DNA from: Jiangella muralis
GTDB taxonomy: Bacteria > Actinomycetota > Actinomycetes > Jiangellales > Jiangellaceae
Direction: 5' to 3'
DNA: 64,000 nucleotides
Assembly: GCF_001270745.1 (NCBI RefSeq)
Contig: NZ_KQ434754.1
Location: forward strand, 315,792-379,791
In this document: positions 1-64,000 of the stretch, piece after piece
Numbering within the stretch: the first letter of the stretch is position 1
Layout of the letters: each line of letters starts with the position of its first letter
Made by a program: the position numbers and the translations under genes
The notes under the pieces: generated by a model
What the model was told of the DNA's origin: nothing
Databases searched by the model: none
What the model saw: the letters and a program-made list of their open reading frames with translations, nothing else

Positions 1-1
1 G

Positions 2-1810
2 CGGATCGAGTTCTGGAACGACCAGCCGCAGGGCAGCGGCGTCGGCGTCGCGGCGCCCGCGTCGTGGCGCATCCAGTACTGGGACGGCGACGCCTGGCGC
101 GACGTGCCGAACCCCAGCGGCTACGGCACCGCGACGAACGGGTTCCAGGACACCACGTTCGACCCGGTCACGACGACGCAGGTGCGGGCGGTGTTCGACG
201 CCTCCACCAACGGCAGCACGTACTCGGCCGTCGCGGTCGAGGAGTGGAACGTGCTGGCCGAGCAGCCCGCGTCGGTGCCGCCGCCGTCGCTCGTCGTCGA
301 GGTGGACGAGACCGAGCTGCCCGGCACGGTGCCGGTGACCTTCCCGTCGTCCGGTGAGACGCTGCAGATCCCGGCGTTCTGGGACCCGCTGGAGCCGGCC
401 GACGTCGCCGCGCCGGGAACGCTCACCGTCGCGGGCTCGGTGCTCGGCTACGCCGGCGGGCGGGTGACGGCGCAGGTCACCGTCATCGACCCGGGCGACA
501 CCGCGGGCGACGAAACGCCGCCGGTGGTCACGCTGACGCCGAGCGGCAGCGCGGGCAGCGCCGGGTGGTTCCGGTCCGACGTGCGGGTACGCGTCGCCGG
601 CGCCGACGACCGCGGCGGCCGGGTCACCATCGAGGCGGCGGTGGACGGCGGCACGCCCGTGACCGCGGGCCCGGTGCGATACACCGACGTCACGGTCACC
701 GGCGACGGACAGCACACCGTCGTCGCGACGGCCACCGACCGGGCGGGCAACGAGTCGGACGACGCGAGCCTCGCCGTCCGGATCGACCGGGTCGCGCCGG
801 CCAGCACCGGGACCGTCGACGGAGCCCGCCGCTCCGTGACGATCTCGGCGACCGACGCCACGTCCGGCCTGGCCCGCATCGAGTACGCCATCGACACCGG
901 CGGGGTCTGGACACCGTACGAGGGCCGTCCGGTCAAGGCGCCGGACACCCAGCGGCACCAGGTGTTCTTCCGCGCGACCGACGTCGCGGGCAACGTGGAG
1001 ACGACCCGGTCGGCGGTGCTCCCGGCCGACATCTCCGGGCCGCTGACCGGCAACGTCGCGCCGCTGGGCACCGCGGCGGCGTCGTACACGGCCGGCTGGA
1101 ACGCCGTCGGGGCGCTCAACGACGGCCTCGACCCGGCGAACCCGAGCCAGGCTCAGCTCTGGGGCACGTGGTCGGGCACCCGGCCCGCGTCCCAGTGGGC
1201 CCAGTACACGTGGGCGCGGCCGATCCGGCTGACGAGTGCCGAGATCAAGTTCTGGCGCGACCAGCCCAAGGGGACGGGCGACGGCGTGGCCGAGCCGGAC
1301 GCCTGGGTCCTGCAGTACTGGGACGGCGCCGCCTGGGTCGACGTCGCGGAGCCGTCCGGCTACGGCACCAGCACGACGGCGTTCAACACCGTCACCTTCG
1401 CGCCGGTCACCACCGACCGGCTGCGCGCGACGCTGGCCGCGAACGGCAACGGCACGACGTTCTCCGCGGTCGCGGCGACGGAGTGGCGGGTGTTCGCGGA
1501 CGACCCGGGCGTCGGCCCGGTGGTGCCGGTCACCGTCCAGGCCGAGACCCGCTGCCTGGGTCGCACGGGCTTCATCGCGGTGCGGGTCACCAACGACCAC
1601 GACGCGCCCATCGACGTCCGGATCGAGACGCCCTACGGCATCCGCTCGTTCCGCGACGTCGAGCCCGGGCGGGTCGTCTCTCAGTCCCTCGCGGCGCGGA
1701 CGGCGCAGATCCCCGCGGGCGAGGTGACGGTCGAAGCCACCGGCACCGTCGAGGGTGAGCAGGTGACCTCGGAGGTCGTCGCCGCGTACCAGGGCACGAC
1801 CTGCGGCTGA
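2..1810 (+). CDS. Secreted Ig-like/discoidin-like protein, 3' part only
   Basis: The reading frame is open from the left edge of the window, so the 5' end and any catalytic domain lie outside it. Two copies of a discoidin-like module are visible: the end of one (about bases 2-270) and a full one (about 1050-1510). Both share FW(N/R)DQP, QYWDG-AW and PSGYGT. Between them are a Big_4-like Ig domain (about 290-490) and OmpL47-like Ig repeats with TDRAGN and TDVAGN signatures (about 520-1010). A cysteine-containing beta domain closes the protein. Such tails usually sit behind glycoside hydrolase domains and bind polysaccharide or the cell surface. The convergent GH127 gene and the ara operon nearby suggest an arabinan- or arabinoside-active enzyme, but that is inference from context. 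Confidence 0.8.
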   Translation, partial: RIEFWNDQPQGSGVGVAAPASWRIQYWDGDAWRDVPNPSGYGTATNGFQDTTFDPVTTTQVRAVFDASTNGSTYSAVAVEEWNVLAEQPASVPPPSLVVEVDETELPGTVPVTFPSSGETLQIPAFWDPLEPADVAAPGTLTVAGSVLGYAGGRVTAQVTVIDPGDTAGDETPPVVTLTPSGSAGSAGWFRSDVRVRVAGADDRGGRVTIEAAVDGGTPVTAGPVRYTDVTVTGDGQHTVVATATDRAGNESDDASLAVRIDRVAPASTGTVDGARRSVTISATDATSGLARIEYAIDTGGVWTPYEGRPVKAPDTQRHQVFFRATDVAGNVETTRSAVLPADISGPLTGNVAPLGTAAASYTAGWNAVGALNDGLDPANPSQAQLWGTWSGTRPASQWAQYTWARPIRLTSAEIKFWRDQPKGTGDGVAEPDAWVLQYWDGAAWVDVAEPSGYGTSTTAFNTVTFAPVTTDRLRATLAANGNGTTFSAVAATEWRVFADDPGVGPVVPVTVQAETRCLGRTGFIAVRVTNDHDAPIDVRIETPYGIRSFRDVEPGRVVSQSLAARTAQIPAGEVTVEATGTVEGEQVTSEVVAAYQGTTCG

Positions 1811-1820
1811 CGTGTTCGCG

Positions 1821-1863
1821 CGTGTTGACACCGGCGCCAATGGTTGGCGCTGGTGTCAACACG
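1821..1863. terminator. Bidirectional terminator-like hairpin
   Basis: A 20-bp inverted repeat (CGTGTTGACACCGGCGCCAA and its near-perfect complement, one G/T mismatch) flanks a 3-nt loop at 1841-1843. It lies between the convergent stops of the secreted protein and the P450, so it can serve both strands. There is no U-tract, as is common in high-GC actinobacteria. Confidence 0.7.
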
Positions 1864-1873
1864 TCAGAACGGA

Positions 1874-3076
1874 TCAGCCGGCCGGCGAGCCGACTTGGAG
1901 GGGCAGCACCCCGCCGTGGTGCAGGCGGACGTCGTCCGGGGCGCCGTCGGCCAGCCGCAGGTCCGGCAGCTCGCGGGCGACCGCCTCGAGCATGAGCCGG
2001 GCCTCCAGCCGGCCCAGCGAGGCGCCCAGGCAGAAGTGGCTCCCGTACCCGAACGCGATGTGACCGGCGACGTCGGCGCGGTGCACGTCGAACACGTCGG
2101 GGTGGGAGAAGACCTCGGGGTCGCGGTTGGCGCCCCACAGCGACAGGCCGACCCGCTCGAACGCCGGGAGCGTGCCGCCGGCGAGGTCCAGCTCGCGGAA
2201 CGTGAACCGCGGCGGCACGATCTCGACCGGCCCGCGGAAGCGCAGCGTCTCCTCCACGACGGCGCCCGCCAGCGACGGGTCGGCGCGCAGGTCGTCCCAC
2301 TGCTCGGGATGCGTGAGCAGCAGCCGCAGCGCGTTGGCGATGACGTCGACCGTCGTCTCCTGGCCGGCGATCAGCAGCAGCTGCACCATCGCGACCAGCT
2401 CGTCGCGGTCCAGCGCGTCGCCGCCGTCCTCCAGCGCGACCAGCCCGGAGATCAGGTCGTCGCGCGGTTCGGCCCGGCGCCGTGCAGCCAGCTCGTCGAC
2501 GTACGCGGCGAACGCCAGCGTGGCGGAGCCGTCGTAGTCGGACGCGGAGACGATCGTCGCCGACCAGTCCCGGAACCGGGCCCGGTCCTCGTCCGGCACG
2601 CCGACCAGCTGGGCGATGACGTTGACGGGCAGCGGGTCGGCGAGGTCGGTGACGGCGTCGAACCGGCCCAGCCGGCGCACGTGCGCGACGAGCTCGGCCG
2701 CGACGCCGGCGATCCAGTCCTCCAGGCGGGCCACCGTGCGGGCGGTGAACGCGGTGCTGACCAGCCGTCGCAGCCGGGTGTGGTCGGGCGGGTCCAGCGC
2801 GATGAGCTGCCGGGACGAGATCCGCTCGGTCTCGCTGGGCGGGTACGGCGACGGCGACAGGTCCGGCTCCTGGTGCCGGTGCACCTCGTGGCCGATGTCC
2901 GGGTGCTGCAGGCCGGCCAGCACGTCGGCGTGCCGCGCGACGATCCAGAACCGGTTGCCGGCCGGGTCGTACTGCGGGACGGGCGTGCCGGCGGCGCGTA
3001 CGCGGGCGTAGAAGGCGTGCGGGTCGCGTCGGGTCTCGGGCTCCCACAGCTCCATCGGCCTGAAGTCGTCGATCAC
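1874..3076 (-). CDS. Cytochrome P450 (CYP107-like)
   Basis: A 400-residue soluble bacterial class I P450 that would use ferredoxin and ferredoxin reductase partners to monooxygenate a small molecule. Visible motifs are DPPDHTRLRRLVSTAFT (C-helix), AGQETT in the I-helix for oxygen activation, EETLRFR as the ExxR motif, and the heme loop FGYGSHFCLG with Cys349 as the iron ligand. The length is normal. The GTG start follows GGAGG by about 10 nt. No ferredoxin gene is adjacent. It lies downstream of the GH127 gene on the same strand but behind a strong hairpin, so it may be transcribed separately. The substrate cannot be told from sequence. Confidence 0.93.
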   Translation of the reverse strand: MIDDFRPMELWEPETRRDPHAFYARVRAAGTPVPQYDPAGNRFWIVARHADVLAGLQHPDIGHEVHRHQEPDLSPSPYPPSETERISSRQLIALDPPDHTRLRRLVSTAFTARTVARLEDWIAGVAAELVAHVRRLGRFDAVTDLADPLPVNVIAQLVGVPDEDRARFRDWSATIVSASDYDGSATLAFAAYVDELAARRRAEPRDDLISGLVALEDGGDALDRDELVAMVQLLLIAGQETTVDVIANALRLLLTHPEQWDDLRADPSLAGAVVEETLRFRGPVEIVPPRFTFRELDLAGGTLPAFERVGLSLWGANRDPEVFSHPDVFDVHRADVAGHIAFGYGSHFCLGASLGRLEARLMLEAVARELPDLRLADGAPDDVRLHHGGVLPLQVGSPAG

Positions 3077-3103
3077 GGGCGCCGTCCTCCGGTGCGGTGG
3101 TGA

Positions 3104-3136
3104 CCCGCCGGCCGGTCACGTCGACCGGCCGGCGGG
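3104..3136 (-). terminator. Hairpin between GH127 and P450 genes
   Basis: A perfect 14-bp inverted repeat, CCCGCCGGCCGGTC / GACCGGCCGGCGGG, with a 5-nt loop at 3118-3122. It lies 13 nt past the GH127 stop and upstream of the P450 start, both on the minus strand. It probably ends or attenuates the GH127 transcript. Confidence 0.6.
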
Positions 3137-3148
3137 CCGGGGTGAGCG

Positions 3149-6100
3149 TCAGACTGCCAGTTCGGTCCGGGCGTTCGCGGCGGCCGAGACCACGGTGTCC
3201 TTCTGCTCGTCGGTCAGCAGCCCGTTCGCGACGAACTCCGCGGCGGTCCGGGCGACCGTCGAGACGAACGCGCCGTGGTTCGCGAACGGCGCGTGGTCCC
3301 ACACGACGTCCAGGAAGGTCAGGCCGTCGGTGCCCGGCTGCGGGATGCCGGTGACGGGGACGTCGTAGTGCGGCAGGCCGTCGTCGCGCTTCACGTTCGG
3401 GACGCCGGTGTCGGCGCTGCCGAACACGATCGACGGCTCCACCCGGCGGAAGTATGCCGAGTGCGCCTGGGTGTCGCCGACGTACCACGGGCGCAGGTCG
3501 AACCCGTGCGTCGTGAACAGCTGGTCGCCCGCGGCGCTCCGGCCGGCCGAGGTGATGGCCGTGCGCGAGTAGTCGCCGTCCAGCTTGAGCTGCGAGTACA
3601 GCGTCAGCTCGCGGTACGTGCCGCCGCCGGGGTTGCCGAGGATCGGCATGAGCAGCGGGCCCCACATGATCGACTGGGTGTCCGGCCGGTCGATGGCCCG
3701 CTCGATCCGGATGCTGAACGGCAGCGTCACGTCGACGACGTCACCGGGCCGCCAGGTGCGGCGGATCGTCGCGTAGCTGCCCGGGTCGGCCGGCTGCATC
3801 GGCGCCGGACGGCCGTTGACGCGGATCGTGTAGCCCGTCGTCGCCCAGGCTGGGATGCGCAGCTTGAGGTCGAACAGGCCGCCGCCGCTCCGGACGGTGA
3901 TCCGGGTGCTGTCCTGGCGCGGGAAGGCCGTCTCCTGCGATACGACGAGGTTCTTCTCGGCCCAGGTCACGGTCGACGGCACGAACAGGTTGACCCAGAG
4001 GGCGGAGCCGTCGGCGGACTTGAAGTACACGGTGTCCTGGTACTTCGTGTGGTTCTCGACGCCGGTGCCGCCGCAGCAGGTGCCGGAGTTGCCGTACGAC
4101 CGGTTCGCGCCCGGCGTCAGCGGCTGGAAGTAGGTCACCTGCGGGTTGCTGGTGCTGGTGGTGTCGGCCCGCGAGCCGGCGATCTGGTTGAAGACGGCCC
4201 GCTCGTAGTAGTCCATGTAGGCCGGGTCCTGGGTGTGGAAGAACAGGTTCCGGGCCAGCTTGGACACGTTGTAGATCGAGCACGTCTCCGCGCCGCCCTG
4301 GGCGATCGCGTTGGCGATGTTGTCCCGGTTCTGGAACATCTCGATGTTGTTGTTGGAGCCCGGGTAGTTGCCGCCGGTGCCGCCGTGGCTGAACATGCGG
4401 TGCGGGACGATCCAGGTGAAGAAGTGCTTCGCCGCGTCGAAGTAGTCCTGGTCGCCGGTCTGCTCGAAGATCCGCAGATACCCGGTGAAGTTCGGCACGT
4501 GCATGTTGACGTGCAGCCGGGCCGGCCGGCGGCGGCCGATCTGGCTCGGGTTCGTCACCACCAGGATGTCGCGGTCCTCGACGGCCGCGTCGAACAGCGA
4601 CTCGCGGTTGTCGAACAGCTTGGCGGTCTCGAGGTGCCGCTCGTCATTCGTCAGCGCGTAGATCTCCGGGAAGATCTCGTTGGCGCCGCCGAGCTCGCCG
4701 GCGATGTAGGTGTCCCACATGTAGTTGAGGTCGCTGCGGGTGATCGGACCGGTGTACTGCGGGTGGTTCTTGTCGCCGACGGTCAGCGCGAGGTGCGCCC
4801 AGTTCGCCATCTTCGTGACGACGTCGAGGGCGGTCTGGTTGCCGGCCAGGTAGTACGCGTCCAGCAGGCCGCGCATGATCTTGTGCTGCGTGTACCACGG
4901 CGCCCACACGTTGGTGGCGAGGTTGCCGCCGTAGACGGCGAACCGCGGCGGCGCCAGCCGGATGACCGCGTCCTCGGGGATCGCGCCCAGGTAGCCGGGG
5001 TAGACCGGCGTCCACAGCGGCTCGTTCCCGCTGGGCACTGGGACGATGCCGGCGGCGCGCCCGTTCGGCGAGGCGTCCTGCAGCGTCGCGCCCTCGGTCT
5101 CGTCGCAGCGGTACCAGGCGATGTTGCCGCCGCCCGTGCTGCCGGCGGCCGAGGTCTGCAGCGACTGGACCTCGGCGGCGGTCAGCGCGCGGTCGAAGAT
5201 GTGGAACTCGTCGATCGTCGCGTTGAGCATCGGGTCGCCGTACTGGGACCGCCCGATCCAGACGTTGCCCGGGACGCCGAGGTTGGTCGGGTTCAGCGTC
5301 ATGTTCGTGTTGGTGCCGGCGACCGCGCCGTTGACGTAGAGCGTGCCGACGGTCCCGGCGAGCGTGACGGCCAGGTGTACCCACTGGCCGGTCGGTATCT
5401 GCGCGGTGCCGTTGATCTGCTGCTCACCGCCGCTGCCGCTGGTGGTGATGGCGAACCGGGGCAGGTTGCCGCTGGCACGGGCGGTCAGGAACATGTTCAC
5501 CGACGTGCCGGTGCCGAAGTCGAAGACCCGGCTCCAACTCTGCGCCGCGGCGAGGTTGACCCAGGTCGCGACCGTGAAGTTGGTGAGCTGCGACACCGCC
5601 TCCTGGGGCAGCCGCACGTGCTGGGCGGAGCTGTCGCCGCCCAGCCGCAGGCCGTTGCCGAAGCGGCCCGGGACGCGGCCGATGACCGGCTCCTCGGGCT
5701 CCTCCGGCTCGTCCGGGTCGTCGATCCGCGCGGTGATGGCGGCCTGGCAGGCGGCGAGCTCGGTGACCATCCAGTCCAGCTTGGTCTTGAAGACCTGCTC
5801 GCCCTGGTCGGCGTAGGCCTGCGCGAGCGCGCTCAGGTAGTGGCCGGCCCAGTGCCCGCTGAGCAGGCCGCCGTCCTCCCAGCCGCCGGGCGTCGACACA
5901 CCGGACGGGTTCGGCCGGCCGGCCTGGTTGTTGAAGAGCACGAGGAAGCGCCGCTCGTCGAACGTCTGCAGGAACGCCTTCATCCGGTCGCGCTTCTCCT
6001 GCAGCAGACCCGGCCCCAGGTCGACGTCGTTCGGCCAGAACGGCCGCACCGGGGCGTTGCTGCCGGCGCCGACGTACGGGGCTCCGCCGGTCGCGGCGGC

Positions 6101-6229
6101 GGCCGCGCCGTTGGACTGCGCCGCGGCGGCGGCAGCGGGGAGGGCCGTCGGCGCGGCGACCATGGCCGCGCCGATGGCGGAGGCGCGCACGAACGTGCGG
6201 CGGCTCAGGCCTGGCTTCTCGATTGTCAT
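3149..6229 (-). CDS. Tat-exported GH127 beta-L-arabinofuranosidase with inserted LamG domain
   Basis: This 1026-residue protein should remove beta-L-arabinofuranosyl groups outside the membrane. A Tat signal (SRRTFVRASAIG, residues 9-20) opens it. The start at 6229 is preceded by AAGGGAAG; an upstream in-frame ATG at 6289 has no better site and would hide the signal. GH127 begins at about residue 60 (PGGWEDGGLLSGHWAGHYLS), is interrupted by a concanavalin-like LamG domain (about 190-400), and resumes at about 412 with the catalytic barrel. The zinc/nucleophile residues known from HypBA1 are present: Glu648 and Cys650 in GAETCSIYN, and Cys718-Cys719 in GTCCGG. The nearby arabinose operon supports the substrate guess. 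Confidence 0.9.
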   Translation of the reverse strand: MTIEKPGLSRRTFVRASAIGAAMVAAPTALPAAAAAAQSNGAAAAATGGAPYVGAGSNAPVRPFWPNDVDLGPGLLQEKRDRMKAFLQTFDERRFLVLFNNQAGRPNPSGVSTPGGWEDGGLLSGHWAGHYLSALAQAYADQGEQVFKTKLDWMVTELAACQAAITARIDDPDEPEEPEEPVIGRVPGRFGNGLRLGGDSSAQHVRLPQEAVSQLTNFTVATWVNLAAAQSWSRVFDFGTGTSVNMFLTARASGNLPRFAITTSGSGGEQQINGTAQIPTGQWVHLAVTLAGTVGTLYVNGAVAGTNTNMTLNPTNLGVPGNVWIGRSQYGDPMLNATIDEFHIFDRALTAAEVQSLQTSAAGSTGGGNIAWYRCDETEGATLQDASPNGRAAGIVPVPSGNEPLWTPVYPGYLGAIPEDAVIRLAPPRFAVYGGNLATNVWAPWYTQHKIMRGLLDAYYLAGNQTALDVVTKMANWAHLALTVGDKNHPQYTGPITRSDLNYMWDTYIAGELGGANEIFPEIYALTNDERHLETAKLFDNRESLFDAAVEDRDILVVTNPSQIGRRRPARLHVNMHVPNFTGYLRIFEQTGDQDYFDAAKHFFTWIVPHRMFSHGGTGGNYPGSNNNIEMFQNRDNIANAIAQGGAETCSIYNVSKLARNLFFHTQDPAYMDYYERAVFNQIAGSRADTTSTSNPQVTYFQPLTPGANRSYGNSGTCCGGTGVENHTKYQDTVYFKSADGSALWVNLFVPSTVTWAEKNLVVSQETAFPRQDSTRITVRSGGGLFDLKLRIPAWATTGYTIRVNGRPAPMQPADPGSYATIRRTWRPGDVVDVTLPFSIRIERAIDRPDTQSIMWGPLLMPILGNPGGGTYRELTLYSQLKLDGDYSRTAITSAGRSAAGDQLFTTHGFDLRPWYVGDTQAHSAYFRRVEPSIVFGSADTGVPNVKRDDGLPHYDVPVTGIPQPGTDGLTFLDVVWDHAPFANHGAFVSTVARTAAEFVANGLLTDEQKDTVVSAAANARTELAV

Positions 6230-6293
6230 GCTCCGTCTTCCCTTCATTGCGAGATCGGCACTGGACGGGGACCGAGAACCCCCAGTCAATGGG

Positions 6294-6307
6294 TGTTCCC
6301 GGTAACA
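6294..6307. promoter_or_regulatory. LacI-family-like operator upstream of GH127 gene
   Basis: TGTTCCCGGTAACA has TGTT/AACA arms around CCGG, the shape of a LacI/GalR-family operator with a central CpG. It lies 65 bases upstream of the GH127 start. The sequence differs from the classic operator upstream of the lacI-like gene, so it may bind the same or another regulator. Confidence 0.45.
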
Positions 6308-6381
6308 ATATGAGCTGGTGGTCCTCCTCGTCTCGCACCGCGTGACCGGGTGCGGCGGCGGCAGTGTGTGTGGGTACTATG

Positions 6382-6403
6382 CCACATTTGACATGAAATG
6401 TGG
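6382..6403. promoter_or_regulatory. Palindrome CCACATTT-N6-AAATGTGG
   Basis: Perfect 8-bp arms are separated by GACATG, in an unusually AT-rich patch about 155 bases upstream of the GH127 start and just past the araA terminator. It could be an operator or activator site for the GH127 promoter. The binding protein is unknown. Confidence 0.4.
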
Positions 6404-6417
6404 TGGGCGTCTCATTG

Positions 6418-6455
6418 CCGAGGCCGCTGGTCAGCGCGACGACCAGCGGCCTCGG
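6418..6455 (-). terminator. Terminator of the ara operon
   Basis: A perfect 15-bp inverted repeat (CCGAGGCCGCTGGTC / GACCAGCGGCCTCGG) with an 8-nt loop starts 8 nt past the araA stop codon. It separates the ara operon from the GH127 promoter region. Confidence 0.8.
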
Positions 6456-6462
6456 GCGAGCG

Positions 6463-7971
6463 TCAGAATCCCTGGGCCAGGCGGTGGTAGGCCTGGTTCC
6501 AGCGCAGCTCCTTGGCGAACTGACGGCTCGTGGTGCCGGCGTCGATGACCAGCAGCTCGGTACGGACCATGTCGGCGAACAGGTGGAGCACCTCCGACCC
6601 CACGGCCTGCGACAGCACGGTGTGGTGCGGTCCGCCGGCGGTCAGCCACGCCTCGGCGGACGTGGACAGGTCCGGCCGCGGCTTCCACACGGCCCGCGCC
6701 ACCGGCAGGTTCGGCAGCGGCTCGTCCGGCGGCACGACGTCGATCTCGTTGGCCACCAGCCGCAGCCGCTCGCCGACGTCGGCCATGCCGACCACGACGG
6801 CCGGGCCGGGGGCGGCGTCGAACACCAGACGGACCGGGTCCTCGCGGCCGCCGATGCCCAGCGGGTGGATCTCGCACGACGGCGTCGCCGCCGCGAGGGA
6901 CGGGCAGACCTCCAGCATGTGCGCGCCGAGGATCTTCGGCTCGCCCGGCCCGAAGTGGTACGTGTAGTCCTCCATGAACGACGTGCCGCCCGGCAGCCCG
7001 GCGGCCATCGACTTCACCGTCCGCAGCAGTACCGACGTCTTCCAGTCGCCCTCGCCGCCGAAGCCGTAGCCGTCGGCCATCAGCCGCTGCACCGCCAGGC
7101 CCGGCAACTGGCGCAGCCCGCCGAGGTCCTCGAAGTTCGTCGTGAACGCGCGGAAGCCGCCGTCGGTGAGGAACGTGCGCAGCCCGGCCTCGATGCGGGC
7201 GGCGTAGCGCAGCGACTCGCGCCGGTCGCCGTCCTTGCGCAGGTCCGGCACCAGGTCGTAGGCGTCGTCGTACTCCGCCACCAGCGCGTCGACGTCGGCG
7301 TCGGTGGCGGCGTCGACCACCGCGACGAGGTCGTTGACGCCGTACGTGTTGACCGAGACGCCCAGCCGCAGCTGCGCCTCGACCTTGTCGCCCTCGGTGA
7401 CCGCGACGTCGCGCATGTTGTCGCCGAACCGGGCCAGCCGCAGCGAATGCACCTCGGCGTAGCCGACGGCGGCGCGCACCCAGTCGGCCACCCGGCGCGC
7501 GACCGTGGGGTCGCTGACGTGCCCGGCGACGCTCGAACGGGCGACGCCGAGGCGGGACTGGATGTAGCCGAACTCGCGGTCGCCGTGCGCGGCCTGGTTG
7601 AGGTTCATGAAGTCCATGTCCAGCTCGGCCCACGGCAACGACCGGTTCGACTGCGTGTGCAGGTGCAGCAGCGGCGTGCGCAGCGCGTCCAGTCCGGCAA
7701 TCCACATCTTCGCCGGCGAGAACGTGTGCATCCACGCGATCAGGCCCACGCAGGCGTCGTCGGCGTTCGCCTCGAGCGCGACCCGGCGGATCGCGTCGGC
7801 CGAGGTGAGCACCGGCTTCCACACCACGCGCACTGGGATGTCGTCCGCCTCGTCGAGCGCGCGGGCGACCTCCTGCGACTGCTCGGCCACCTGCCGCAGC
7901 GTGTCCTCGCCGTACAGCCCCTGGCTCCCGGTGAGGAACCAGATCTCGCGCTGACCGAACACGTCGTCCAT
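6463..7971 (-). CDS. araA: L-arabinose isomerase
   Basis: A cytoplasmic enzyme converting L-arabinose to L-ribulose, the first step of the araBAD route. It is 502 residues, the usual length. The metal and active-site residues match the E. coli enzyme nearly position for position: Glu307 (GEGDWKTS), Glu334 (GGTSFMEDY), His351 (GAHMLEVCP) and the C-terminal GGPHHTV histidine. Two ATGs lie six bases apart; GAGGAG abuts the first (7977) and is 6 nt from the second (7971), so 7971 is preferred. It is the last gene of lacI-araB-araD-araA, 13 nt after araD. Confidence 0.97.
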
Positions 7972-7984
7972 CGTCATCTCCTCG

Positions 7985-8638
7985 TCACTGCCCGTAGACG
8001 TTCTGGTATCGGTCGTAGAGCCGGTCGATGTCCTCCGCCGGGATCGGCACCGGCTCGCCCAGCTGCCGCGTGACGTGCACCGTCCGGGCGACGTCCTCGC
8101 ACATCACCGCGGCCTTGACGGCAGCCCGGGCGTCCTTGCCGATGGTGAACACGCCGTGGTTCCGCATCAGCACGGCCGGCGAGCGGTGCCCCTTCAGCGT
8201 CTCGACGATGCCGCGGCCGATCGAGTCGTCGCCGATCAGGGCGAACGGGCCGACCGGGATCTCGCCGCCGAACTCGTCGGCCATCGCGGTCAGGACGCAC
8301 GGGATCGGCTCGGCCCGCGCGGCCCATGCCGTCGCGTACGTCGAGTGCGTGTGCACCTGGCCGCCGACTTCCGGCAGGTTCCGGTAGACGTAGGCGTGCG
8401 CGTCGGTGTCGCTGGATGGCGACAAGTCGCCGTCGACCGGCGTGCCGTCGAGGTCGCAGACGACCATCGACTCGGGCGTGAGGTCGTCGTAGGACACCCC
8501 GGACGGCTTGATGACGAACAGGTCCGCGCCCGGCACCCGGGCGGACACGTTGCCCGCCGTCCAGCTGACCAGGCCGTTGCGGGTCAGCTCGGCGTGCAGG
8601 TCGCAGACCGTGCGGCGCAGCTCGTCGATGGTGGTCAT
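7985..8638 (-). CDS. araD: L-ribulose-5-phosphate 4-epimerase
   Basis: Class II aldolase-fold enzyme of 217 residues that converts L-ribulose 5-phosphate to D-xylulose 5-phosphate, feeding the pentose phosphate pathway. The zinc-binding histidines are in VHTHSTYA and [10 protein letters not shown], and the phosphate-binding SSDTDAH motif is present. Its ATG overlaps the araB stop as ATGA, which implies translational coupling. Related class II aldolases such as fuculose-phosphate aldolase share the fold, but the araB and araA partners settle the role. Confidence 0.95.
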
Positions 8639-10305
8639 CGGGCCACCGCCGCGCGTTTGAGCGCCCGCAGCCGGTGCATGACGTCGTTGCCGCCGCGGCC
8701 GAAGTGGTCGTGCAGCGTGACGTACTCGGCGTACAGCGCGTCGTAGGTCTTCTGGTTGTCCGGATCGGGCCGGTGGACGCCGCGTTCGACGTTGCCCATC
8801 GCGGCCGCGCCGGCCCGCACGTCGGGGTAGGCGCCGGCGGCGACCGCGGCGTGGATGGCCGAGCCCAGCGCCGGGCCCTGTTCGGACCCGATGACGCTCA
8901 GCTCCAGCCCGGTGACGTCGGCATAGATCTGCATGAGCAGCCGGTTCTTCAGCAGGCCGCCGGCGATGATCAGCTCGGTCACCGGGACGCCGGAGGCGGT
9001 GAACGTCTCGATGATGGTGCGGGTGCCGAACGCCGTCGCCTCGATCAGCGCGCGGTAGACGTCCTCGGGCTTCGTGGCCAGCGTCTGGCCGACGACGACG
9101 CCGGACAGCTCGTGGTCGACCAACACCGAGCGGTTGCCGCTGTGCCAGTCCAGCGCGACCAGCCCGTGCTCGCCGACCCGCTGCACGGCGGCCAGCTCGG
9201 TCAGGTACTCGTGGACGCCCACGCCGCGCTGGGCCGCCGCGGCGACGTAGCTCGCCGGGACCGAGCTGTCCACGAACCAGCCGAAGATGTCGCCGACGCC
9301 GCTCTGCCCGGCCTCGTAGCCCTGCAGCCCGGCGATGATGCCGCCGTCGACGACGCCGCACATGCCCGGCACCTCGCGCAGCACGTCGCCGTTCATGACG
9401 TGGCAGGTGGACGTGCCCATGATCGCGACCATCTGGCCCGGCTCGACCGCCTGCGCGGCCGGCGCCGTCACGTGCGCGTCGACGTTGCCGACGGCGACCG
9501 CGATGCCCTCGGGCAGCCCCGTCCAGGCCGCCGCCTGCGCCGTCAGCCCGCCGGCGCGGTCGCCGAGCTGGCCGATCGGCTGGTCCAGCTTGTCGTCGAC
9601 GAACCCGGCGAACGCCGGGTTCAGCGCGGCCAGGAACTCGCGCGACGGGTAGCCGCCATCCTGCCGGATGCCCTTGTAGCCCGCGGTGCAGGCGTTGCGG
9701 ACGTAACTGCCGCAGAGCTGCCAGACGATCCAGTCGGCGGCCTCGACCCAGCGCTCGGTAGCCGCGTAGACCTCGGGGTCCTCCTCCAGCAGCTGCAGGC
9801 CCTTGGCGAACTCCCACTCCGACGAGATCAGCCCGCCGTAGCGCGGCAGCCACGCCTCGCCGCGCGCGGCGGCCAGCGCGTTGATGCGGTCGGCGTGCGG
9901 CTGGGCGGCGTGGTGCTTCCACAGCTTCACGTAGGCGTGCTTGCGCCCGGCGTACTGCGGCAGCTCGTTCAGCGGCGTGCCGTCGGCCAGCGTCGGGACC
10001 ATCGTGCAGGCGGTGAAGTCGGTGGCGATGCCGATGACGTTCGCCGGGTCGACGCCGGCCTCGGCCACCGCCTGGGGAACGGTGGTCTTCAGCACGTCGA
10101 TGTAGTCGGACGGGACCTGCAGCGCCCAGTCCGGCGGCAGCTGCTCGCCGGTGCCGGGCAGCACGCGGTCGACGACGCCGTGCGGGTACGCGTGCACGGC
10201 GCTGCCGAGCTCCGCGCCGTCGGAGACGCGGACCACGACGGCCCGGCCGGACAGCGTGCCGTAATCGACGCCGACGACGACCGCGCCGTCGATGTTATCG
10301 CTCAC
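8635..10305 (-). CDS. araB: Ribulokinase
   Basis: FGGY-family sugar kinase of 556 residues that phosphorylates L-ribulose using ATP. The N-terminal nucleotide fold begins GVDYGTLSGRAVVV. TDFTACTMVP and GTSTCHVM lie in the sugar- and phosphate-binding parts, and the C-terminal half carries IIAGGLLKNRLLMQIYADV. The GTG start is preceded by GGGAG at about 8 nt. It follows the LacI gene by 41 nt and overlaps araD by four bases. Confidence 0.96.
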   Translation of the reverse strand: MSDNIDGAVVVGVDYGTLSGRAVVVRVSDGAELGSAVHAYPHGVVDRVLPGTGEQLPPDWALQVPSDYIDVLKTTVPQAVAEAGVDPANVIGIATDFTACTMVPTLADGTPLNELPQYAGRKHAYVKLWKHHAAQPHADRINALAAARGEAWLPRYGGLISSEWEFAKGLQLLEEDPEVYAATERWVEAADWIVWQLCGSYVRNACTAGYKGIRQDGGYPSREFLAALNPAFAGFVDDKLDQPIGQLGDRAGGLTAQAAAWTGLPEGIAVAVGNVDAHVTAPAAQAVEPGQMVAIMGTSTCHVMNGDVLREVPGMCGVVDGGIIAGLQGYEAGQSGVGDIFGWFVDSSVPASYVAAAAQRGVGVHEYLTELAAVQRVGEHGLVALDWHSGNRSVLVDHELSGVVVGQTLATKPEDVYRALIEATAFGTRTIIETFTASGVPVTELIIAGGLLKNRLLMQIYADVTGLELSVIGSEQGPALGSAIHAAVAAGAYPDVRAGAAAMGNVERGVHRPDPDNQKTYDALYAEYVTLHDHFGRGGNDVMHRLRALKRAAVAR

Positions 10306-10346
10306 AAGTGACTCCCTGGTGCGGTGTGGGGCGGCGGTTCGGGTGG

Positions 10347-11366
10347 TCAGGTGGTGGCCGGTGGGGCGGTGCTGGCGCGGACGACGAGGGCCGGCGCGAC
10401 GACGATGCGCTCGGTCTCGGGCCGCGGCCCGGTCTCGATGAGGTCAAGCAGCAGCGCGATGCTCTTGCGGCCGACCTCGGCGAAGTCCTGCCGGATGGTG
10501 GTCAGCGGCGGCGTGAAGAACTCCGCCTCCGGGATGTCGTCGAAGCCGACGATGCTGACGTCTTGCGGAACCCGGACGCCGGCCTCGTGCAGCGCGCGCA
10601 GCAGGCCGAGCGCCATCTGGTCGTTGGAGACGAACACCGCTGTGGCCCGGCCCGTGCGGGCGGCATTGGCGATGCGCCGGCCGGCCGTGTAGCCGGCGCG
10701 AGGGCTCCAGTCGCCCTCGACGACCGGCGGGAGCGCGATGCCGGCGGCCTCGAGGGTGCGCTGCCAGCCGCGTCGCCGGCCCTCGGCCTCCAGCCAGTCG
10801 GCCGGACCGGCGACGTGCCAGACGGTGCGATGACCGAGGCCGAGCAGGTGCCGGGTGGCCAGCTCGGCCCCGCGCGTCTGGTCGACGGCGACCACCGGCA
10901 TGCCGTCGGCCTCGCCGCCCTCGACCGCCACCACCGGCACGTGGCCCTGCAGCGCGGACACGGCGGCCGCGGCCTCGACCTGCGGTGCGATGGCGATCAG
11001 CCCGTCGACCGCCTGCGCGGCGAGGTAGTCCAGCGCCTCGCCGACGGTCTTCCGGTTGATGGTCTTCAGGCTGACGATGCTGATGAAGTACCCGGCGTCG
11101 CGGGCCGCCTGCTCGAGGCCGAACAGCGTGCTGGCCGGCCCGTACAGCGTGGTGTCGAACGCGACCACGCCGAGCGTGTTGGTGCGCCGGGTGACCAGCG
11201 CTCGGGCGGACAGGTTGCGGCGGTAGCCGAGCTCCTCGATGGCCGCGAGGACGCGGTCGCGGGTGCCCGGGCGGACGTTGGGGTGGTGGTTCAGGACGCG
11301 GGACACCGTCTGGTGCGAGACGCCCGCGATGCGCGCGACGTCGGCCATCACCGGGCTCCGCTCCAT
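10347..11366 (-). CDS. LacI-family regulator of the ara operon
   Basis: A 339-residue repressor. The N-terminal HTH reads MADVARIAGVSHQTVSRVLN, followed by the hinge, and then a periplasmic-binding-protein-like sensor domain (about 70-335) with GFDDIPEAEFFTPPLTTIRQD. The start is placed at 11366; ATG 11348, directly at MADV, is the alternative. A longer frame from 11402 would run through the operator and is unlikely. It is the first gene of the operon, so it probably represses itself together with araBDA until L-arabinose or a derivative binds. Confidence 0.92.
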   Translation of the reverse strand: MERSPVMADVARIAGVSHQTVSRVLNHHPNVRPGTRDRVLAAIEELGYRRNLSARALVTRRTNTLGVVAFDTTLYGPASTLFGLEQAARDAGYFISIVSLKTINRKTVGEALDYLAAQAVDGLIAIAPQVEAAAAVSALQGHVPVVAVEGGEADGMPVVAVDQTRGAELATRHLLGLGHRTVWHVAGPADWLEAEGRRRGWQRTLEAAGIALPPVVEGDWSPRAGYTAGRRIANAARTGRATAVFVSNDQMALGLLRALHEAGVRVPQDVSIVGFDDIPEAEFFTPPLTTIRQDFAEVGRKSIALLLDLIETGPRPETERIVVAPALVVRASTAPPATT

Positions 11367-11387
11367 CGGGACACCGTACCCGCCCGG

Positions 11388-11401
11388 TGTGAGCGCTAAC
11401 A
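11388..11401. promoter_or_regulatory. Consensus LacI-family operator TGTGAGCGCTAACA
   Basis: A 14-bp near-perfect palindrome matching the general LacI/GalR operator, 22 nt upstream of the lacI-like start. No similar site is evident in the 41-nt lacI-araB gap, which suggests this single site controls the whole operon by autoregulation. Confidence 0.75.
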
Positions 11402-11411
11402 ACCCGCCTCG

Positions 11412-11469
11412 CCCATGATCATCAACCTTCCGTCCTGTCCAGGCGACACAAAAGGTTGATGATCATGGG
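11412..11469. repeat. Long palindromic repeat, copy A
   Basis: Perfect 18-bp arms, CCCATGATCATCAACCTT and complement, enclose a 22-nt loop. The right arm contains the stop codon of the TetR gene (11463-11465). Copy B at 22613-22668 has the same arms and loop length but different loop bases, in the opposite orientation. It may act as a terminator for the TetR gene, and it also looks like a dispersed repeat family. Confidence 0.75.
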
Positions 11470-12092
11470 GCGGGGGCGGCGTGGACGGCGGCTCGCGTGC
11501 GCTCGACGCCGACCTCGGCGACCATCGCGCGCAGGTGCTCGGCGGCCAGCGGCGCCAGCGTGACGTGCGCCAGCGCCTCCGCGTCGGCGTCCGGCCGGGC
11601 CGCGGCCAGGAGCAGTGTCACGTGCCGGTGCCAGAACCGGTAGGCCCCGATCCGGTACCGCGCCCCCGGCGACGCCGTCTCGGACATCCGCAGCAGGTCG
11701 AGGTGGCCCAGCGCGTAGTCCAGGTACGCCTCGACGAACGCAGCCAACCGCTCGCCCGGCGCGGCGCCGGCGCCGTCTCCGGGACCCAGCGGCGCCGGGC
11801 CGAACAGGATCGCCTCCTGCAGCTCGCGCTCCCGCTCGTCCAGCAGCGCGACCGCCAGCCCGGACTTGTCGCCGAACCGCCGGAACACGGTGCCCTTGCC
11901 GACCCCGGCCGCCGCCGCGACCGCGTCCATCGTCACGCCGTCGACGCCGCGGTCGGCGAACAGGCGGGCGGCCGCGTCGAGGACGGCGGCCCGGTTGCGG
12001 GCGGCGTCGGCACGCTCCCTCGGTGGCGGCGCCGACTGCAGCTCGACCAGCCCGGAATAAACGGACTGTGGTCCGCTCTTGTCACTGGACAC
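11463..12092 (-). CDS. TetR-family repressor beside azoreductase
   Basis: About 209 residues. The TetR_N DNA-binding domain reads LFADRGVDGVTMDAVAAAAG followed by VGKGTVFRRFGDKSGL. The C-terminal ligand domain is alanine-rich and unassigned. The GTG at 12092 is the best start near the divergent promoter, but a start further in is possible because one operator copy (12062-12075) would fall inside the coding region. It is divergent from the azoreductase gene, whose promoter it probably represses. The stop codon lies within a palindromic repeat. Confidence 0.85.
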   Translation of the reverse strand: MSSDKSGPQSVYSGLVELQSAPPPRERADAARNRAAVLDAAARLFADRGVDGVTMDAVAAAAGVGKGTVFRRFGDKSGLAVALLDERERELQEAILFGPAPLGPGDGAGAAPGERLAAFVEAYLDYALGHLDLLRMSETASPGARYRIGAYRFWHRHVTLLLAAARPDADAEALAHVTLAPLAAEHLRAMVAEVGVERTRAAVHAAPAP

Positions 12093-12108
12093 AACCGGAC
12101 TGTAGTCC
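12062..12108. promoter_or_regulatory. Two TetR operator copies, CGGACTGTRGTCC
   Basis: CGGACTGTGGTCC at 12062 and CGGACTGTAGTCC at 12096 are near-identical, each with GGAC/GTCC arms, and 34 bp apart. The second overlaps a possible -10 (TGTAGT) for the azoreductase; TTGTCA at 12079 could be the -35. This is a typical arrangement for repression of both divergent genes. Confidence 0.65.
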
Positions 12109-12122
12109 AGAAAGGACTCGCC

Positions 12123-12749
12123 ATGCCCACCCTGCTGCACCTCTCCGCCTCGCCGCGCGGCGCCGTCTCCGAGTCGCTGCTGCTGGCCGACGACTTCCTC
12201 GCGGCCTATCGCGAGGCCCACCCGGAGCACCGGATCGCCCACTGGGACCTCTGGGACGGCACGCTGCCGGAGTTCGGGCCGACGGCCGCGCACGCGAAGA
12301 TGGCGGTCTTCGCCGGCCAGGACCTCGACGCCACGCAGCGCGACGTGTGGCGCGACGTCACCGCGGCGTTCGCCCGCTTCGACGCCGCCGACCACTACCT
12401 GTTCAGCGTCCCGATGTGGAACCACGGCGTGCCGTACGTGCTGAAGCAGTTCATCGACGTCGTCAGCCAGCCGGGCCTGGTGTTCGCGTTCGACCCGGCC
12501 AGCGGCTACCGCGGGCTGCTGCGGGGCAAGAAGGCGGCGGTCGTCTACTCCAGCGCCGTCTACGCGCCCGGCCGCGGCCCGGCGTTCGGGTCGGACTTCC
12601 AGACGTCGTACCTGGAGGGCTGGCTGCGCTGGGCCGGGGTGGCCGACGTTGAGACGATCGCGCTACGCCCGGACGCTGCGACGGGCGACGTCGCAGCCGG
12701 CCGGACGGCCGCGCGAGAGGCGGCCCGCGCCGTGGCCGCCGGGTTCTGA
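12123..12749 (+). CDS. FMN-dependent NADH azoreductase / quinone reductase
   Basis: A 208-residue flavodoxin-fold enzyme of the AzoR family. The phosphate loop for FMN is LSASPRGAVSESL near the N-terminus, and VPMWNHGVPYVLKQFIDVV is the characteristic flavin-ring/dimer segment. These enzymes reduce quinones and azo compounds with NAD(P)H and protect against electrophile stress. The AAAGGA site lies 7 nt before the ATG. Divergent from a TetR gene with paired operators, so probably induced by quinone-like compounds. Confidence 0.92.
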   Translation: MPTLLHLSASPRGAVSESLLLADDFLAAYREAHPEHRIAHWDLWDGTLPEFGPTAAHAKMAVFAGQDLDATQRDVWRDVTAAFARFDAADHYLFSVPMWNHGVPYVLKQFIDVVSQPGLVFAFDPASGYRGLLRGKKAAVVYSSAVYAPGRGPAFGSDFQTSYLEGWLRWAGVADVETIALRPDAATGDVAAGRTAAREAARAVAAGF

Positions 12750-12753
12750 CGAC

Positions 12754-13614
12754 CTACTTGAGCAGCTTGGACATGCGCCGGTCGGCGAGGATCTTGCCGC
12801 CGGTCTGGCAGGTGGCGCAGTACTGCAGCGAGGAGTCGGCGAACGACACCTCGCGGACGACGTCGCCGCAGACCGGGCAGGTCTCGCCGGCCCGGCCGTG
12901 CACCCGCAGGTTGGTGCGCTTGCTGTCCTTGAGGTCCTTCGCGGCCAGCCCTTCGGCCCGCTTCAGCGCCGTCGCCAGCTCGTCGACGATGACGGCGTGC
13001 AGGTTGGCGACGCCGTCGGCGTCGAGCGCCGACGCGGGCTGGAACGGCGACAGCTTCGCGGCGTGCAGCACCTCGTCGGAGTAGGCGTTGCCGATGCCGG
13101 CGATGACCGCCTGGTCGCGCAGCACGCCCTTGATCTGGGCCCGACCGGCCTTGGTGAGGATCTGCTGCAGCCGGTCGACGGTGAACTCGCCGGAGAGCGG
13201 GTCGACGCCGAGACGGGAGACGCCGGGCACGTCGGCGGGGTCGCGGACGACGTAGACGGCCAGCCGCTTGCGGGTGCCGGCCTCGGTGAGGTCGAACCCG
13301 GACTCGTCGTTCAGGTGGACCCGCAGCGCGAGCGGGCCACCCGGCTTCGGCGGCTTCGGCGACAGCGCGTCGCTCCAGCGCAGCCAGCCGGCCCGGGCCA
13401 GGTGGATGACGAGGTGGACGCCGTCGCAGTCGAGGTCGACGAACTTGCCGTGCCGGGCGATGCCGGTGACGGTGAGCCCGCCCAGCGCCGTGACCGGCGG
13501 GTCGAACGTCTTGAGCACGCTGATGGCGGCGACGTCGACACGCGTGACCACCTTGCCCACGGCCTTCTCACGAAGGAAGGCCGCGAGCGCTTCGACCTCG
13601 GGCAGCTCGGGCAT
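12754..13614 (-). CDS. Fpg/Nei-family DNA glycosylase
   Basis: A 286-residue base-excision repair enzyme. It begins with the catalytic MPELPEVE, has the H2TH region near QAVIAGIGNAYSDEVLH, and ends in a zinc finger CPVCG-N13-CATCQ. It would excise oxidised bases and cleave the strand through Pro1. A second, divergent member is at 17645-18427. It is four bases downstream of aat, so the two are probably cotranscribed. The stop is close to the convergent azoreductase stop (4 nt apart). Confidence 0.93.
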   Translation of the reverse strand: MPELPEVEALAAFLREKAVGKVVTRVDVAAISVLKTFDPPVTALGGLTVTGIARHGKFVDLDCDGVHLVIHLARAGWLRWSDALSPKPPKPGGPLALRVHLNDESGFDLTEAGTRKRLAVYVVRDPADVPGVSRLGVDPLSGEFTVDRLQQILTKAGRAQIKGVLRDQAVIAGIGNAYSDEVLHAAKLSPFQPASALDADGVANLHAVIVDELATALKRAEGLAAKDLKDSKRTNLRVHGRAGETCPVCGDVVREVSFADSSLQYCATCQTGGKILADRRMSKLLK

Positions 13615-13618
13615 GCGT

Positions 13619-14332
13619 TCATTTTGCCCTGTGCGCGGAGCGTTCGGCGAACACCGGTGGCAGCGGCAGTTCCAACGCGCGGCGCAACCGGCTGAGGTAC
13701 TCGGGCCGCGCGATCTCGACGACCCCCAGGCTGGCGAGGTGCCGGGTGCCCCACTGCACGTCGAGCAGCCGCCCGACCGGGTGCTCGGCGCGCATCATCT
13801 CGACCAGCGCGACGAGCGCGACCTTCGACGCGTCGCGTCCCCACCGCTGGCGGGCGTGGAACATCGACTCGCCGGCGAACAGCCCGCCGATGGCGACGCC
13901 GTACAGCCCGCCGGCCAGCCGTCCGTCCGGCGTCCACGCCTCGATCGAGTGCGCCCAGCCGAGCCGGTGCAGCCGCTCGTAGGCGCGGCGGATGTCGTCG
14001 CTGATCCACGCGCCGGGCCGGGACGGATCGGCGCACGCCTCGATGACCTCGGCGAACGCGGAGTCGACCCGGACCTCGAACTTGTGCGTCGACTGCCGCA
14101 ACGACCGCGACACCTTCAGCCCGCCGACCGGCAGCACACCGCGCGGGTTCGGCGACCACCAGGCGAGGTCGGTGGCCCGGCCGAGCAACTGGTCGACCGG
14201 CATCGGGAACAGGCCGTTGCGGTACGCAGCGAGCAGCGTCCCGGGCTCGAGGTCGGCGCCGAACGCGACGAGGTCGTCGTCGCCGGACGTGCTCGGCAGC
14301 TCCCATCGGGTCGGTGGTGGCTCGACGGGCAC
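13619..14332 (-). CDS. aat: Leucyl/phenylalanyl-tRNA-protein transferase
   Basis: A 237-residue GNAT-fold transferase that adds Leu or Phe from aminoacyl-tRNA to proteins with N-terminal Arg or Lys, marking them for ClpS/ClpAP under the N-end rule. Family signatures seen are GLFPMP, WWSPNPRGVLP, GWAHSIEAW, GGLYGVAIGGLFAGESMF and LLDVQWGTRHLASLGVVEI. Length is typical. It lies upstream of the Fpg-like gene with a 4-nt gap. Confidence 0.96.
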   Translation of the reverse strand: MPVEPPPTRWELPSTSGDDDLVAFGADLEPGTLLAAYRNGLFPMPVDQLLGRATDLAWWSPNPRGVLPVGGLKVSRSLRQSTHKFEVRVDSAFAEVIEACADPSRPGAWISDDIRRAYERLHRLGWAHSIEAWTPDGRLAGGLYGVAIGGLFAGESMFHARQRWGRDASKVALVALVEMMRAEHPVGRLLDVQWGTRHLASLGVVEIARPEYLSRLRRALELPLPPVFAERSAHRAK

Positions 14333-14404
14333 CTGGCCTCCCTAGGTGTTGGGGTCCTTCGTCAGCGTAATCCGCTCGGCGTCCTCCGCACGTACAGTGG
14401 TGAC

Positions 14405-15097
14405 ATGGGTGTGCGACGGACCATCGGGACCTGGGCGGGCACGACCGCGGCGCGCCGGGCCGCGCCCCTCGTCGCCGCTCGGGGCGCGAACCAGTTCATG
14501 ACCAAGGCCATCGAGGGGTTCCCCGGTTTCCCGGGCGCCCGCGAAACGGCCCGCCGTCATCTCGACAAGCGCGGCGACGTCGAGCGGGCCATCCGCGACG
14601 TCATCGAGCAGCACGTCCGGCTGGCCGGCGTACAGGGCTTCGTCACGAACATCGGCGGCGTCGTCACCATGCCGGTGACCATCCCGGCCAACATCGCCGG
14701 CATCGCCGTCCTGCACTTGCGGATGGCCGCCACCATCGCGCACCTGCGCGGCTACGACGTCGCCGACCCGAGGGTCCGCACGGCGGCGCTGGTCACGCTG
14801 CTCGGCCGCGACGGCGTCGAAGACGCCCTGCGCGGTCGCGACCTCCCGGGCCGGCCGTTCGACATCGCCACCGGCATCAACGAGCCCGACCCCGCGGTCG
14901 TCGAGCGCGCCGTCGCCGCCGTCACGTCGCAGCTGGTGGCCCGCATCGGCGGCAAGCACGCCACGCTGGCCCTGGTGCGCCGGGTGCCGCTGGTCGGCGG
15001 CGCCGTGGCCGCCGGCATCGACGCGTTCTCGACCTACGCCATCGGCAAGTTCGCCGACCGCGAGTTCCCCGCCAACGTCACCGTCGAACGGGTCTGA
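14405..15097 (+). CDS. EcsC-family protein
   Basis: A 230-residue protein with a hydrophobic central segment (NIGGVVTMPVTIPANIAGI and following) and a C-terminal VPLVGGAVAAGIDAFSTYAIG, both typical of the EcsC family, whose biochemical role is poorly known. A TACAGT hexamer lies 7 nt before the ATG with no Shine-Dalgarno, so the message looks leaderless. Its last 64 bases overlap the convergent membrane-protein gene. Confidence 0.75.
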   Translation: MGVRRTIGTWAGTTAARRAAPLVAARGANQFMTKAIEGFPGFPGARETARRHLDKRGDVERAIRDVIEQHVRLAGVQGFVTNIGGVVTMPVTIPANIAGIAVLHLRMAATIAHLRGYDVADPRVRTAALVTLLGRDGVEDALRGRDLPGRPFDIATGINEPDPAVVERAVAAVTSQLVARIGGKHATLALVRRVPLVGGAVAAGIDAFSTYAIGKFADREFPANVTVERV

Positions 15098-15732
15098 CCC
15101 CCGGCGGCGCGCCACAGCACGGCCGCCATCAGCACGCACCCGGCCATCAGCACGACGCCGTGGGCGACGCGGCCGGCCGCCGGCGTGAAGAACTGCGGCA
15201 GGAACAGCGCGAAGCAGGCGCCGAACGGCACGCCGCTCCACCGGGCCAGCACGCCCGACCGCCACACGGCGACCGCCGCCAGCACACCGCCGACGCCCAG
15301 CAGGATCAGCCCGGCCCCGAACGTCGTGATCGCCACCGACCCGTTCCGCACCGCGTCGGTCAGCTCGATCAGGTCGAACGCCGCCCCGTCCGCCGCCTCG
15401 CGGGCGATGGCGTGCAGCGCGAAGTCCTCGGCGCCGTAGTACGGCAGCGTCAGCCCGGCGCCGATCCAGAACACGACGACCGCCGCGGCGGCCGTCCGCT
15501 CCGCCCGGGTCTCACGCACGACGTCGCGCAGCGCGAGCAGGCCGAACGGCACCAGGACGAAGCCGATCATCGCGAACAGGTGCGACGCGACCCAGGCGTT
15601 CGAGCCCATCGACGCCAGCGCGCCGGCCGCCGTCTCCTCGTCGTGCCAGGGGCGCAGCGCGGGGTAGAGCAGGAACAGGATGCCGGCGACGGCGAGCGCG
15701 ACGGCGCCCAGCCGGTTGCGGAACGGGGTCAT
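15034..15732 (-). CDS. Multi-pass membrane protein of unknown function
   Basis: A 232-residue hydrophobic protein with about six predicted membrane segments (for example LGAVALAVAGILFLLYPAL, SHLFAMIGFVLVPFGLLAL and TTFGAGLILLGVGGVLAAVA). No catalytic motif is recognised. It lies 10 nt downstream of a TetR gene on the same strand, so it is probably part of that repressor's own operon. The C-terminus overlaps the EcsC gene on the other strand by 64 bases. Confidence 0.75.
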   Translation of the reverse strand: MTPFRNRLGAVALAVAGILFLLYPALRPWHDEETAAGALASMGSNAWVASHLFAMIGFVLVPFGLLALRDVVRETRAERTAAAAVVVFWIGAGLTLPYYGAEDFALHAIAREAADGAAFDLIELTDAVRNGSVAITTFGAGLILLGVGGVLAAVAVWRSGVLARWSGVPFGACFALFLPQFFTPAAGRVAHGVVLMAGCVLMAAVLWRAAGGQTRSTVTLAGNSRSANLPMA

Positions 15733-15742
15733 GAGGTCTCCT

Positions 15743-16300
15743 TCAGGAGCGGGGGAGGCTGGCGAGGTACATGTCGATGAGCTGCCCGTACGTGACGTCG
15801 GTGTCCTCGGCCAGCCCGAACCCGCCGGCCGCCTCGATCGAGGCGAACCCGTGCACGACGGCGCGCAGCCGGCGCACCGCGTGCACGGCGTCGGCGCCGT
15901 CCAAGCCGTAGTGGCCGAGCACCGCGAAGAACACCTCCAGCAGCTTCGTCCCGGCGGCGGCGTAGGCGGGGTCGTGCAGCGGGTCGGCCACCATGGCGGC
16001 GTACCGGGCGGGGTGGTCGAGGACGTAGCCGCGGTAGGCGTGCATGAGCGCGGCGACGGCGTCGTCGCGGCTGCGCCCGATCGCGACGGCGGCCATCCGC
16101 TCGGCGGTCTCCTCGAACACGCGCACGCCGACGCGGACACGCAGTTCGCCAAGGCCGCCGACGTGCTTGTACAGCGACGGCACGGCCACCCCGGTGCGCG
16201 CCGCGACCGCCGTCAGCGTCAACGCCTCCAGCCCCTGCTCGTCGACGACGGCCAGCGCCGCGTCGACGACGGCCGTGGTCGACAGCCCGGCCCTAGGCAC
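15743..16300 (-). CDS. TetR/AcrR regulator with WHG-type C-terminus
   Basis: A 185-residue repressor with an N-terminal HTH (LTAVAARTGVAVPSLYKHVG) and a C-terminal domain resembling the WHG family (RAVVHGFASIEAAGGFGL). The GTG start is chosen because an ATG just upstream is out of frame. It is divergent from the deaminase-like gene across a clean operator, and precedes a membrane protein gene. Confidence 0.88.
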   Translation of the reverse strand: MPRAGLSTTAVVDAALAVVDEQGLEALTLTAVAARTGVAVPSLYKHVGGLGELRVRVGVRVFEETAERMAAVAIGRSRDDAVAALMHAYRGYVLDHPARYAAMVADPLHDPAYAAAGTKLLEVFFAVLGHYGLDGADAVHAVRRLRAVVHGFASIEAAGGFGLAEDTDVTYGQLIDMYLASLPRS

Positions 16301-16323
16301 GGTGGAGAATCTCCATAGCCAAA

Positions 16324-16342
16324 AAGCTAATCGCTTTAGCTT
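16324..16342. promoter_or_regulatory. TetR operator AAGCTAA-N5-TTAGCTT
   Basis: Perfect 7-bp arms around TCGCT lie between the divergent TetR and deaminase-like genes, 24 nt upstream of the TetR start. The TTAGC/GCTAA arms are typical of TetR-family sites. Confidence 0.7.
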
Positions 16343-16370
16343 CGAACGTCAATCGGCCTAGAGTCGACCC

Positions 16371-16826
16371 ATGTCGCACGTCCTCACCGACGCCGATCGC
16401 GAGCTGATCGACGCCGCCGCCGCGACCATCGACGCCAGCACCGACGCGGCCACCGCCGAGGCGCCGGGCGTCCACACGATGGGCGCGGCCGTCCGCGACG
16501 GGAGCGGTCGCATCCACGTCGGCGTCAACCTCTGGCACTTCACCGGTGGCCCATGTGCCGAACTGGTCGCGCTCGGTACGGCCCGGGCGAACGGCGCGCG
16601 CCGGATCGAGTCGATCGTCGCCGTCGGCAACCACGGCCGCGGGGTCGTCGGTCCCTGCGGCCGCGACCGGCAGATCCTGTTCGACTACCACCCGGGGATC
16701 CGGGTGCTGCTGCCGGCTGCGGACGGGGTGCGTGCGGTCCCGATCGAGGAACTGCTGCCGCTGGCCGCGGTGTGGACCGTCGACGGTGGGACGCAGGCCT
16801 ACGACCCCGGCCGGTTCACGAGCTGA
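16371..16826 (+). CDS. Cytidine-deaminase-fold protein, blasticidin-S-deaminase-like
   Basis: A 151-residue protein that resembles blasticidin S deaminase over most of its length: PCAELVALGTARANG, IVAVGNHGRG and PCGRDRQILFDYHPGI. The zinc site has Cys62 with catalytic Glu64 (PCAE), and Cys96, but the third ligand of the PCxxC motif is Asp99 instead of Cys. It may still bind zinc or another metal, have altered activity, or be a subfamily trait. Possible substrates are cytosine nucleosides or nucleoside antibiotics. It is probably controlled by the divergent TetR. Confidence 0.85.
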   Translation: MSHVLTDADRELIDAAAATIDASTDAATAEAPGVHTMGAAVRDGSGRIHVGVNLWHFTGGPCAELVALGTARANGARRIESIVAVGNHGRGVVGPCGRDRQILFDYHPGIRVLLPAADGVRAVPIEELLPLAAVWTVDGGTQAYDPGRFTS

Positions 16827-16845
16827 CGGACCGGCCTCGCGACGG

Positions 16846-16925
16846 TATAGTGAAGTCGCCGGTCCATTGCGGTGGACTCGGAAGTGAACCCGGGAAGGTC
16901 CCGCTCGGAGTGGGGTCCCGGGTTC
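16846..16925 (+). ncRNA. Candidate small RNA / structured convergent intergenic region
   Basis: CTGACG (16823) and TATAGT (16846) spaced by 17 nt form a plausible promoter just past the deaminase-like stop. Downstream are a hairpin (GTCCA-TTGCGG-TGGAC, 16862-16877) and a perfect 10-bp stem GAACCCGGGA / TCCCGGGTTC (16886-16925). No reading frame fits. It could be a small RNA ending in a terminator, or only the bidirectional terminator of the flanking convergent genes. Confidence 0.35.
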
Positions 16926-16938
16926 TCGCGTTCCAGGG

Positions 16939-17505
16939 TCAGATCACCAGTTCGACGATCTTGTCGTCGAGGATCTTCCGGTAGGTGGCATCGCCCGCGT
17001 AGGCCGCCATGACCGCACCGACTGCGATGTCTGCGACCGCCAGGAGTGGAGTCGACGGTCCCGGAACGTGGTCCAGCCGGAACGGGCCCTGGATCAACTT
17101 CTGATTGCGCAACGCCAGCAGCAGTTCCACGTCGCGCGCGTTCTGCTTGGATTCGCGGGCCTCGGCCACCACCTGCGTGACGCCGCGATCGCGCAACTCA
17201 GGGAGCAGACGGGTCAGACAATGTCGCCGACGCCGCTCCGGGCGAGTCCCGTCCGGTGCCGTGGCCAGAACGACGACGATGTGCTCCACGCCGGTCAGTT
17301 CGGCGACGGTCGTCGCCAGCAGTGTGCGGCGTGCGACCTTGTGCTCGTCATACCAGTGGAGCTTCCTGGAACGGGGAAGCACGAGTGCCTTGATCGCGTC
17401 GGTAACCTCGTCGGCTGAGTCGGCCCCGATCAGCGATGCCGCCACGCTGTAGGTGTGGCCAGGATGGACGGCCTCGCACTCGTCGACGTAGGCCGTCACG
17501 GTCAC
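16939..17505 (-). CDS. DUF3800-like protein
   Basis: A 188-residue protein beginning TAYVDECE, with KLHWYDEH in the middle and LLAVADIAVGAVMAAYAG near the end. The acidic residues at both ends recall the DUF3800/RNase H-like family, which is often linked to mobile or defence regions. The canonical first motif is YxDES; here it is YVDEC. The GTG start has GGAGG at 8 nt. It looks like a single-gene insertion between housekeeping genes. Function unknown. Confidence 0.65.
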   Translation of the reverse strand: MTVTAYVDECEAVHPGHTYSVAASLIGADSADEVTDAIKALVLPRSRKLHWYDEHKVARRTLLATTVAELTGVEHIVVVLATAPDGTRPERRRRHCLTRLLPELRDRGVTQVVAEARESKQNARDVELLLALRNQKLIQGPFRLDHVPGPSTPLLAVADIAVGAVMAAYAGDATYRKILDDKIVELVI

Positions 17506-17644
17506 GGGCGACCCTCCGCGCAGGTCCGATCAGCGGCGCGGGCGAGAACGGGCATGCGCAGCACTCTCCGACACGTGATGGGCGCCCCGCCGACGCATGA
17601 AGGTTACGGCGTGGCGGGCCGCAGGCGCATCTCTGCCGTCATGG

Positions 17645-18427
17645 TCACGGCTGGCAGCGCGGGCACCAGAACGCGACCCGGTCACGCGGTGCGGTGCCGA
17701 TCGAGCCGGTGCGGATCAGGGTGCCGCACTTCCAGCACGGACGCCGGGCGCGGCGGTAGACCCAGTGCTGGCGCCCCGGCCGCGGATCGCCGGTCGTCAC
17801 CTGGCGGCCGGTCCGGACGCCGAGGTGCAGCAGCCGGTGCGCCTCGTCGACGATGAACGGGAGGTCGGGGACGGCGGACACCGGCGCGTACGGCGACGCC
17901 CCGCCGAGGAAGCACAGTTCGGCCATGTAGACGTTGCCGATGCCGGCCAGCAGCCGCTGATCCAGCAGCGCGTCCCCCAGAGGTCGCGACGGGTCGCGCG
18001 ACAGCCGCGAGACCGCGTCGGCCGCCGACCAGTCCGCGCCCAGCAGGTCGGGACCGAGGTGGCCGACGACGTCCGCCTCGGCGCTCGTCCGGACCAGCTC
18101 GACCACCGGCAGGCGGTACCCGACGGCCTCGGAGCGCGCCGTCGCCAGCACCACCCGGATCTGGAACACCGGCCCGCCCCGCCACGGCTGCCCGGCCGCG
18201 AACACCCGCCACGCGCCGTCCATGCGCAGGTGCGTGTGCAGCGTCAGCCCGCCGTCGATGCGGGTCAGCAGGTGCTTGCCGCGCGACACCGACTCCACGA
18301 CGGGACGTCCGGACAGGTCGGTCGTCGCCAGGCGCGGGACGCGGAAATCGGTGCGCAGCAACACGTCGCCGGCCAGCGCGTCGTGCAGGCGCCGGGAGGC
18401 CAGCCACACGGTGTCGCCTTCGGGCAT
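17645..18427 (-). CDS. Endonuclease VIII-like DNA glycosylase
   Basis: A 260-residue Fpg/Nei protein starting MPEGDTVW, typical of actinobacterial Nei2-type endonuclease VIII. It has the H2TH segment QRLLAGIGNVYMAELCFLGG and a C-terminal zinc finger CWKCG-N18-CPRC. It would remove oxidised pyrimidines. The start at 18427 sits at the conserved MPEGD and is preceded by GAGGGTGGGG; longer frames add unrelated residues. A neighbouring divergent small gene and two alkylation-repair genes form a repair cluster. Confidence 0.92.
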   Translation of the reverse strand: MPEGDTVWLASRRLHDALAGDVLLRTDFRVPRLATTDLSGRPVVESVSRGKHLLTRIDGGLTLHTHLRMDGAWRVFAAGQPWRGGPVFQIRVVLATARSEAVGYRLPVVELVRTSAEADVVGHLGPDLLGADWSAADAVSRLSRDPSRPLGDALLDQRLLAGIGNVYMAELCFLGGASPYAPVSAVPDLPFIVDEAHRLLHLGVRTGRQVTTGDPRPGRQHWVYRRARRPCWKCGTLIRTGSIGTAPRDRVAFWCPRCQP

Positions 18428-18506
18428 GCCCCACCCTCGCACACGGCGCCGAAAATGCCTCGTCACCACTCTGCCAGGTGGCTACGATGCTGGTGAGGAG
18501 CCCACG

Positions 18507-18830
18507 ATGGAATCGCCTTTCCACGACGTCACCCGGGCACTGCGCCGGCGCTGGCCCGGCGGCAGGGCCGCGCCCGCCGTCGCCGCCGATCCGTTCGAGA
18601 CGCTCACGGTGCAGCTGCGGCTCACCCGCGTCAGCGGCGAGATCCGCCGGCTCGAACGCGACCAGGGCCGCTGGGCCCGTGCGCATCACCTGACCGCGGC
18701 CACCCGCGCGTACGACGACCTGTTGCTCGACGCCGCGCGGCTGGCCGGGCTGCCGGTGCCGGACGCGCCCCCGGCCATCCGGCGGGTGATGATCGAGAGC
18801 GCGCTCCGGCACGACGGCTGGAGCTGGTGA
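18507..18830 (+). CDS. Small conserved-looking hypothetical protein
   Basis: A 107-residue, arginine-rich, mostly helical soluble protein with LRLTRVSGEIRRLERDQGRW near the middle and a C-terminal ALRHDGWSW. GAGGAG lies 6 nt upstream of the ATG. It is divergent from the Nei-like gene and ends one base before the convergent ogt stop. I do not recognise a family. The good ribosome site and codon use support that it is real. Confidence 0.65.
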   Translation: MESPFHDVTRALRRRWPGGRAAPAVAADPFETLTVQLRLTRVSGEIRRLERDQGRWARAHHLTAATRAYDDLLLDAARLAGLPVPDAPPAIRRVMIESALRHDGWSW

Positions 18831-18831
18831 C

Positions 18832-19293
18832 CTACCGCGTCTCCAGGTCGAGCAGCGCCTGCTTGCGCTCCAGGCCCCACGCGTATCCGGTCAGCACGCC
18901 GGACGAGCCGACCACGCGGTGGCACGGGACGATGACGGAGATCGGGTTGCGGCCGTTCGCGGCGCCCACCGCCCGCGACGCCGTCGGGCGGCCCAGTTGC
19001 TCGGCGATCTCGCGGTAGCTGCGCGTCTCGCCGTACGGGATCGCCCGCAGCGCCGCCCACACCTGCTGCTGGAACGGCGTGCCGACGGGACTCAGCGGGA
19101 GGTCGAACTCCTCCCGCCGGCCGGCGAAGTACGCGTCCAGCTGCTCGCGCACCGGGGTGAACGGTGCGTCGTCCTCGATCCAGCCGGGCTGGTCGAGCAT
19201 GGCCGGGCGCTCCATGTAGAGGCCGGTCAGCGCGGCGCCGTCGCCGGTGATCCAGAGCGTGCCGAGGGGACTGTCGATGGTGGTCCAGTACAT
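18832..19293 (-). CDS. ogt: Methylated-DNA-protein cysteine methyltransferase
   Basis: A 153-residue suicide repair protein that takes the methyl group from O6-methylguanine. The active site is IVPCHRVV with Cys124, and the DNA-binding helix-turn-helix region includes PYGETRSYREIA and GRNP. It lies 10 nt downstream of the Ada-AlkA gene and so belongs to the same alkylation-repair operon. The C-terminal Ada methyltransferase that is absent from the Ada fusion is supplied by this gene. Confidence 0.95.
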   Translation of the reverse strand: MYWTTIDSPLGTLWITGDGAALTGLYMERPAMLDQPGWIEDDAPFTPVREQLDAYFAGRREEFDLPLSPVGTPFQQQVWAALRAIPYGETRSYREIAEQLGRPTASRAVGAANGRNPISVIVPCHRVVGSSGVLTGYAWGLERKQALLDLETR

Positions 19294-19303
19294 GATCTGC
19301 CTT

Positions 19304-20743
19304 TCAGAGTGTCGACCAGGCGTGCAGCAGCGCGTACGAGCGCCACGGCCGCCAGTTCTCGGCCAGTTCGGCCACCGCCCTTGGGTCGGACGGCAGCCCG
19401 AGCCCGGCCATGGCGTGCTTGACGCCGAGGTCGGTCGGGAGGAACACGTCGGGGTCGGCCAGCGCCCGCATGCGCACGTAGCGAGCGGTCCAGGGCCCGA
19501 TGCCCGGCACGTCGAGCAGCAGCCGCTCGGTCTCGTCGCGGTCGACGCCGGGGTCGAGGCAGAGCGTGCCGTCGGCCAGCCGGCTGGTCAGCTCGTGCAG
19601 CGTGCGCTGGCGGCTGCCCGGCATCGGGAACGTCGCGGGGTCGGCGGAGGCCAGCACGGCCGCCGCCGGGAACGCGTGGGTGACGGTGCCGACCGGCGCG
19701 TCGAGTGGCTTGCCGTGCTCGGCGACCAGCCGGCCGGCGACGGTGCGCGCGGCGGCCACGGACACCTGCTGGCCGAGCACACCGCGGACCGCCAGCTCGT
19801 CGCCGTCGACCGTGCCCGGGACCCGGGTCCCCGGCCGCGCGGCCACCAGCGGGCCGAGCGCGGGATCGGCGCCGAGCAGGTCGTCGACCGCCTGCGGGTC
19901 GGCGTCGAGGTCGAACACCCGGCGGCAGCGGGCCACCGCCGCCGTCAGGTCGCGCGGGTCGGCCAGCCGCAGCGTCGCCTGCACCCAGCCGTCGCGCGGG
20001 GTCAGCTCCGCGACGCCGGTGCCGTGCGGCAGCGTGAGGCTGCGCCGGTACGTGTCGCCGTCGACCTCCTCGATGCCCGGCACCGCACGTAGCGCCAGGA
20101 AGTCCAGCACGCCGCGGAAGTCCGCGGGCCGCCGGTACGCCAGCCGCAGCTCGACCGTGCCCGCCGTCGCCGTCGGCCCTCGTCGCCGGGCCTTGCCGCG
20201 CAACTCGCTCGGCGTCAGCGCGTAGACCTCGCGGATCGTGTCGTTGAACTGGCGGATGCTGGCGAACCCGGCCGCGAACCCGATCTCGGTGACCGGCAGC
20301 TCCGTCGTCTCCAGCAGCGTCCGCGCCGTGTGCGCGCGCTGCGACCGGGCCAGCCGCAGCGGGCCGGCGCCGACCTCCTCGACCAGCGTCCGGTGCACCT
20401 GGCGCTCGCTGTACCCGAGCCGCCCGGCCAGCCCGGCGACGCCGTCGCGGTCGACCAAGCCGTCCGCGATCAGCCGCATCGCCCGGCCGACGACGTCGGC
20501 GCGGACGTTCCACTCCGCCGAGCCCGGCGTCGCGTCCGGACGGCAGCGGCGGCAGGCCCGGAAGCCGGCCGTCTGCGCTTCGGCGGCGGTGCGGTAGAAG
20601 CGCACGTTCTGGCGCTTCGGCGTCATGGCCGGGCAGCTGGGACGGCAGTAGATGCCGGTGGACGTGACGCCGATGTAGAAGACGCCGTCGAACCGGGCAT
20701 CACGGCCCTGAACTGCGCGGTAGCACGCCTCTTCGTCCAACAT
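19304..20743 (-). CDS. Ada N-domain / AraC HTH / AlkA glycosylase fusion
   Basis: A 479-residue fusion. Residues 1-75 form the methylphosphotriester-accepting zinc domain with Cys33, Cys37, Cys64 and Cys67 (E. coli Ada has 38, 42, 69, 72). Residues 85-185 form an AraC-type HTH. The rest is a 3-methyladenine glycosylase, with an AlkA N-domain and an HhH-GPD segment DVPGIGPWTARYVRMRALA followed by the catalytic Asp in LPTDLG. Methylation of the sensor domain should activate transcription, probably of this operon, while the glycosylase removes alkylated bases. Co-operonic with ogt. Confidence 0.95.
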   Translation of the reverse strand: MLDEEACYRAVQGRDARFDGVFYIGVTSTGIYCRPSCPAMTPKRQNVRFYRTAAEAQTAGFRACRRCRPDATPGSAEWNVRADVVGRAMRLIADGLVDRDGVAGLAGRLGYSERQVHRTLVEEVGAGPLRLARSQRAHTARTLLETTELPVTEIGFAAGFASIRQFNDTIREVYALTPSELRGKARRRGPTATAGTVELRLAYRRPADFRGVLDFLALRAVPGIEEVDGDTYRRSLTLPHGTGVAELTPRDGWVQATLRLADPRDLTAAVARCRRVFDLDADPQAVDDLLGADPALGPLVAARPGTRVPGTVDGDELAVRGVLGQQVSVAAARTVAGRLVAEHGKPLDAPVGTVTHAFPAAAVLASADPATFPMPGSRQRTLHELTSRLADGTLCLDPGVDRDETERLLLDVPGIGPWTARYVRMRALADPDVFLPTDLGVKHAMAGLGLPSDPRAVAELAENWRPWRSYALLHAWSTL

Positions 20744-20747
20744 GCTT

Positions 20748-20779
20748 CTAGTCTCGCCCGCCGGCGGGCCGGTGACTAG
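20748..20779. promoter_or_regulatory. Inverted repeat upstream of the Ada-AlkA gene
   Basis: CTAGTC (20748) and GACTAG (20774) flank a perfect CCCGCCGGCGGG core, directly upstream of the Ada-AlkA ATG and downstream of the HTH-MurA stop. It may be a terminator for the upstream minus-strand HTH-MurA transcript seen from the other side, or an Ada-box-like control site. Confidence 0.3.
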
Positions 20780-20810
20780 CGGGAATCGGACACGACCGTT
20801 CCGGCCTGGG

Positions 20811-22340
20811 TCAGATGTCGCGGAACGCCTCGATGCGGGCGCCGAGGACGGACAGCCGGGCGGCCAGGTCCTCGTAGCCGCGGTTGATCACGTACACGTT
20901 GCGCAGCACCGACGTGCCCTTCGCGGCCATCATCGCCAGCAGCACGACGACGGCCGGGCGCAGCGCCGGCGGGCAGATGATCTCCGTCCCGGACCACCGG
21001 GTCGGGCCCTCCACCAGCACGCGGTGCGGGTCGAGCAGCGTGACGTTGCCGCCGAGTTTCGTCAGCTCGGTCAGGTAGATCGCGCGGTTCTCGTAGACCC
21101 AGTCGTGGATCATCGTCTGGCCGTTCGCCGTGGCCGCGATCAGCGCGAAGAACGGCAGGTTGTCGATGTTGAGGCCGGGGAACGGCATCGGGTGGATCTT
21201 GTCGTGCGGCGCGCGCAGCTGCGACGGGCGCACCGTCAGGTCGACCAGCCGGGTCTCGCCGTTCGCCGCGACGTACTCGCCGCTGCGGTCGTAGTCGAGG
21301 CCCATCTCCTCCAGCAGCGCCAGCTCGATCTCGAGGAACTCGATCGGCGCCCTGCGGACGGTGATCTCCGACCCCGTCACGATCGCGGCCGCCAGCAGGC
21401 TCATCGCCTCGATCGGGTCCTCGGACGGCGCGTAGTCGACGTCGACGTCGATGTCCGGGATGCCGTGCACCGTCAGCGTCGTCGTGCCGATGCCCTCGAT
21501 GCGCACGCCCAGCCGCGTCAGGAAGAAGCACAGGTCCTGGACCATGTAGTTCGAGCTGGCGTTGCGGATGACGGTGACGCCGTCGTTGCGGGCGGCCGCC
21601 ATCAGGGCGTTCTCGGTGACGGTGTCGCCGCGCTCGATCAGCACGATCGGCCGGCCGGGTGACACCGTCCGGTCCACCTCGGCGTGGTAGTAGCCGCCGG
21701 TCGCCTTCAGTTCGAGGCCGAACGGGCGCAGCGCCGACATGTGCGGGTCGACGGTGCGGGTGCCGAGGTTGCAGCCGCCGGCGTAGGGCAACTTGAAGCG
21801 GACCTCGCGATGCAGCAGCGGGCCGAGGAACATGATGACGCTGCGGGTGCGCCGGGCCGACTCGACGTCCATGCTGTCGAGGTCCAGCCGCTCCGGCGGC
21901 GTGATCTCGAGGTCGCGGCCCCCGCCCAGCCAGCGGGTGCCGATGCCGATGCTCTCGAGCACCTCGATGATGCGGTTGACCTCCTCGATGCGCGCGATGC
22001 CGCGCAGGGTGGTCTTCCCCTTGTTCAGCAGGCTGGCGCACAGCAGCGCGACGCTCGCGTTCTTGCTGGACCGCACCTCGATGCTGCCGCTCAGCTGCTG
22101 GCCGCCGCTGACCCGCAGGTGCACCGGGCTCTGCGGCGCCAGCGACACGATCTGCTTGTCCAGCGACTCGCCGATGCGGGCGATCATCTCCAGGCTCAGG
22201 TTCTGCTGCCCGTGCTCGATGCGGTGGATCGCGCTCTGGCTCGTGCCGAGCGCGTCGGCGAGCTGGCTCTGGGTCCAACCGCGGTGTTGCCGCGAGTCAC
22301 GGATCAAGCGACCGATCTGGCCGCGGTAGTCGTCTGCCAC
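20811..22340 (-). CDS. MurA-like carboxyvinyltransferase with N-terminal HTH
   Basis: A 509-residue fusion. Residues 1-70 form an XRE/Cro-type HTH (WTQSQLADALGTSQSAIHRI), and residues 72-509 an EPSP/MurA-type fold. MurA catalytic residues appear conserved: the Lys-Asn pair in RSSKNASVA, the PEP-binding cysteine in YAGGCNLGTRTVDPH, and the acidic residue in PSEDPIEAM. MurA transfers enolpyruvate to UDP-GlcNAc in peptidoglycan synthesis. The HTH suggests gene control by the enzyme state, or a paralog specialised for regulation. No other cell-wall genes are nearby. Confidence 0.9.
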   Translation of the reverse strand: MADDYRGQIGRLIRDSRQHRGWTQSQLADALGTSQSAIHRIEHGQQNLSLEMIARIGESLDKQIVSLAPQSPVHLRVSGGQQLSGSIEVRSSKNASVALLCASLLNKGKTTLRGIARIEEVNRIIEVLESIGIGTRWLGGGRDLEITPPERLDLDSMDVESARRTRSVIMFLGPLLHREVRFKLPYAGGCNLGTRTVDPHMSALRPFGLELKATGGYYHAEVDRTVSPGRPIVLIERGDTVTENALMAAARNDGVTVIRNASSNYMVQDLCFFLTRLGVRIEGIGTTTLTVHGIPDIDVDVDYAPSEDPIEAMSLLAAAIVTGSEITVRRAPIEFLEIELALLEEMGLDYDRSGEYVAANGETRLVDLTVRPSQLRAPHDKIHPMPFPGLNIDNLPFFALIAATANGQTMIHDWVYENRAIYLTELTKLGGNVTLLDPHRVLVEGPTRWSGTEIICPPALRPAVVVLLAMMAAKGTSVLRNVYVINRGYEDLAARLSVLGARIEAFRDI

Positions 22341-22683
22341 GAGCCGAACGATATCTCAGGTATGAGTTAACGGCTGCCACATTCGTCACATTGGTATCCA
22401 GAAGTTGCGACGTGAGCGAGCTCTCATCCATGTCGTGAGGTCTGCGCCACACTGTCGGCAGCCGCCGGCAGCGTAACCGACGGCGCGGCGGCTGTCGCCT
22501 CGAACCCGGGCGAACCGCACGTCCGGCGCGACCCGCCCATCCGTACGGCCGAGCCTCGTGAATGGGCCCGGCTCTGAGACGGCGCGCGCGTCTACCCGGT
22601 TCCGGCCGGCTCCCATGATCATCAACCTTTGTGGCTGCTATCACGACACGGAAGGTTGATGATCATGGAACGGGCCGCCGGGG
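22341..22683. other. 343-base intergenic region
   Basis: It holds the promoter region of the minus-strand HTH-MurA gene, including a CACATT-N3-CACATT direct repeat at about 22379 and an AT-richer stretch near its start. It also holds palindromic repeat copy B at the far end. No convincing gene or RNA was seen in the remaining sequence. Confidence 0.5.
22613..22668. repeat. Long palindromic repeat, copy B
   Basis: Perfect 17-bp arms, CCATGATCATCAACCTT and complement, enclose a 22-nt loop. Read on the minus strand, the loop begins CCGT and ends CACA, as copy A does on the plus strand, while the middle differs. It lies 16 nt past the stop of the beta-lactamase-fold gene and could terminate it. 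Confidence 0.75.
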
Positions 22684-23724
22684 TCAGAGGTCGAACGCGT
22701 ACCGGCAGAACGCCTTGCGCAGGTCGAGGATCGGCCGGCTGTCGCGCGTGTAGTAGAGCTTGTTCGTCAGCAGCACCGCCCAGCGACGGCGGCGGACGGA
22801 CACCCACATGGCGGTGCCGGTGAAGCCGAAGTGCGCCCACACGTCCCGCCCGCCCACGCCGGGCGGCGTCGGCGCGGGGTGCCAGAACAGCCCGCGGGCC
22901 GGCGCCAGTTCACCGGTCTGCACCTTCAGCGACTCCTTGATCCACGCCGGCCCGAATCCCGGCCGCCGCGGCGCCTGGTCGGGTGCCAGCAGGTAGCGCA
23001 GGAACGCCCCGAGGTCGGCGACGACGGAGAAGACGCCGGCGCTGCCGCAGACGCCGAGCAGCCGGGCGGAGAAGTCGTGCGGCGTGCCCTGCAGGTGCCG
23101 CCCGGCGGCGGCGTCGAACTCGGTCGGAGCGCACCTCGGGACCTCGGCGGCGGGGACGGGCCCGAACCGGGTGGCGTCCATGTGCAACGCGTCCCACGCG
23201 CAGGCCCGGCTCAGCTCGTCCAGCCGCAGCCCGGTGAGCCGCTCGGTGAGGATCCCGAGAATCAGGGCGGCGCGGTCGGTGTACTCGACGACCTCGCCGG
23301 GGCGGTGGACCAGCGGTTCGCGCAGGATGCCGCGTTCGACGGCGGCGCGGTCGGTGCCGTAGAGCGCCTCGAGGTTGGCCCGCGACGGGACGCCCGCGGT
23401 GTGGGTGAGCAGGTGCTGGGCGGTGACGGCGGCGAGGTCGTACCCGCCGAGGCCGGGCAGGTAGTCGACGAGGGGGCGGTCGAGGTTGAGGGTGCCGTCC
23501 TCCCAGAGCGTGCCGACGCACGACCACACGGCGACGATCTTGGTGAGGCTGGCGAGGTCGAACAGGGTGTCCAGCCGCATCGGACGGTCCGGCGCCGCCG
23601 GGTCGAGCAGCCCGTGGGCGCCCTCGGCGCGGATGCCGTCGGCGTCGCCGACGGCCCAGACCGCTCCGGGCAGGACGGTGGTGTTCACGGCGTGAGTCAG
23701 CAACTGGTCGATGGCTCTCGTCAT
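22684..23724 (-). CDS. Serine hydrolase, beta-lactamase class C fold
   Basis: A 346-residue protein of the beta-lactamase/PBP-like esterase family. The nucleophile motif SxxK is in DLASLTKIVA. The second motif, normally YxN, reads YTD here, and the KTG-type triad is replaced by HFGFTGT. This pattern is common in esterases and D-amino peptidases of the family, so antibiotic hydrolysis should not be assumed. No signal peptide is seen, so it is probably cytoplasmic. The start at 23724 has AAGGCGG upstream; an in-frame ATG at 23817 is less likely. Confidence 0.88.
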   Translation of the reverse strand: MTRAIDQLLTHAVNTTVLPGAVWAVGDADGIRAEGAHGLLDPAAPDRPMRLDTLFDLASLTKIVAVWSCVGTLWEDGTLNLDRPLVDYLPGLGGYDLAAVTAQHLLTHTAGVPSRANLEALYGTDRAAVERGILREPLVHRPGEVVEYTDRAALILGILTERLTGLRLDELSRACAWDALHMDATRFGPVPAAEVPRCAPTEFDAAAGRHLQGTPHDFSARLLGVCGSAGVFSVVADLGAFLRYLLAPDQAPRRPGFGPAWIKESLKVQTGELAPARGLFWHPAPTPPGVGGRDVWAHFGFTGTAMWVSVRRRRWAVLLTNKLYYTRDSRPILDLRKAFCRYAFDL

Positions 23725-23912
23725 CGGTGCCGCCTTGTTCGGTTGTCGTGGCGCCCGGGGTCGCGCCACTCCTTCATGATCGGCCCGAACCGGTCCGATC
23801 CGGGATACTCGTCTCATCTGCTGAACACGGTGAGACGGCCCCGTCGTGCGGCGCCCGGTCGTGACGCGGGAGACTGGGTGCGGCGACCAGCCAGCCGACC
23901 CGAGGAGATCCT

Positions 23913-24533
23913 GTGCGCGACGAGACCATCGGCGCCTTCCTGGACAGCCTGGCCGCCCGGGTGCCGGCCCCCGGCGGCGGCGCCGTCGCGGCTCTGCACG
24001 CGGCCCAGTCGGCGGCGCTGCTCGCCATGGTGGCCCGCTACAGCACCGGCCCGAAGTACGAGCAGCACGCCGCCGTCGTCGAGCGGGTGCTGGTGAAGGC
24101 CGACGCGCTGCGCACCGACGCGCTGGAGCTGGCCGAGGACGACGCCGAGGCGTTCTTCGCGGTCACCGAGACGTACCAGCTGCCGCAGGAGACCGACGAG
24201 CAGAAGGCGGCCCGCTCCGAGGCCATCGCGACGGCGCTCGCGGCGGCCGCGGAGCCACCGGCCGCCGTCATCATCGCGGCGACGCATCTGGTCTCGATGG
24301 CCGAGGAACTGCTGCCGGTCGGCAACCCGAACGTCGTCACGGACGTCGCGGCCGCCGCCGAGGCCGCCCGCGCCGCCGCCACGACGGCCCGGCTGAACGT
24401 CGAGATCAACCTCGCCGGCGTCACGGACCAGGCGGTCCGCGACCGTCTGACGGCCACCGCGGGCGAGGTCGACGACCTCGCGGCCCGGGCCGACCAGCTC
24501 ACCGCCGACGTGCGCCGGCAGGTCGGAGCGTGA
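23913..24533 (+). CDS. Cyclodeaminase/cyclohydrolase-family protein (FchA-like)
   Basis: A 206-residue all-helical protein of the formiminotransferase-cyclodeaminase C-domain family. The signature VPAPGGGAVAALHAAQSAAL is at residues 17-36, and GNPNVVTDVAAAAEAA is in the second half. The family includes FchA, the methenyl-THF cyclohydrolase of methylotrophs. GAGGAG precedes the GTG. The last four bases overlap the FolD-like start (GTGA), implying coupled translation and a joint role in one-carbon folate metabolism. Confidence 0.9.
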   Translation: MRDETIGAFLDSLAARVPAPGGGAVAALHAAQSAALLAMVARYSTGPKYEQHAAVVERVLVKADALRTDALELAEDDAEAFFAVTETYQLPQETDEQKAARSEAIATALAAAAEPPAAVIIAATHLVSMAEELLPVGNPNVVTDVAAAAEAARAAATTARLNVEINLAGVTDQAVRDRLTATAGEVDDLAARADQLTADVRRQVGA

Positions 24534-25357
24534 CGGCGCGGCGCCTGGCCGGGACGGACCTCGCCGCCCGCATCCGTGCGGAGGTCGCCGAGCGGGCCGC
24601 CGCCCGGCGCGACGCGGGCCGCCCGGCCCGGCTGGTCATCGTCACGGCGACGGACGACGAGGCCAGCGCCTGGTACGTCCGCTCCATCGCGTCGGCCGCC
24701 GGCAAGGCGGGCCTCGACTGCGACGTCGCCGACCTCGGCACGGCGGCGACCGCGGACGACATCTCGGCCCGGCTCGCCGGCCTCAGCGCGGACCCGGCCG
24801 TCGACGGCGTCATGCTGCAGACGCCGCTGCCGCCCGGCGTCGTGCTCGCGGACGTGTCCGGCGCCATCGAACCGGCCAAGGACGTCGACGGCGCCAACCC
24901 GGTGTCGCTCGGCCGGCTGGCCGTAGGGCTGCCCGCCTACGCGCCGGCCACCGCTGCCGCCGTCGTCGCGCTGCTGGACGAGTACGCCGTCGGCCTCGCC
25001 GGCGCCCGGGCGGTCGTCGTCGGCCGGTCCGCGGTGGTCGGGAAACCACTGGCGCACCTGCTGCTGGACCGCGACGCGACGGTGACGGTGTGCCACTCTC
25101 GCACTCGCGACCTCGCGGAGGTGACGTCGACGGCGGACGTGCTGGTCGCGGCGGTCGGGCGGACGCACCTCGTCACCCCCGAGCACGTCCGCGACGGCGC
25201 CGTCGTCGTCGACGTCGGCACGAACCCGACGGCGGACGGCGGCCTCGCCGGCGACGTCGACCCCGCGGTCGCCGAAGTGGCGGCCGCCCTCACCCCGGTC
25301 CCCGGCGGCGTCGGCCCGGTGACGACCGCGCTGCTGCTGAAGAATGTTGTTGACTGA
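24530..25357 (+). CDS. FolD-like methylene-THF dehydrogenase lacking the catalytic lysine
   Basis: A 275-residue protein with the FolD signatures LQTPLPPG, PAKDVDGANPVSLG, VVGRSAVVGKPLA for NADP binding, and PVPGGVGPVTTALLLKN. The cyclohydrolase motif YxxxK is altered: Tyr49 is present but the lysine position is Ile53 (WYVRSIAS). It probably keeps dehydrogenase activity but not cyclohydrolase activity. The coupled upstream FchA-like protein could supply the missing step. A second, normal FolD elsewhere in the genome is likely but cannot be seen here. Confidence 0.9.
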   Translation: MTARRLAGTDLAARIRAEVAERAAARRDAGRPARLVIVTATDDEASAWYVRSIASAAGKAGLDCDVADLGTAATADDISARLAGLSADPAVDGVMLQTPLPPGVVLADVSGAIEPAKDVDGANPVSLGRLAVGLPAYAPATAAAVVALLDEYAVGLAGARAVVVGRSAVVGKPLAHLLLDRDATVTVCHSRTRDLAEVTSTADVLVAAVGRTHLVTPEHVRDGAVVVDVGTNPTADGGLAGDVDPAVAEVAAALTPVPGGVGPVTTALLLKNVVD

Positions 25358-25383
25358 GTCAAGGATTTCCTTGATACAGTCAA
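25350..25383. promoter_or_regulatory. Tandem MarR operators overlapping a near-consensus promoter
   Basis: TTGACTGAGTCAA (25350-25362) and TTGATACAGTCAA (25371-25383) are two palindromes that together form a larger nested inverted repeat. The -35 TTGACT and -10 GATACA are spaced by exactly 17 nt and coincide with them. The site includes the folD-like stop codon and ends 5 bases before the MarR-GNAT ATG, so the message has almost no leader. Strong autorepression is expected. Confidence 0.8.
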
Positions 25384-25387
25384 CGGC

Positions 25388-26311
25388 ATGACCGAAGTAC
25401 AACGCGACCAGGTGGCTGCGGTCCGTCAGTTCAACCGCTTCTACACGCGCGTCATGGGCTTCCTCGACCAGGAGTTGCTGCGGTCGGGGTACTCGCTCAC
25501 CGAGGCGCGCATCGTCTTCGAACTCGGCCGCCGCGACGTCACCGAGGTCGGCGCGCTGCGCGAGACGCTCGACATCGACGCCGCCCAGCTCAGCCGCACG
25601 CTGGCCCGGTTCGAGTCGGCCGGGCTGATCGAGCGCACGCGCTCGGCCGCCGACGGCCGCAAGCTGCTGGCCGCGCTGACCGACGCCGGTCGCGCGGCGC
25701 GCGACGACCTCCAGAGCCGGTCCGACCGGCAGGCCGAGGAGCTGCTCGGCGCGCTGCCGGACCCCGAGCGCCGCCGGCTGGTCGCCGACCTCGACTCCGT
25801 CCGCCGTCTCCTGGGCGAGTCCGAGCGGCCGCACACCGTCGTCGTCCGCGGCCTGCGTCCGGGCGACCTCGGCTGGGTCGTGCAGCGCAACGCCGTCGCC
25901 TACGCGCGGGAGTACGGCTGGGACCGCAGCTACGAGGCGCTCGTGGCGCGCATCGTCGCCGACTTCGGCGAGCACCACGACCCGGCCCGCGAGAGCGCCT
26001 GGGTGGCCGAGCTGGACGGCCGTCCGGTCGGCGCCGTGTTCTGCGTGCGCAAGGACGACACCACGGCTCAGCTGCGGCTGCTGCTGGTCGAGCCGGAGGC
26101 CCGCGGCACCGGCATCGGCACCCGGCTGGTCGCCGAGTGCCTCGAGTTCGCCCGGGCGGCCGGCTACACGTCGATGATGCTGTGGACCAACGACGTGCTG
26201 GTGGCCGCCCGGCGCATCTATCAGAAGGCCGGTTTCGAGCTGGTCGAGGAGAACCGGCACCACAGCTTCGGCCACGATCTGGTCGGCCAGATCTGGCGGC
26301 GCGAGCTCTGA
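25388..26311 (+). CDS. MarR-GNAT fusion protein
   Basis: A 307-residue protein with an N-terminal MarR winged helix (about 1-145, including LDIDAAQLSRTLARFESAGL) and a C-terminal GNAT acetyltransferase (about 148-305, with the acetyl-CoA loop EARGTGIGTRLV). Such fusions sense a small molecule, possibly the acetylation substrate, and control their own gene. The promoter is buried in tandem operators. The next gene is convergent, and the substrate is unknown. Confidence 0.93.
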   Translation: MTEVQRDQVAAVRQFNRFYTRVMGFLDQELLRSGYSLTEARIVFELGRRDVTEVGALRETLDIDAAQLSRTLARFESAGLIERTRSAADGRKLLAALTDAGRAARDDLQSRSDRQAEELLGALPDPERRRLVADLDSVRRLLGESERPHTVVVRGLRPGDLGWVVQRNAVAYAREYGWDRSYEALVARIVADFGEHHDPARESAWVAELDGRPVGAVFCVRKDDTTAQLRLLLVEPEARGTGIGTRLVAECLEFARAAGYTSMMLWTNDVLVAARRIYQKAGFELVEENRHHSFGHDLVGQIWRREL

Positions 26312-26314
26312 CGG

Positions 26315-27013
26315 TCAGGCCGCCGCCGTCTCCTCGGCGAGCGCCTTGAGCCCGGCGAGCCAGCTGTCGACCCCCGCCTGCAGCACCGCACTGGTGATCA
26401 CGGCCGCGACGAGCGGGCCGGCCAACGACTCCTGGCAGCTCACCTGCGTCCGCCCGCCCGGCTCGGGTGCCAGGCGGTAGACGTGCGCGATGCGGGTGCC
26501 GGGCGCGCTGGTCACCCACGTCAGCAGCCGGCCGGGCTCGACGGCCCCGAACCGGGAGTGGAACCGGTGCGCTCCGCTGCTCCAGCTGAACCGGCCCCGC
26601 GGCGTGGCGGGACCGTCCCCGTCGACGTCCTCGACGTCGGCGCGAATCCGCGGCCACTGCCGCACGTCGGCGAGGAGGCGCCAGACCCGCGGCGGCTCCG
26701 CGTCGACGACGATCCGGCCACCGGCCTGCGTAGGCGCGCGGTCGTCGACCCGGCCCCGGCAGACGTGCTCGGTGAACAGGTCGTCCGTGCTCGGCCCGGC
26801 GTAGAACAGCGCCCCCAGCGGTGCCGTCACGGAGCCCAGCCAGCCGTCCGCGTCGTCGAGCACCGCGAGCCCGGCCGTCCCGGGCGCACGCGAGTCCGAG
26901 CCCGGGACCGGTTCCTCGGTGACCTCCACGCCGCGGGGCCCGCGGGCGACCGTCACGATCGCCCGGCGGCCGTCCTCCTGCCACACCATGGCCTTCATCC
27001 GTTCGTTGCTCAT
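26315..27013 (-). CDS. SRPBCC-family protein with N-terminal extension
   Basis: A 232-residue protein. The SRPBCC/START-like hydrophobic-ligand fold covers about residues 98-225 (VVDAEPPRVWRLLADVRQWP and GRLLTWVTSAPGTRIAH). The first 95 residues have no family I recognise. The stop is 3 nt from the convergent MarR-GNAT stop. It is divergent from an XRE-MmyB regulator across a clean operator. Its ligand and reaction, if any, are unknown. Confidence 0.8.
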   Translation of the reverse strand: MSNERMKAMVWQEDGRRAIVTVARGPRGVEVTEEPVPGSDSRAPGTAGLAVLDDADGWLGSVTAPLGALFYAGPSTDDLFTEHVCRGRVDDRAPTQAGGRIVVDAEPPRVWRLLADVRQWPRIRADVEDVDGDGPATPRGRFSWSSGAHRFHSRFGAVEPGRLLTWVTSAPGTRIAHVYRLAPEPGGRTQVSCQESLAGPLVAAVITSAVLQAGVDSWLAGLKALAEETAAA

Positions 27014-27048
27014 GCGGCCAGGATCGGCGGCGGCGGTGCGGCTTGTCG

Positions 27049-27065
27049 ATGAACTCGCAGTTCAT
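27049..27065. promoter_or_regulatory. Operator ATGAACTCGCAGTTCAT
   Basis: A perfect palindrome with 7-bp arms and a CGC centre lies between the divergent SRPBCC and XRE-MmyB genes. It is the obvious binding site for the XRE regulator. GAACT/AGTTC arms are, as I recall, typical for this regulator class in actinobacteria. Confidence 0.75.
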
Positions 27066-27100
27066 GGCGGTGCCGAACGGCGGGCGCTAGCCTCCGGCAC

Positions 27101-27859
27101 ATGGACGGTGACGATCGCCGCGTCGGCGAGCTGCTGCGCGAGTGGAGGCAGCGGCGGCGGACGAGTCAGCTCGATCTCGCCATCCAGGCGGACGTCTCGG
27201 CGCGGTACGTGAGCCTGGTCGAGACCGGCAGGTCCAACCCGTCGGCCGACATGGTGCTCCGGCTCGCGTCGGCGCTGGACGTGCCGTTGCGGCACCGCAA
27301 CCGCCTGCTCCTCGCCGCGGGCTTCGCGCCCCGGTACCGCGAGCGCCCGCTCGACGCCCAGGACATGGACGCCGCACGGGAGGCCCTGGTCACCGTGCTG
27401 CGGGCGCACGAGCCGTACCCGGCGCTGGTGGTCGACCGCCGCTGGAACATCGTCATGACCAACGCCGCGGTCGCGCCGTTCCTCGAGGATGTCGACCCAG
27501 AGCTGCTACGACCGCCCAACCTGGTCCGGCTGGCGCTCGACGCACGTGGGTTCGCGGCGCGGATCGCCAACCCGGCCGACGTCCGCGCCGTGTTCCGCGC
27601 CCGTCTGGCGCGGCAGCTGGCCGAGGACGGCGACCCCGAGATCGCCGCCCTCTACGACACCTACCTCGCCGAAGCCGTCGACGAGCCGGCCGGGTCGGAC
27701 GTCACGATCTCGATGACGGTCCGGTACCGGGGCCACGACGTCCGGCTGTTCTCGACGGTGACGACGTTCGGCACGCCGCAGGACATCACCCTGCAGGAGC
27801 TGGCCGTCGAGGCGTACTACCCGGCGGACGCGGAGAGCGCCCGCCTCCTGCGCCGCTAG
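27101..27859 (+). CDS. XRE regulator with MmyB-like ligand domain
   Basis: A 252-residue regulator. The N-terminal HTH (TSQLDLAIQADVSARYVSLV) leads into an MmyB-like PAS-type domain (about 95-250, PALVVDRRWNIVMTNAAV). These proteins commonly control a divergent oxidoreductase or lipid-related gene; here the partner is the SRPBCC gene. The TAG stop lies in a CTAG palindrome that is also the stop of the convergent E2 gene, so the two coding regions overlap by four bases. Confidence 0.92.
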   Translation: MDGDDRRVGELLREWRQRRRTSQLDLAIQADVSARYVSLVETGRSNPSADMVLRLASALDVPLRHRNRLLLAAGFAPRYRERPLDAQDMDAAREALVTVLRAHEPYPALVVDRRWNIVMTNAAVAPFLEDVDPELLRPPNLVRLALDARGFAARIANPADVRAVFRARLARQLAEDGDPEIAALYDTYLAEAVDEPAGSDVTISMTVRYRGHDVRLFSTVTTFGTPQDITLQELAVEAYYPADAESARLLRR

Positions 27860-29151
27860 GCGATCGCCAGCCAGGGGTCTTCGAGCACGGCGGCGAGGTC
27901 GCGGACGAACTCCGCGGCCTGCGCGCCGTCGATGACCCGGTGGTCCGACGACAGCGTCATCGTCATCTTCTGGACGACCGCCAGCTCGCCGTCCTTCACG
28001 CCCGGCTCGGGCCGCACCGCGCCGACCGCCAGGATCGCCGCCTCCGGCGGGTTGATCACGGCGGTGAAGTGGTCGATGCCGTACATGCCGAGGTTGCTGA
28101 CGGTGAACGTGCCGCCGGTCATCTCGTCGAGGCCGAGCTTGCGGTCGCGGGCCTTGCCGGCCAGCGCGCGGGTCTCGGCGGAGATGCTGGTGAGGCTCTT
28201 CGTGTCGGCGTCGCGAATGACCGGCACGACCAGCCCGGTCTCCGTCGCCACCGCGATGCCCACGTGGATGCGCCCGTGCTGGACGATCGCCTCGGGCGTG
28301 AACGACGAGTTCACCACCGGGTGATCGCGCAGCACGACCGCGACGGCCCGCACGATGATGTCGTTGACGCTGACCTTCTTCTTGTCCGCCGCGACCAGCC
28401 GCTCGTTCAGCTGCGCCCGCAGGTCCGACAGCGGCCCGGCGTCGACCGTCTTGGTGACGTAGAAGTGCGGCGACGACTGCATGCTCTCGGTGAGCCGGCG
28501 CGCGATGGTCTTGCGGATCGACGTCAGCGGGATCAGCTCGTCGGTCTCCTCGACGGCCGGGGCGGGAGTCGACGCAGCCGGGGCGGACGGGGCCGCGGCT
28601 GCCACCGTCGCCGTCCCGTTGGCCGCCGCCTTGGCGACGTCGGCCCGGATGATCCGCCCGCCGGGGCCGGAGCCCGCGACCGTCGCGAGGTCGACGCCCA
28701 GGTCGCGGGCGTCGCGCCGGGCCAGCGGCGACGACAGGATGCGCCCCGCCCCCGTTGATCTTGGAGTAACCGCGGCGTCGCCGCCCGATTCGTCCGATTG
28801 ATCCTGCGGTTGCTCCAAGATCAACTCGGGCTCGGGCTCGGGTGACGGTGCCGGCGCGGGCGCGGCGGCGGGCGTGGGCTCGGCCGGCGCCGGAGCGGAC
28901 CCGCCCACCGGCTCACCGGCACCGACGAGCCGCGCGATCGGCGCGCCGATCGGGGCGGTGTCGCCCTCCTTGACCAGGATCTCGCCGAGCACGCCGTCCT
29001 CGTACGCCTCGTGCTCCATGACGGCCTTGTCGGTCTCGATCTCGACCAGGACGTCGCCGGAGTGGACCTCGTCGCCGACCTGCTTGCGCCAGGCGCTGAC
29101 GACCCCCTCCTCCATGGTGTCGGAGAGGCGGGGCATCAGGATGTCAGTCAT
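27856..29151 (-). CDS. 2-oxoacid dehydrogenase E2 (dihydrolipoamide acyltransferase)
   Basis: A 431-residue E2 core protein. It has a lipoyl domain (1-78) with the attachment lysine in EIETDKAVMEHEA, a peripheral-subunit-binding domain (SSPLARRDARDLGVDLATVA), and a catalytic domain with SSDHRVIDGAQ. The Ala/Pro/Glu linker contains an inserted long palindrome (28754-28825). The start at 29151 (MTDILMPRLSDTMEEG) is fixed by the lipoyl fold. Last gene of the E1alpha-E1beta-E2 operon; the E3 subunit must come from elsewhere. Confidence 0.94.
   Translation of the reverse strand: MTDILMPRLSDTMEEGVVSAWRKQVGDEVHSGDVLVEIETDKAVMEHEAYEDGVLGEILVKEGDTAPIGAPIARLVGAGEPVGGSAPAPAEPTPAAAPAPAPSPEPEPELILEQPQDQSDESGGDAAVTPRSTGAGRILSSPLARRDARDLGVDLATVAGSGPGGRIIRADVAKAAANGTATVAAAAPSAPAASTPAPAVEETDELIPLTSIRKTIARRLTESMQSSPHFYVTKTVDAGPLSDLRAQLNERLVAADKKKVSVNDIIVRAVAVVLRDHPVVNSSFTPEAIVQHGRIHVGIAVATETGLVVPVIRDADTKSLTSISAETRALAGKARDRKLGLDEMTGGTFTVSNLGMYGIDHFTAVINPPEAAILAVGAVRPEPGVKDGELAVVQKMTMTLSSDHRVIDGAQAAEFVRDLAAVLEDPWLAIA
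28754..28825. repeat. In-frame palindromic element inside the E2 linker, copy C
   Basis: Arms of 20 bp, GTTGATCTTGGAGTAACCGC and its complement with one mismatch, flank a 32-nt loop. The 72-bp element is exactly 24 codons and reads LILEQPQDQSDESGGDAAVT on the E2 strand. Its base composition differs from the surrounding Ala/Pro linker, which supports insertion of a mobile palindrome. Confidence 0.75.
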
Positions 29152-29161
29152 CAGAGTCTCC

Positions 29162-30169
29162 TCAGTGCGCGCCGACGGACCGGCGGCCGACGGCGTCGAG
29201 GGTCTGGTGGACGACGGTGACGACGTCGTTCGCCGACGGCAGCGCCGCCAGCTCCAACGACTTCGCGTAGGGCAGCGGCACCTCGGCCATCGCCACCCGT
29301 CGCACCGGGGCGTCGAGGTAGTCGAACGCGCCGTCGGAGATCGACGCCGCCACCTCGGCGCCGATGCCATACGTCAGCCAGTCGTCCTCCAGCACTACGG
29401 CGCAGGACGTCTTCTTCACCGACTCGATGATCGTCGGCCGGTCCAGCGGGCGCAGGCTGCGCAGGTCGACGACCTCGGCGGAGATGCCCTCCTCCGACGC
29501 CAGCTTCTCCGCGACCTGCAGCGCGACGTGCGCCATACGGGAGTACGCGACCAGCGTGATGTCGGTGCCCTCGCGGGTCACCGCCGCGCGGCCGATCTCG
29601 GCCGGCTCGTCGCCGTCGGGGACCTCGCCCTTGGTGTTGTAGAGCGCGAGGTTCTCGAGGAACAGCACGGGGTCGTTGTCGCGGATGGACGCGAGCAGCA
29701 GCGCCTTCGCGTCGGCCGGCGACGACGGCGCCACGACCTTGAGGCCGGGCGTGAACGCGTAGAACAGCTCGACGTTCTGCGAGTGCGTGGCCGCGAGCTG
29801 CTGGCCGCCGCCACCGGGCGTGCGGATGACCATCGGCACCGACCGCTGGCCGCCGAACATGCCGTAGATCTTCGCGGCGTGGTTGACGATCTGGTCCAGT
29901 GCGAGCAGCGAGAAGTTGATCGTCATGATCTCGACGACCGGGCGCAGGCCGAGCATTGCCGCGCCCACGGCGGCGCCGGTGAAGCCCTCTTCGGCGATGG
30001 GGGTGTCGCGCACGCGCTTCGGCCCGAACTCGTCGAGCAGGCCGGCGGTGATCTTGTACGACCCCTCGAACCGGCCGATCTCCTCACCCATCAGGAAGAC
30101 GTCCGGGTCGCGGAGCATCTCGGCGCGCAGGGTGTCGTGCAGCGCCTGGCGGTAACTCATGACGGCCAT
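29162..30169 (-). CDS. 2-oxoacid dehydrogenase E1 component, beta subunit
   Basis: A 335-residue transketolase-like subunit that pairs with E1alpha to decarboxylate a 2-oxoacid and acylate the E2 lipoyl group. Conserved segments are FLMGEEIGRFEG, DTPIAEEGFTGAAVGAA and the C-terminal VVDLRSLRPLD. It starts one base after the E1alpha stop and ends 10 nt before E2. Pyruvate is the likeliest substrate; acetoin or branched-chain acids are alternatives. Confidence 0.94.
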   Translation of the reverse strand: MAVMSYRQALHDTLRAEMLRDPDVFLMGEEIGRFEGSYKITAGLLDEFGPKRVRDTPIAEEGFTGAAVGAAMLGLRPVVEIMTINFSLLALDQIVNHAAKIYGMFGGQRSVPMVIRTPGGGGQQLAATHSQNVELFYAFTPGLKVVAPSSPADAKALLLASIRDNDPVLFLENLALYNTKGEVPDGDEPAEIGRAAVTREGTDITLVAYSRMAHVALQVAEKLASEEGISAEVVDLRSLRPLDRPTIIESVKKTSCAVVLEDDWLTYGIGAEVAASISDGAFDYLDAPVRRVAMAEVPLPYAKSLELAALPSANDVVTVVHQTLDAVGRRSVGAH

Positions 30170-30170
30170 G

Positions 30171-31223
30171 TCAGGCTCCTACCGGGAACAGCGGGTCGGC
30201 GGGGAGGCGGCGCGAGTCGTTCGGCACCGGGCTGGCGTAGGTGTGGTCGAACAGCGACGACACCTCGGGGGCCGGGCTCTTGTCGGCGAACTCGACGGCG
30301 GCCTTGACGATGCGGTGGACGTCGGCGTCGACCCCGGCGAGGTCCTCGGCCTTGGCGACGCCATCGGCGACGAGCCGGTCGTGCAGGCCGGCGACCGGGT
30401 CCTGGGCGCGGACCGCCGCGATCTCGTCCTTGCTGCGGTACGCGGCGGGGTCGACGACGGAGTGCCCGCGCAGCCGTCCGCTCACGGTCTCGAGCAGGTA
30501 CGGCTTCTGCTCCTTGCGGGCCCGCTCGACGGCGACCTTCGCGGCGTCGCGGACGGCGATGACGTCGTTGCCGTCGACCCGCGCGGACTCCATGCGATAC
30601 GACGACGCGCGCTTGTACAGCTCGGGCTCGGCCGAGGCCATCTCGACCGTCGTGCCCATGCCGAGGTGGTTGTTGACGACGACGAACACGATCGGGAGGT
30701 CCCAGAGCGTCGCGATGTTCAGCGTCTCGTGGAACGCGCCGATGTTCGTGGTGCCGTCGCCCATCTGGCACATGACGACCTCGTCGCCGTCGCGGTACGA
30801 GACCGCGAGCGCGGCGCCGGCCGCCAGCGGCAGCTGCCCGCCGACGATGCCGTAGCCGCCGAGCTGGCGCACGTCGGTGTCGAACAGGTGCATCGAGCCG
30901 CCCCAGCCCTTGCTGACGCCGTCCTGCCGGCCGTACAGCTCGGCCATGACGCGGCCCGGGTCCATGCCGCGGATCAGCGCGTAGCCGTGGTCGCGGTAGT
31001 TCGTGAAGAGGTAGTCGCGCTCTTCGATCGCCGCCATCAGGCCGACGACGGTGGCCTCTTCACCGAGGTTGAGGTGGCAGTAGCCGCCGATCTTCGCCTC
31101 GGTGTACGCCTGCGCGGTGCGCTCCTCGAACCGGCGCACCAGGAGCATCTGCCGGTAGTAACCGAGCAGCTCCTCGGCGTTCTTCGCCGAGCGCGCCGGA
31201 CGCTTGCGACTGGTGGTCGCCAC
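30171..31223 (-). CDS. 2-oxoacid dehydrogenase E1 component, alpha subunit
   Basis: A thiamine-diphosphate-binding subunit of about 350 residues. The ThDP motif GDGTTNIGAFHETLNIA-N14-NN and the phosphorylation-loop-like RLRGHSVVDP are present, as is YRDHGYALIRG. GTG 31223 (VATTSRKRPARSAK) is preferred because AGGGCGGG lies about 6 nt upstream; a longer frame to 31298 would cross the TetR operator. First gene of the operon. It resembles PdhA of pyruvate dehydrogenase and AcoA of acetoin dehydrogenase. Confidence 0.92.
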   Translation of the reverse strand: MATTSRKRPARSAKNAEELLGYYRQMLLVRRFEERTAQAYTEAKIGGYCHLNLGEEATVVGLMAAIEERDYLFTNYRDHGYALIRGMDPGRVMAELYGRQDGVSKGWGGSMHLFDTDVRQLGGYGIVGGQLPLAAGAALAVSYRDGDEVVMCQMGDGTTNIGAFHETLNIATLWDLPIVFVVVNNHLGMGTTVEMASAEPELYKRASSYRMESARVDGNDVIAVRDAAKVAVERARKEQKPYLLETVSGRLRGHSVVDPAAYRSKDEIAAVRAQDPVAGLHDRLVADGVAKAEDLAGVDADVHRIVKAAVEFADKSPAPEVSSLFDHTYASPVPNDSRRLPADPLFPVGA

Positions 31224-31295
31224 TCTTACCCGCCCTTCGTTGTCACGGGGCGCGTCCCTGGACGCGCAGCGGTGCCCCGGCTGTGGCCGGGCAAA

Positions 31296-31319
31296 CAATG
31301 AAACGTTAGCGTTTCATTG
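31296..31319. promoter_or_regulatory. TetR operator CAATGAAACG-TTAG-CGTTTCATTG
   Basis: Perfect 10-bp arms around a 4-nt centre lie in the divergent region between the E1alpha gene and a TetR gene. The palindrome is AT-richer than its surroundings. It almost certainly binds the adjacent TetR protein and controls both directions. Confidence 0.85.
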
Positions 31320-31345
31320 CATCCAAGCCTACCTCCGAGCAGGAT

Positions 31346-31981
31346 GTGTACGTGACTGGACGGGGGGCGACCACGGCGCCGCGAGGCCGGCCACGCGACG
31401 TCGATCGCGCGGCCCGGCGCGACGCGCTGCTCGAGACCGCGATGCGGATCTTCCTCGCACACGGCTACGGCGGCACGACCATCGAGATGATCGCCGCCGA
31501 GGCCCGGGTGGCCAAGCGCACCGTCTACACCACCGTCGGCGACAAGGCCGACCTGTTCGTCGCCGTCGTGCGCCGTCTCGGCGACCGCGTCGTCAACACC
31601 GTCGCGCCCGACGCCGGCGACCAGGTGGGCGGCCTGCACGCGTTCGGCGTGCGGCTCGTCCGGCTGATGCTCTCCGACGAGGCGATCGGGCTGCACCGGC
31701 TGGTCACCGGCGAGGCGGCGAAGTTCCCCGAGCTGGCCGCGCGGCACTACGCGAACGGGCCGCGGCGCTACATCGGGGTGCTGTCCGGCCTGCTGGCCGC
31801 GCTGCCGCCGGAGCGTATCGCCGTCCGCGCCGACGACTACGAGGCGCTGGCCGAGCAGTTGTTCACGCTGCTCATGGGCGAACCGCACCGCCGGCGGATG
31901 TTCGGGATGGACCCGGCGCCGTCCGCGGCGGCCGCCGCCGCGCACGTCACCCGCACGTTGAATCTCGTGCTGACCTCGTGA
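31346..31981 (+). CDS. TetR-family regulator of the E1-E2 operon
   Basis: A 211-residue repressor with TetR_N (LAHGYGGTTIEMIAAEARVA) and a C-terminal domain resembling the AefR-like group (MLSDEAIGLHRLVTGEAAKFPELA). GTG 31346 or the GTG six bases on may be the start; an overlapping ATG at 31344 is out of frame. It is divergent from the 2-oxoacid dehydrogenase operon across a perfect operator, so it probably represses that operon. Confidence 0.9.
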   Translation: MYVTGRGATTAPRGRPRDVDRAARRDALLETAMRIFLAHGYGGTTIEMIAAEARVAKRTVYTTVGDKADLFVAVVRRLGDRVVNTVAPDAGDQVGGLHAFGVRLVRLMLSDEAIGLHRLVTGEAAKFPELAARHYANGPRRYIGVLSGLLAALPPERIAVRADDYEALAEQLFTLLMGEPHRRRMFGMDPAPSAAAAAAHVTRTLNLVLTS

Positions 31982-31996
31982 TCCGATGTGTCTGAT

Positions 31997-32013
31997 GGTG
32001 CAAGAGGTGCACC
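31997..32013 (+). terminator. Short hairpin after the TetR gene
   Basis: GGTGCA-AGAGG-TGCACC, a perfect 6-bp stem 15 nt past the TetR stop. It is weak as a terminator. The remaining bases up to the next gene hold another inverted repeat, TGACAG-N9-CTGTCA at 32090-32110, that may be a regulator site. Confidence 0.3.
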
Positions 32014-32162
32014 TTCTGAGTGGGTTGCGAACCTTGTCGGAGGTCGATCGCTCCAGATGAGCGTCGGTGCAGCTGGTCCGGCAGCTGGATGACAGTGCGA
32101 TCACCTGTCAGTCACCGGTACGGTTGCCGTGGCGCATGGGGGATCGGAGGGGTGAGGAGCTG

Positions 32163-35057
32163 GTGGGCCGGGCGCGGCTTGAGGTCGCACTGCTGGGTCC
32201 GGTCGAGGTGCACCGCAACGGGGTCACGATCCCGGTGCCACCCGGCCGGCCTACTGTCATCCTCGCAGCTCTCGCCACCCGTCCCGGCTCCGTCGTCCCC
32301 GTCGACGCCCTCGCCGGCTGGCTCTGGCCCGACGACGAGCCGGTGCACCCGCGGGCGGCCATCCAGACCCACGTCGCGCGGCTGCGCGCGGCCCTCGGCG
32401 ACGGCTTCGTCCAGGCCGCCGGCGACGGCTACCGCCTCGACCTCCCGCCCGAGGCCGTCGACGTCAGCCGGTTCCGCGAGCTGGTCGCGGCCGGTCGCGA
32501 CGCCGAGGCTGCCACCGAGCTGACGCTGCTGCGCGAGGGCCTGGCGCTCTGGCGTGGTGAACCGCTGGCCGGGCTCAGCCCCGACGACCTCGAGAAGGCG
32601 ACCGCGCCGCTGCTGGTCGAGGAGCTGCTGTCGGCGACGGAGCGGATGAACGAGCTGCGGCTGCGGCTCGACCGCACCGACGAGGAGTTCGTGCCGTCGC
32701 TGCGCCGCCTGGTCGCGGCGCACCCGTGGCGGGAACGGCTCTGGGCGCAGCTCATGCTCGCGCTCTACCGCCAGGGCCGGCAGGGCGACGCGCTCGCGGC
32801 GTACCAGGAGGTCGTCACGGTGCTGCGGGACGAACTGGGCATCGATCCCGGTCCCGAGCTGACCGACCTGCACCGGCGCATCCTCGACACCGACCCGACG
32901 CTGCTGGCGGCGGCGGCCGGCGCGGACGCGGGCTCCGGTGCCGCCGCGGCGGCCGGTGCGGCGGCGCCCGTGCAGCGCCCGCCGGTGCAGCTGCCCCGGT
33001 CGACGGCGCAGTTCGTCGGCCGCGAGCACGAGATCGACCTGCTCGCGGCCGTGCTGTCGGAGAACCGGTCGTGGGCTCGGCTGGGACTGATCTCGGGGCC
33101 GGGCGGGTCGGGGAAGACCACGCTGGCCCTGCACGTCGGGCACGCGCTGCGCGAGGCGCACCCCGACGGCCAGCTGTTCGCGGAGCTGCGCGGGTCCACC
33201 GTCCCCGCCGACCCCGCCGAGGTGCTGGCCGAGTTCCTGCGCGCGCTGGCCACGCCCGAGGAGGAGATCCCGGCGACGCTGGACGAGCGGGCCGCGCTGT
33301 TCCGCTCCGCCTGCGCGCACCGCCGGCTGCTGGTGGTGCTCGACGACGCCAGCGACGCCGCTCAACTGACGCCGCTGCTGCCCGGCGCCGGTGGCTGCAG
33401 CGTGCTGGTGACCAGCCGGCCGCAGCTGAGCATGATCCCGGCCGACGTGCAGATCGACCTCGCGCTGTTCTCCGACGAGGACGCCTACGCGCTGCTGGAA
33501 TCGATGGTCGGCCCGGCCCGGCTGGCCGCCGAGCCCGACGCGACGGCGCTGGTCGTCAGCGCGTGCAAGGGGTCGCCGCTGGCGCTGCGGATCGCCGGCG
33601 GGCGGCTGGTCACCCGTCCGGCCTGGCCGATCGACCACTTCGCCGAGCGGCTGCTGACCAGCCGGCTGGACGAGCTGGAGATGGGCGACCTCAGCGTGCG
33701 GTCCATGCTGACGGCATCGGTACAGGGCCTGGACCCCGCCATCGCGTTCCGGTTCCGGCTGCTCGCGGCCGTCCCCGGTCCTGCCGTCGACGTCGAGACC
33801 GCGGCCGCCACCTGGGACGTCGGCGCCGACGACGCCCGTGGCGTGCTCGAGCATCTGGTCGACGTCCGGCTGATCGACTCCTCCGCGCCCGACGAGTACC
33901 GCTGGCACGACCTCGTCGACGACCATCTGCGCGCCGTCGCCGACACCCACCGCGTCATCGCCGCCCGCCGCCGCCTCGTCCGCTTCTACCTGCGCTGCCT
34001 GCACAACCTGTGGCCGGTGTTGCGGCCTGGCAGCGACGGCGTCGAACCCGGGTCGTGGTTCCCGCACGAGGTGGCCGGGCGCTCGTTCGCCGACCGCGCC
34101 GAGATCCACTCCTGGCTACACCCGCACACCGCGCTGATGACGTCGCTGGGCCTGGCCGGCCTGCACGCCGACCAGCAGGACGTCGTCGACGAGTCGGCCG
34201 CGCTGCTGCTGGCGCTGGCCCGGGCGCGGTACGAGTGCTGCCGCGAGGCGCACACCGAGGACCTCTCGCGGGCCGTGCTGGACGTCCCGGCCAAGCTCGG
34301 CGACCCGGTGCTGACGGCGCGCGCCTGGCACGCGCTGGCGCTGTCGCTGGGTGCGCAGAGCCGCCGGCAGGAGGCGCTGGAGGCCGGCGCCCGCGGCCTG
34401 GCCGTCCGCCGCGAGCTGGGCGACCGGTACGGCGAAGTGATCATGCTGCACAACATGGCCGTCTGGCACGAGCTGGACGGCCGGTACGACGAGGCGGCCG
34501 AGCTGTTCGAGCGGTGCGCCGAGGCCGACGACGTCCTGTCTCCGGAGGTCCGCCGGCGCTGCCGGCGTAACCTCGCCCACGTGCAGATCAGCCGGGGCCG
34601 CTTCGACGACGCGCGGCGCCACCTCGAGCTGACCGGCGCCGACCTCGGCGACGAGCCCGGCGTCGAGCTGTTCGACCAGCTGGTGGCGCTGGCGCACCTC
34701 GCGCTCGAGACCGGGGCTGACGACGACGCCGTGGCCGGGTTCCAGCGCGCCGTCACGGTCGCCGTCGAGCTGGGCTCGGTGCCGCTGCAGGCCACCGGAC
34801 TGGTCAAGGAGGCCAACGCGCTGCGCCGGGCCGGCCGCGACGGCGGCGGACCGGCCGCCCGGGCGGCGGCGCTGGCCCGCGAGGGCCACCTCACCGACGT
34901 CGAGGCCGAGGCGCTGGCCGAGCTGGGCCACAGCCGGGCCGACGCCGGCGACACCGAGACCGCCCGGACCCACTGGACCGCGGCGCTGCGGATCTTCGAG
35001 GCGCTCGGCTCGCCGCGCGCCACGGAGCTGCGCGACCTGGTGGCGGAGCGTCCGTGA
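32163..35057 (+). CDS. AfsR/SARP-type regulator with BTAD, NB-ARC and TPR domains (1)
   Basis: A regulator of about 964 residues. It has an OmpR-type winged helix (about 5-95), a BTAD helical domain (about 100-240), an NB-ARC ATPase with P-loop GPGGSGKTT and VVLDDASDA, and C-terminal TPR-like repeats. Large SARPs activate specialised metabolism or development genes. The GTG at 32163 follows GGAGGGG by 10 nt; ATG 32136 is an alternative without a ribosome site. It overlaps a paralog by GTGA, so the two are made together. Confidence 0.88.
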   Translation: MGRARLEVALLGPVEVHRNGVTIPVPPGRPTVILAALATRPGSVVPVDALAGWLWPDDEPVHPRAAIQTHVARLRAALGDGFVQAAGDGYRLDLPPEAVDVSRFRELVAAGRDAEAATELTLLREGLALWRGEPLAGLSPDDLEKATAPLLVEELLSATERMNELRLRLDRTDEEFVPSLRRLVAAHPWRERLWAQLMLALYRQGRQGDALAAYQEVVTVLRDELGIDPGPELTDLHRRILDTDPTLLAAAAGADAGSGAAAAAGAAAPVQRPPVQLPRSTAQFVGREHEIDLLAAVLSENRSWARLGLISGPGGSGKTTLALHVGHALREAHPDGQLFAELRGSTVPADPAEVLAEFLRALATPEEEIPATLDERAALFRSACAHRRLLVVLDDASDAAQLTPLLPGAGGCSVLVTSRPQLSMIPADVQIDLALFSDEDAYALLESMVGPARLAAEPDATALVVSACKGSPLALRIAGGRLVTRPAWPIDHFAERLLTSRLDELEMGDLSVRSMLTASVQGLDPAIAFRFRLLAAVPGPAVDVETAAATWDVGADDARGVLEHLVDVRLIDSSAPDEYRWHDLVDDHLRAVADTHRVIAARRRLVRFYLRCLHNLWPVLRPGSDGVEPGSWFPHEVAGRSFADRAEIHSWLHPHTALMTSLGLAGLHADQQDVVDESAALLLALARARYECCREAHTEDLSRAVLDVPAKLGDPVLTARAWHALALSLGAQSRRQEALEAGARGLAVRRELGDRYGEVIMLHNMAVWHELDGRYDEAAELFERCAEADDVLSPEVRRRCRRNLAHVQISRGRFDDARRHLELTGADLGDEPGVELFDQLVALAHLALETGADDDAVAGFQRAVTVAVELGSVPLQATGLVKEANALRRAGRDGGGPAARAAALAREGHLTDVEAEALAELGHSRADAGDTETARTHWTAALRIFEALGSPRATELRDLVAERP

Positions 35058-37996
35058 CCCACACCCGGGACCTCGAGGCCGGGCCGCAGGGCGGTCCGGG
35101 CGAGGTCGCGGTACCCGGCGCTCAGCTGGACATCCGGCTGCTCGGCGCGGTCGAGGTGCGCCGCGACGGCCAGCCGGTGCCGGTGCCGTCCGGTCGGCCC
35201 GCGGTGGTGCTCGCCGCGCTGGCGCTGCGTCCCGGCGGGGTCGTCTCGCACGGCACGCTGGCCCGGCTGCTCTGGCCCGACGCCCAGCCCGAGCACCCGC
35301 GGGCCGCGCTGCAGACGCACGTCACCCGGGTACGGGCGGTGCTCGGTCGCACCGCGGTCGAGTCGACCGGCGACGGCTACCGCCTCGACCTGCCGCCCGA
35401 CATCGTCGACGTGACACGGCTGCGCGGCCTGTCCGCGGCGGCCCGCGCCCTCGACGACCTCCCCGGGCGGCTGGCGCTGCTGGACCAGGCGCTGCTGCTG
35501 TGGCGGGGCAACCCGCTGGCCGGCCTCTGGCCCGACGTCCTGACCCGCCAGACGGCGCCGTCGCTGCTGGACGAGGTGCTGTCGGTGGCCGAGCGGGCGC
35601 ACGAGCTGCGGCTGGCGCTGCATGGTCCCGACGACGGCGTGATCCGGGAGCTGCGCGCGCTGGTGACGGCGTACCCGGAGCGCGAGCGCGCCGCCGGCCA
35701 GCTGATGATCGCGCTGTACCGCGAGGGCCGCCAGGGCGACGCGCTCGGCGTCTTCCACGGCACCGTCCAGGCGCTGCGTGCCGCCGGACGCCGTCCCGGC
35801 CCGGAGCTGGCCGCGCTGCACGCCCGGCTGCTGACCGGCGACGACCTCACCGCACCCGACCACGCCCGCGGCCCTTCGGCGGCGCCGTCCGCGCCGGCCG
35901 TCCCGCCGAGGCCGGCCGCACCCGTCGCCGTGGCCGCCGGCCCGGGCACCCGTCCGGCCCAGCTGCCGTCCCGGCCGTCGTCCTTCGTGGGCCGCGCCGC
36001 GGAGGTCGCCAGGCTCACCGCCGCCCTGCGCGACGACGCCGCGCCCGCGGGCCGCTGCCGGACGGTGGTCGTGTCCGGCCCCGGCGGCACCGGCAAGACG
36101 ACGCTGGCGCTGCGCGTGGCGCACGAGGTCCTCGACCGCTACCCCGACGGCCAGCTCTTCGCCGACCTCCGCACCAGCAGCGACACCCCCGGGTTCGGCA
36201 CCGACGCGCTGGCCGGGCTGCTGCGCGCGCTCGGCGTCGGCGGCCCGGACCTCCCGGCCTGCCCACAGGAGCGCGCGGAGCTGTTCCGCCGCCTGTGCAC
36301 CGGCCGCCGGCTGCTGGTGCTCATGGACGACGCCGACCCCGACACCGTCGGCTCGCTGCTGCCGGCGGAGTCCGGGTGCGCCGTCATCGTCACGAGCCGG
36401 CGCCGGATCCCGCGGCTGCCCGCCGACGCGCGGGCCGACCTCGGCATGTTCTCCGGGCCGGAGGCGCACGAGCTGCTGTCGTCCGTCGTCGGCGCGGACC
36501 GGCTGGCCGCCGAGCCCGGCGCCACGACCGCCGTCCTGGACCGGTGCGCGGGGTCGCCGCTGGCGGTGCGGATCGCGGCCGGGCGGCTGGCCACCCGCCC
36601 GGCGTGGCCGATCGAGCACTTCGCCGGGCGGCTGAGCGACGGCGACCGCCTCGGCGAGCTGCGGGCCGGCGGGCTGGCCGTCCGCGCGATGCTCGACGCC
36701 ACCTACGTCAGCCTGCAACCCGTGCAGGCGCAGCGGTACCGGCTGCTCGCGGCGCTGACCGGCGCCACGGTCGAGGCCGAGACCGCCGCCATCGTCTGGG
36801 AGGTCGACGTCGTCGAGGCACGGCGGCTGCTGGACCGGCTGGCCGACATCCGGCTGCTCGAACCCGCCCCCGGCGGCGGCTACGGCTGGCACGACCTCGT
36901 CGACGACCACATCCGCGCGGTGTCCGACCCCGTCGCGGCCGAGGCGGCGCGGCATCGACTGCTCGGGCACCTGCTGTTGACGCTGCGCAACGCCCGGCTG
37001 CGGCTGCGTCCCGCCGACAGCGTGCCCGGCGTGCCGGAACCGCCGGAGGACTGCCCGCCCGGACGCCCGTTCGCCGACCGGTGCGAGATCCACGCCTGGC
37101 TGCACCCGCGCCGCACCCAGCTGATCGCGCTGGCCCGGGCCGAGCTGGCCGGCGGCGAGTACCCGGCCGTCGACCACGCGGCCGGGCTGCTGGTCCTGCT
37201 CGACGCGGTCGCGCGCGAGTGCTGCGACAGCGGCGACGACGAGGAGGCGGCGCGGACGGTGCTCGCCGCGGCCACGCCGCCGTCCGATTCTGCCTCTCCC
37301 TCGTGGGGCTCGTCCCAGCCGGGGACCTCGCGGTCGGCCGGGGTGCAGCCCGGCATCATCGCGGCCGCGTGGACGAACCTGACACTGACCCTCGCCGCCC
37401 AGCACCGGCTGGACGAGGCGGTCGCGGCCGCCGACCACGCCATCCGGCTCCGCCGCGAGCTGGGCGACCGGTACGGCGAGCTGATCATGTTCGAGAACCA
37501 GGCCTGCATCCACGTCGAGGCGGGCCGCCACCAGGACGCCGTCGACGTCATCGCCGCCTGCGTGGCCGACCGCGAGTTCCTGTCGGCCCAGGTCCGCGCT
37601 CGCTGCCTGCGCACCCGTGCCCGGGCGCACGCCGGCCTCGGCCGCTGTGCCGACGCCCGCGCCGACCTCGCCGCCGCGGACGCTGTCGAGACCCCCGCTC
37701 CGGTGTCCTACGACGCGCACTACGCCGCGGCGGTGACGACGGCCATGCACCGGGCCGCCGGCGACCGTGCCGAGGCGCTGCGATCCAGCCGGCGCGCCGT
37801 CGAGATCGCCGTCGCCCTCGGCTCGACGTGGATGCGGGCGCTGTCGCTCCTGGACACCGCGCGGACGCTGCGCCACTTCGGCGCCGATGGGCGCCAGGCC
37901 GCCGCCGACGCCGTCGTCGTCGCCGTCGAGAACCGGCACGTGCGGCTGGCCGCGGAGGCCCGGGCGGAGCTGACGCTGGCCGGCGCCGGACGCTGA
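35054..37996 (+). CDS. AfsR/SARP-type regulator with BTAD, NB-ARC and TPR domains (2)
   Basis: A 980-residue paralog of the preceding gene with the same order of domains: winged helix (about 28-115), BTAD, NB-ARC (P-loop GPGGTGKTT, LVLMDDADPD) and TPR-like repeats. A Ser/Pro insert (PPSDSASPSWGSSQPGTS) at about residue 745 is absent from the first copy. The GTG start overlaps the previous stop. A tandem duplication is likely, and the products could form heteromers. A secreted protease gene follows 218 bases downstream and may be a target. Confidence 0.9.
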   Translation: MTHTRDLEAGPQGGPGEVAVPGAQLDIRLLGAVEVRRDGQPVPVPSGRPAVVLAALALRPGGVVSHGTLARLLWPDAQPEHPRAALQTHVTRVRAVLGRTAVESTGDGYRLDLPPDIVDVTRLRGLSAAARALDDLPGRLALLDQALLLWRGNPLAGLWPDVLTRQTAPSLLDEVLSVAERAHELRLALHGPDDGVIRELRALVTAYPERERAAGQLMIALYREGRQGDALGVFHGTVQALRAAGRRPGPELAALHARLLTGDDLTAPDHARGPSAAPSAPAVPPRPAAPVAVAAGPGTRPAQLPSRPSSFVGRAAEVARLTAALRDDAAPAGRCRTVVVSGPGGTGKTTLALRVAHEVLDRYPDGQLFADLRTSSDTPGFGTDALAGLLRALGVGGPDLPACPQERAELFRRLCTGRRLLVLMDDADPDTVGSLLPAESGCAVIVTSRRRIPRLPADARADLGMFSGPEAHELLSSVVGADRLAAEPGATTAVLDRCAGSPLAVRIAAGRLATRPAWPIEHFAGRLSDGDRLGELRAGGLAVRAMLDATYVSLQPVQAQRYRLLAALTGATVEAETAAIVWEVDVVEARRLLDRLADIRLLEPAPGGGYGWHDLVDDHIRAVSDPVAAEAARHRLLGHLLLTLRNARLRLRPADSVPGVPEPPEDCPPGRPFADRCEIHAWLHPRRTQLIALARAELAGGEYPAVDHAAGLLVLLDAVARECCDSGDDEEAARTVLAAATPPSDSASPSWGSSQPGTSRSAGVQPGIIAAAWTNLTLTLAAQHRLDEAVAAADHAIRLRRELGDRYGELIMFENQACIHVEAGRHQDAVDVIAACVADREFLSAQVRARCLRTRARAHAGLGRCADARADLAAADAVETPAPVSYDAHYAAAVTTAMHRAAGDRAEALRSSRRAVEIAVALGSTWMRALSLLDTARTLRHFGADGRQAAADAVVVAVENRHVRLAAEARAELTLAGAGR

Positions 37997-38001
37997 CCCG
38001 G

Positions 38002-38028
38002 CCTTGTCCGGATTTGCTCCGACAAAGG
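38002..38028 (+). terminator. Hairpin after the tandem BTAD regulators
   Basis: TTGTCCGGA / TCCGACAA pair with one bulged C, extended by CC/GG, six bases past the second regulator's stop. The following 180 bases before the protease include an unusually AT-rich stretch (about 38038-38070) that probably holds promoter or control sites. Confidence 0.5.
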
Positions 38029-38214
38029 ACGGCTCCTTGTTATTCGGGAGAATTATTCCGCGAATTCATTGTGACCACTTGGCGATGACGCTGTCACGTC
38101 GCGGCTGTCTTGTGTAACGTGATCTCGCCCGGGTTTCCGCACGTCAGGCGCCAGATTGCGACTGAATGGGCGATTCTGGGCAACGCCATGTCAAGTGGAG
38201 TATTTGGAGAATTT

Positions 38215-40443
38215 GTGAGCGCAATGCTGCCGCGTCGGCGAGGCGCGGCACGGTTCGCCGGGGTTCTCGTCGCCTCGGCCGTGGTGAGTGGTGGCGTCTT
38301 CGCCTCCAGCGCCGTGGCCCAGGCCGACGACCAGATCCCGGTGACCGTCCCGACCTTCGCCGCCGACGACTTCATCGAGCTGGCAGCGCAGCTGCCGGCC
38401 ACTCTGCGAGAGGCGATCGAGCGCGATCTCGGCGTCGCTCCCGAGCAGTACCTGGCCAACGCCGAGCGGGCTCGTGCCGCCTCCGACGCTGCCACCGTGC
38501 TGCGCGACCAGGGCGTCGACGTTCTCGGCGCCTCGATCGACGGCCAGACCGTCACTATCAATGTCGGCAGCGACTCAGACGCCGCTGCCGTCGAAGCCAC
38601 CGGCGCCCAGGTCGTCGTCGGTCCGCTGGACGCTCTGAACACCGAGCGTGAGGTCCAGCCGGCCCGCGACCACAAGGGCGGCTACGGCTACGCCTACCAG
38701 ATCAGCGAGCCCGACGAGACCGGCTCGTACGACCTCAGCCGCTGCTCGGTCGGGTTCAGCGGCTACGACCCCGACGGCAACTCGCGGTACCTCACCGCGG
38801 GCCACTGCGGCGTCGACGAAGCCACCGGCGAGCAGTTCACCTACCCGGTGCACCACATCGAGCTCGACGCCCCGATCTGGGCCACCGAGGACTGGGCGGC
38901 GGAGTTCCCCGGCCCCGACCTCGGCGAGTTCGTGCCGGGTGCGTTCCACTACGGCAACGAGCACGACGGTGGTCTGGTCGACATCACCAACTCCGAGTGG
39001 ACCGGGGTTCCGCAGGTCGCCGGCTGGGGTGGCGGCTCGGGCGCGCCCGACGACGCCTCGGTCACGATCCGCGGCCCGATCGAGGCCGTCGCCGGCGCCC
39101 AGGCCTGCAAGTCCGGCGCCACCTCGGGCTGGACCTGCGGCGAGGTGCTGGTCCCGGTGCAGAGCACGCCGGTCGGTGAGCAGGACGTCACCGGCTTCAT
39201 CTTCAACGCCTGCATGCTGGGCGGTGACAGCGGCGGCTCGATCGTCGTCGGCAACTACGCCCTGGGCGTGAACTCCGGCTCGACGCACGACGGCCGGACC
39301 GACTGCGACAGCTGGAACCCGGCGCAGGAGCCCAACAGCGACGGCGACTTCAGCATCGGCTACTCGCTGGCCACCGGCCAGTACAACGCGCTGTCGCTGC
39401 TGGGCGCCGAGTGGGAGCTGGCGGTCGCCGTCGCGACCCCGGTCGTCACCTCGCCCGAGGACGGCGGTGAGACCGGCCCGCGGCCGTCGTTCACCGGCAC
39501 CGTCGAGGGCGCCCGCTCGACCCACAAGGTCAGCGTGGTCGTCGACGGCGAGAACACCTACGAGGGGCGCATCAACGACGACGGCACGTTCTCCGTCGCC
39601 GTCACCGACGACCTCGCCCCGGGTGAGCACACCTACGAGGTCACCGCCTCGTACGGCAACTTCTCCCGGTCTGAGACCGCCGAGGGCAGCTTCACCTCGA
39701 CCGAGGTGCAGGCCGAGGCCCTCACGGTCGCGTCGCCCACCGACGGCCAGACCACCGGCAACGCCCGGCCGAGCTTCACCGGCACCGGCCAGCCCGGCGC
39801 CACGGTCACCCTGACCGTCGGCGACGAGACGTTCGGCGAGGCCACCGTCGGCGACGACGGCAGCTGGACCATCGACCCGTCGGCGGACCTGCCGGTCGGC
39901 GAGCGGTTCGACGCCACCGTCACGCAGTCCTTCGAGGGCGACAGCCAGACCGTCACGGTGGCCGGACTCGGCATCACCGTGCCGGCGGTCACCATCGCCG
40001 AGCCGGAGGACGGCGCCACCGTCACCGGCGACGTCGCGTTCAACGGCACCGTGTACCCGGGTGCCGAGCTGACGCTGGCGATCGAAGGCACCGTCACCGA
40101 GTCGTCGGAGCGGGCTCAGACCGCCGCCGACGAGTGGGCCGGCGAGCTGGAGATCGGCGAGGACGGCGCCTGGACGTTCACCCCGGCCGAGGCCCTGGAG
40201 AACGGCGAGTACACGCTCACCGCCTCCGCGGCCGTCGAGGGCGGCGACCCGGAGCTGACCGCGTCCGAGACCTCGGTCTCCTTCACCGTCGCAGCCGGCG
40301 ACGACGAGGGCGACGAGGACGGCGACGCGCTGCCCGACACCGGTTCGTCCAACGTCTGGATGATCGTGGTCGGCGTCGCGCTGCTCGCCCTGGGCGGCGC
40401 CGCGATCGCGATCCGCGCCCGGCGCAACGGCACCACCGCCTGA
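38215..40443 (+). CDS. Cell-wall-anchored serine protease with Ig-like repeats
   Basis: A secreted protein of about 742 residues. It has a signal peptide (LPRRRGAARFAGVLVASAVV), a probable pro-region to about residue 155, and an S1E-type trypsin-fold protease with His197 (LTAGHCG), Asp256 (GLVDITN) and Ser339 (GGDSGGS), plus cysteine pairs like alpha-lytic protease. Three Ig-like repeats, an acidic linker, sorting signal LPDTG, a membrane helix and a basic tail (RARRNG) follow. GTG 38215 has GGAGA 6 nt upstream. A sortase should link it to the wall; none is in the window. Confidence 0.9.
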   Translation: MSAMLPRRRGAARFAGVLVASAVVSGGVFASSAVAQADDQIPVTVPTFAADDFIELAAQLPATLREAIERDLGVAPEQYLANAERARAASDAATVLRDQGVDVLGASIDGQTVTINVGSDSDAAAVEATGAQVVVGPLDALNTEREVQPARDHKGGYGYAYQISEPDETGSYDLSRCSVGFSGYDPDGNSRYLTAGHCGVDEATGEQFTYPVHHIELDAPIWATEDWAAEFPGPDLGEFVPGAFHYGNEHDGGLVDITNSEWTGVPQVAGWGGGSGAPDDASVTIRGPIEAVAGAQACKSGATSGWTCGEVLVPVQSTPVGEQDVTGFIFNACMLGGDSGGSIVVGNYALGVNSGSTHDGRTDCDSWNPAQEPNSDGDFSIGYSLATGQYNALSLLGAEWELAVAVATPVVTSPEDGGETGPRPSFTGTVEGARSTHKVSVVVDGENTYEGRINDDGTFSVAVTDDLAPGEHTYEVTASYGNFSRSETAEGSFTSTEVQAEALTVASPTDGQTTGNARPSFTGTGQPGATVTLTVGDETFGEATVGDDGSWTIDPSADLPVGERFDATVTQSFEGDSQTVTVAGLGITVPAVTIAEPEDGATVTGDVAFNGTVYPGAELTLAIEGTVTESSERAQTAADEWAGELEIGEDGAWTFTPAEALENGEYTLTASAAVEGGDPELTASETSVSFTVAAGDDEGDEDGDALPDTGSSNVWMIVVGVALLALGGAAIAIRARRNGTTA

Positions 40444-40457
40444 CGTCAGTCAGACCG

Positions 40458-40494
40458 CGGCCCCGGCCCCCGCAACCCGCGGGGACCGGGGCCG
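40458..40494 (+). terminator. Terminator after the protease gene
   Basis: CGGCCCCGG / CCGGGGCCG outer arms plus an inner CCCCCGC / GCGGGG pairing, followed by TTT. A strong intrinsic-type terminator 14 nt past the stop. Confidence 0.85.
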
Positions 40495-40524
40495 TTTCCG
40501 TGCTGACCAGCAGTGAATGCGTGA

Positions 40525-40543
40525 TGAAAGCGATCTGAAAGCG
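40525..40543 (+). promoter_or_regulatory. Direct repeat TGAAAGCG with 11-bp period
   Basis: Two identical TGAAAGCG octamers start at 40525 and 40536, one helical turn apart, the geometry used by OmpR/PhoB-type response regulators. They lie just upstream of a possible -10 (TAGTGT, 40552) and of the candidate small RNA. Confidence 0.5.
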
Positions 40544-40551
40544 GGGCTCCC

Positions 40552-40690
40552 TAGTGTTTGAGCCAGCGCAGGACACGAGGTAGTCCTCCACCGCCTCGGT
40601 TCCCGCGCTCGCCCACGGGCGCTTCCACGGGGGAGCTGTCCCGGATATAGACCGGCCCCGCAGGTCCGTGCCCGGCCTGCGGGGCCGCCT
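40552..40690 (+). ncRNA. Candidate small RNA with its own terminator
   Basis: About 130 bases without a plausible reading frame sit between the protease terminator and the convergent DUF1707 gene. They end in a perfect 11-bp stem GGCCCCGCAGG / CCTGCGGGGCC (40654-40686). An inner GCCC-AC-GGGC hairpin is near 40612. Having a control repeat in front and a separate terminator behind suggests an independent transcript. It does not clearly match a family I know. Confidence 0.4.
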
Positions 40691-40759
40691 TATGTCCACC
40701 GACGGGCGGTCCGCCGCCGTCCGGGCACCGTGCCCACTGGGGCTTGGCGCCGCGCGCCG

Positions 40760-41443
40760 TCACTCCGCGCGCTTGGCCACCTTCTTCGCCTGCTTCAGCG
40801 GCAGGTCCTTGGTCTCCTCCGGCAGTCGCCACACGTCGATGCCGCCCATGAGGTTGTACGCGAGGATCTTGATCCGCGGCGCCCCCGCTCGAGCCGGCCG
40901 CCGGCTGCCGCGCTCGCCCGTCCCGCCCATCAGCGAGAAACCGCCGACCTCGACGTCGATGGTGTCGGGCACGTAGACATCGATGCCGCCCATGACCGTG
41001 ATCGCGACGATCGTCGTGTCGTCGGAGTCGAGCTCGGCGTGGCGCAGGTCGATGTCGTGGCCGCCCATGACGGCGACCGCGTTGATGCGCTCGGCCGCCC
41101 GCCACCGGCCGCGCTTCTCCGTCCCGCCCATGAACGCGACGATCCACTTGGTCGTGGAGGGGCGCTGGCCGGAGTCGCGGCGCACGACCGGACTCGCGCT
41201 GGCCGCCGGCAGCAGCCCGCCCGACCCCGGCAGGTCCGCCGTCAGCCGGGCGAGGTCGTCCCTGGTGACGGATCGGTAGGCCAGCCCGATGCGCTCCTCG
41301 AGCTCGGCCAGCGTGAGCCGGCCGGTCGTGGCGTGCTCCGACAACGCCTGAACGACCTGCTCGCGCTCGTCGTCGGAGGCGCGGACGCCGGGCAGGACGT
41401 GCGGCTCCGGCGGCTGGTCGGTCGGTTCGGGCGGGGTCGTCAT
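40760..41443 (-). CDS. DUF1707 / LiaF-like wall-stress response protein
   Basis: A 227-residue protein. The N-terminal DUF1707 helical domain (VRASDDEREQVVQALSEHATTGRL) is followed by a C-terminal right-handed beta repeat with four MGG-type turns (FMGGTEKRG, VMGGHDIDL, VMGGIDVYVP, LMGGIDVW), like the C-terminal part of LiaF-type cell-wall-active antibiotic response proteins. No membrane helix is seen. The role is probably in envelope stress, but the evidence is from similarity only. Confidence 0.85.
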   Translation of the reverse strand: MTTPPEPTDQPPEPHVLPGVRASDDEREQVVQALSEHATTGRLTLAELEERIGLAYRSVTRDDLARLTADLPGSGGLLPAASASPVVRRDSGQRPSTTKWIVAFMGGTEKRGRWRAAERINAVAVMGGHDIDLRHAELDSDDTTIVAITVMGGIDVYVPDTIDVEVGGFSLMGGTGERGSRRPARAGAPRIKILAYNLMGGIDVWRLPEETKDLPLKQAKKVAKRAE

Positions 41444-41486
41444 ACCGGCCAGGCTAATGCCGCGAGCCAGCGCCGTCGTCCACCGC

Positions 41487-41933
41487 TCAGTTGACCCGTG
41501 CCGACGGGCAGCGCGCGATCAGCGCCTCCACCACGGCGACGTCGGCCGGCAGCCACGGCACTGCGGCCCACTCGCCGGGACCGAGCCAGCGCAGCGCGTC
41601 GTGGTCCTCCAGCGGCGCCGGCACGCCGTCGGCGACGACCGCGAGCCACAGCCGCATCGACAGGCCCGGCCCCAGCGCCCACCGTCCGTCCAGCGGCCCG
41701 GCGATCTCGACGCCGAGCTCGACGGCGATGCCGAGTTCCTCGCGCAGTTCGCGGTGCAGTGCGTCCAGCGGCCGCTCGCCCGCCTCGACCTTGCCGCCCG
41801 GGAACTCCCAGCCGCCGGCCAGCTCCGGCGGATCGCTGCGCCGCGCCGCCAGCAGCCGCGTCGGCCGCGTGAGGTCGTCGACGATCGCCGCCGCGACGAC
41901 GAGCCGCCCCTGCTGTTCGCTCATGCGAGACAT
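41487..41933 (-). CDS. MutT-type Nudix hydrolase
   Basis: A 148-residue protein with a full Nudix box, GGKVEAGERPLDALHRELRE followed by ELGI. GWEFPGGK is typical of 8-oxo-dGTP diphosphatases, which clean the nucleotide pool and prevent mutations. ATG 41933 or 41924 may be the start. It is a single gene between DUF1707 and the CAP-domain gene. Confidence 0.9.
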   Translation of the reverse strand: MSRMSEQQGRLVVAAAIVDDLTRPTRLLAARRSDPPELAGGWEFPGGKVEAGERPLDALHRELREELGIAVELGVEIAGPLDGRWALGPGLSMRLWLAVVADGVPAPLEDHDALRWLGPGEWAAVPWLPADVAVVEALIARCPSARVN

Positions 41934-42159
41934 CTTCGCCGACGGTCCGGCTCCAAATTTCTTCGGATGGCGTGTTCACCGGTATGACCTCGACGCTCTC
42001 GTTCCATGACCGTCCTTGTTCACGACGGCTTCCTTGATCGATGTTTGAGACGGGTGGTTCCTGGACAAAACTGGCCGATGGCTACGGAATGTCGGTTCTC
42101 AGCGAAATGACCGGGATCTGGTGCGTGCGGCCGGCCCCGGGTGGAAAGGATCTGCCCCC

Positions 42160-43113
42160 GTGAGCTCGAACCTGCCGCGATACAGGCAACGGCGCGTCCG
42201 TGACGTGCCTCTGCTGGCCCGGGTCGGCGTGGTGCTGCTGGTCGGCTCCCTGGCGATCGCCGGGCTGATCCTGGCGATCACGGACGGCCCGCCGGTGCTG
42301 CACGCGCGCGCTGACGGCGGGGCACCGGTCGACGACTTCACGACCGGCGAGACCCCCGATCCCGACACCGGCACCACGCCGTCCGACAGCCCCACCGAGC
42401 CCGGCGAGACGCCGTCGCCGTCCGGATCCGAGACGCCGTCCCCGGACGAGTCCGACGACGGGTCGGGTGGCTCGGGCGACGATTCGAGCGGCCAGGACGC
42501 CGAGGACGCCGAGAACTCCGAGGACCACCTCGTCGCGACGACGCCGCCGCGCGAGCCCGACACGCCGCGCCCGTCGGAGCCGACCGACGAGCCGTCGGGC
42601 GAGCCGTCCGAGGAGCCCTCGACCGAGCCGTCGGACGAGCCGTCCGAGGAGCCGCCCAGCAACGACCCGACGATCCAGCCGCCGGACCAGCCGACCGAGG
42701 AGCCGACGCCGCACCACCCCGAGCTGCCGCTGCTGGACCTGTCCAAGTCCGAGGCGCAGCTGCTGGAGTCCGCCGAGCAGGCGCGCGCCGACGCCGGCTG
42801 CCCGGACCTGCGGATCGACCCGCGGCTCACCACCGCCGCCCGCGAGCACAGCGCCGACATGCGCGCCCGGATCTACTACTCGCACGTCAACCCGGACGGT
42901 CAGACGCCGGAGGACCGCGCCGCCGCCGAGGGCTACACCGCGCCAGTGGGCGAGAACCTGTCGCGCGGGCTGCGCAACGCCCAGCAGGTGGTGCGCGACT
43001 GGGACGGCGAGGAGCTGGACCGGCTGCTCGACTGCTCGTACACGTCGGTCGGCCTCGGCGTGGAGCGCGGGCTGCTCAACTCGTGGTGGACGCTGATGCT
43101 CGGCACCGACTGA
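42160..43113 (+). CDS. Membrane-anchored CAP/SCP-domain protein
   Basis: A 317-residue protein with one N-terminal membrane helix (VGVVLLVGSLAIAGLILAI), a long linker of about 140 residues rich in Glu, Pro, Ser, Thr and Asp (repeats such as DEPSGEPSEEPSTEPSDEPS), and a C-terminal CAP domain (YYSHVNPDGQTPEDRAAAEG, VGENLSRG). Bacterial CAP proteins are extracellular, and some are wall-associated. GTG 42160 follows GGAAAGGA. The 226 bases upstream are AT-richer and may hold control sites, but no riboswitch was recognised. Confidence 0.88.
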   Translation: MSSNLPRYRQRRVRDVPLLARVGVVLLVGSLAIAGLILAITDGPPVLHARADGGAPVDDFTTGETPDPDTGTTPSDSPTEPGETPSPSGSETPSPDESDDGSGGSGDDSSGQDAEDAENSEDHLVATTPPREPDTPRPSEPTDEPSGEPSEEPSTEPSDEPSEEPPSNDPTIQPPDQPTEEPTPHHPELPLLDLSKSEAQLLESAEQARADAGCPDLRIDPRLTTAAREHSADMRARIYYSHVNPDGQTPEDRAAAEGYTAPVGENLSRGLRNAQQVVRDWDGEELDRLLDCSYTSVGLGVERGLLNSWWTLMLGTD

Positions 43114-43181
43114 CCGTTCGTCGCTTCGCCGGCGCGGAAATTCGTTCGCTCCGCGCCGGGCCGGCGCCTACGGTGTGCAGC

Positions 43182-44225
43182 GTGGACACCGTCGACCTCG
43201 AGCCGCTCGCCGTCCGGGCTGCGGCGCCGGCCGAGCTGCCGCCGCTGCCCGCCGACGTCGGCCTGACGTGGCGGCCGCTGACGCCCGGCGACGTCCCGGC
43301 CTGGCTCGCGCTGTGTGAGGTGGTCGAGGACCACGACCACGCGAACGAGCGGTCGGCGGAGTCCGAACTGACCGACAGGTTCAAGGGCGCGTGGCGCGAC
43401 CCCGCCCGCGACAACGTCGCCGGCTTCGACGCCAACGGTCACGTGCGCGCGTACACCTGGGTGGAGTTCCGCCCGGTCACCGAGGGCACCCAGGCACCCG
43501 TGCTGTTCGGAGCGGTGCACCCCGACTACCGGCAACGCGGCATCGGGCGGGCGTTGCTCGCGTGGTCCGAGGCGCGCGCCCGGCAGCAGCTGGCCGCCGC
43601 GACGGTGAACCTGCCGGCCCGCATCCGGGTCTACCTCGACGAGCCGCACACCGAGGCGCGACGGCTTGCCGAGGCGGCCGGCTTCACGCCCATCCGCTGG
43701 TACGTCGACATGCGCCGCGACCTCGGCGTCGACCTACCGGCCGGCGACGTGCCCGGCGGCCTGCGCATCGAGCCGTACTCCAAGGAGCGCGACGACGACA
43801 TCCGGGTCGCCCACAACGAGTCGTTCGCCCGCGACCACTGGGGCTCCAGTCCCATCGACGCCGAGGCCTGGGCTCTCGACGTCGTCGGCGGTGAGAAGTT
43901 CCGGCCCGACTGGAGCTTCGTCGCCGTCGAGGAGGGCACCGGGCGGGTCGCCGGCTACCTCATGTCCGGGGCGTACGACCAGGACTGGGAGCCGCAGGGG
44001 TTCACCGAGGGCTGGACCGACCTCGTCTCCGTCCGGCGCGAATGGCGTGGCCGTGGGTTGGCCGGCGCGCTGCTCACGGCCGCCATGCGGGCCTACGCCG
44101 CCGGGGGCATGCAGTACGCCGGCCTCGACGTCGACACCGACAACCCGAGCGGCGCCCTCGGCGTCTACACCCGCCTCGGCTACGAGCGCCGGCAGGGCAG
44201 CCTCCTGCTGACGAAGGAGATCTGA
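43182..44225 (+). CDS. Double GNAT-domain acetyltransferase
   Basis: A 347-residue protein with two GNAT folds. The first has the acetyl-CoA loop VHPDYRQRGIGRALL, the second RREWRGRGLAGALL. The overall plan resembles mycothiol synthase-like proteins, but the specific substrate is not clear. TACGGT lies 7 nt upstream of the GTG with no Shine-Dalgarno, consistent with a leaderless message. Longer frames run into the end of the CAP-domain gene. Confidence 0.87.
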   Translation: MDTVDLEPLAVRAAAPAELPPLPADVGLTWRPLTPGDVPAWLALCEVVEDHDHANERSAESELTDRFKGAWRDPARDNVAGFDANGHVRAYTWVEFRPVTEGTQAPVLFGAVHPDYRQRGIGRALLAWSEARARQQLAAATVNLPARIRVYLDEPHTEARRLAEAAGFTPIRWYVDMRRDLGVDLPAGDVPGGLRIEPYSKERDDDIRVAHNESFARDHWGSSPIDAEAWALDVVGGEKFRPDWSFVAVEEGTGRVAGYLMSGAYDQDWEPQGFTEGWTDLVSVRREWRGRGLAGALLTAAMRAYAAGGMQYAGLDVDTDNPSGALGVYTRLGYERRQGSLLLTKEI

Positions 44226-44296
44226 GCCGCCGCTTCCGGTCGCCGGAACTGCAAGCCACTGTCAGTTGACTGTTTTCGGCGCTACCATCGGCGCTG

Positions 44297-44905
44297 ATGA
44301 CCGAAACGACGACGCGCCCGCCGGGCCTGCGCGAGCGCAAGAAGCTCAAGGCGATGCGCCACATCCAGAATGTCGCGCTGGACCTGTTCGACCGCGACGG
44401 CTACGCGCACGTCACCATCGAGCGCATCGCCGCCGAGGCCGAGGTGTCGCCGAGCTCGATCTACCGGTACTTCGGCACCAAAGAGATGATCATCCTCTGG
44501 GACGAGTACGACCCGATCATGCTCCGCGCCTTCGACGACAAACTGGCCGCCATGAACCCGATCGCGGCGCTGCGCGAGGTGCTCACCAACGTCGTCACGG
44601 CCGCGATGTTCGATCAGGACGAGCGCACCATCCGGCGCCGCATGTCGTACATCATGGAAGAGCCCGCGGTCCGCGCCGGCATGAACCGCCAAGCCGACGA
44701 TCTGGCCCTCGAACTGCGGCTCACCATGGCCAGGCACACCGGCCGCGACCCCGAGGGCCTCGAACTGCGCGTCGTCACCGCCGCCCTGATCTCTGCCTTC
44801 CTCGAGGCGATCGCCTACTGGCACGCCACCGACTACCGCGACTCGCTGCACACCATCGTCAACGGCGCCCTCGACGTCATCTCGCGCGGCCTCCTGGTCG
44901 AATGA
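44297..44905 (+). CDS. TetR-family regulator
   Basis: A 202-residue regulator with the HTH VTIERIAAEAEVSPSSIYRY and a mycofactocin/MftR-like helical C-terminus containing MMARHTGRD-type segments (read here as TMARHTGRDPEG). A TTGACT hexamer lies upstream at 44266. Its target is unclear, since the gene downstream is convergent and the double GNAT gene is upstream on the same strand. Confidence 0.88.
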   Translation: MTETTTRPPGLRERKKLKAMRHIQNVALDLFDRDGYAHVTIERIAAEAEVSPSSIYRYFGTKEMIILWDEYDPIMLRAFDDKLAAMNPIAALREVLTNVVTAAMFDQDERTIRRRMSYIMEEPAVRAGMNRQADDLALELRLTMARHTGRDPEGLELRVVTAALISAFLEAIAYWHATDYRDSLHTIVNGALDVISRGLLVE

Positions 44906-45143
44906 CCCGCTCGTCGCCCTCGTCGACGCCGTAACCTGCGGGGCTCGGTGCGCCCGCTACCCTGCCGTGGCGTTGCGGTGGCCTGGACCCGCTGCCCTGC
45001 CGTCGCCGCGGCTCGGCTCGGGCCCGCTGCGGTGCGGACGCTCGCGCTCGCCTGGCTGCCCGTGTTGCCGCCGCGTCTCGCCCGCTCCCGCGACCGCGGC
45101 GTGCGGCGTCCCCGGGCCCTCGTTCTCGCCGGGCCGTTCCTCG

Positions 45144-45959
45144 TCAGCGGGCCAGCCGGGCCCGTTCGAGGAACGTCAGCACGGCGGCGTTGAACGCGGC
45201 CGGCTGCTCCATCGCCAGCGTGTGCCCGGTCCCCGGGACGACGGCGCTGGCGGCGAACTGCGCCTCGGCCTCGATGCGCCCGGCGACCGTGTGGATGTCG
45301 GACGAGTCGAGGTCGCCGACCAGCACCAGCAGCGGCGTCGTCAGTTCGCTGAGTCGTTCGAGCGCGCCCAGTTCCCGCAGCGCCCCCGTCCCCGCCGCGT
45401 GCGCGTCGATGACGTCGCGGGCCATCCTCCGGCACCGCTCCCGCAGTTCCGCGTCGACCGCGTCGGGCGTTCGCTGCGGGCCGTCGACCCAGGCGCGGAG
45501 GAAGTACTCCACGTACCCGTCGACGTCGCGGACCTGTGCCGCCTCGGCCTGCTGCTGCATGAGCGCGAGGATGGCCGGGTCGGTGAACTGCATGCCGCTC
45601 ACGCCGGGGCTGGCCAGCACCATCATCTCGACGGTGCTCGGGTACGCCAGCGCGAAGTCGATCGCCGTCCGCGCGCCATACGACAGCCCGACCAGCGACG
45701 CCCGGTTCACGTCCAGCCGGGCGAGCAGTTCGCGGAGGTCCTCGTACGCCGCGAAGTCGGACTTCGGCGTGGATGACTGGCCGTGCCCGCGGGCGTCGTA
45801 GCGGATGACCCGGTAGCCGGCGCGGACGAACGGCCCGACCTGGCCGTCCCACATACGGTGGTCGAGGGATCCGCTGTGCAGCAGGACCAGCGGATGTCCG
45901 GCGCCCCGCTCGTCGAAGAACAGTTCGCCGTCGCGGACCGGGACTCGGCCACTGGTCAT
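45144..45959 (-). CDS. Alpha/beta hydrolase
   Basis: A 271-residue hydrolase with oxyanion HSGSLDHRMW, nucleophile elbow GLSYGA, acidic residue in VGDLDSSD and catalytic His in GTGHTLAMEQ. Start 45959 has GGGAG 9 nt upstream; the in-frame ATG at 45968 abuts that site. The 238 bases between it and the convergent TetR gene hold nothing I can identify. The substrate is unknown; similar folds act on esters, lactones or C-C bonds. Confidence 0.9.
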   Translation of the reverse strand: MTSGRVPVRDGELFFDERGAGHPLVLLHSGSLDHRMWDGQVGPFVRAGYRVIRYDARGHGQSSTPKSDFAAYEDLRELLARLDVNRASLVGLSYGARTAIDFALAYPSTVEMMVLASPGVSGMQFTDPAILALMQQQAEAAQVRDVDGYVEYFLRAWVDGPQRTPDAVDAELRERCRRMARDVIDAHAAGTGALRELGALERLSELTTPLLVLVGDLDSSDIHTVAGRIEAEAQFAASAVVPGTGHTLAMEQPAAFNAAVLTFLERARLAR

Positions 45960-46120
45960 TGCACGCATCTCCCGTTCGGTCGTCGGTGACGAGACGGCCT
46001 GACGCAAGGTATGACACCACGCGACGACCTCGGTAGCGTCGTCCATCTCGTGGGCACCCCTCGGCTGCGGCCGGGCTTGCACGACAACTGTGTCGGACCG
46101 AGGGGCGATGATGGGCCGGA

Positions 46121-47818
46121 ATGCTCGGTTCGGGTGATCTTTTTCGGATTGACGAGAGGTGGTCAGTGTTCCCGCACGATGGCGACCGGCGGCACCCGGT
46201 GACCGCCGACGCCGTGGCCGATCGGCTGCTCTCCGTCGCCGCCGACGGTCTGCGTCGCGGGCCTGGCGCTGTGGCGGCCGGTGTCGAGGCGATTTCGGCG
46301 GCCGCGCCCGCCCGGCTCGTCGACACCGCACTCGTCCAGGTCCTCCGTGCCCAGGTCGAACGCCTCTGGGCCTCCGGCTGGCTCCCCGTCGACCTCTACG
46401 AAGCCACCCGGCGGCAGGCCACGACGCTCGCCCTGCCCGTGGTCGTCGACGCCATGGCCGACGCCGCCGCCCAATATCCCCTTGCGACGACGCATCAGCT
46501 GTGGCTGACCCAGTTGGCTTCGGTCGGCGCGGAGTCGTGGTGGGACCCGGCGGAGCCGTATCCGGCCAACTGGCCCGACCGTCACGGCAGCTCGCGACTG
46601 GCGCTCATCGGTGCGGCGCTGGAGTGGGTCGGGCTGGCACTCCGGTTGCCGGCATTGCAGGTCATTCTCCCGCCGCCCGGCCAGGCGACCGTTACCCCTC
46701 CTGCCGCCGACGGCTCGGCCCGCGGTGGCGCCGCACCCAACGGGCCGGGTGGGCGGCCGCGCGGCGGCAGTCACGCACCCGGTTCGGCTCGCACGGACGG
46801 CGGCGCGCGCGGGTCGACTTCCGGCAGCGCTGGCGGGTCGACCGGCGGCGCCCGCGGTGCGTCCGGCACCGGCGGTGCGTCCGGCACAGGCGCTGGCGTT
46901 GGCGGCGCGTTCGGCGGCGTTGGCGGGTCGGCTTCCGGCAGCGCTGGCAGGTCGACTGGCGAAGCCGGCGGTGCTTCCGGCAGCGGCGCTGGCGGCACTG
47001 GCGCTCGCGTTGGCGGTGACGCGGGTGGCGGGTCATCTTCCGGCAGCACCAGTGAGTCGACCGGTCTCGGCGGCGTTGGCGCTGGCAACAGTACGGCCGG
47101 TCGTCGGCGTCCGTCGCCGGAGAAGGTGCTGGGCCGGGTGCGGGCGCTGCTGGCCAAGGCCGAGTCGACGCCGTATCCGGAGGAGGCAGAGGCGTTGTCG
47201 GCGAAGGCGCAGGAGCTGATGAGCCGATACGCCATCGAGGAGGCACTCGCCGATGCCGTCACGCCGGAGCGCCGCACGGCGGTCGCGTCGGCGCGTCGGA
47301 TCTGGCTGGATGCGCCGTATCTCGGGCCGAAGACGTTGCTCGTGGCGGAGGTCGGTTCGGCGAACCACTGCCGGACGGTCTCCAGCGAGAAGCTCGGCTT
47401 CGTCACGGTCCTCGGGACCGGTCTCGACCTCGATGTGGTGGAGGTGCTGTCGACGTCGCTGCTGGTGCAGGCCGCCCGCGCCATGTTGGCGACCGGGCCC
47501 CAGTACACCCACCTCGGCACGTCGCGCACCCGATCGTTCCGGCACTCGTTCCTGCTGTCGTACGCGACCCGCATCGGCGAGCGACTCCGCGACACCGCCG
47601 CCCAGACCGCCGCGGCCGCCGGCACCGACCTCGTCCCCGTCTTCGCTGATCGGGCCCGCGCCGTGGACACACTCTTCGAGTCGCTGTTCAGCGCCGCTAC
47701 CGCCCGTCGCTCGTTCTCGGCCGGCAACGCGGCCGGCTGGGGCGCCGGGCGCAGCGCTGCCGACCGCGCCGTGCTCACCACCGAGCGGCGTGCGGTTCGT
47801 CATCACCGGCCGACCTGA
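46121..47818 (+). CDS. DUF2786-domain protein with Gly/Ser-rich linker
   Basis: A 565-residue protein. The N-terminal part (about 1-190) is helical and Trp-containing. A low-complexity Gly/Ser/Thr/Ala linker spans about 195-330. A DUF2786 domain starts at SPEKVLGRVRALLAKAESTP and continues to MSRYAIEEAL, followed by a DUF7168-like tail (SRTRSFRHSFLLSYATRIGERL). DUF2786 proteins are common in actinobacteria and some phages, with unknown function. The start could also lie downstream of 46121. Confidence 0.85.
   Translation: MLGSGDLFRIDERWSVFPHDGDRRHPVTADAVADRLLSVAADGLRRGPGAVAAGVEAISAAAPARLVDTALVQVLRAQVERLWASGWLPVDLYEATRRQATTLALPVVVDAMADAAAQYPLATTHQLWLTQLASVGAESWWDPAEPYPANWPDRHGSSRLALIGAALEWVGLALRLPALQVILPPPGQATVTPPAADGSARGGAAPNGPGGRPRGGSHAPGSARTDGGARGSTSGSAGGSTGGARGASGTGGASGTGAGVGGAFGGVGGSASGSAGRSTGEAGGASGSGAGGTGARVGGDAGGGSSSGSTSESTGLGGVGAGNSTAGRRRPSPEKVLGRVRALLAKAESTPYPEEAEALSAKAQELMSRYAIEEALADAVTPERRTAVASARRIWLDAPYLGPKTLLVAEVGSANHCRTVSSEKLGFVTVLGTGLDLDVVEVLSTSLLVQAARAMLATGPQYTHLGTSRTRSFRHSFLLSYATRIGERLRDTAAQTAAAAGTDLVPVFADRARAVDTLFESLFSAATARRSFSAGNAAGWGAGRSAADRAVLTTERRAVRHHRPT
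46790..47100 (+). repeat. Low-complexity Gly/Ser-coding stretch
   Basis: About 310 bases of degenerate GGC/GGT/TCC-rich repeats encode motifs such as GGASGTGG and GSASGSAG in the DUF2786 protein linker. Probably unstable and variable in length between strains. Confidence 0.6.
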
Positions 47819-47961
47819 GCCACCGAACGCCCCGCCCACTGCGTCGTCGCGCACCTCCGTCACCGGTCCGGCGTTGGGAGCAGCGGCGATCGATGGAGCA
47901 CCGACGATCGATCAATTGCCGTACAGCGTCGGCGCTAGCACGGGTCGGTTGGCCCTGGCCC

Positions 47962-48039
47962 GGCATGGGCGCGGGCAGGCCGTTGGTGGACTTCTCGTCC
48001 GGTATGGCGCGGGCCTGGCCGTTGGCGGACTCCTCGCCC
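47962..48039 (+). repeat. Tandem 39-bp repeat in non-coding gap
   Basis: Two adjacent 39-bp copies (47962-48000 and 48001-48039), about 80% alike, share CCGTTGG-GGAC. In one frame both encode a VGGLL-type motif, so this could be the remnant of a decayed gene between the DUF2786 gene and the convergent membrane protein gene. No intact gene was seen from 47819 to 48092. Confidence 0.45.
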
Positions 48040-48092
48040 GTCGCCAGTCGCCTGTTCCTAGGTCCTGGTGCGCCGCTCTTCCATCATGGGCA

Positions 48093-48938
48093 TCACCCCG
48101 CTCCCGCGTCGGCGAGTTCGACGCGGGCGACGAGCCAACTGCCGGCGTCGGCGCGGTAGCTGAGGCCGACCGCCAGGACCATGCCGGTGTCGTAGGTCAG
48201 AGTGCCCAGGGCATGCACCGCTGGGGCGGGGTCAGCCACGTCGACGCGGACGAGGTTGCCGATGGGGATCGCCTCGATCGGCACGTCGCGATACGCGGCG
48301 GCCTGCTCGGGCGTGAGCCACGACGACATCGTCGTGAACCATGCGTCGTGGCCGACTCCGGTGCGGGTGAACGCGAGTCCGAAGCCGCGCGCCGCCTCGG
48401 ACCAGCCTGGCGGCGGCCCACCGTCGGTCTCCGCCAGATCGTCGCTTGTGTGCGCGTCGCCGTTGCCGGCCGGCGCGTCGTCCTCGTTCGGTGGCGCGTC
48501 ACTGTGGTCCGCTGATACGTCGCCGTCACTCGACGGGGCGGCGTCGGTCTTCGGCGGCGCGTCGTCGTCCGCCTGCAACGGCGGTACATGGTCGTCGGTG
48601 CCGCCCGGTGTGGCGACCAGGCTGGAGGTATCGCCGTCGCTGAGCGAACCGCCGATTGTGCCGCCGGTGCCGGGCGGCAGGATGGCCTCGGAGGACGGGC
48701 CGGAGGTGAGGATCGCGCCGATGACTACCACCCCGGCCAACGCGGCCGCCACCACCAGCAGCCAGAGCGAGCGCTCGAGCCGTCGATGTCGCTCCGCCGG
48801 ATCGCGGAACGCTGCCAGCCTGGTCCAGCCGCCGTCGTCCGGTGCGGTCGCCGGGCCGGGCGGCAAGACCCTCCGCGGCGGCCGCACCGGCGCACTGGGG
48901 TGAGGCGCGCCGATGTCAGGAGTGTCGGTTCCGGCCAT
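48093..48938 (-). CDS. Single-pass membrane protein with acidic linker
   Basis: A 281-residue protein with a cytoplasmic N-terminus, one membrane helix (SLWLLVVAAALAGVVVIGAI), an Asp-rich repetitive linker, and a C-terminal extracellular domain (SSWLTPEQAAAYRDVPIEAI ... LTYDTGMVLAVGLSYRA). The C-terminal part resembles domains in actinobacterial conjugation or lipoprotein-like proteins, but I cannot name the family. The start is the ATG at MAGTDT. Confidence 0.75.
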   Translation of the reverse strand: MAGTDTPDIGAPHPSAPVRPPRRVLPPGPATAPDDGGWTRLAAFRDPAERHRRLERSLWLLVVAAALAGVVVIGAILTSGPSSEAILPPGTGGTIGGSLSDGDTSSLVATPGGTDDHVPPLQADDDAPPKTDAAPSSDGDVSADHSDAPPNEDDAPAGNGDAHTSDDLAETDGGPPPGWSEAARGFGLAFTRTGVGHDAWFTTMSSWLTPEQAAAYRDVPIEAIPIGNLVRVDVADPAPAVHALGTLTYDTGMVLAVGLSYRADAGSWLVARVELADAGAG

Positions 48939-48964
48939 GTCCGTTCACCCCAATCTGTCGACGC

Positions 48965-48995
48965 GCCTCACCTTCTATGGGTGCTTTCGTGAGGC
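48965..48995. terminator. Hairpin GCCTCAC-N17-GTGAGGC
   Basis: A 7-bp perfect stem between the TetR stop and the membrane protein start, both on the minus strand. It may end the TetR transcript, or lie in the promoter or 5' leader of the membrane protein gene. Confidence 0.35.
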
Positions 48996-49048
48996 CGAAT
49001 GTGACAGCGGCGGTGAAATTTCTGTGATCGATTTTGATGGGCGCGGCG

Positions 49049-49759
49049 TTAGCCCAGGCCAACAGCGTCGGCGAGGGCGTCCATCTCCTGAGCGAGGACG
49101 GTGGACGGCTGCAGGCCCATGCCGTTGAACAGGCCGACGGCCTCGATGCCGACGACGCCGTGCAGCCGCACCCACGCCGTCACCACGCCCGCGAGCGCGA
49201 CGTCCGGCGCCGCCGTCGCGGCCGGGCCGAGGCCGTCGCGGACCCAGTCGGCGACGGCGGGCACGTCGGCGATCCACGCCGCGAGTTCGGAGCGCAACAC
49301 GTCGGCTCGCGGCCAGGAGTCGCCGGTGGCCAGGATTTCCAGCAGCGGAGCGAGCACCGCCCGGGCCTTGTCGACGGTGTCGGCCGGCGCCTCGTATCGC
49401 GGCACGGGCGTGCCTGCCAGCAGCAGAAATCGGTGCGGCTGCGCGACCGCCCAGTCGCGGTAGGCATGCGCGACGGCGTGCAGCCGAGCCCGGGCGGGCG
49501 ACTCGGCAGACATCGACGCGGCGGCGCTGAGAGCGTCGGCGAGCGAGGCGTAGCTGTCGATGATCAGCTCGGCAAGCAGGTCGTCGCGCCCGGCGAAGTA
49601 CTTGTAGAGCGCCGGTCCGGAGACGCCGATCTCCTTGGCCACGCCGGTCAGCGTCAGCGCGGCGGCGCCATCGCGGGCGATCTGGGCGAGCGCGACCTGC
49701 TTGATCTCGTCGCGGACCTGCTCGCGGTAGCGCTTGCGGCGCTCGACGACCTCGCCCAC
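49049..49759 (-). CDS. TetR-family regulator next to an epimerase pseudogene
   Basis: A 236-residue regulator with the HTH LTLTGVAKEIGVSGPALYKY and a long C-terminal domain of the WHG type (VRLHGVVGIEAVGLFNG). The GTG start has GGAGGG closely upstream. It is divergent from a decayed NAD-dependent epimerase gene, so its main target may have been lost while the repressor remains intact. Confidence 0.9.
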   Translation of the reverse strand: MGEVVERRKRYREQVRDEIKQVALAQIARDGAAALTLTGVAKEIGVSGPALYKYFAGRDDLLAELIIDSYASLADALSAAASMSAESPARARLHAVAHAYRDWAVAQPHRFLLLAGTPVPRYEAPADTVDKARAVLAPLLEILATGDSWPRADVLRSELAAWIADVPAVADWVRDGLGPAATAAPDVALAGVVTAWVRLHGVVGIEAVGLFNGMGLQPSTVLAQEMDALADAVGLG

Positions 49760-49801
49760 GTGCCCTCCTGTTGCCGATAGACACCCTGACCTGGGTTACA
49801 G

Positions 49802-49815
49802 CCTCTAACTAGAGG
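49802..49815. promoter_or_regulatory. TetR operator CCTCTAACTAGAGG
   Basis: A palindrome with perfect 6-bp arms, flanked by TTACA on both sides, lies between the TetR gene and the epimerase pseudogene. A possible -10 (TAGCAT, 49821) lies beside it. It remains intact although the gene it serves is broken. Confidence 0.7.
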
Positions 49816-49838
49816 TTACATAGCATAACCGGGGAGCC

Positions 49839-50277
49839 ATGACAGCGGAACCGCACGTCGTGCTGGGCACCGGCTCGGCCGGGACGACGCACGCCGAGGA
49901 GCTGTTGTGCCGCGGCCACACCGTCCCGGACCGTCGATCGCCGTGGCACCATCCAGCTGGACGCGGTTCAGCCGCACGCCGCTGACGTCCGCGATCCCCA
50001 GGCTGATGCGGACGCCGTCGCTGGAGCCGCCGTCGTCTACCACCGCGTGAACTCGCCGTACGAGCAGCAGATCGAGGTGCTGCCACGCATCCAGGGGCCG
50101 GTTCTCGCCGCGGCCGAAGCGTCCGGCGTGTTCGAGCGGACGTTCCGGGTGCGGCCGACGCTGCTTGCCGGCGCCCTGGCCGAGACCGTCGCCTGGTACG
50201 CGGCGGCCCTGCGCCCGGCCGCCCGGCTGACATCTCGATGCTGTCGGACCCGCGCGGCACAATCGGACGCATGGTGA
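49839..50277 (+). pseudogene. Decayed NAD(P)-dependent epimerase/dehydratase
   Basis: An ATG with GGGGAG upstream begins MTAEPHVVLGTGSAGTTHAE with the Rossmann GxGxxG. The frame then shifts near 49925-49935; the other frame continues with TIQLDAVQPHAADVRDP, GAAVVYHRVNSPYEQQIEVL and, after an apparent internal deletion, RVRPTLLAGALAETVAWYAA. These match the start, middle and end of SDR-type epimerases, whose usual length is about 300 residues. Roughly half the domain is missing, so the product cannot be functional. A repressor and its operator remain upstream. Confidence 0.75.
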
Positions 50278-50633
50278 CGATCGACGACGTGCGGCGGCAC
50301 GCGCTCTCGCTGCCCCGGACCACCGAAGGCCTGGTCCGCGACAGCGTCAAGTTCCGCATCCGGAGCATCGTGTATGCGGCGATCTCGCCTGACGAGACGA
50401 TCATGGGCTTCGGCTATCCCAGGGACGAGCGGGACGACCTCGTCGCGTCGGATCCGTCGAAGTTCCTCCCTCCGTTGAAGTCGGACGAGCGGTTTCAGTG
50501 GGTACGCGTGCGGCTGGCGGCCATCGACGAGGACGAGATGCGCGAGTTGGTGACCGACGCCTGGCGCATGTGCGTGCCGAAGAAGGTCGCTGCCGCTTAC
50601 GACGAGTTCGGCACGGAGACCCCACCGGTGTGA
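50271..50633 (+). CDS. MmcQ/YjbR-family protein
   Basis: A 120-residue protein of the MmcQ/YjbR (DUF419) fold: VRRHALSLPRTTEGLVRDSVKF, FQWVRVRLAAIDEDEMRELV and AWRMCVPKKVAAAY. These bind DNA or small molecules; the role is poorly known. No Shine-Dalgarno, and ACAATC 7 nt upstream suggests a leaderless message. The last 37 bases overlap the convergent TadG-like gene. Confidence 0.85.
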   Translation: MVTIDDVRRHALSLPRTTEGLVRDSVKFRIRSIVYAAISPDETIMGFGYPRDERDDLVASDPSKFLPPLKSDERFQWVRVRLAAIDEDEMRELVTDAWRMCVPKKVAAAYDEFGTETPPV

Positions 50634-51031
50634 CTCAGCCCGGTGACGATCTCGATGCTGGCCTCGCCGGTCGCTTCCAGCGTCGTGATGCCGACCAGCG
50701 GCAGGATGGCAGCCGGTTCGGTCGCGTCGGTGCGCACCACGATGGTGCTGCCGTCGAGCGTGACGGTGCCGCTGATGCCGGCGGCCGCGAGGTGATCTCG
50801 GGCCGCGGCGACCGCCCGGGCACGGTCGAGACCGGGCGAACCGATCAGCGTCGACCCGTCGATCTCCTGGCCTGCCGCCCTGGCCGCCTCGGCGGCGACG
50901 GCATCGGCCCGCTGCTGCGCGGTCAGCTGACGTCGGCCGTCGTGGACGAGTCCGGCCATCGCCAGCAGCGCGATGGTCACGACGGCGAAGATCAGGGTGA
51001 AGCTGCCGGTCTGGTCATGCGGGCGGCGCAT
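50597..51031 (-). CDS. TadG-like pseudopilin
   Basis: A 144-residue protein with one N-terminal hydrophobic helix (FTLIFAVVTIALLAMAGLVH) preceded by a TGSFTL site like prepilin processing sites, but with Ile where pilins have Glu at +5. QQRADAVAAEAARAAGQ follows, typical of TadE/TadG-type minor pilins. Last gene of the tad operon, 4 nt after TadE. Confidence 0.8.
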   Translation of the reverse strand: MRRPHDQTGSFTLIFAVVTIALLAMAGLVHDGRRQLTAQQRADAVAAEAARAAGQEIDGSTLIGSPGLDRARAVAAARDHLAAAGISGTVTLDGSTIVVRTDATEPAAILPLVGITTLEATGEASIEIVTGLSHTGGVSVPNSS

Positions 51032-51035
51032 GCGC

Positions 51036-51653
51036 TCACCTCTCTCGATAGGTGTCGACGGGGCTGACGGCGGTCGCCGTGAGGGTGATGGTGGGGACGT
51101 GCAGCGGCAGATCCGCGACCCGCAGCGGGCAATGGACGGTGACGGTGACGCTGCCGCGCTGGCCGGGTGGCGCGCGCAATCCGGCCACGTCGACGTCGAT
51201 CTCGGTGCGCAGGCACGCGAGCCCTTGATCGGCCAGCGCCGCGCGGGCGACCTCGGTTGCGGCGTCGAGCCCGGCTGACGGGGTGCGCTGCAGCGAGGCG
51301 GCCCGCGCGGCCTCGGCGGCGGCCTGGTCGACCGCGCCGTCGGCGACCGCGTACCGGCCGGCCAACGCGATCAGTGCGATGAGGAGCAGCAGGCCGGGAG
51401 CGAGGACGGCGAGTTCGAGTGTGGCCGAACCGCGGTCGGGCCGGCCTGCCAAGCGGCGCTTCGACCGGCGGGGGGCGCGGTGGCCGGGCCGGTCTGCCGG
51501 GTTGTGTCGGGACTGGCTGAGTGTGCCGTGGTCGTGTCGGTCTGCTGGGCGGCGCTTCGACCGGCGGGGCGTGCGGTGGCCGGGCCGATCTGCCGGGCGG
51601 CATCCGGACCGGCGCGGCGCGTCGTGGTCGGGCGGAGTCGTGGGCGGGGTCAT
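51036..51653 (-). CDS. TadE-like pseudopilin with duplicated basic N-terminus
   Basis: A 205-residue protein. The pilin-like core begins RGSATLELAVLAPGLLLLIA (G then E at +5 for prepilin processing) and continues with DQAAAEAARAASLQRTPSAG. Ahead of it is about 75 residues of Arg/Pro/His-rich sequence caused by a 96-bp in-frame tandem duplication. The TadE family normally lacks this leader. ATGA overlap with the upstream gene. Confidence 0.82.
   Translation of the reverse strand: MTPPTTPPDHDAPRRSGCRPADRPGHRTPRRSKRRPADRHDHGTLSQSRHNPADRPGHRAPRRSKRRLAGRPDRGSATLELAVLAPGLLLLIALIALAGRYAVADGAVDQAAAEAARAASLQRTPSAGLDAATEVARAALADQGLACLRTEIDVDVAGLRAPPGQRGSVTVTVHCPLRVADLPLHVPTITLTATAVSPVDTYRER
51455..51597. 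repeat. 96-bp period duplication in the TadE leader
   Basis: 47-bp blocks at 51455-51501 and 51551-51597 are nearly identical and 96 bases (32 codons) apart. They encode two PADRPGH-(T/A)PRRSKRR segments in the N-terminus of the TadE-like protein. Confidence 0.75.
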
Positions 51654-52033
51654 GGGGCGCTCCATCGCCGGATGGGGGCGGTGGCCGACTGGCTGACGTC
51701 GACGCGCCAGCCGGGGATGAGGGTGGTCGACGAGCCGGTGACGGTGACCGTGACGGTGTCGGCGTTGGCGGCCTCGCTGATGTCGCCGACCCGCATGACG
51801 GAACCGTCGGTGGTCGAGGCGAGGAAGGCTGCCGCCCGCGCCGCGCCGCCGCTGCCGTCGTCCAGACTGGCCGCCCGGGCGCCCTCGCGCGCCGCCGACA
51901 GCGCGACGTTGCGGGCGTGGAACCAGAGGCCGGCGTGCACGATGCCGAAGATCAGCAGGAACACCGCCGGCCAGAGGACGACTGTCTCGAGGGTGGTCGA
52001 GCCGCGTTCGGAGGTTCGGGTCACGGTGATCAC
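51650..52033 (-). CDS. TadE-like pseudopilin (second)
   Basis: A 127-residue minor-pilin-like protein: RGSTTLETVVLWPAVFLLIF has the Gly and +5 Glu expected for prepilin peptidase, then FHARNVALSAAREGARAAS. The GTG start overlaps the TadC stop (GTGA), and the stop overlaps the next start (ATGA). It would join the Flp-type pilus as a minor subunit. Confidence 0.85.
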   Translation of the reverse strand: MITVTRTSERGSTTLETVVLWPAVFLLIFGIVHAGLWFHARNVALSAAREGARAASLDDGSGGAARAAAFLASTTDGSVMRVGDISEAANADTVTVTVTGSSTTLIPGWRVDVSQSATAPIRRWSAP

Positions 52034-53040
52034 CCGATCCGCATGGCGACAGGGGCGGCAAGGAGCAGCATGAACACGACCGCCGTGGCGGCCAGCGGCG
52101 CCGTCGCCCGCTCCGTGCGAGAACCGGCGCGCGCTTGATCGCTGGTGAGCAACTCGCTGCGCATGGCCGACGCCCGGGTGCGGAGCACGTCGTAGACGGT
52201 GGCGCCGTCGCGGGCGGACATGCGCATGACGTCGCCGGTATCGGTCAGTTCGGGCAGCCGGAGCTCGCGGCCCACCGTCCGCAGCGCCTCCCAGGCCGGG
52301 ACACCGGCCCAGCGGGCGTGCGCCAGTTCGTCGCGCACACGCTGGAATGCCCACGACTCGCCGATGCGGGCCGCCGACTCCAGCGACTGCGTGGCACCGG
52401 ACCCGGCCGCGCGTTCGAGGGCGACGAGGTCGACGTAGGTGGACATGGCCCGCCGGAACTCCGCACGTTTGGCGCGGGCGAGGTCGGCGACCGTGTAGAG
52501 CGGCAGGTACGACAGCAGAGCGGCCGCGACCAGGCCGGTCATCGCCGGTACGACGAACGGGAGCCGGGCGCCGCTGATCGTCAACGCCGCGGAGGCCGCC
52601 GTCGGCAGCACGAGTCCGACGGCCGCGCAGATGGCGCGCTCGCCGAGGAAGTGCGCCACGCTGCGCCGGAGCAGGGCGAGGTCGCGGTACGGCACCTGCA
52701 GCAGCGACGACCCGGCGGCACGCCGCAGGACCACGCGGCCCACCCGGCCCGCCAGCCCGCGACCATCGACGCCGGCCGCATGGGCGAGGCCGGTCGTTCC
52801 GGTGACGCTGGTCATGTCGGTGACGCCGGCTGGATGGCGGAGGCCGGCCGTCCCTGCGCCTGCGGTCGACCCGGCGACGCTGGCGAGCACAGCGCCGGGA
52901 CCGGCTGTGTCGGTGAGCCGCCGCGCCGTGAACACCGGATGCGGCAGCCGTCCCACTCGCCCGACCAGTTCGTGGAGGATCACCAGGAGCCCGGCCCCCG
53001 CTCCCAGCCCGAGCAGGACCGCCAGCTGAGTCGTCGTCAT
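52030..53040 (-). CDS. Type II/IV secretion F-type membrane protein, TadC-like
   Basis: A 336-residue protein with membrane segments at both ends and a T2SSF-like cytoplasmic core: AKRAEFRRAMSTYVDLVALE, SLESAARIGESWAFQRVRDE and YDVLRTRASAMRSELL. It forms the inner-membrane platform with TadB. Start and stop overlap the neighbouring genes by four bases each. A Gly/Thr-rich stretch near residues 50-95 is of unclear role. Confidence 0.85.
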   Translation of the reverse strand: MTTTQLAVLLGLGAGAGLLVILHELVGRVGRLPHPVFTARRLTDTAGPGAVLASVAGSTAGAGTAGLRHPAGVTDMTSVTGTTGLAHAAGVDGRGLAGRVGRVVLRRAAGSSLLQVPYRDLALLRRSVAHFLGERAICAAVGLVLPTAASAALTISGARLPFVVPAMTGLVAAALLSYLPLYTVADLARAKRAEFRRAMSTYVDLVALERAAGSGATQSLESAARIGESWAFQRVRDELAHARWAGVPAWEALRTVGRELRLPELTDTGDVMRMSARDGATVYDVLRTRASAMRSELLTSDQARAGSRTERATAPLAATAVVFMLLLAAPVAMRIG

Positions 53041-53906
53041 GGCACACCGTCGGCGACGAGAATCCGTGGCTGCCGCGGCGTGGCAGTGATGCGGCGCATC
53101 CACACCAGGCAGCCGATGTAGCCGGTCAGCAGGCCGATGAGCAGCAGCTGGCCGGAGCCGGCGCGATACGGATCGGCGTACGGCGTGACCAGCATGAGGC
53201 CGAGCCCACCTGCGCTGATCGCCGTGACGAGCCGGGCCGTCGTGCGGCCGCGCGCCTGCTCGGCGTCGATGCTCCGCCGGGCGCGGACGTCGTCTCGCAC
53301 CGCGGCGGCCAGGCCGTCGAGGACGCTGCTGAGCTGGTTGCCGCGACGACGGGCGCCGAGGATCAGCGCCGCGGAGAGGAGATCGCCGGTGGCGTCGTCG
53401 AGGTCGTCGGCGAAGGTGCGCAGGGCCGTCTCGGTGTCCCAGCGGGCCCGCAGCCGCGCCACGAGGCGGGCGACCTGCGGCCGGATGGGCTCGGGTGCGG
53501 TGACCAGGCTGCCGGCGACGGCCTGCTCGATGCCGACGCCGACCCCGAGCACGGTCGCGAGGTTCTGCGCCCAGTCGCTCATGGCCTCCAGCCGAGCGAT
53601 GTCGGCCTTCACCGATGAGGTCTGCAGTAACACCGGTAGCCCCCACACGGCTGCCGGGATGAGCGCGACGGCCAGCAACCAGCCCGTGACCAGCCAGACC
53701 AGGAGCCCGACGACGCCGGCCGCGGCGAGGCGGCGACGGGCGCGGCGGGCGGCCGGGGTGGCGCCGCGGAGCGTGGTGGTGCAGCGGGCGAGGACGGCGC
53801 GGCGCGGCGCCGCGGGATCGTACGGCGCTCTGACCAAACCGAACCCGGCGGCGGCCAGCCCACCTAGCCCGGCGACCGCTGTGATGGCGGCGACGGCCGG
53901 CCTCAT
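53037..53906 (-). CDS. Type II/IV secretion F-type membrane protein, TadB-like
   Basis: A 289-residue platform protein: ADIARLEAMSDWAQNLATVL, TGDLLSAALILGARRRGNQL and RARRSIDAEQARGRTTARLV form the T2SSF core, with hydrophobic helices at both ends. It should pair with TadC and interact with the TadA ATPase. ATGA overlaps on both sides. Confidence 0.87.
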   Translation of the reverse strand: MRPAVAAITAVAGLGGLAAAGFGLVRAPYDPAAPRRAVLARCTTTLRGATPAARRARRRLAAAGVVGLLVWLVTGWLLAVALIPAAVWGLPVLLQTSSVKADIARLEAMSDWAQNLATVLGVGVGIEQAVAGSLVTAPEPIRPQVARLVARLRARWDTETALRTFADDLDDATGDLLSAALILGARRRGNQLSSVLDGLAAAVRDDVRARRSIDAEQARGRTTARLVTAISAGGLGLMLVTPYADPYRAGSGQLLLIGLLTGYIGCLVWMRRITATPRQPRILVADGVP

Positions 53907-55498
53907 GACCGGCCTCCAGTTCGCCTGGTGGGCAGCGCCATGCGTGGCTGTGGACGCGGAGCCTCTCCGCCGCGGCTTTCACCGTCGGGTGGTGGGCGGT
54001 CGCGCGGTGCGGCGGCCGTCGGAGGGCTGGTCCCCATTCCGGCCGGTGGGCGGGCGGCCGTTTCGGCCGGCGGGCCGGCACCCCACTCGGACTCGGCCGG
54101 CGGCAGGCCGGTCAGCCAGGACGGAGTGGAGTCGGGCCGCAACCCGCCGCCGGGGCCGATGCGGAACACGTCGGTGATGGCCGGCAGTCCGTGCTCGCCC
54201 GGCTCGAGCGCGATGATCTCGGTGACCAGCCTCCGGCGTCGCCCGTCGGCGGGGCTGGTGCGGGTCTCGACGTGGACGACGAGGTCGACATGCTGGGCGA
54301 TCTGGCGGTAGGCGAACTCGGCGGAGACGCGGTGACCAGCCTCCATGGCGCAGGTGACCAGGCGTTCTATCGACGCGCGGGCGGAGTGGGCGTGGATGGT
54401 CGAGAGGGATCCGGCGCCGGCCTGCATGGCCTTGAACATCGGCAGCACCTCGCGGCCGCGTACCTCGCCGACGATGAGGCGGTCGAGGTTCATGCGGAGC
54501 GCGTCGTAGACGAGGTCGTCGAGGGTGATCTCGCCGACGGCGCGTCCGTCGGGCCCGCGTTCGCCGCTGCCGGGGCGGGCCTCCCAGGCGATGATGCGCC
54601 GATGCCGCTCGCGCAGGTGGTGCAGGCCGAGCTCGTACTCGGTCTCGATGGTGCCGAGCTTCTCCTCGGGGTCGATCTCGTTGGCCAAAGCTCTGGTCAG
54701 CGTGGTCTTGCCGGCGCCCATCGAGCCGGACACGACGATGCTGCGACGTGACCGGACGGCCGCCCGTAGGAACGCCGCCGCCTGGGCCGTCAGCGTGCCG
54801 CGCTGGGCGAGGTCGTCGAGGTCGATGTCGACCAGCCGGTGGCGACGGATCACCACGACCGGCTGGTGCGTCGTCCACCCCGACGCCGCCAGCCGGTGCC
54901 CGCCGTGCAGGTGCAGATGGAGGCTCGGGCTGGCCGTCGAGAACGTCCGCTCGCTGCTCCCGCCGCGCGAGGCGAGGAACGTGAGGAGGTCGATCAGCTC
55001 GTCCTCGGATTCGACGACCGGTGGCCGCCGGCTGATGCGGCCGTCGCCGTCGATGACGACCACCGGCTCTGCCCCGTAGACCTCGATGTTCTCGACGGCG
55101 GGATCGTCGACGAGCGGTTGCAGCCGGCCCAGGCCGAAGAGGGCGTCGAAGATCGCCTGGGCGAGGACGGTCTGGTGGTCGACGCCGACGGTGGCGCCGC
55201 CGGTGGTGACCGTCTGCCGGACATGCTCGTCGAGGAGCTGGGCGATGATCTCGCGGCCGGTGGCACGGCGCCCGGCTTCCGTCGTGGTCTCGTCGACCTG
55301 ATCGGACAGCCGCGCGGCTGCCTGCTGACGGAACGCGCGGACCAGCGCCCAGTCGAGGTCGGGCTCGCCGCGCGGGGTGGCCAGCGGCAGCGCGGCGAGC
55401 GCCGCACGGACGCCGCGCCGCGGCGGGCCGGTGCCGGCGGCCGTGGCATCGGGCGGTGGCGCGAAGATCGGCAACGCGGTGATCTGCGGGTCGCTCAT
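53903..55498 (-). CDS. Pilus assembly ATPase TadA/CpaF
   Basis: A 531-residue hexameric secretion ATPase with Walker A GSMGAGKTT, Asp/His-box segments (NLDRLIVGEVRGREVLPMFK) and the STIHAHSARASIERL motif. It powers extension of Flp-type pili. A proline-rich C-terminal tail of about 85 residues (TGLPPAESEWGAG and following) extends beyond the usual family end. Overlaps by ATGA with both neighbours. Confidence 0.95.
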   Translation of the reverse strand: MSDPQITALPIFAPPPDATAAGTGPPRRGVRAALAALPLATPRGEPDLDWALVRAFRQQAAARLSDQVDETTTEAGRRATGREIIAQLLDEHVRQTVTTGGATVGVDHQTVLAQAIFDALFGLGRLQPLVDDPAVENIEVYGAEPVVVIDGDGRISRRPPVVESEDELIDLLTFLASRGGSSERTFSTASPSLHLHLHGGHRLAASGWTTHQPVVVIRRHRLVDIDLDDLAQRGTLTAQAAAFLRAAVRSRRSIVVSGSMGAGKTTLTRALANEIDPEEKLGTIETEYELGLHHLRERHRRIIAWEARPGSGERGPDGRAVGEITLDDLVYDALRMNLDRLIVGEVRGREVLPMFKAMQAGAGSLSTIHAHSARASIERLVTCAMEAGHRVSAEFAYRQIAQHVDLVVHVETRTSPADGRRRRLVTEIIALEPGEHGLPAITDVFRIGPGGGLRPDSTPSWLTGLPPAESEWGAGPPAETAARPPAGMGTSPPTAAAPRDRPPPDGESRGGEAPRPQPRMALPTRRTGGRS

Positions 55499-56319
55499 CG
55501 GACCCCCTTCCCGCTGAGCACGGTCGTCTCGAGGGCGACGTCGAGGATGCGGCGGCGTCGGTCGTGGGCGGCGAGCAACTCCGCGACCGCGCCCCGCCCG
55601 GAACGGATCAGGCGCGACGACATCAGCCTCGACAGACTGGTGCGCAGGCGCTCGCGGCCGTTGATGCGCTCAGCCGCGGTGGGATCCCAGTCGACGCCGC
55701 CCCAGACCGGCAGCGTCGTGGCCTCGGCCGCCTCGCCGGCTCGGTGCGGCCGGCCCGCGCCGACGAGCAGGAGTCCGCGCCGATCGAGCGCGGCGTCGCC
55801 GCCGCCGTCGGGAAGCTGGTCGGCGTTCGCGCGCACGGCGACGAGGTCGTCGAGGCTGGTGCGGCACACCACAGCGAGGAGGTCGGCCGTGCGTAGCAGC
55901 GGGTCGGGGCCGTGTCGCATGCCGAACCGTCCGCCGTCGACGAGGACGTCGATGCCGTGCTGCGTGACGCCGCGCAGCAGGGAGGCGAGCGTGGCCCAGA
56001 AGTCGTCGGTGAGGCTCGCGGCCTGCGCCTTCGTGGCCAGCCCGGGGAGGGCGAGGCGTGTGCCGTCGTCGGTGAGGGCGATGGTCTGCCCGCCCAACGT
56101 GCTGAGGCTCAGCGCGCCGTTGCGATGGGCGAGCGCGAGGTTGATGAGGCCGCGCTCGTGGTCGGCCTCGCCGCGCAGGTGACCCGCCTTGATGCTGCTG
56201 CTCCCGGCGACGTCGGCCTCGACCAGCAGGACCGGACGGGGCCAGGTCAACGCGGCGACCAGCGTGGTGGTGGTGACGCCGGGTGCGCCGCGAACCGAGG
56301 TGAACGCGAGCACCGTCAT
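55495..56319 (-). CDS. TadZ/CpaE-like localisation protein with degenerate P-loop
   Basis: A 274-residue ParA/MinD-fold protein. The N-terminus TSVRGAPGVTTTTLVAALTW aligns with the deviant Walker A (KGGxGKTT), but both usual lysines are missing. LLVEADVAGSSSIKAGHL follows. TadZ proteins place the pilus machine in the cell. Loss of the lysines suggests weak or no ATP hydrolysis. ATGA overlaps on both sides. Confidence 0.8.
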   Translation of the reverse strand: MTVLAFTSVRGAPGVTTTTLVAALTWPRPVLLVEADVAGSSSIKAGHLRGEADHERGLINLALAHRNGALSLSTLGGQTIALTDDGTRLALPGLATKAQAASLTDDFWATLASLLRGVTQHGIDVLVDGGRFGMRHGPDPLLRTADLLAVVCRTSLDDLVAVRANADQLPDGGGDAALDRRGLLLVGAGRPHRAGEAAEATTLPVWGGVDWDPTAAERINGRERLRTSLSRLMSSRLIRSGRGAVAELLAAHDRRRRILDVALETTVLSGKGVR

Positions 56320-57017
56320 CGGTCGTCACCACCCTGCGCGTCGGCGGCGTCGAGCACGATGGCGACCCGCCCGGTGGCGGCCTTCGCGACCAGCGTGCCG
56401 GCGATCTCGTCGGCGACCACGACGTCGACCACCACGTGGCCGGAGTCGAGCACGGCGGAGACGCTGACCACCGTGGCGGCAACCGACCGGGGTGGCTCGG
56501 ACGGTGGCGCGTCGCCGAGGCTCGGGGTGCCGAAGACGCGCACGTGGTCGCCGGGGACGAGATCGGACTGCGGCAACTGCGCCTCGGTGACCGCGACGCC
56601 CACCACGCTCTGACCGGTCGCCGGCACCTCGGCCGCGGTGAGTGCGGCGTCGGTCAGCAGCGTGCCGGCCGGCAGGTCGGTGCTGGCCCGCTGCCCGACG
56701 ACGTCAGGGAGCCGGCTCGCCGCGACCGGCCGCACCGCAGGATCGGGCGCCGCTCGCGCCGTGGTGAGCCGGGCGGCGTCGAGCACCTCGCCCCGGTACA
56801 CGGTGTCGGTGACCGCCAGCACCGGAACGGTGTCGCCTGACGACTGCGCCAGGTACGCCGCGCCCGCGCCGCACGTGGCCAGCAGACCGACACCCATCCC
56901 GATGAGCGCGGGCCGCCGCCGATATCGGCGCACTGGCGGGCCTGGAGGGTCGAACCCAGCGTCGAGCGGCTGGCCGAACGGGTCGTCGGTGGCGTCGGGC
57001 CGGATGGACTTCGCCAT
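56316..57017 (-). CDS. SAF-domain protein, CpaB/RcpC-like
   Basis: A 233-residue protein with one membrane helix (ALIGMGVGLLATCGAGAAYL) and an SAF domain: TDTVYRGEVLDAARLTTARA and VGQRASTDLPAGTLLTDAAL. CpaB proteins act in the outer part of Tad systems. It overlaps the TadZ-like start by four bases and follows the regulator by 34 nt. Confidence 0.88.
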   Translation of the reverse strand: MAKSIRPDATDDPFGQPLDAGFDPPGPPVRRYRRRPALIGMGVGLLATCGAGAAYLAQSSGDTVPVLAVTDTVYRGEVLDAARLTTARAAPDPAVRPVAASRLPDVVGQRASTDLPAGTLLTDAALTAAEVPATGQSVVGVAVTEAQLPQSDLVPGDHVRVFGTPSLGDAPPSEPPRSVAATVVSVSAVLDSGHVVVDVVVADEIAGTLVAKAATGRVAIVLDAADAQGGDDR

Positions 57018-57051
57018 GGTGTCTCCTCTCGTCGCGGTGGGTCCCGGCTGG

Positions 57052-57837
57052 TCAGGCCCCCGTGGTCAGCGCCGGCCCGCGGTCCTGGACGGCGGTGGAG
57101 AGCCGCTGGATCGCCCGGCTGCAGCGCTGCCGGACGGCGCCGGGGGACAGCCCGAGTTCGCTGGCGACGAGATGTGCGCCGCCGTGCTGACCGGGCAGCG
57201 GGCAGTAGACGCGTACCAGCAGTTCGGCGTCGTCGGCGGTGATGATCTCCTTACTGATGCCCCAGGTCAGCGTGGCGAACACCTCGACGACCGGCGCGGG
57301 GGCCGGGTGGAACAGCGGCTCGGCGGTGTCGAGGACGGTGGCGTCGACGAGGTCGGGCGCGTCGTCGGCCAGCGACACCTTGAAGTACCGCAGGGCGTCC
57401 ATGCAGAGGTTCACCGACACCTTGTGCCGCCGTCTGTCGACCGGGTAGGTCGCGATGGCGTGCCACAGCGCTGCCACGGCGGCGCCGGTGAGCTGCGGGA
57501 GGTCGCCGCGGACCCCGCCCGCGCCGAACCGGTGGGCCCGGCGGGCGAGCCGGATGGCGCGTCCGAGCATGACTTGGAGGACGAGGCGGCCGGCGAGGTG
57601 GTCGTCGCGCTCGGTGCGTTGGTCGAGCAAGCCGATCAGCAGATCGTCGGCGACGGCCGGTTGATCTCGGCGTGTGCGCCCGATGACGTCGGCGGCGTCG
57701 GCCAGCACCGTGCAGTCGGCGAGGGCGGGCAGCGGCCAGCGCTTCGGGATGGGGCGAGCGCCGAGCCGGCGCCATTCGGCATTGAGTTGGTCGGTGACGA
57801 GAACGGACGGGCGGTCAGGGATGGCGAGCGTGTTCAC
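57052..57837 (-). CDS. Sigma-70-like protein at the head of the tad operon
   Basis: A 261-residue protein of unknown family. The C-terminal GGAHLVASELGLSPGAVRQR followed by CSRAIQRL resembles the region 4 HTH of sigma factors, and the middle is helical. No clear region 2 is visible. The GTG start at 57837 follows GGGAG by 7 nt; a longer frame to 58203 lies in the control region. It may regulate the tad genes or the divergent LysM/BTAD genes. Confidence 0.65.
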   Translation of the reverse strand: MNTLAIPDRPSVLVTDQLNAEWRRLGARPIPKRWPLPALADCTVLADAADVIGRTRRDQPAVADDLLIGLLDQRTERDDHLAGRLVLQVMLGRAIRLARRAHRFGAGGVRGDLPQLTGAAVAALWHAIATYPVDRRRHKVSVNLCMDALRYFKVSLADDAPDLVDATVLDTAEPLFHPAPAPVVEVFATLTWGISKEIITADDAELLVRVYCPLPGQHGGAHLVASELGLSPGAVRQRCSRAIQRLSTAVQDRGPALTTGA

Positions 57838-57882
57838 CAGCGGGCTCCCAACGCGGATCGGAGGGGTGATGACACGCAGAAG

Positions 57883-57915
57883 TTCAGCCCGGGCGGTTAG
57901 CCCGGAAGTTAGCCC
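57883..57915. promoter_or_regulatory. Three TTAGCCC-type direct repeats
   Basis: TTCAGCCC (57883), GTTAGCCC (57896) and GTTAGCCC (57908) are spaced by about one helical turn (12-13 bp) in the shared control region of the tad operon and the divergent LysM gene. SARP/BTAD regulators usually bind such heptamer repeats, and one is encoded nearby. The rest of the 254-base gap has no clear gene. Confidence 0.45.
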
Positions 57916-58091
57916 TAACGCTCGTTGAGCCGGGTCGAGCGGTTGCCCGTTTTTCGTCGACTGCTGGATTCCGCGTGCACGACCGCGACATCTGGTGCAT
58001 CCTGGAAGGCTTTGTCCGTCCCCGGCTGTCACATTTGCCGGCCCGAGCGCACCCATAGACAGCAGACGGGTGAGCTGGAGGGGAGTTGCAC

Positions 58092-60053
58092 GTGATCGCT
58101 TCGTCGACACCGCGTGCCGTGCCGCGTGGCCTGGCGGCACTGCTCGGTCTTGCGGCCCTGACCCTGGGTGTGCCGGCGGTCCTGTGGGCCGCCGGCGGCT
58201 CACCGCTGCCCGGCGAGTGGCCCTCGCCGGCGGACGTCCGTGCCGCTGCCGTCCGCCCGGACGACGGCGCGCTGTTCCTGGCGCTGCTGGTTGCCGCCGG
58301 CTGGCTGGGCTGGGGCACGTTCGTGCTCAGCCTCGTCGTGGAGGTCCCCGCGGCGATCCGTGGCCGGCCGGCGCCGCGAGTGCCCGGGCTCCGTGCGCAG
58401 CAGCGACTCGTCGCCGGCTTGGTCGCGGCGGTGGCAACGGTCGGCGCGGGTGGTCAGGTCGCGTCCGCCGAGTCGGGTGTGCCGGTGCCCTGGGATCCGG
58501 CGCCGCCGGTCACCACCGACCTGCTCGGAGCGCTACCCGCCGGCACGCACGTCGTCGTCGACGGCGACACGTTGTGGGACATCGCGGGCGCTCGGCTCGG
58601 TGATCCGGAGCGGTATCCGGAGATCGTGGCGGCGTCGTCGGCGACGGTGCAGCCCGACGGGCGGCGGCTCGTCGATGCCGATCTCATCGTGCCGGGGTGG
58701 AGGCTCACGCTGCCGGCCACGCGCGGCGAGCTGCCCGATACCGGCGGCCCGCCGGCCGACGGCGCTGACGCGGCGATGGCGCCGGAACGGACGAGCGGCG
58801 GTGGTGTGGGTCCGGGCCGGCCGGCGGCCACTGGAGCTGACCCGGTCGGCGCGGAGGTCGGGACCGGTCCATCGTCGGGGGTTGAGGCTGATGACGGCGG
58901 CGGGCTGCGGACGGCGGGCGGTTGGGCGTCGGGGGTTGCGGCCGAGGACGACGGCGAGTTCGTGCGGACGGCGGGCGGGGTCGGCGCGGTGCTGGCGGCG
59001 GCGCTCGTCGGGGTGCTGGCAACCCGAAGGGTCCGTGAGCAGCGGCATCGACGTCCGGGTAGGCGACTCGGCGGGGGCAGCGAAGCCGACCAGCGGGCCG
59101 AGACCGAGCTGCGGCAGGCCGCCGATCCCGTCGCCGTCGAGGTGGTCGACCGGGTGCTGCGTGGGCTGTCCGCCCGGCTTGCACGGATCGGGCGTGGGTT
59201 GCCGCCGTTGCGCGCTGTCCGGCTGACCAGGCGCACTCTCGAGCTTTACCTCGCCGCACCGGCCGAGTTGCCGCCACCGTTCGCCGGCACCGCGCACGGT
59301 GGTGTGTGGACGGTGCCGCTCGACGAGGCGGCCGGTGAGGACGCGGACGTGCCGGCGCCGTACCCGAGCCTCGTCACGCTCGGGCACGACCACGACGACG
59401 CGCTGGTGCTGCTCGACCTCGAGCAGGTCGGCGCGCTCGTGGTCGATGGCCGGGCGGAGCTGGTGCGGTCGGCGCTGACGGCGGTCGCCGCGGAGCTGGC
59501 CACCAGCGCGTGGGCCGACGACCTGCGGGTCACCGTCGTCGGGGCGCCGGCGTTGGCCGACCTCGACCTCCTCGACACCGGCCGGGTCCGGCACGTGACT
59601 GACGTGGGGCGGCTGCTGGACGAGCTCACGGTGCGGATCGCCGACGACCGGTTGCTGCTGGCCACGGCCGGTGTCAGCGGCCTCGGTGCGGCCCGCGTCA
59701 CGCAGGTCGCCGACGCCACGTGGACGCCGGAGATCGTGGTGATCGCGGAGCCGCTGCCGGCCGACCAGTGGGATCGGCTCGAGGCGCTGATCGTCACGGC
59801 GCCACGCGTGGCGGTCGCGGCGGTGGTCGGCAGCGGCGAGCCCGCCGGTCCGCCGTCGCGTGGTCATCGCCTGCGCGGCTACGTCCCGCACTCCGGCGGC
59901 GCGACGTGGGTGTTGCGGCTGGACGGGCCGCCGGAGCGGCCGACGGCGATTCTCGATCCGCTCGGGGTGCCGATCCGGCCGCAGCTCCTGGACGAGGAGA
60001 CCCGCGGCCGATTCGTCCGGTTGCTGAACCGCCGCCGACGCGGAACGGCCTGA
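58092..60053 (+). CDS. LysM-domain membrane protein of the tad locus
   Basis: A protein of about 653 residues. It has two N-terminal membrane helices (ALLGLAALTLGVPAVLWAAG; GALFLALLVAAGWLGWGTFV), a LysM domain (HVVVDGDTLWDIAGARLG), a low-complexity linker, a third membrane helix (GAVLAAALVGVLATRR) and a large cytoplasmic C-terminal domain. Similar LysM proteins stand next to tad genes in actinobacteria and often precede a BTAD protein, as here. GGAGGGGA lies 7 nt before GTG 58092. It may link the pilus machine to peptidoglycan. Confidence 0.85.
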   Translation: MIASSTPRAVPRGLAALLGLAALTLGVPAVLWAAGGSPLPGEWPSPADVRAAAVRPDDGALFLALLVAAGWLGWGTFVLSLVVEVPAAIRGRPAPRVPGLRAQQRLVAGLVAAVATVGAGGQVASAESGVPVPWDPAPPVTTDLLGALPAGTHVVVDGDTLWDIAGARLGDPERYPEIVAASSATVQPDGRRLVDADLIVPGWRLTLPATRGELPDTGGPPADGADAAMAPERTSGGGVGPGRPAATGADPVGAEVGTGPSSGVEADDGGGLRTAGGWASGVAAEDDGEFVRTAGGVGAVLAAALVGVLATRRVREQRHRRPGRRLGGGSEADQRAETELRQAADPVAVEVVDRVLRGLSARLARIGRGLPPLRAVRLTRRTLELYLAAPAELPPPFAGTAHGGVWTVPLDEAAGEDADVPAPYPSLVTLGHDHDDALVLLDLEQVGALVVDGRAELVRSALTAVAAELATSAWADDLRVTVVGAPALADLDLLDTGRVRHVTDVGRLLDELTVRIADDRLLLATAGVSGLGAARVTQVADATWTPEIVVIAEPLPADQWDRLEALIVTAPRVAVAAVVGSGEPAGPPSRGHRLRGYVPHSGGATWVLRLDGPPERPTAILDPLGVPIRPQLLDEETRGRFVRLLNRRRRGTA

Positions 60054-60069
60054 CCCGGGGGATGACGGC

Positions 60070-61473
60070 GTGCCGTTGGCCGAGGTCGCGGCTGGTGACG
60101 GGTGGGCGAGGGGTGGCCCGGCCCGGGACGGTGCACCGGCGGCCGGCGGCGATGGTTCGACCCGTGCGCCGGCCGGCCGTGCGTCGGCGGGCGACGGCAG
60201 CGAGAACGTGCGCCGGGGCGGGAAGGGCGTTCGCGGCGAGAACGTGGGCCGTGGCGGGAAGGGCGTTCGCGGCGAGGACGGCGGGGACAGCAGCCGTGGC
60301 GGGGACCACGGTGATGGCGGGGACGGCGGCCGTGAAGGCGCGGCGGGAGCGCGGGGCGTGGCGGGCGCGCGAGACGTAGCGGGCGTGCGGGACGTAGCGG
60401 GCGCGCGGGACGTGGCGGGCGCGCGGGACGTAACAGGTGTGCGGGGTGTGGCGGGAGCACGGGGTGCGGCGGACCGGGCGACGGGTGCCGCCTCGGTGCG
60501 GCCGGATCGCGGCCGCGCGGCCGGCGGGTCCGTCGCGGCGGCCGGCTCGGTCGTGCCGCTGGCTACCGCGGCACCGGGACGGGAGCTGCCACGACTGCTG
60601 ATGCTGGGTCCGGTAGAAGTAGAGAACGCCGCTGAGCTGGGTGAACAGACGAAACTTGGCCAGCTGACCGAGTTGGCGATGTACATCGCGTTGAACCCGG
60701 GCTGCGACTCGACGAGTATCGACGAGGCGATCTGGCCGGGCTCGGCGGTGACGAAGACGACGCGCGGGACGGCGATCTCGAAGCTCAGACGCTGGCTCGG
60801 CACCGACGCGGCCGGGGCGTCGCTACTGCCGCGCACCGAGAGCGGCTACACGCTGCGTCCGGGCATCCGCAGCGACTGGGACGAGTGGTGTGACCTGGTC
60901 CCGGACGGGCCGGCGCGGGCCGGCAACGCCGAGTTGCGGACCGCGCTCGACCTCGTCAGCGGGCGGCCGTTCTCCGGACGCGGGCGGCGCCGGTACGCGT
61001 GGGCCGATCACCTCGCGCAGGAGATGATCGCGAGCATCGTCGACGCGTGTCATGAGGTGGCGCTGCGGTCGCTCGTCGACGGGGACGCGTGGGAGGCGCT
61101 GCGTGCTGCGCTGCTCGGGTTGTCCGTCGAGCCGGGGGTCGAGTTGTTGTGGCGGGATCGGCTCAAGGCCGAAGCCGCGCTCGGCGATCGCGACCGGCTG
61201 CTGGGGACGATCGAGAAGCTCCGGGCCACGGCCGCGGATCTCGGCGGCGATCTCGAGGCCGAGACGGAGGAGTTGATCGAGCGGCTTCGTACGGGCGGCG
61301 GCAGCGGCCGTGGCCGAGGAGGTGATCAGGGCGGGTCCGGCGAGCCGGAAGCGCCCGGCGGGCCGGATGCGTCCGGCGGGCCGGATGCGCCCGGCGGGCC
61401 GAGCCGCAGGCCGGCGGACGGGTCAGCGGGATCGCACGGGCCCGGCCGGCCCCGGTCGACGGCGGGGAGGTGA
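60070..61473 (+). CDS. BTAD-domain protein with repeat-rich ends
   Basis: A 467-residue protein. Residues 1-170 are low-complexity with 36-bp and 18-bp repeats; the middle has an unusual winged-helix-like segment (LLMLGPVEVENAAELGEQTK, AISKLRRWLG) and a BTAD helical domain (ALRSLVDGDAWEALRAALLG); the end again has 18-bp repeats (GGPDAPGGP). It is 16 nt after the LysM gene, so the two are cotranscribed. It may be a regulator, or a BTAD scaffold for the pilus apparatus. Confidence 0.8.
   Translation: MPLAEVAAGDGWARGGPARDGAPAAGGDGSTRAPAGRASAGDGSENVRRGGKGVRGENVGRGGKGVRGEDGGDSSRGGDHGDGGDGGREGAAGARGVAGARDVAGVRDVAGARDVAGARDVTGVRGVAGARGAADRATGAASVRPDRGRAAGGSVAAAGSVVPLATAAPGRELPRLLMLGPVEVENAAELGEQTKLGQLTELAMYIALNPGCDSTSIDEAIWPGSAVTKTTRGTAISKLRRWLGTDAAGASLLPRTESGYTLRPGIRSDWDEWCDLVPDGPARAGNAELRTALDLVSGRPFSGRGRRRYAWADHLAQEMIASIVDACHEVALRSLVDGDAWEALRAALLGLSVEPGVELLWRDRLKAEAALGDRDRLLGTIEKLRATAADLGGDLEAETEELIERLRTGGGSGRGRGGDQGGSGEPEAPGGPDASGGPDAPGGPSRRPADGSAGSHGPGRPRSTAGR
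60202..60273 (+). repeat. 36-bp tandem repeat, two copies
   Basis: Units at 60202-60237 and 60238-60273 differ at only two positions and encode ENV(R/G)RGGKGVRG. A partial third begins at 60274 (GAGGACG). Confidence 0.8.
60346..60471 (+). repeat. 18-bp tandem repeat, seven units
   Basis: Seven in-frame units encode G(A/V)R(D/G)VA-type hexapeptides (GARGVA, GARDVA, GVRDVA, GARDVA, GARDVT, GVRGVA, GARGAA). The units differ mainly at third codon positions. No spacers are present, so this is not a CRISPR array. Confidence 0.85.
61345..61398 (+). repeat. 18-bp tandem repeat, three units
   Basis: Units at 61345, 61363 and 61381 encode P(E/D)A(P/S)GG near the C-terminus of the BTAD protein. The period matches the N-terminal repeat although the sequence is different. 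Confidence 0.8.
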
Positions 61474-61495
61474 GCGGCCGCATACGCTTCTGGAC

Positions 61496-61954
61496 ATGAC
61501 CGAAGAACGCGGCGTCGAGGCCCTGCGCGAGTCGGGGCTGGCCCATGAGATCGTCCGTCATCCACCGGTGAACAGCCTCGAGGAGGCCGCCGCCGCGCGC
61601 GGGGTCGAGCCGGCGGCCGTCATCAAGACGATCGTGGTGCGGCGCGCCGACGACGACTACGTGTTCGTGCTGGTCCCCGGCGACCGCACCATCGCGTGGC
61701 CGAAGCTGCGCACGTTGTTCGGCGTGAAGCGGCTGTCGATGCCCGACGCCGAGACGGCGCGTGACGTCACGGGGTACGAGCGCGGCACGATCACGCCGTT
61801 CGGGGCGACGCGGGCGTGGCCGGTCGTCGCGGACGAGCGGTTGCTCGGGCGGACGGTGTCGATCGGCGCCGGCGCGTTCGGGGTGTCCGCCACCGTCGAC
61901 GGCGACGAGCTGGTGAAGACGCTGGACGCGAGCGTCGCGGACGTCACCGACTGA
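61496..61954 (+). CDS. YbaK/ProX-type aminoacyl-tRNA deacylase
   Basis: A 152-residue protein of the YbaK/EbsC fold: IVRHPPVNSLEEAAAARGVE, AVIKTIVVRRADDDYVFVLV with the conserved Lys, and GYERGTITPFGATRAWPV. The family hydrolyses mischarged tRNAs in trans. TACGCT lies 7 nt before the ATG with no Shine-Dalgarno, so a leaderless message is likely. It follows the BTAD gene by 22 nt. Confidence 0.93.
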   Translation: MTEERGVEALRESGLAHEIVRHPPVNSLEEAAAARGVEPAAVIKTIVVRRADDDYVFVLVPGDRTIAWPKLRTLFGVKRLSMPDAETARDVTGYERGTITPFGATRAWPVVADERLLGRTVSIGAGAFGVSATVDGDELVKTLDASVADVTD

Positions 61955-61975
61955 GCGGTGCGGCCGGGCGCGTCG

Positions 61976-62839
61976 TCAGCGGCTGACGGCGGAACCGGTC
62001 AGGACCGAGGCGAACACCGTCAGCACGGGCGAGCAGCCGGCGTCGACCTTGACGGTGGCGAGGTCGTCGCCGCGGGTGGCGCCGCGGTTGACGATGACCA
62101 CCGGCCGGCCGGTCCGGTGCGCGTGCCGCACGAACCGCAGCCCGGACATGACGGTGAGCGACGACCCGGCGACCAGCAGTGCCGCCGCGGAGTCGACCAG
62201 CGCGTACGCCGCCTCGACCCGCGGCTTCGGGACGTTCTCGCCGAAGTAGACGATGTCCGGTTTGAGGATGCCGCCGCACACCTCGCAGTCGGCCACCCGG
62301 AAGTGGGCGGTCGCCTCGATGACGGCGTCGGCGTCGGGCGCGATCTCGGCGTCGGCGACCTCGTCGGCGAAGTCGGGGTTCAGCGCCGTCAGCCGGGTGG
62401 CGACGTGCTCGCGTGGCACGACGCGCCGGCAGCTGAGGCAGACGACGCGGTCGTAGCGTCCGTGCAGGTCGATGACGTTGCGGCTGCCGGCGGCGTCGTG
62501 CAGGGTGTCGACGTTCTGGGTGATGACGCCGACCGCGGCCGCGCCGGCCTCCAGGCGGCTGACGGCGACGTGGCCGGGGTTCGGCCGGGTGCGGTGGACG
62601 TGTCGCCAGCCGACGTGGTTGCGCGCCCAGTAGTGGCGGCGGCGGTCAGGATCGCCGACGAACTGCTGGTACGTCATGGGGGTGCGCGGCGGGGAGTAGG
62701 GGCCGCGGTAGTCGGGGATGCCGGAGTCGGTCGAGATGCCGGCCCCGGTCAGCACGGCGAACGGACGGCCCGACAGCACCGCGGTCGCCTCGCCGACGGC
62801 CGGCCAGGCCGAGTGGCCGGGGTCGATGCGGTCGAGCAC
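61976..62839 (-). CDS. Sir2-family NAD-dependent deacylase
   Basis: A 287-residue sirtuin with the NAD-binding GAGISTDSGIPDYRG, ITQNVDTLHDAAG, catalytic DLHG, zinc cysteines CLSC and CEVCGG, and GSSLTVMSG. It removes acyl groups from lysines, using NAD and releasing nicotinamide and O-acyl-ADP-ribose. The 21-nt gap to the convergent YbaK gene is short. The next gene on the strand is a Nudix regulator, fitting an NAD or ADP-ribose theme. Confidence 0.94.
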   Translation of the reverse strand: MLDRIDPGHSAWPAVGEATAVLSGRPFAVLTGAGISTDSGIPDYRGPYSPPRTPMTYQQFVGDPDRRRHYWARNHVGWRHVHRTRPNPGHVAVSRLEAGAAAVGVITQNVDTLHDAAGSRNVIDLHGRYDRVVCLSCRRVVPREHVATRLTALNPDFADEVADAEIAPDADAVIEATAHFRVADCEVCGGILKPDIVYFGENVPKPRVEAAYALVDSAAALLVAGSSLTVMSGLRFVRHAHRTGRPVVIVNRGATRGDDLATVKVDAGCSPVLTVFASVLTGSAVSR

Positions 62840-62933
62840 GCTTTGAGCCTATGTCGGCGACGGCGGCGAGAACACCCGGGTCGGGTGCGGCCCGACGCGC
62901 GGGCACGTGGCGTGGGGAGCGGGCGGCGATGGG

Positions 62934-63626
62934 TCAGGTGCGGAGAAGGGGCGGCATCAGCGTGCGGGTGGGACCACGGCGGTAGAGCTGGGCCGGCCGT
63001 CCGCCGCCGCGGGTGGTGGAGGCGCCGGTGGATGCGAGGAAGCCGGGTGTGCCGGTGACCTTGCGGTGGAAGTTGCGCGGATCCAGCTCGACCCCCCAGA
63101 CGGCCTCGTAGACGGCGCGCAGCTCACCCACCGTGAACTCGGCGGGGCAGAACGCCGTGGCCAGCGACGTGTACTCGAGCTTCGCCCGGGCCCGTTCGAC
63201 GCCGTCGGCGAGGATCGCGTCGTGGTCGAAGGCGAGCGACCCGGCTGTCCGCAGCAGCGAGTCGACCGGCATGAACTGGCTGGCCGCGGCATCGGTGCCG
63301 GCGACGGGTTCGGGGAGGTCCGGCACCAGCCCGAGGTAGGCGACGGAGACGACGCGTTGGCGGGGGTCGCGGCCGGGGGCTCCGTAGCTGGCCAGCTGCT
63401 CGAGATGGCCCAACGACGGCGCCAGCCCAGTCTCTTCACGCAGCTCGCGCAATGCCGCGTCGGGGAGGTCCTCGTCGGGGTGGACGAAGCCGCCGGGCAG
63501 GGCGAGCCGGCCGCGGAACGGCTGCTCCCCACGCTCGACGACGAGGGCGGCGAAGCGTCCGGATCGCACCGTGAGGAGCACGAGGTCGACGGTGACCGCG
63601 AACGGCGGGTGATCGGAACCGGCCAT
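62934..63626 (-). CDS. NrtR-type Nudix regulator
   Basis: A 230-residue protein with an N-terminal Nudix domain carrying a complete box (GGFVHPDEDLPDAALRELRE followed by ETGL) and a C-terminal winged helix (FTVGELRAVYEAVWGVELDP then RNFHRKV). NrtR proteins sense ADP-ribose or related NAD metabolites and bind DNA. Unlike most NrtRs the catalytic box looks intact, so it may also hydrolyse its ligand. It is divergent from an SPFH gene across a perfect palindrome. Confidence 0.9.
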   Translation of the reverse strand: MAGSDHPPFAVTVDLVLLTVRSGRFAALVVERGEQPFRGRLALPGGFVHPDEDLPDAALRELREETGLAPSLGHLEQLASYGAPGRDPRQRVVSVAYLGLVPDLPEPVAGTDAAASQFMPVDSLLRTAGSLAFDHDAILADGVERARAKLEYTSLATAFCPAEFTVGELRAVYEAVWGVELDPRNFHRKVTGTPGFLASTGASTTRGGGRPAQLYRRGPTRTLMPPLLRT

Positions 63627-63670
63627 GCCATCACCCTATCTCGTCACCTTGACGATTACTGGCAAACGGC

Positions 63671-63691
63671 TTATCGTCCAAACGACGATAA
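63671..63691. promoter_or_regulatory. NrtR-like operator TTATCGTC-N5-GACGATAA
   Basis: Perfect 8-bp arms with a 5-nt spacer between the divergent Nudix regulator and SPFH genes. A second, shorter CGTCA-N3-TGACG palindrome is at 63642-63654 close to the regulator's start. Both are probable binding sites of the regulator. Confidence 0.75.
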
Positions 63692-63711
63692 ACGACGAGA
63701 GGACACCAGAG

Positions 63712-64000
63712 ATGGCAGAGATCCGCAGGTTCGGCCTCGTCCGGCACGTCCGGTCGACCCCGACCGAACACGTCGTCCACCAGCGCGGCGACCGTGTCGT
63801 GCGCAGCGGCACCAGCTGCTCGTTCTGGTTCCGGCCCCTGACGGCCGCCCTCAGCGAGGTCCCCGTCGACGACCGAGAGTTGCCGTTGCTGTTCCACGCC
63901 CGCACCGGCGACTTCCAGAAGGTGGCGGTTCAGTCGACGGTGACGTATCGATTCGCCGACCCCGAGCAGGTCGCCGGGCGCATCGACTTCGCCATCGACA
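63712..64000 (+). CDS. SPFH/Band 7-domain protein, 5' part only
   Basis: The frame is open to the right edge. The first 96 residues (MAEIRRFGLVRHVRSTPTEH ... DFQKVAVQSTVTYRFADPEQ) match the start of SPFH/band 7 proteins, which assemble on membranes and scaffold microdomains. No N-terminal membrane helix is visible. Divergent from an NrtR-type regulator, which likely controls it. Confidence 0.8.
   Translation, partial: MAEIRRFGLVRHVRSTPTEHVVHQRGDRVVRSGTSCSFWFRPLTAALSEVPVDDRELPLLFHARTGDFQKVAVQSTVTYRFADPEQVAGRIDFAID

Follow-up and report, generated by a model that had tools for sequence, protein, structure and literature searches.

A lysine-less FolD and its FchA-like partner as a probable split dehydrogenase/cyclohydrolase in Jiangella muralis and other actinomycetes

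Two overlapping genes of Jiangella muralis very probably divide the work of the bifunctional FolD between two proteins, FolD2 being the dehydrogenase and the FchA-like protein the cyclohydrolase. The genes lie in the window, which is the whole stretch of 64,000 nucleotides that was analysed (contig NZ_KQ434754.1). FolD, a subject of drug-target studies, is commonly regarded as a single bifunctional enzyme that is often essential. In the proposed mechanism FolD2 would oxidise 5,10-methylene-THF to 5,10-methenyl-THF with NADP+, and FchA would hydrolyse methenyl-THF to 10-formyl-THF. Because isoleucine replaces the lysine, FolD2 is proposed to be inefficient at the hydrolysis of methenyl-THF. Both enzyme activities and the translational coupling of the pair are predictions. 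A sequence-only reading of the window had suggested such a split; comparison across genomes supported it, with the division of labour as its predicted part.

The gene pair of the window

The features are collected in Table 1.

Table 1. Features of the gene pair and its surroundings (positions in the window)
Feature	Position	Strand	Description
GAGGAG	23902..23907		ribosome-binding site of the fchA-like gene, read by eye
fchA-like gene	23913..24533	+	206 aa, GTG start, predicted 5,10-methenyl-THF cyclohydrolase
folD2	24530..25357	+	275 aa, predicted NADP-dependent 5,10-methylene-THF dehydrogenase without the cyclohydrolase lysine
GTGA overlap, fchA stop / folD2 start	24530..24533	+	read from the sequence
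folD2 start codon GTG	24530..24532
fchA stop codon TGA	24531..24533
Ile53 codon ATC	24686..24688	+	place of the FolD cyclohydrolase lysine, read from the sequence
MarR-like regulator fused to GNAT acetyltransferase	25388..26311	+	begins 30 bases past the folD2 stop
479-aa protein, then 153-aa protein	18832..20743	-
three successive ORFs	27856..31298	-	by eye 2-oxoacid dehydrogenase E1 alpha, E1 beta and E2-like

FolD2 has Ile53, in the context WYVRSI, in place of the YxxxK lysine of bifunctional FolDs. The same site reads YVAGK in the second FolD of the genome (G000), which is encoded on another contig (C39, L001). According to the available text of PMC3338484 this lysine is the general acid/base of the cyclohydrolase step, and is positioned by a glutamine. 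The other characteristic elements of FolD2 are kept: Tyr49, Gln97, KDVDG (117-121), GRS..VG.P, CHSRT and PVPGGVGP. The GRS and CHS motifs, as in the human NADP enzyme, suggest that FolD2 may use NADP. The sequence-only reading was thus borne out on the isoleucine, on the intact NADP-binding and PVPGGVGP motifs, on the GTGA junction with the upstream gene and on the presence of a normal FolD elsewhere in the organism.

Pfam assigned both FolD domains to FolD2 above the cut-off (PF00763, 85.7 bits; PF02882, 187.8 bits). The NCBIfam FolD cut-off was not reached, the best score among the 25 of 30 rows shown being 279.2 bits vs 411; the other FolD of the genome scored 458.3 bits with the NCBIfam FolD model (cut-off 401). 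The partner belongs to PF04961 (FTCD_C; 176.5 bits), the family that includes FchA, as had been claimed from the sequence. It scored 139 bits with the NCBIfam FchA model NF045657, below the cut-off of 275. The window therefore has the combination that defines the clostridial split, a FolD without the lysine and a stand-alone FTCD_C protein. The pair was present in all 12 genomes examined of the genus.

The predicted structure of FolD2 (pLDDT 94.7) had the bifunctional FolD 4b4u as its top PDB match (TM 0.95). For the partner (pLDDT 94.9) the top match was FchA of Methylobacterium extorquens AM1 (7vg4; TM 0.94, 38% identity), which ranked above the cyclodeaminases 1o5h and 1tt9. The partner thus has the fold of a solved FchA, a fold common to cyclodeaminases.

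Several neighbours were recorded alongside the pair. Relatives of the MarR/GNAT fusion lie near the pair in at least six fetched loci, as counted with a crude ORF filter. The 479-aa protein is presumably Ada/AlkA-like and the 153-aa protein an Ogt-like alkyltransferase, judged by eye; in relatives the gene for the larger protein is also found close to the pair.

Distribution of lysine-less FolDs and of FchA

The sequence-only reading had proposed to look for the pair and for the Ile/Lys state across genomes. A class-wide search covered 393 genomes, 387 of them with FolD, and the closest relatives were then fetched from the top of the ranking. The 80 fetched loci contained 75 readable FolDs, of which 66 had Ile (54) or Leu (12) at the site and nine had Lys. 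Where placed in the tree, these nine fall on other branches. The tree had 140 rows after thinning; the branch of the window protein comprised 62 of them, all with Ile or Leu. Gln97 was kept in 65 and Tyr49 in 62 of the 66 Ile/Leu FolDs. One lysine-less FolD (L105, genome G163) has STRPL instead of YVRSI and has lost Gln97, as if decaying beside a Lys-FolD.

Lysine-less FolDs were found in 67 genomes including that of the window. A strong PF04961 match was present in 46 and absent from 21, FchA being counted only above 130 bits, a line drawn by us that left out 11 weaker matches. The FolD and the PF04961 gene shared one stretch in 44 of the 46 genomes; in G051 and G122 the two genes are apart, and in G360 they are near each other on opposite strands. 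Seventy loci (L033-L192) had both genes. Eight are opposite-strand (seven named Nocardia and G360), and one (L107) has a distant Lys-FolD. Among the remaining 61 same-strand neighbouring pairs the overlap was exactly 4 bases in 57, a count made with whichever start codon lay closest to the fchA stop, which favours short overlaps, and with some genomes entered twice.

The pair was also seen in other settings. Two MAGs of Eremiobacterota have an Ile-FolD directly after fchA, and records of Embleya and Nonomuraea in the plasmid collection carry the pair. As an exception, a plasmid of Paenarthrobacter sp. YJN-5 (L353, 5899-6780) has, among genes of amine catabolism, an Ile-FolD that carries a bifunctional annotation; no FchA was found in the fetched 12.6 kb around it.

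A PF02882 search of 30 genomes gave a single match in 15 (G038, G051, G075, G122, G154, G181, G249, G259, G283, G299, G315, G330, G338, G354 and G360); completeness is only 81-88% for three of these, and contamination is 6% in one. In all 15 the site is Ile or Leu and PF04961 is present, and neither formyl-THF synthetase (Fhs) nor the formiminotransferase domain FTCD_N (PF07837) was found in any of them. Fhs was found in four of 40 genomes searched. N. sienata and N. grenadensis had one PF00763 match each, with Leu. As controls, 34 FolDs were hand-picked from the upper part of the relatives ranking, from one-FolD genomes without PF04961, and all 34 had Lys. In Nocardia-like and some other genera the pair thus appears, from genome content, to be the sole set for this folate job.

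The 21 lysine-less genomes without FchA represent two genera of one family (f18), and every one of them carries another FolD, with Lys. These extra FolDs have Y(I/V)GGK in one genus (13) and YVRMK in the other (eight), and lie on separate branches of the tree.

A similar association was seen in Clostridia (99 genomes, 94 FolDs listed, 89 read). Lys-FolDs occurred in genomes without PF04961 in 51 of 54 cases, and non-Lys FolDs in genomes with PF04961 in 33 of 34. The three Lys-FolDs accompanied by PF04961 belong to G482, to G494, which has FTCD_N, and to G431, which also has an Ile-FolD. G460, a genome of 1.2 Mb, has Ala at the site and no PF04961; the FolD of G455 is unreadable at the site, and PF04961 is present. 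Three clostridial FolDs (L313, L316, L318) have Gln at the lysine site, a canonical QxPLP and FTCD_C in the genome, possibly a separate loss. Outside these classes we used genomes picked for an FTCD_C gene, of which 30 of 35 yielded 30 FolDs: 19 with Lys, seven with Ile or Leu and four with Ala.

The number of independent events behind this association is probably small. The first, quick tree separated Lys from non-Lys FolDs by one change, and a tree with the motif columns removed gave four. Constraining all non-Lys FolDs as one clade was compatible with the data (p-AU 0.84), so repeated loss of the lysine is not claimed. Co-occurrence with FchA may therefore reflect shared descent, and if the lysine-less FolDs are one old lineage the correlation has few independent events. 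An independent-pairs test had two pairs only, hence no power, and Fisher p-values were left aside because they take no account of relatedness. The simplest view of the sequences is that of an old pair that would have been inherited together.

Alternative roles and pathway context

We considered whether the partner might be a formimino-THF cyclodeaminase, or have another folate role, with spontaneous hydrolysis covering the missing step. The Pfam family is the same as that of FTCD and the NCBIfam FchA cut-off was missed, as this reading would have it. Moreover, E. coli mutants in which no cyclohydrolase activity is detectable are viable, and in the available text of PMC5688156 the authors suggest spontaneous hydrolysis of methenyl-THF. 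Since the step can be spontaneous, loss of the cyclohydrolase need not be lethal, and a genome could conceivably do without an enzyme for it. The cyclodeaminase candidate was nevertheless rejected: FTCD_N was absent from the genome of the window and 36 other genomes of the class (0 of 37), and from two named Nocardia, in a search that found it in Thermotoga maritima as a control. The ranking of 7vg4 before 1o5h and 1tt9 also argues against it. The alternative also agrees poorly with the lack of the partner in the 21 f18 genomes that have an added Lys-FolD, though many other genomes keep both. Taken as a whole, this alternative is unlikely.

The same domain accounts for most of the Lys-FolD genomes with a strong FTCD_C match, which have formiminotransferase: the actinomycetes G040, G044 and G061, and the clostridial G494. 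Outside this Lys-FolD count, FTCD_N is present in G062 and G079, and a two-domain fusion is visible in G062. Exceptions are G389 (strong PF04961, two Lys-FolDs, no FTCD_N), G482 (Lys, PF04961, no FTCD_N) and G016 (Lys, no FTCD_N). In G016 FchA begins at base 51 of the contig, and a FolD2 may therefore lie off the contig end. In the cross-phylum set FTCD_N was present in 19 of 19 Lys-FolD genomes and in eight of 11 lysine-less ones. Formiminotransferase thus does not exclude a lysine-less FolD, both being present in those eight.

FolD2 might instead retain cyclohydrolase activity by means of another residue, FchA merely adding to it. Gln97, Tyr49 and Asp120 are kept in FolD2, and many clostridial non-Lys FolDs are without the Gln too. 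Against this, the site is Ile or Leu, with no acid/base residue, in all 62 rows of the branch, and the K54N variant of E. coli FolD has, in the available text of PMC5688156, no detectable cyclohydrolase activity and ~19% dehydrogenase activity. We regard retained activity as very unlikely. It is more improbable still that FolD2 is a paralogue without catalysis or in decay, or that its substrate is a different one: one relative (G163) does have a degraded motif, but 15 genomes yielded no FolD other than a lysine-less one, Gln97 and the catalytic-domain motifs are kept, and all 12 examined genomes of the genus have the pair.

With the pair read as a split FolD, the neighbouring genes in relatives point to a pathway. 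Next to the pair in Arthrobacter, Geodermatophilus and others is a flavoenzyme resembling dimethylglycine oxidase, in many cases together with PurU. Among 112 loci a cluster with DAO, FAO_M and GCV_T domains (two members tested), of the dimethylglycine-oxidase type by architecture, occurred near the pair in at least 15, a PurU-type cluster (one member tested) in at least 11 and an FdhF/YdeP-type cluster (one member tested) in at least eight, the counts being lower bounds owing to the crude ORF filter. In G226 PurU directly precedes fchA. This suggests a route from dimethylglycine or sarcosine to methylene-THF, then to methenyl-THF (FolD2), 10-formyl-THF (FchA) and formate (PurU). The purU-mabO-folD operon for nicotine degradation on pAO1, which combines a demethylating flavoenzyme, FolD and PurU, is a published analogue of this context; the available part of PMC3891541 mentions no fchA.

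The pair of the window has no flavoenzyme, PurU or Fdh-like neighbours, and none of the 12 genomes of the genus gave a PurU match above the cut-off. The only PurU-model match in G000 was weak (77.7 bits, below the cut-off), covered part 85-258 of the model and is probably PurN. Release of formate by the window pair is therefore disfavoured. Within the genus the pair is a second set next to another FolD; together with the lack of PurU above the cut-off, this means that it probably adds 10-formyl-THF or NADPH.

Relation to known systems

Work by Aluri et al. in 2016 reportedly showed that in Clostridium perfringens FolD is a dehydrogenase only and FchA supplies the cyclohydrolase, in a set that includes Fhs. 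The arrangement described here is like this split, and the clostridial FolDs of FTCD_C genomes are mostly without the lysine. It differs in that Fhs is missing from the actinomycete genomes whose sole FolD is of this kind. The clostridial forms often have Ala and have lost the Gln, whereas the actinomycete forms have Ile or Leu and keep it.

FchA of M. extorquens AM1, the closest solved structure to the partner, works with the dehydrogenase MtdA, not with FolD. Yeast MTD1 is a monofunctional dehydrogenase of the FolD family; it has no cyclohydrolase, is NAD-dependent and eukaryotic, and has no known FchA partner. FolD2 shares the family and the predicted lack of cyclohydrolase, but is paired with FchA. 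Bifunctional FolDs (E. coli 1b0a, M. tuberculosis 2c2x) have the same fold and the same folate and NADP motifs, and differ from FolD2 by the lysine.

A separate FchA in C. perfringens is cited in the available text of PMC7219735. The Wood-Ljungdahl genes of C. autoethanogenum, as given in the accessible part of PMC9040625, include separate FolD, FchA and Fhs, with FolD and FchA on consecutive locus tags. In acetogens these genes serve anaerobic CO2 fixation with Fhs; the actinomycete pair is found in aerobic organisms, with the 4-base overlap and with Fhs in few genomes. The idea of a split is older, the clostridial FolD and FchA having been published. No description of an actinomycete pair of FchA and lysine-less FolD was found in open-licence PMC literature, searched by titles and abstract openings. 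As far as this literature goes, the new features would be the branch in actinomycetes, with its Ile/Leu state and conserved 4-base overlap, and the genera that appear to rely on the pair alone.

We lean towards a wider view, in which the lysine-less FolDs are one old lineage tied to FchA across several phyla, and Nocardia and several further genera of actinomycetes, as aerobic cells lacking Fhs, have entirely given up the bifunctional FolD in favour of the pair. Which genomes need FchA could then be predicted from the FolD lysine, read alongside the presence of formiminotransferase, and lysine-less FolDs would be liable to misannotation as bifunctional. The swap in family f18, where FchA is absent and a Lys-FolD is present instead, offers a direct way to test why an enzyme is split or fused. 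The two designs can be distinguished by a single residue and by whether FchA is present. If whole genera make 10-formyl-THF only by a lysine-less FolD and FchA, their annotation and metabolic models would be wrong in a predictable way.
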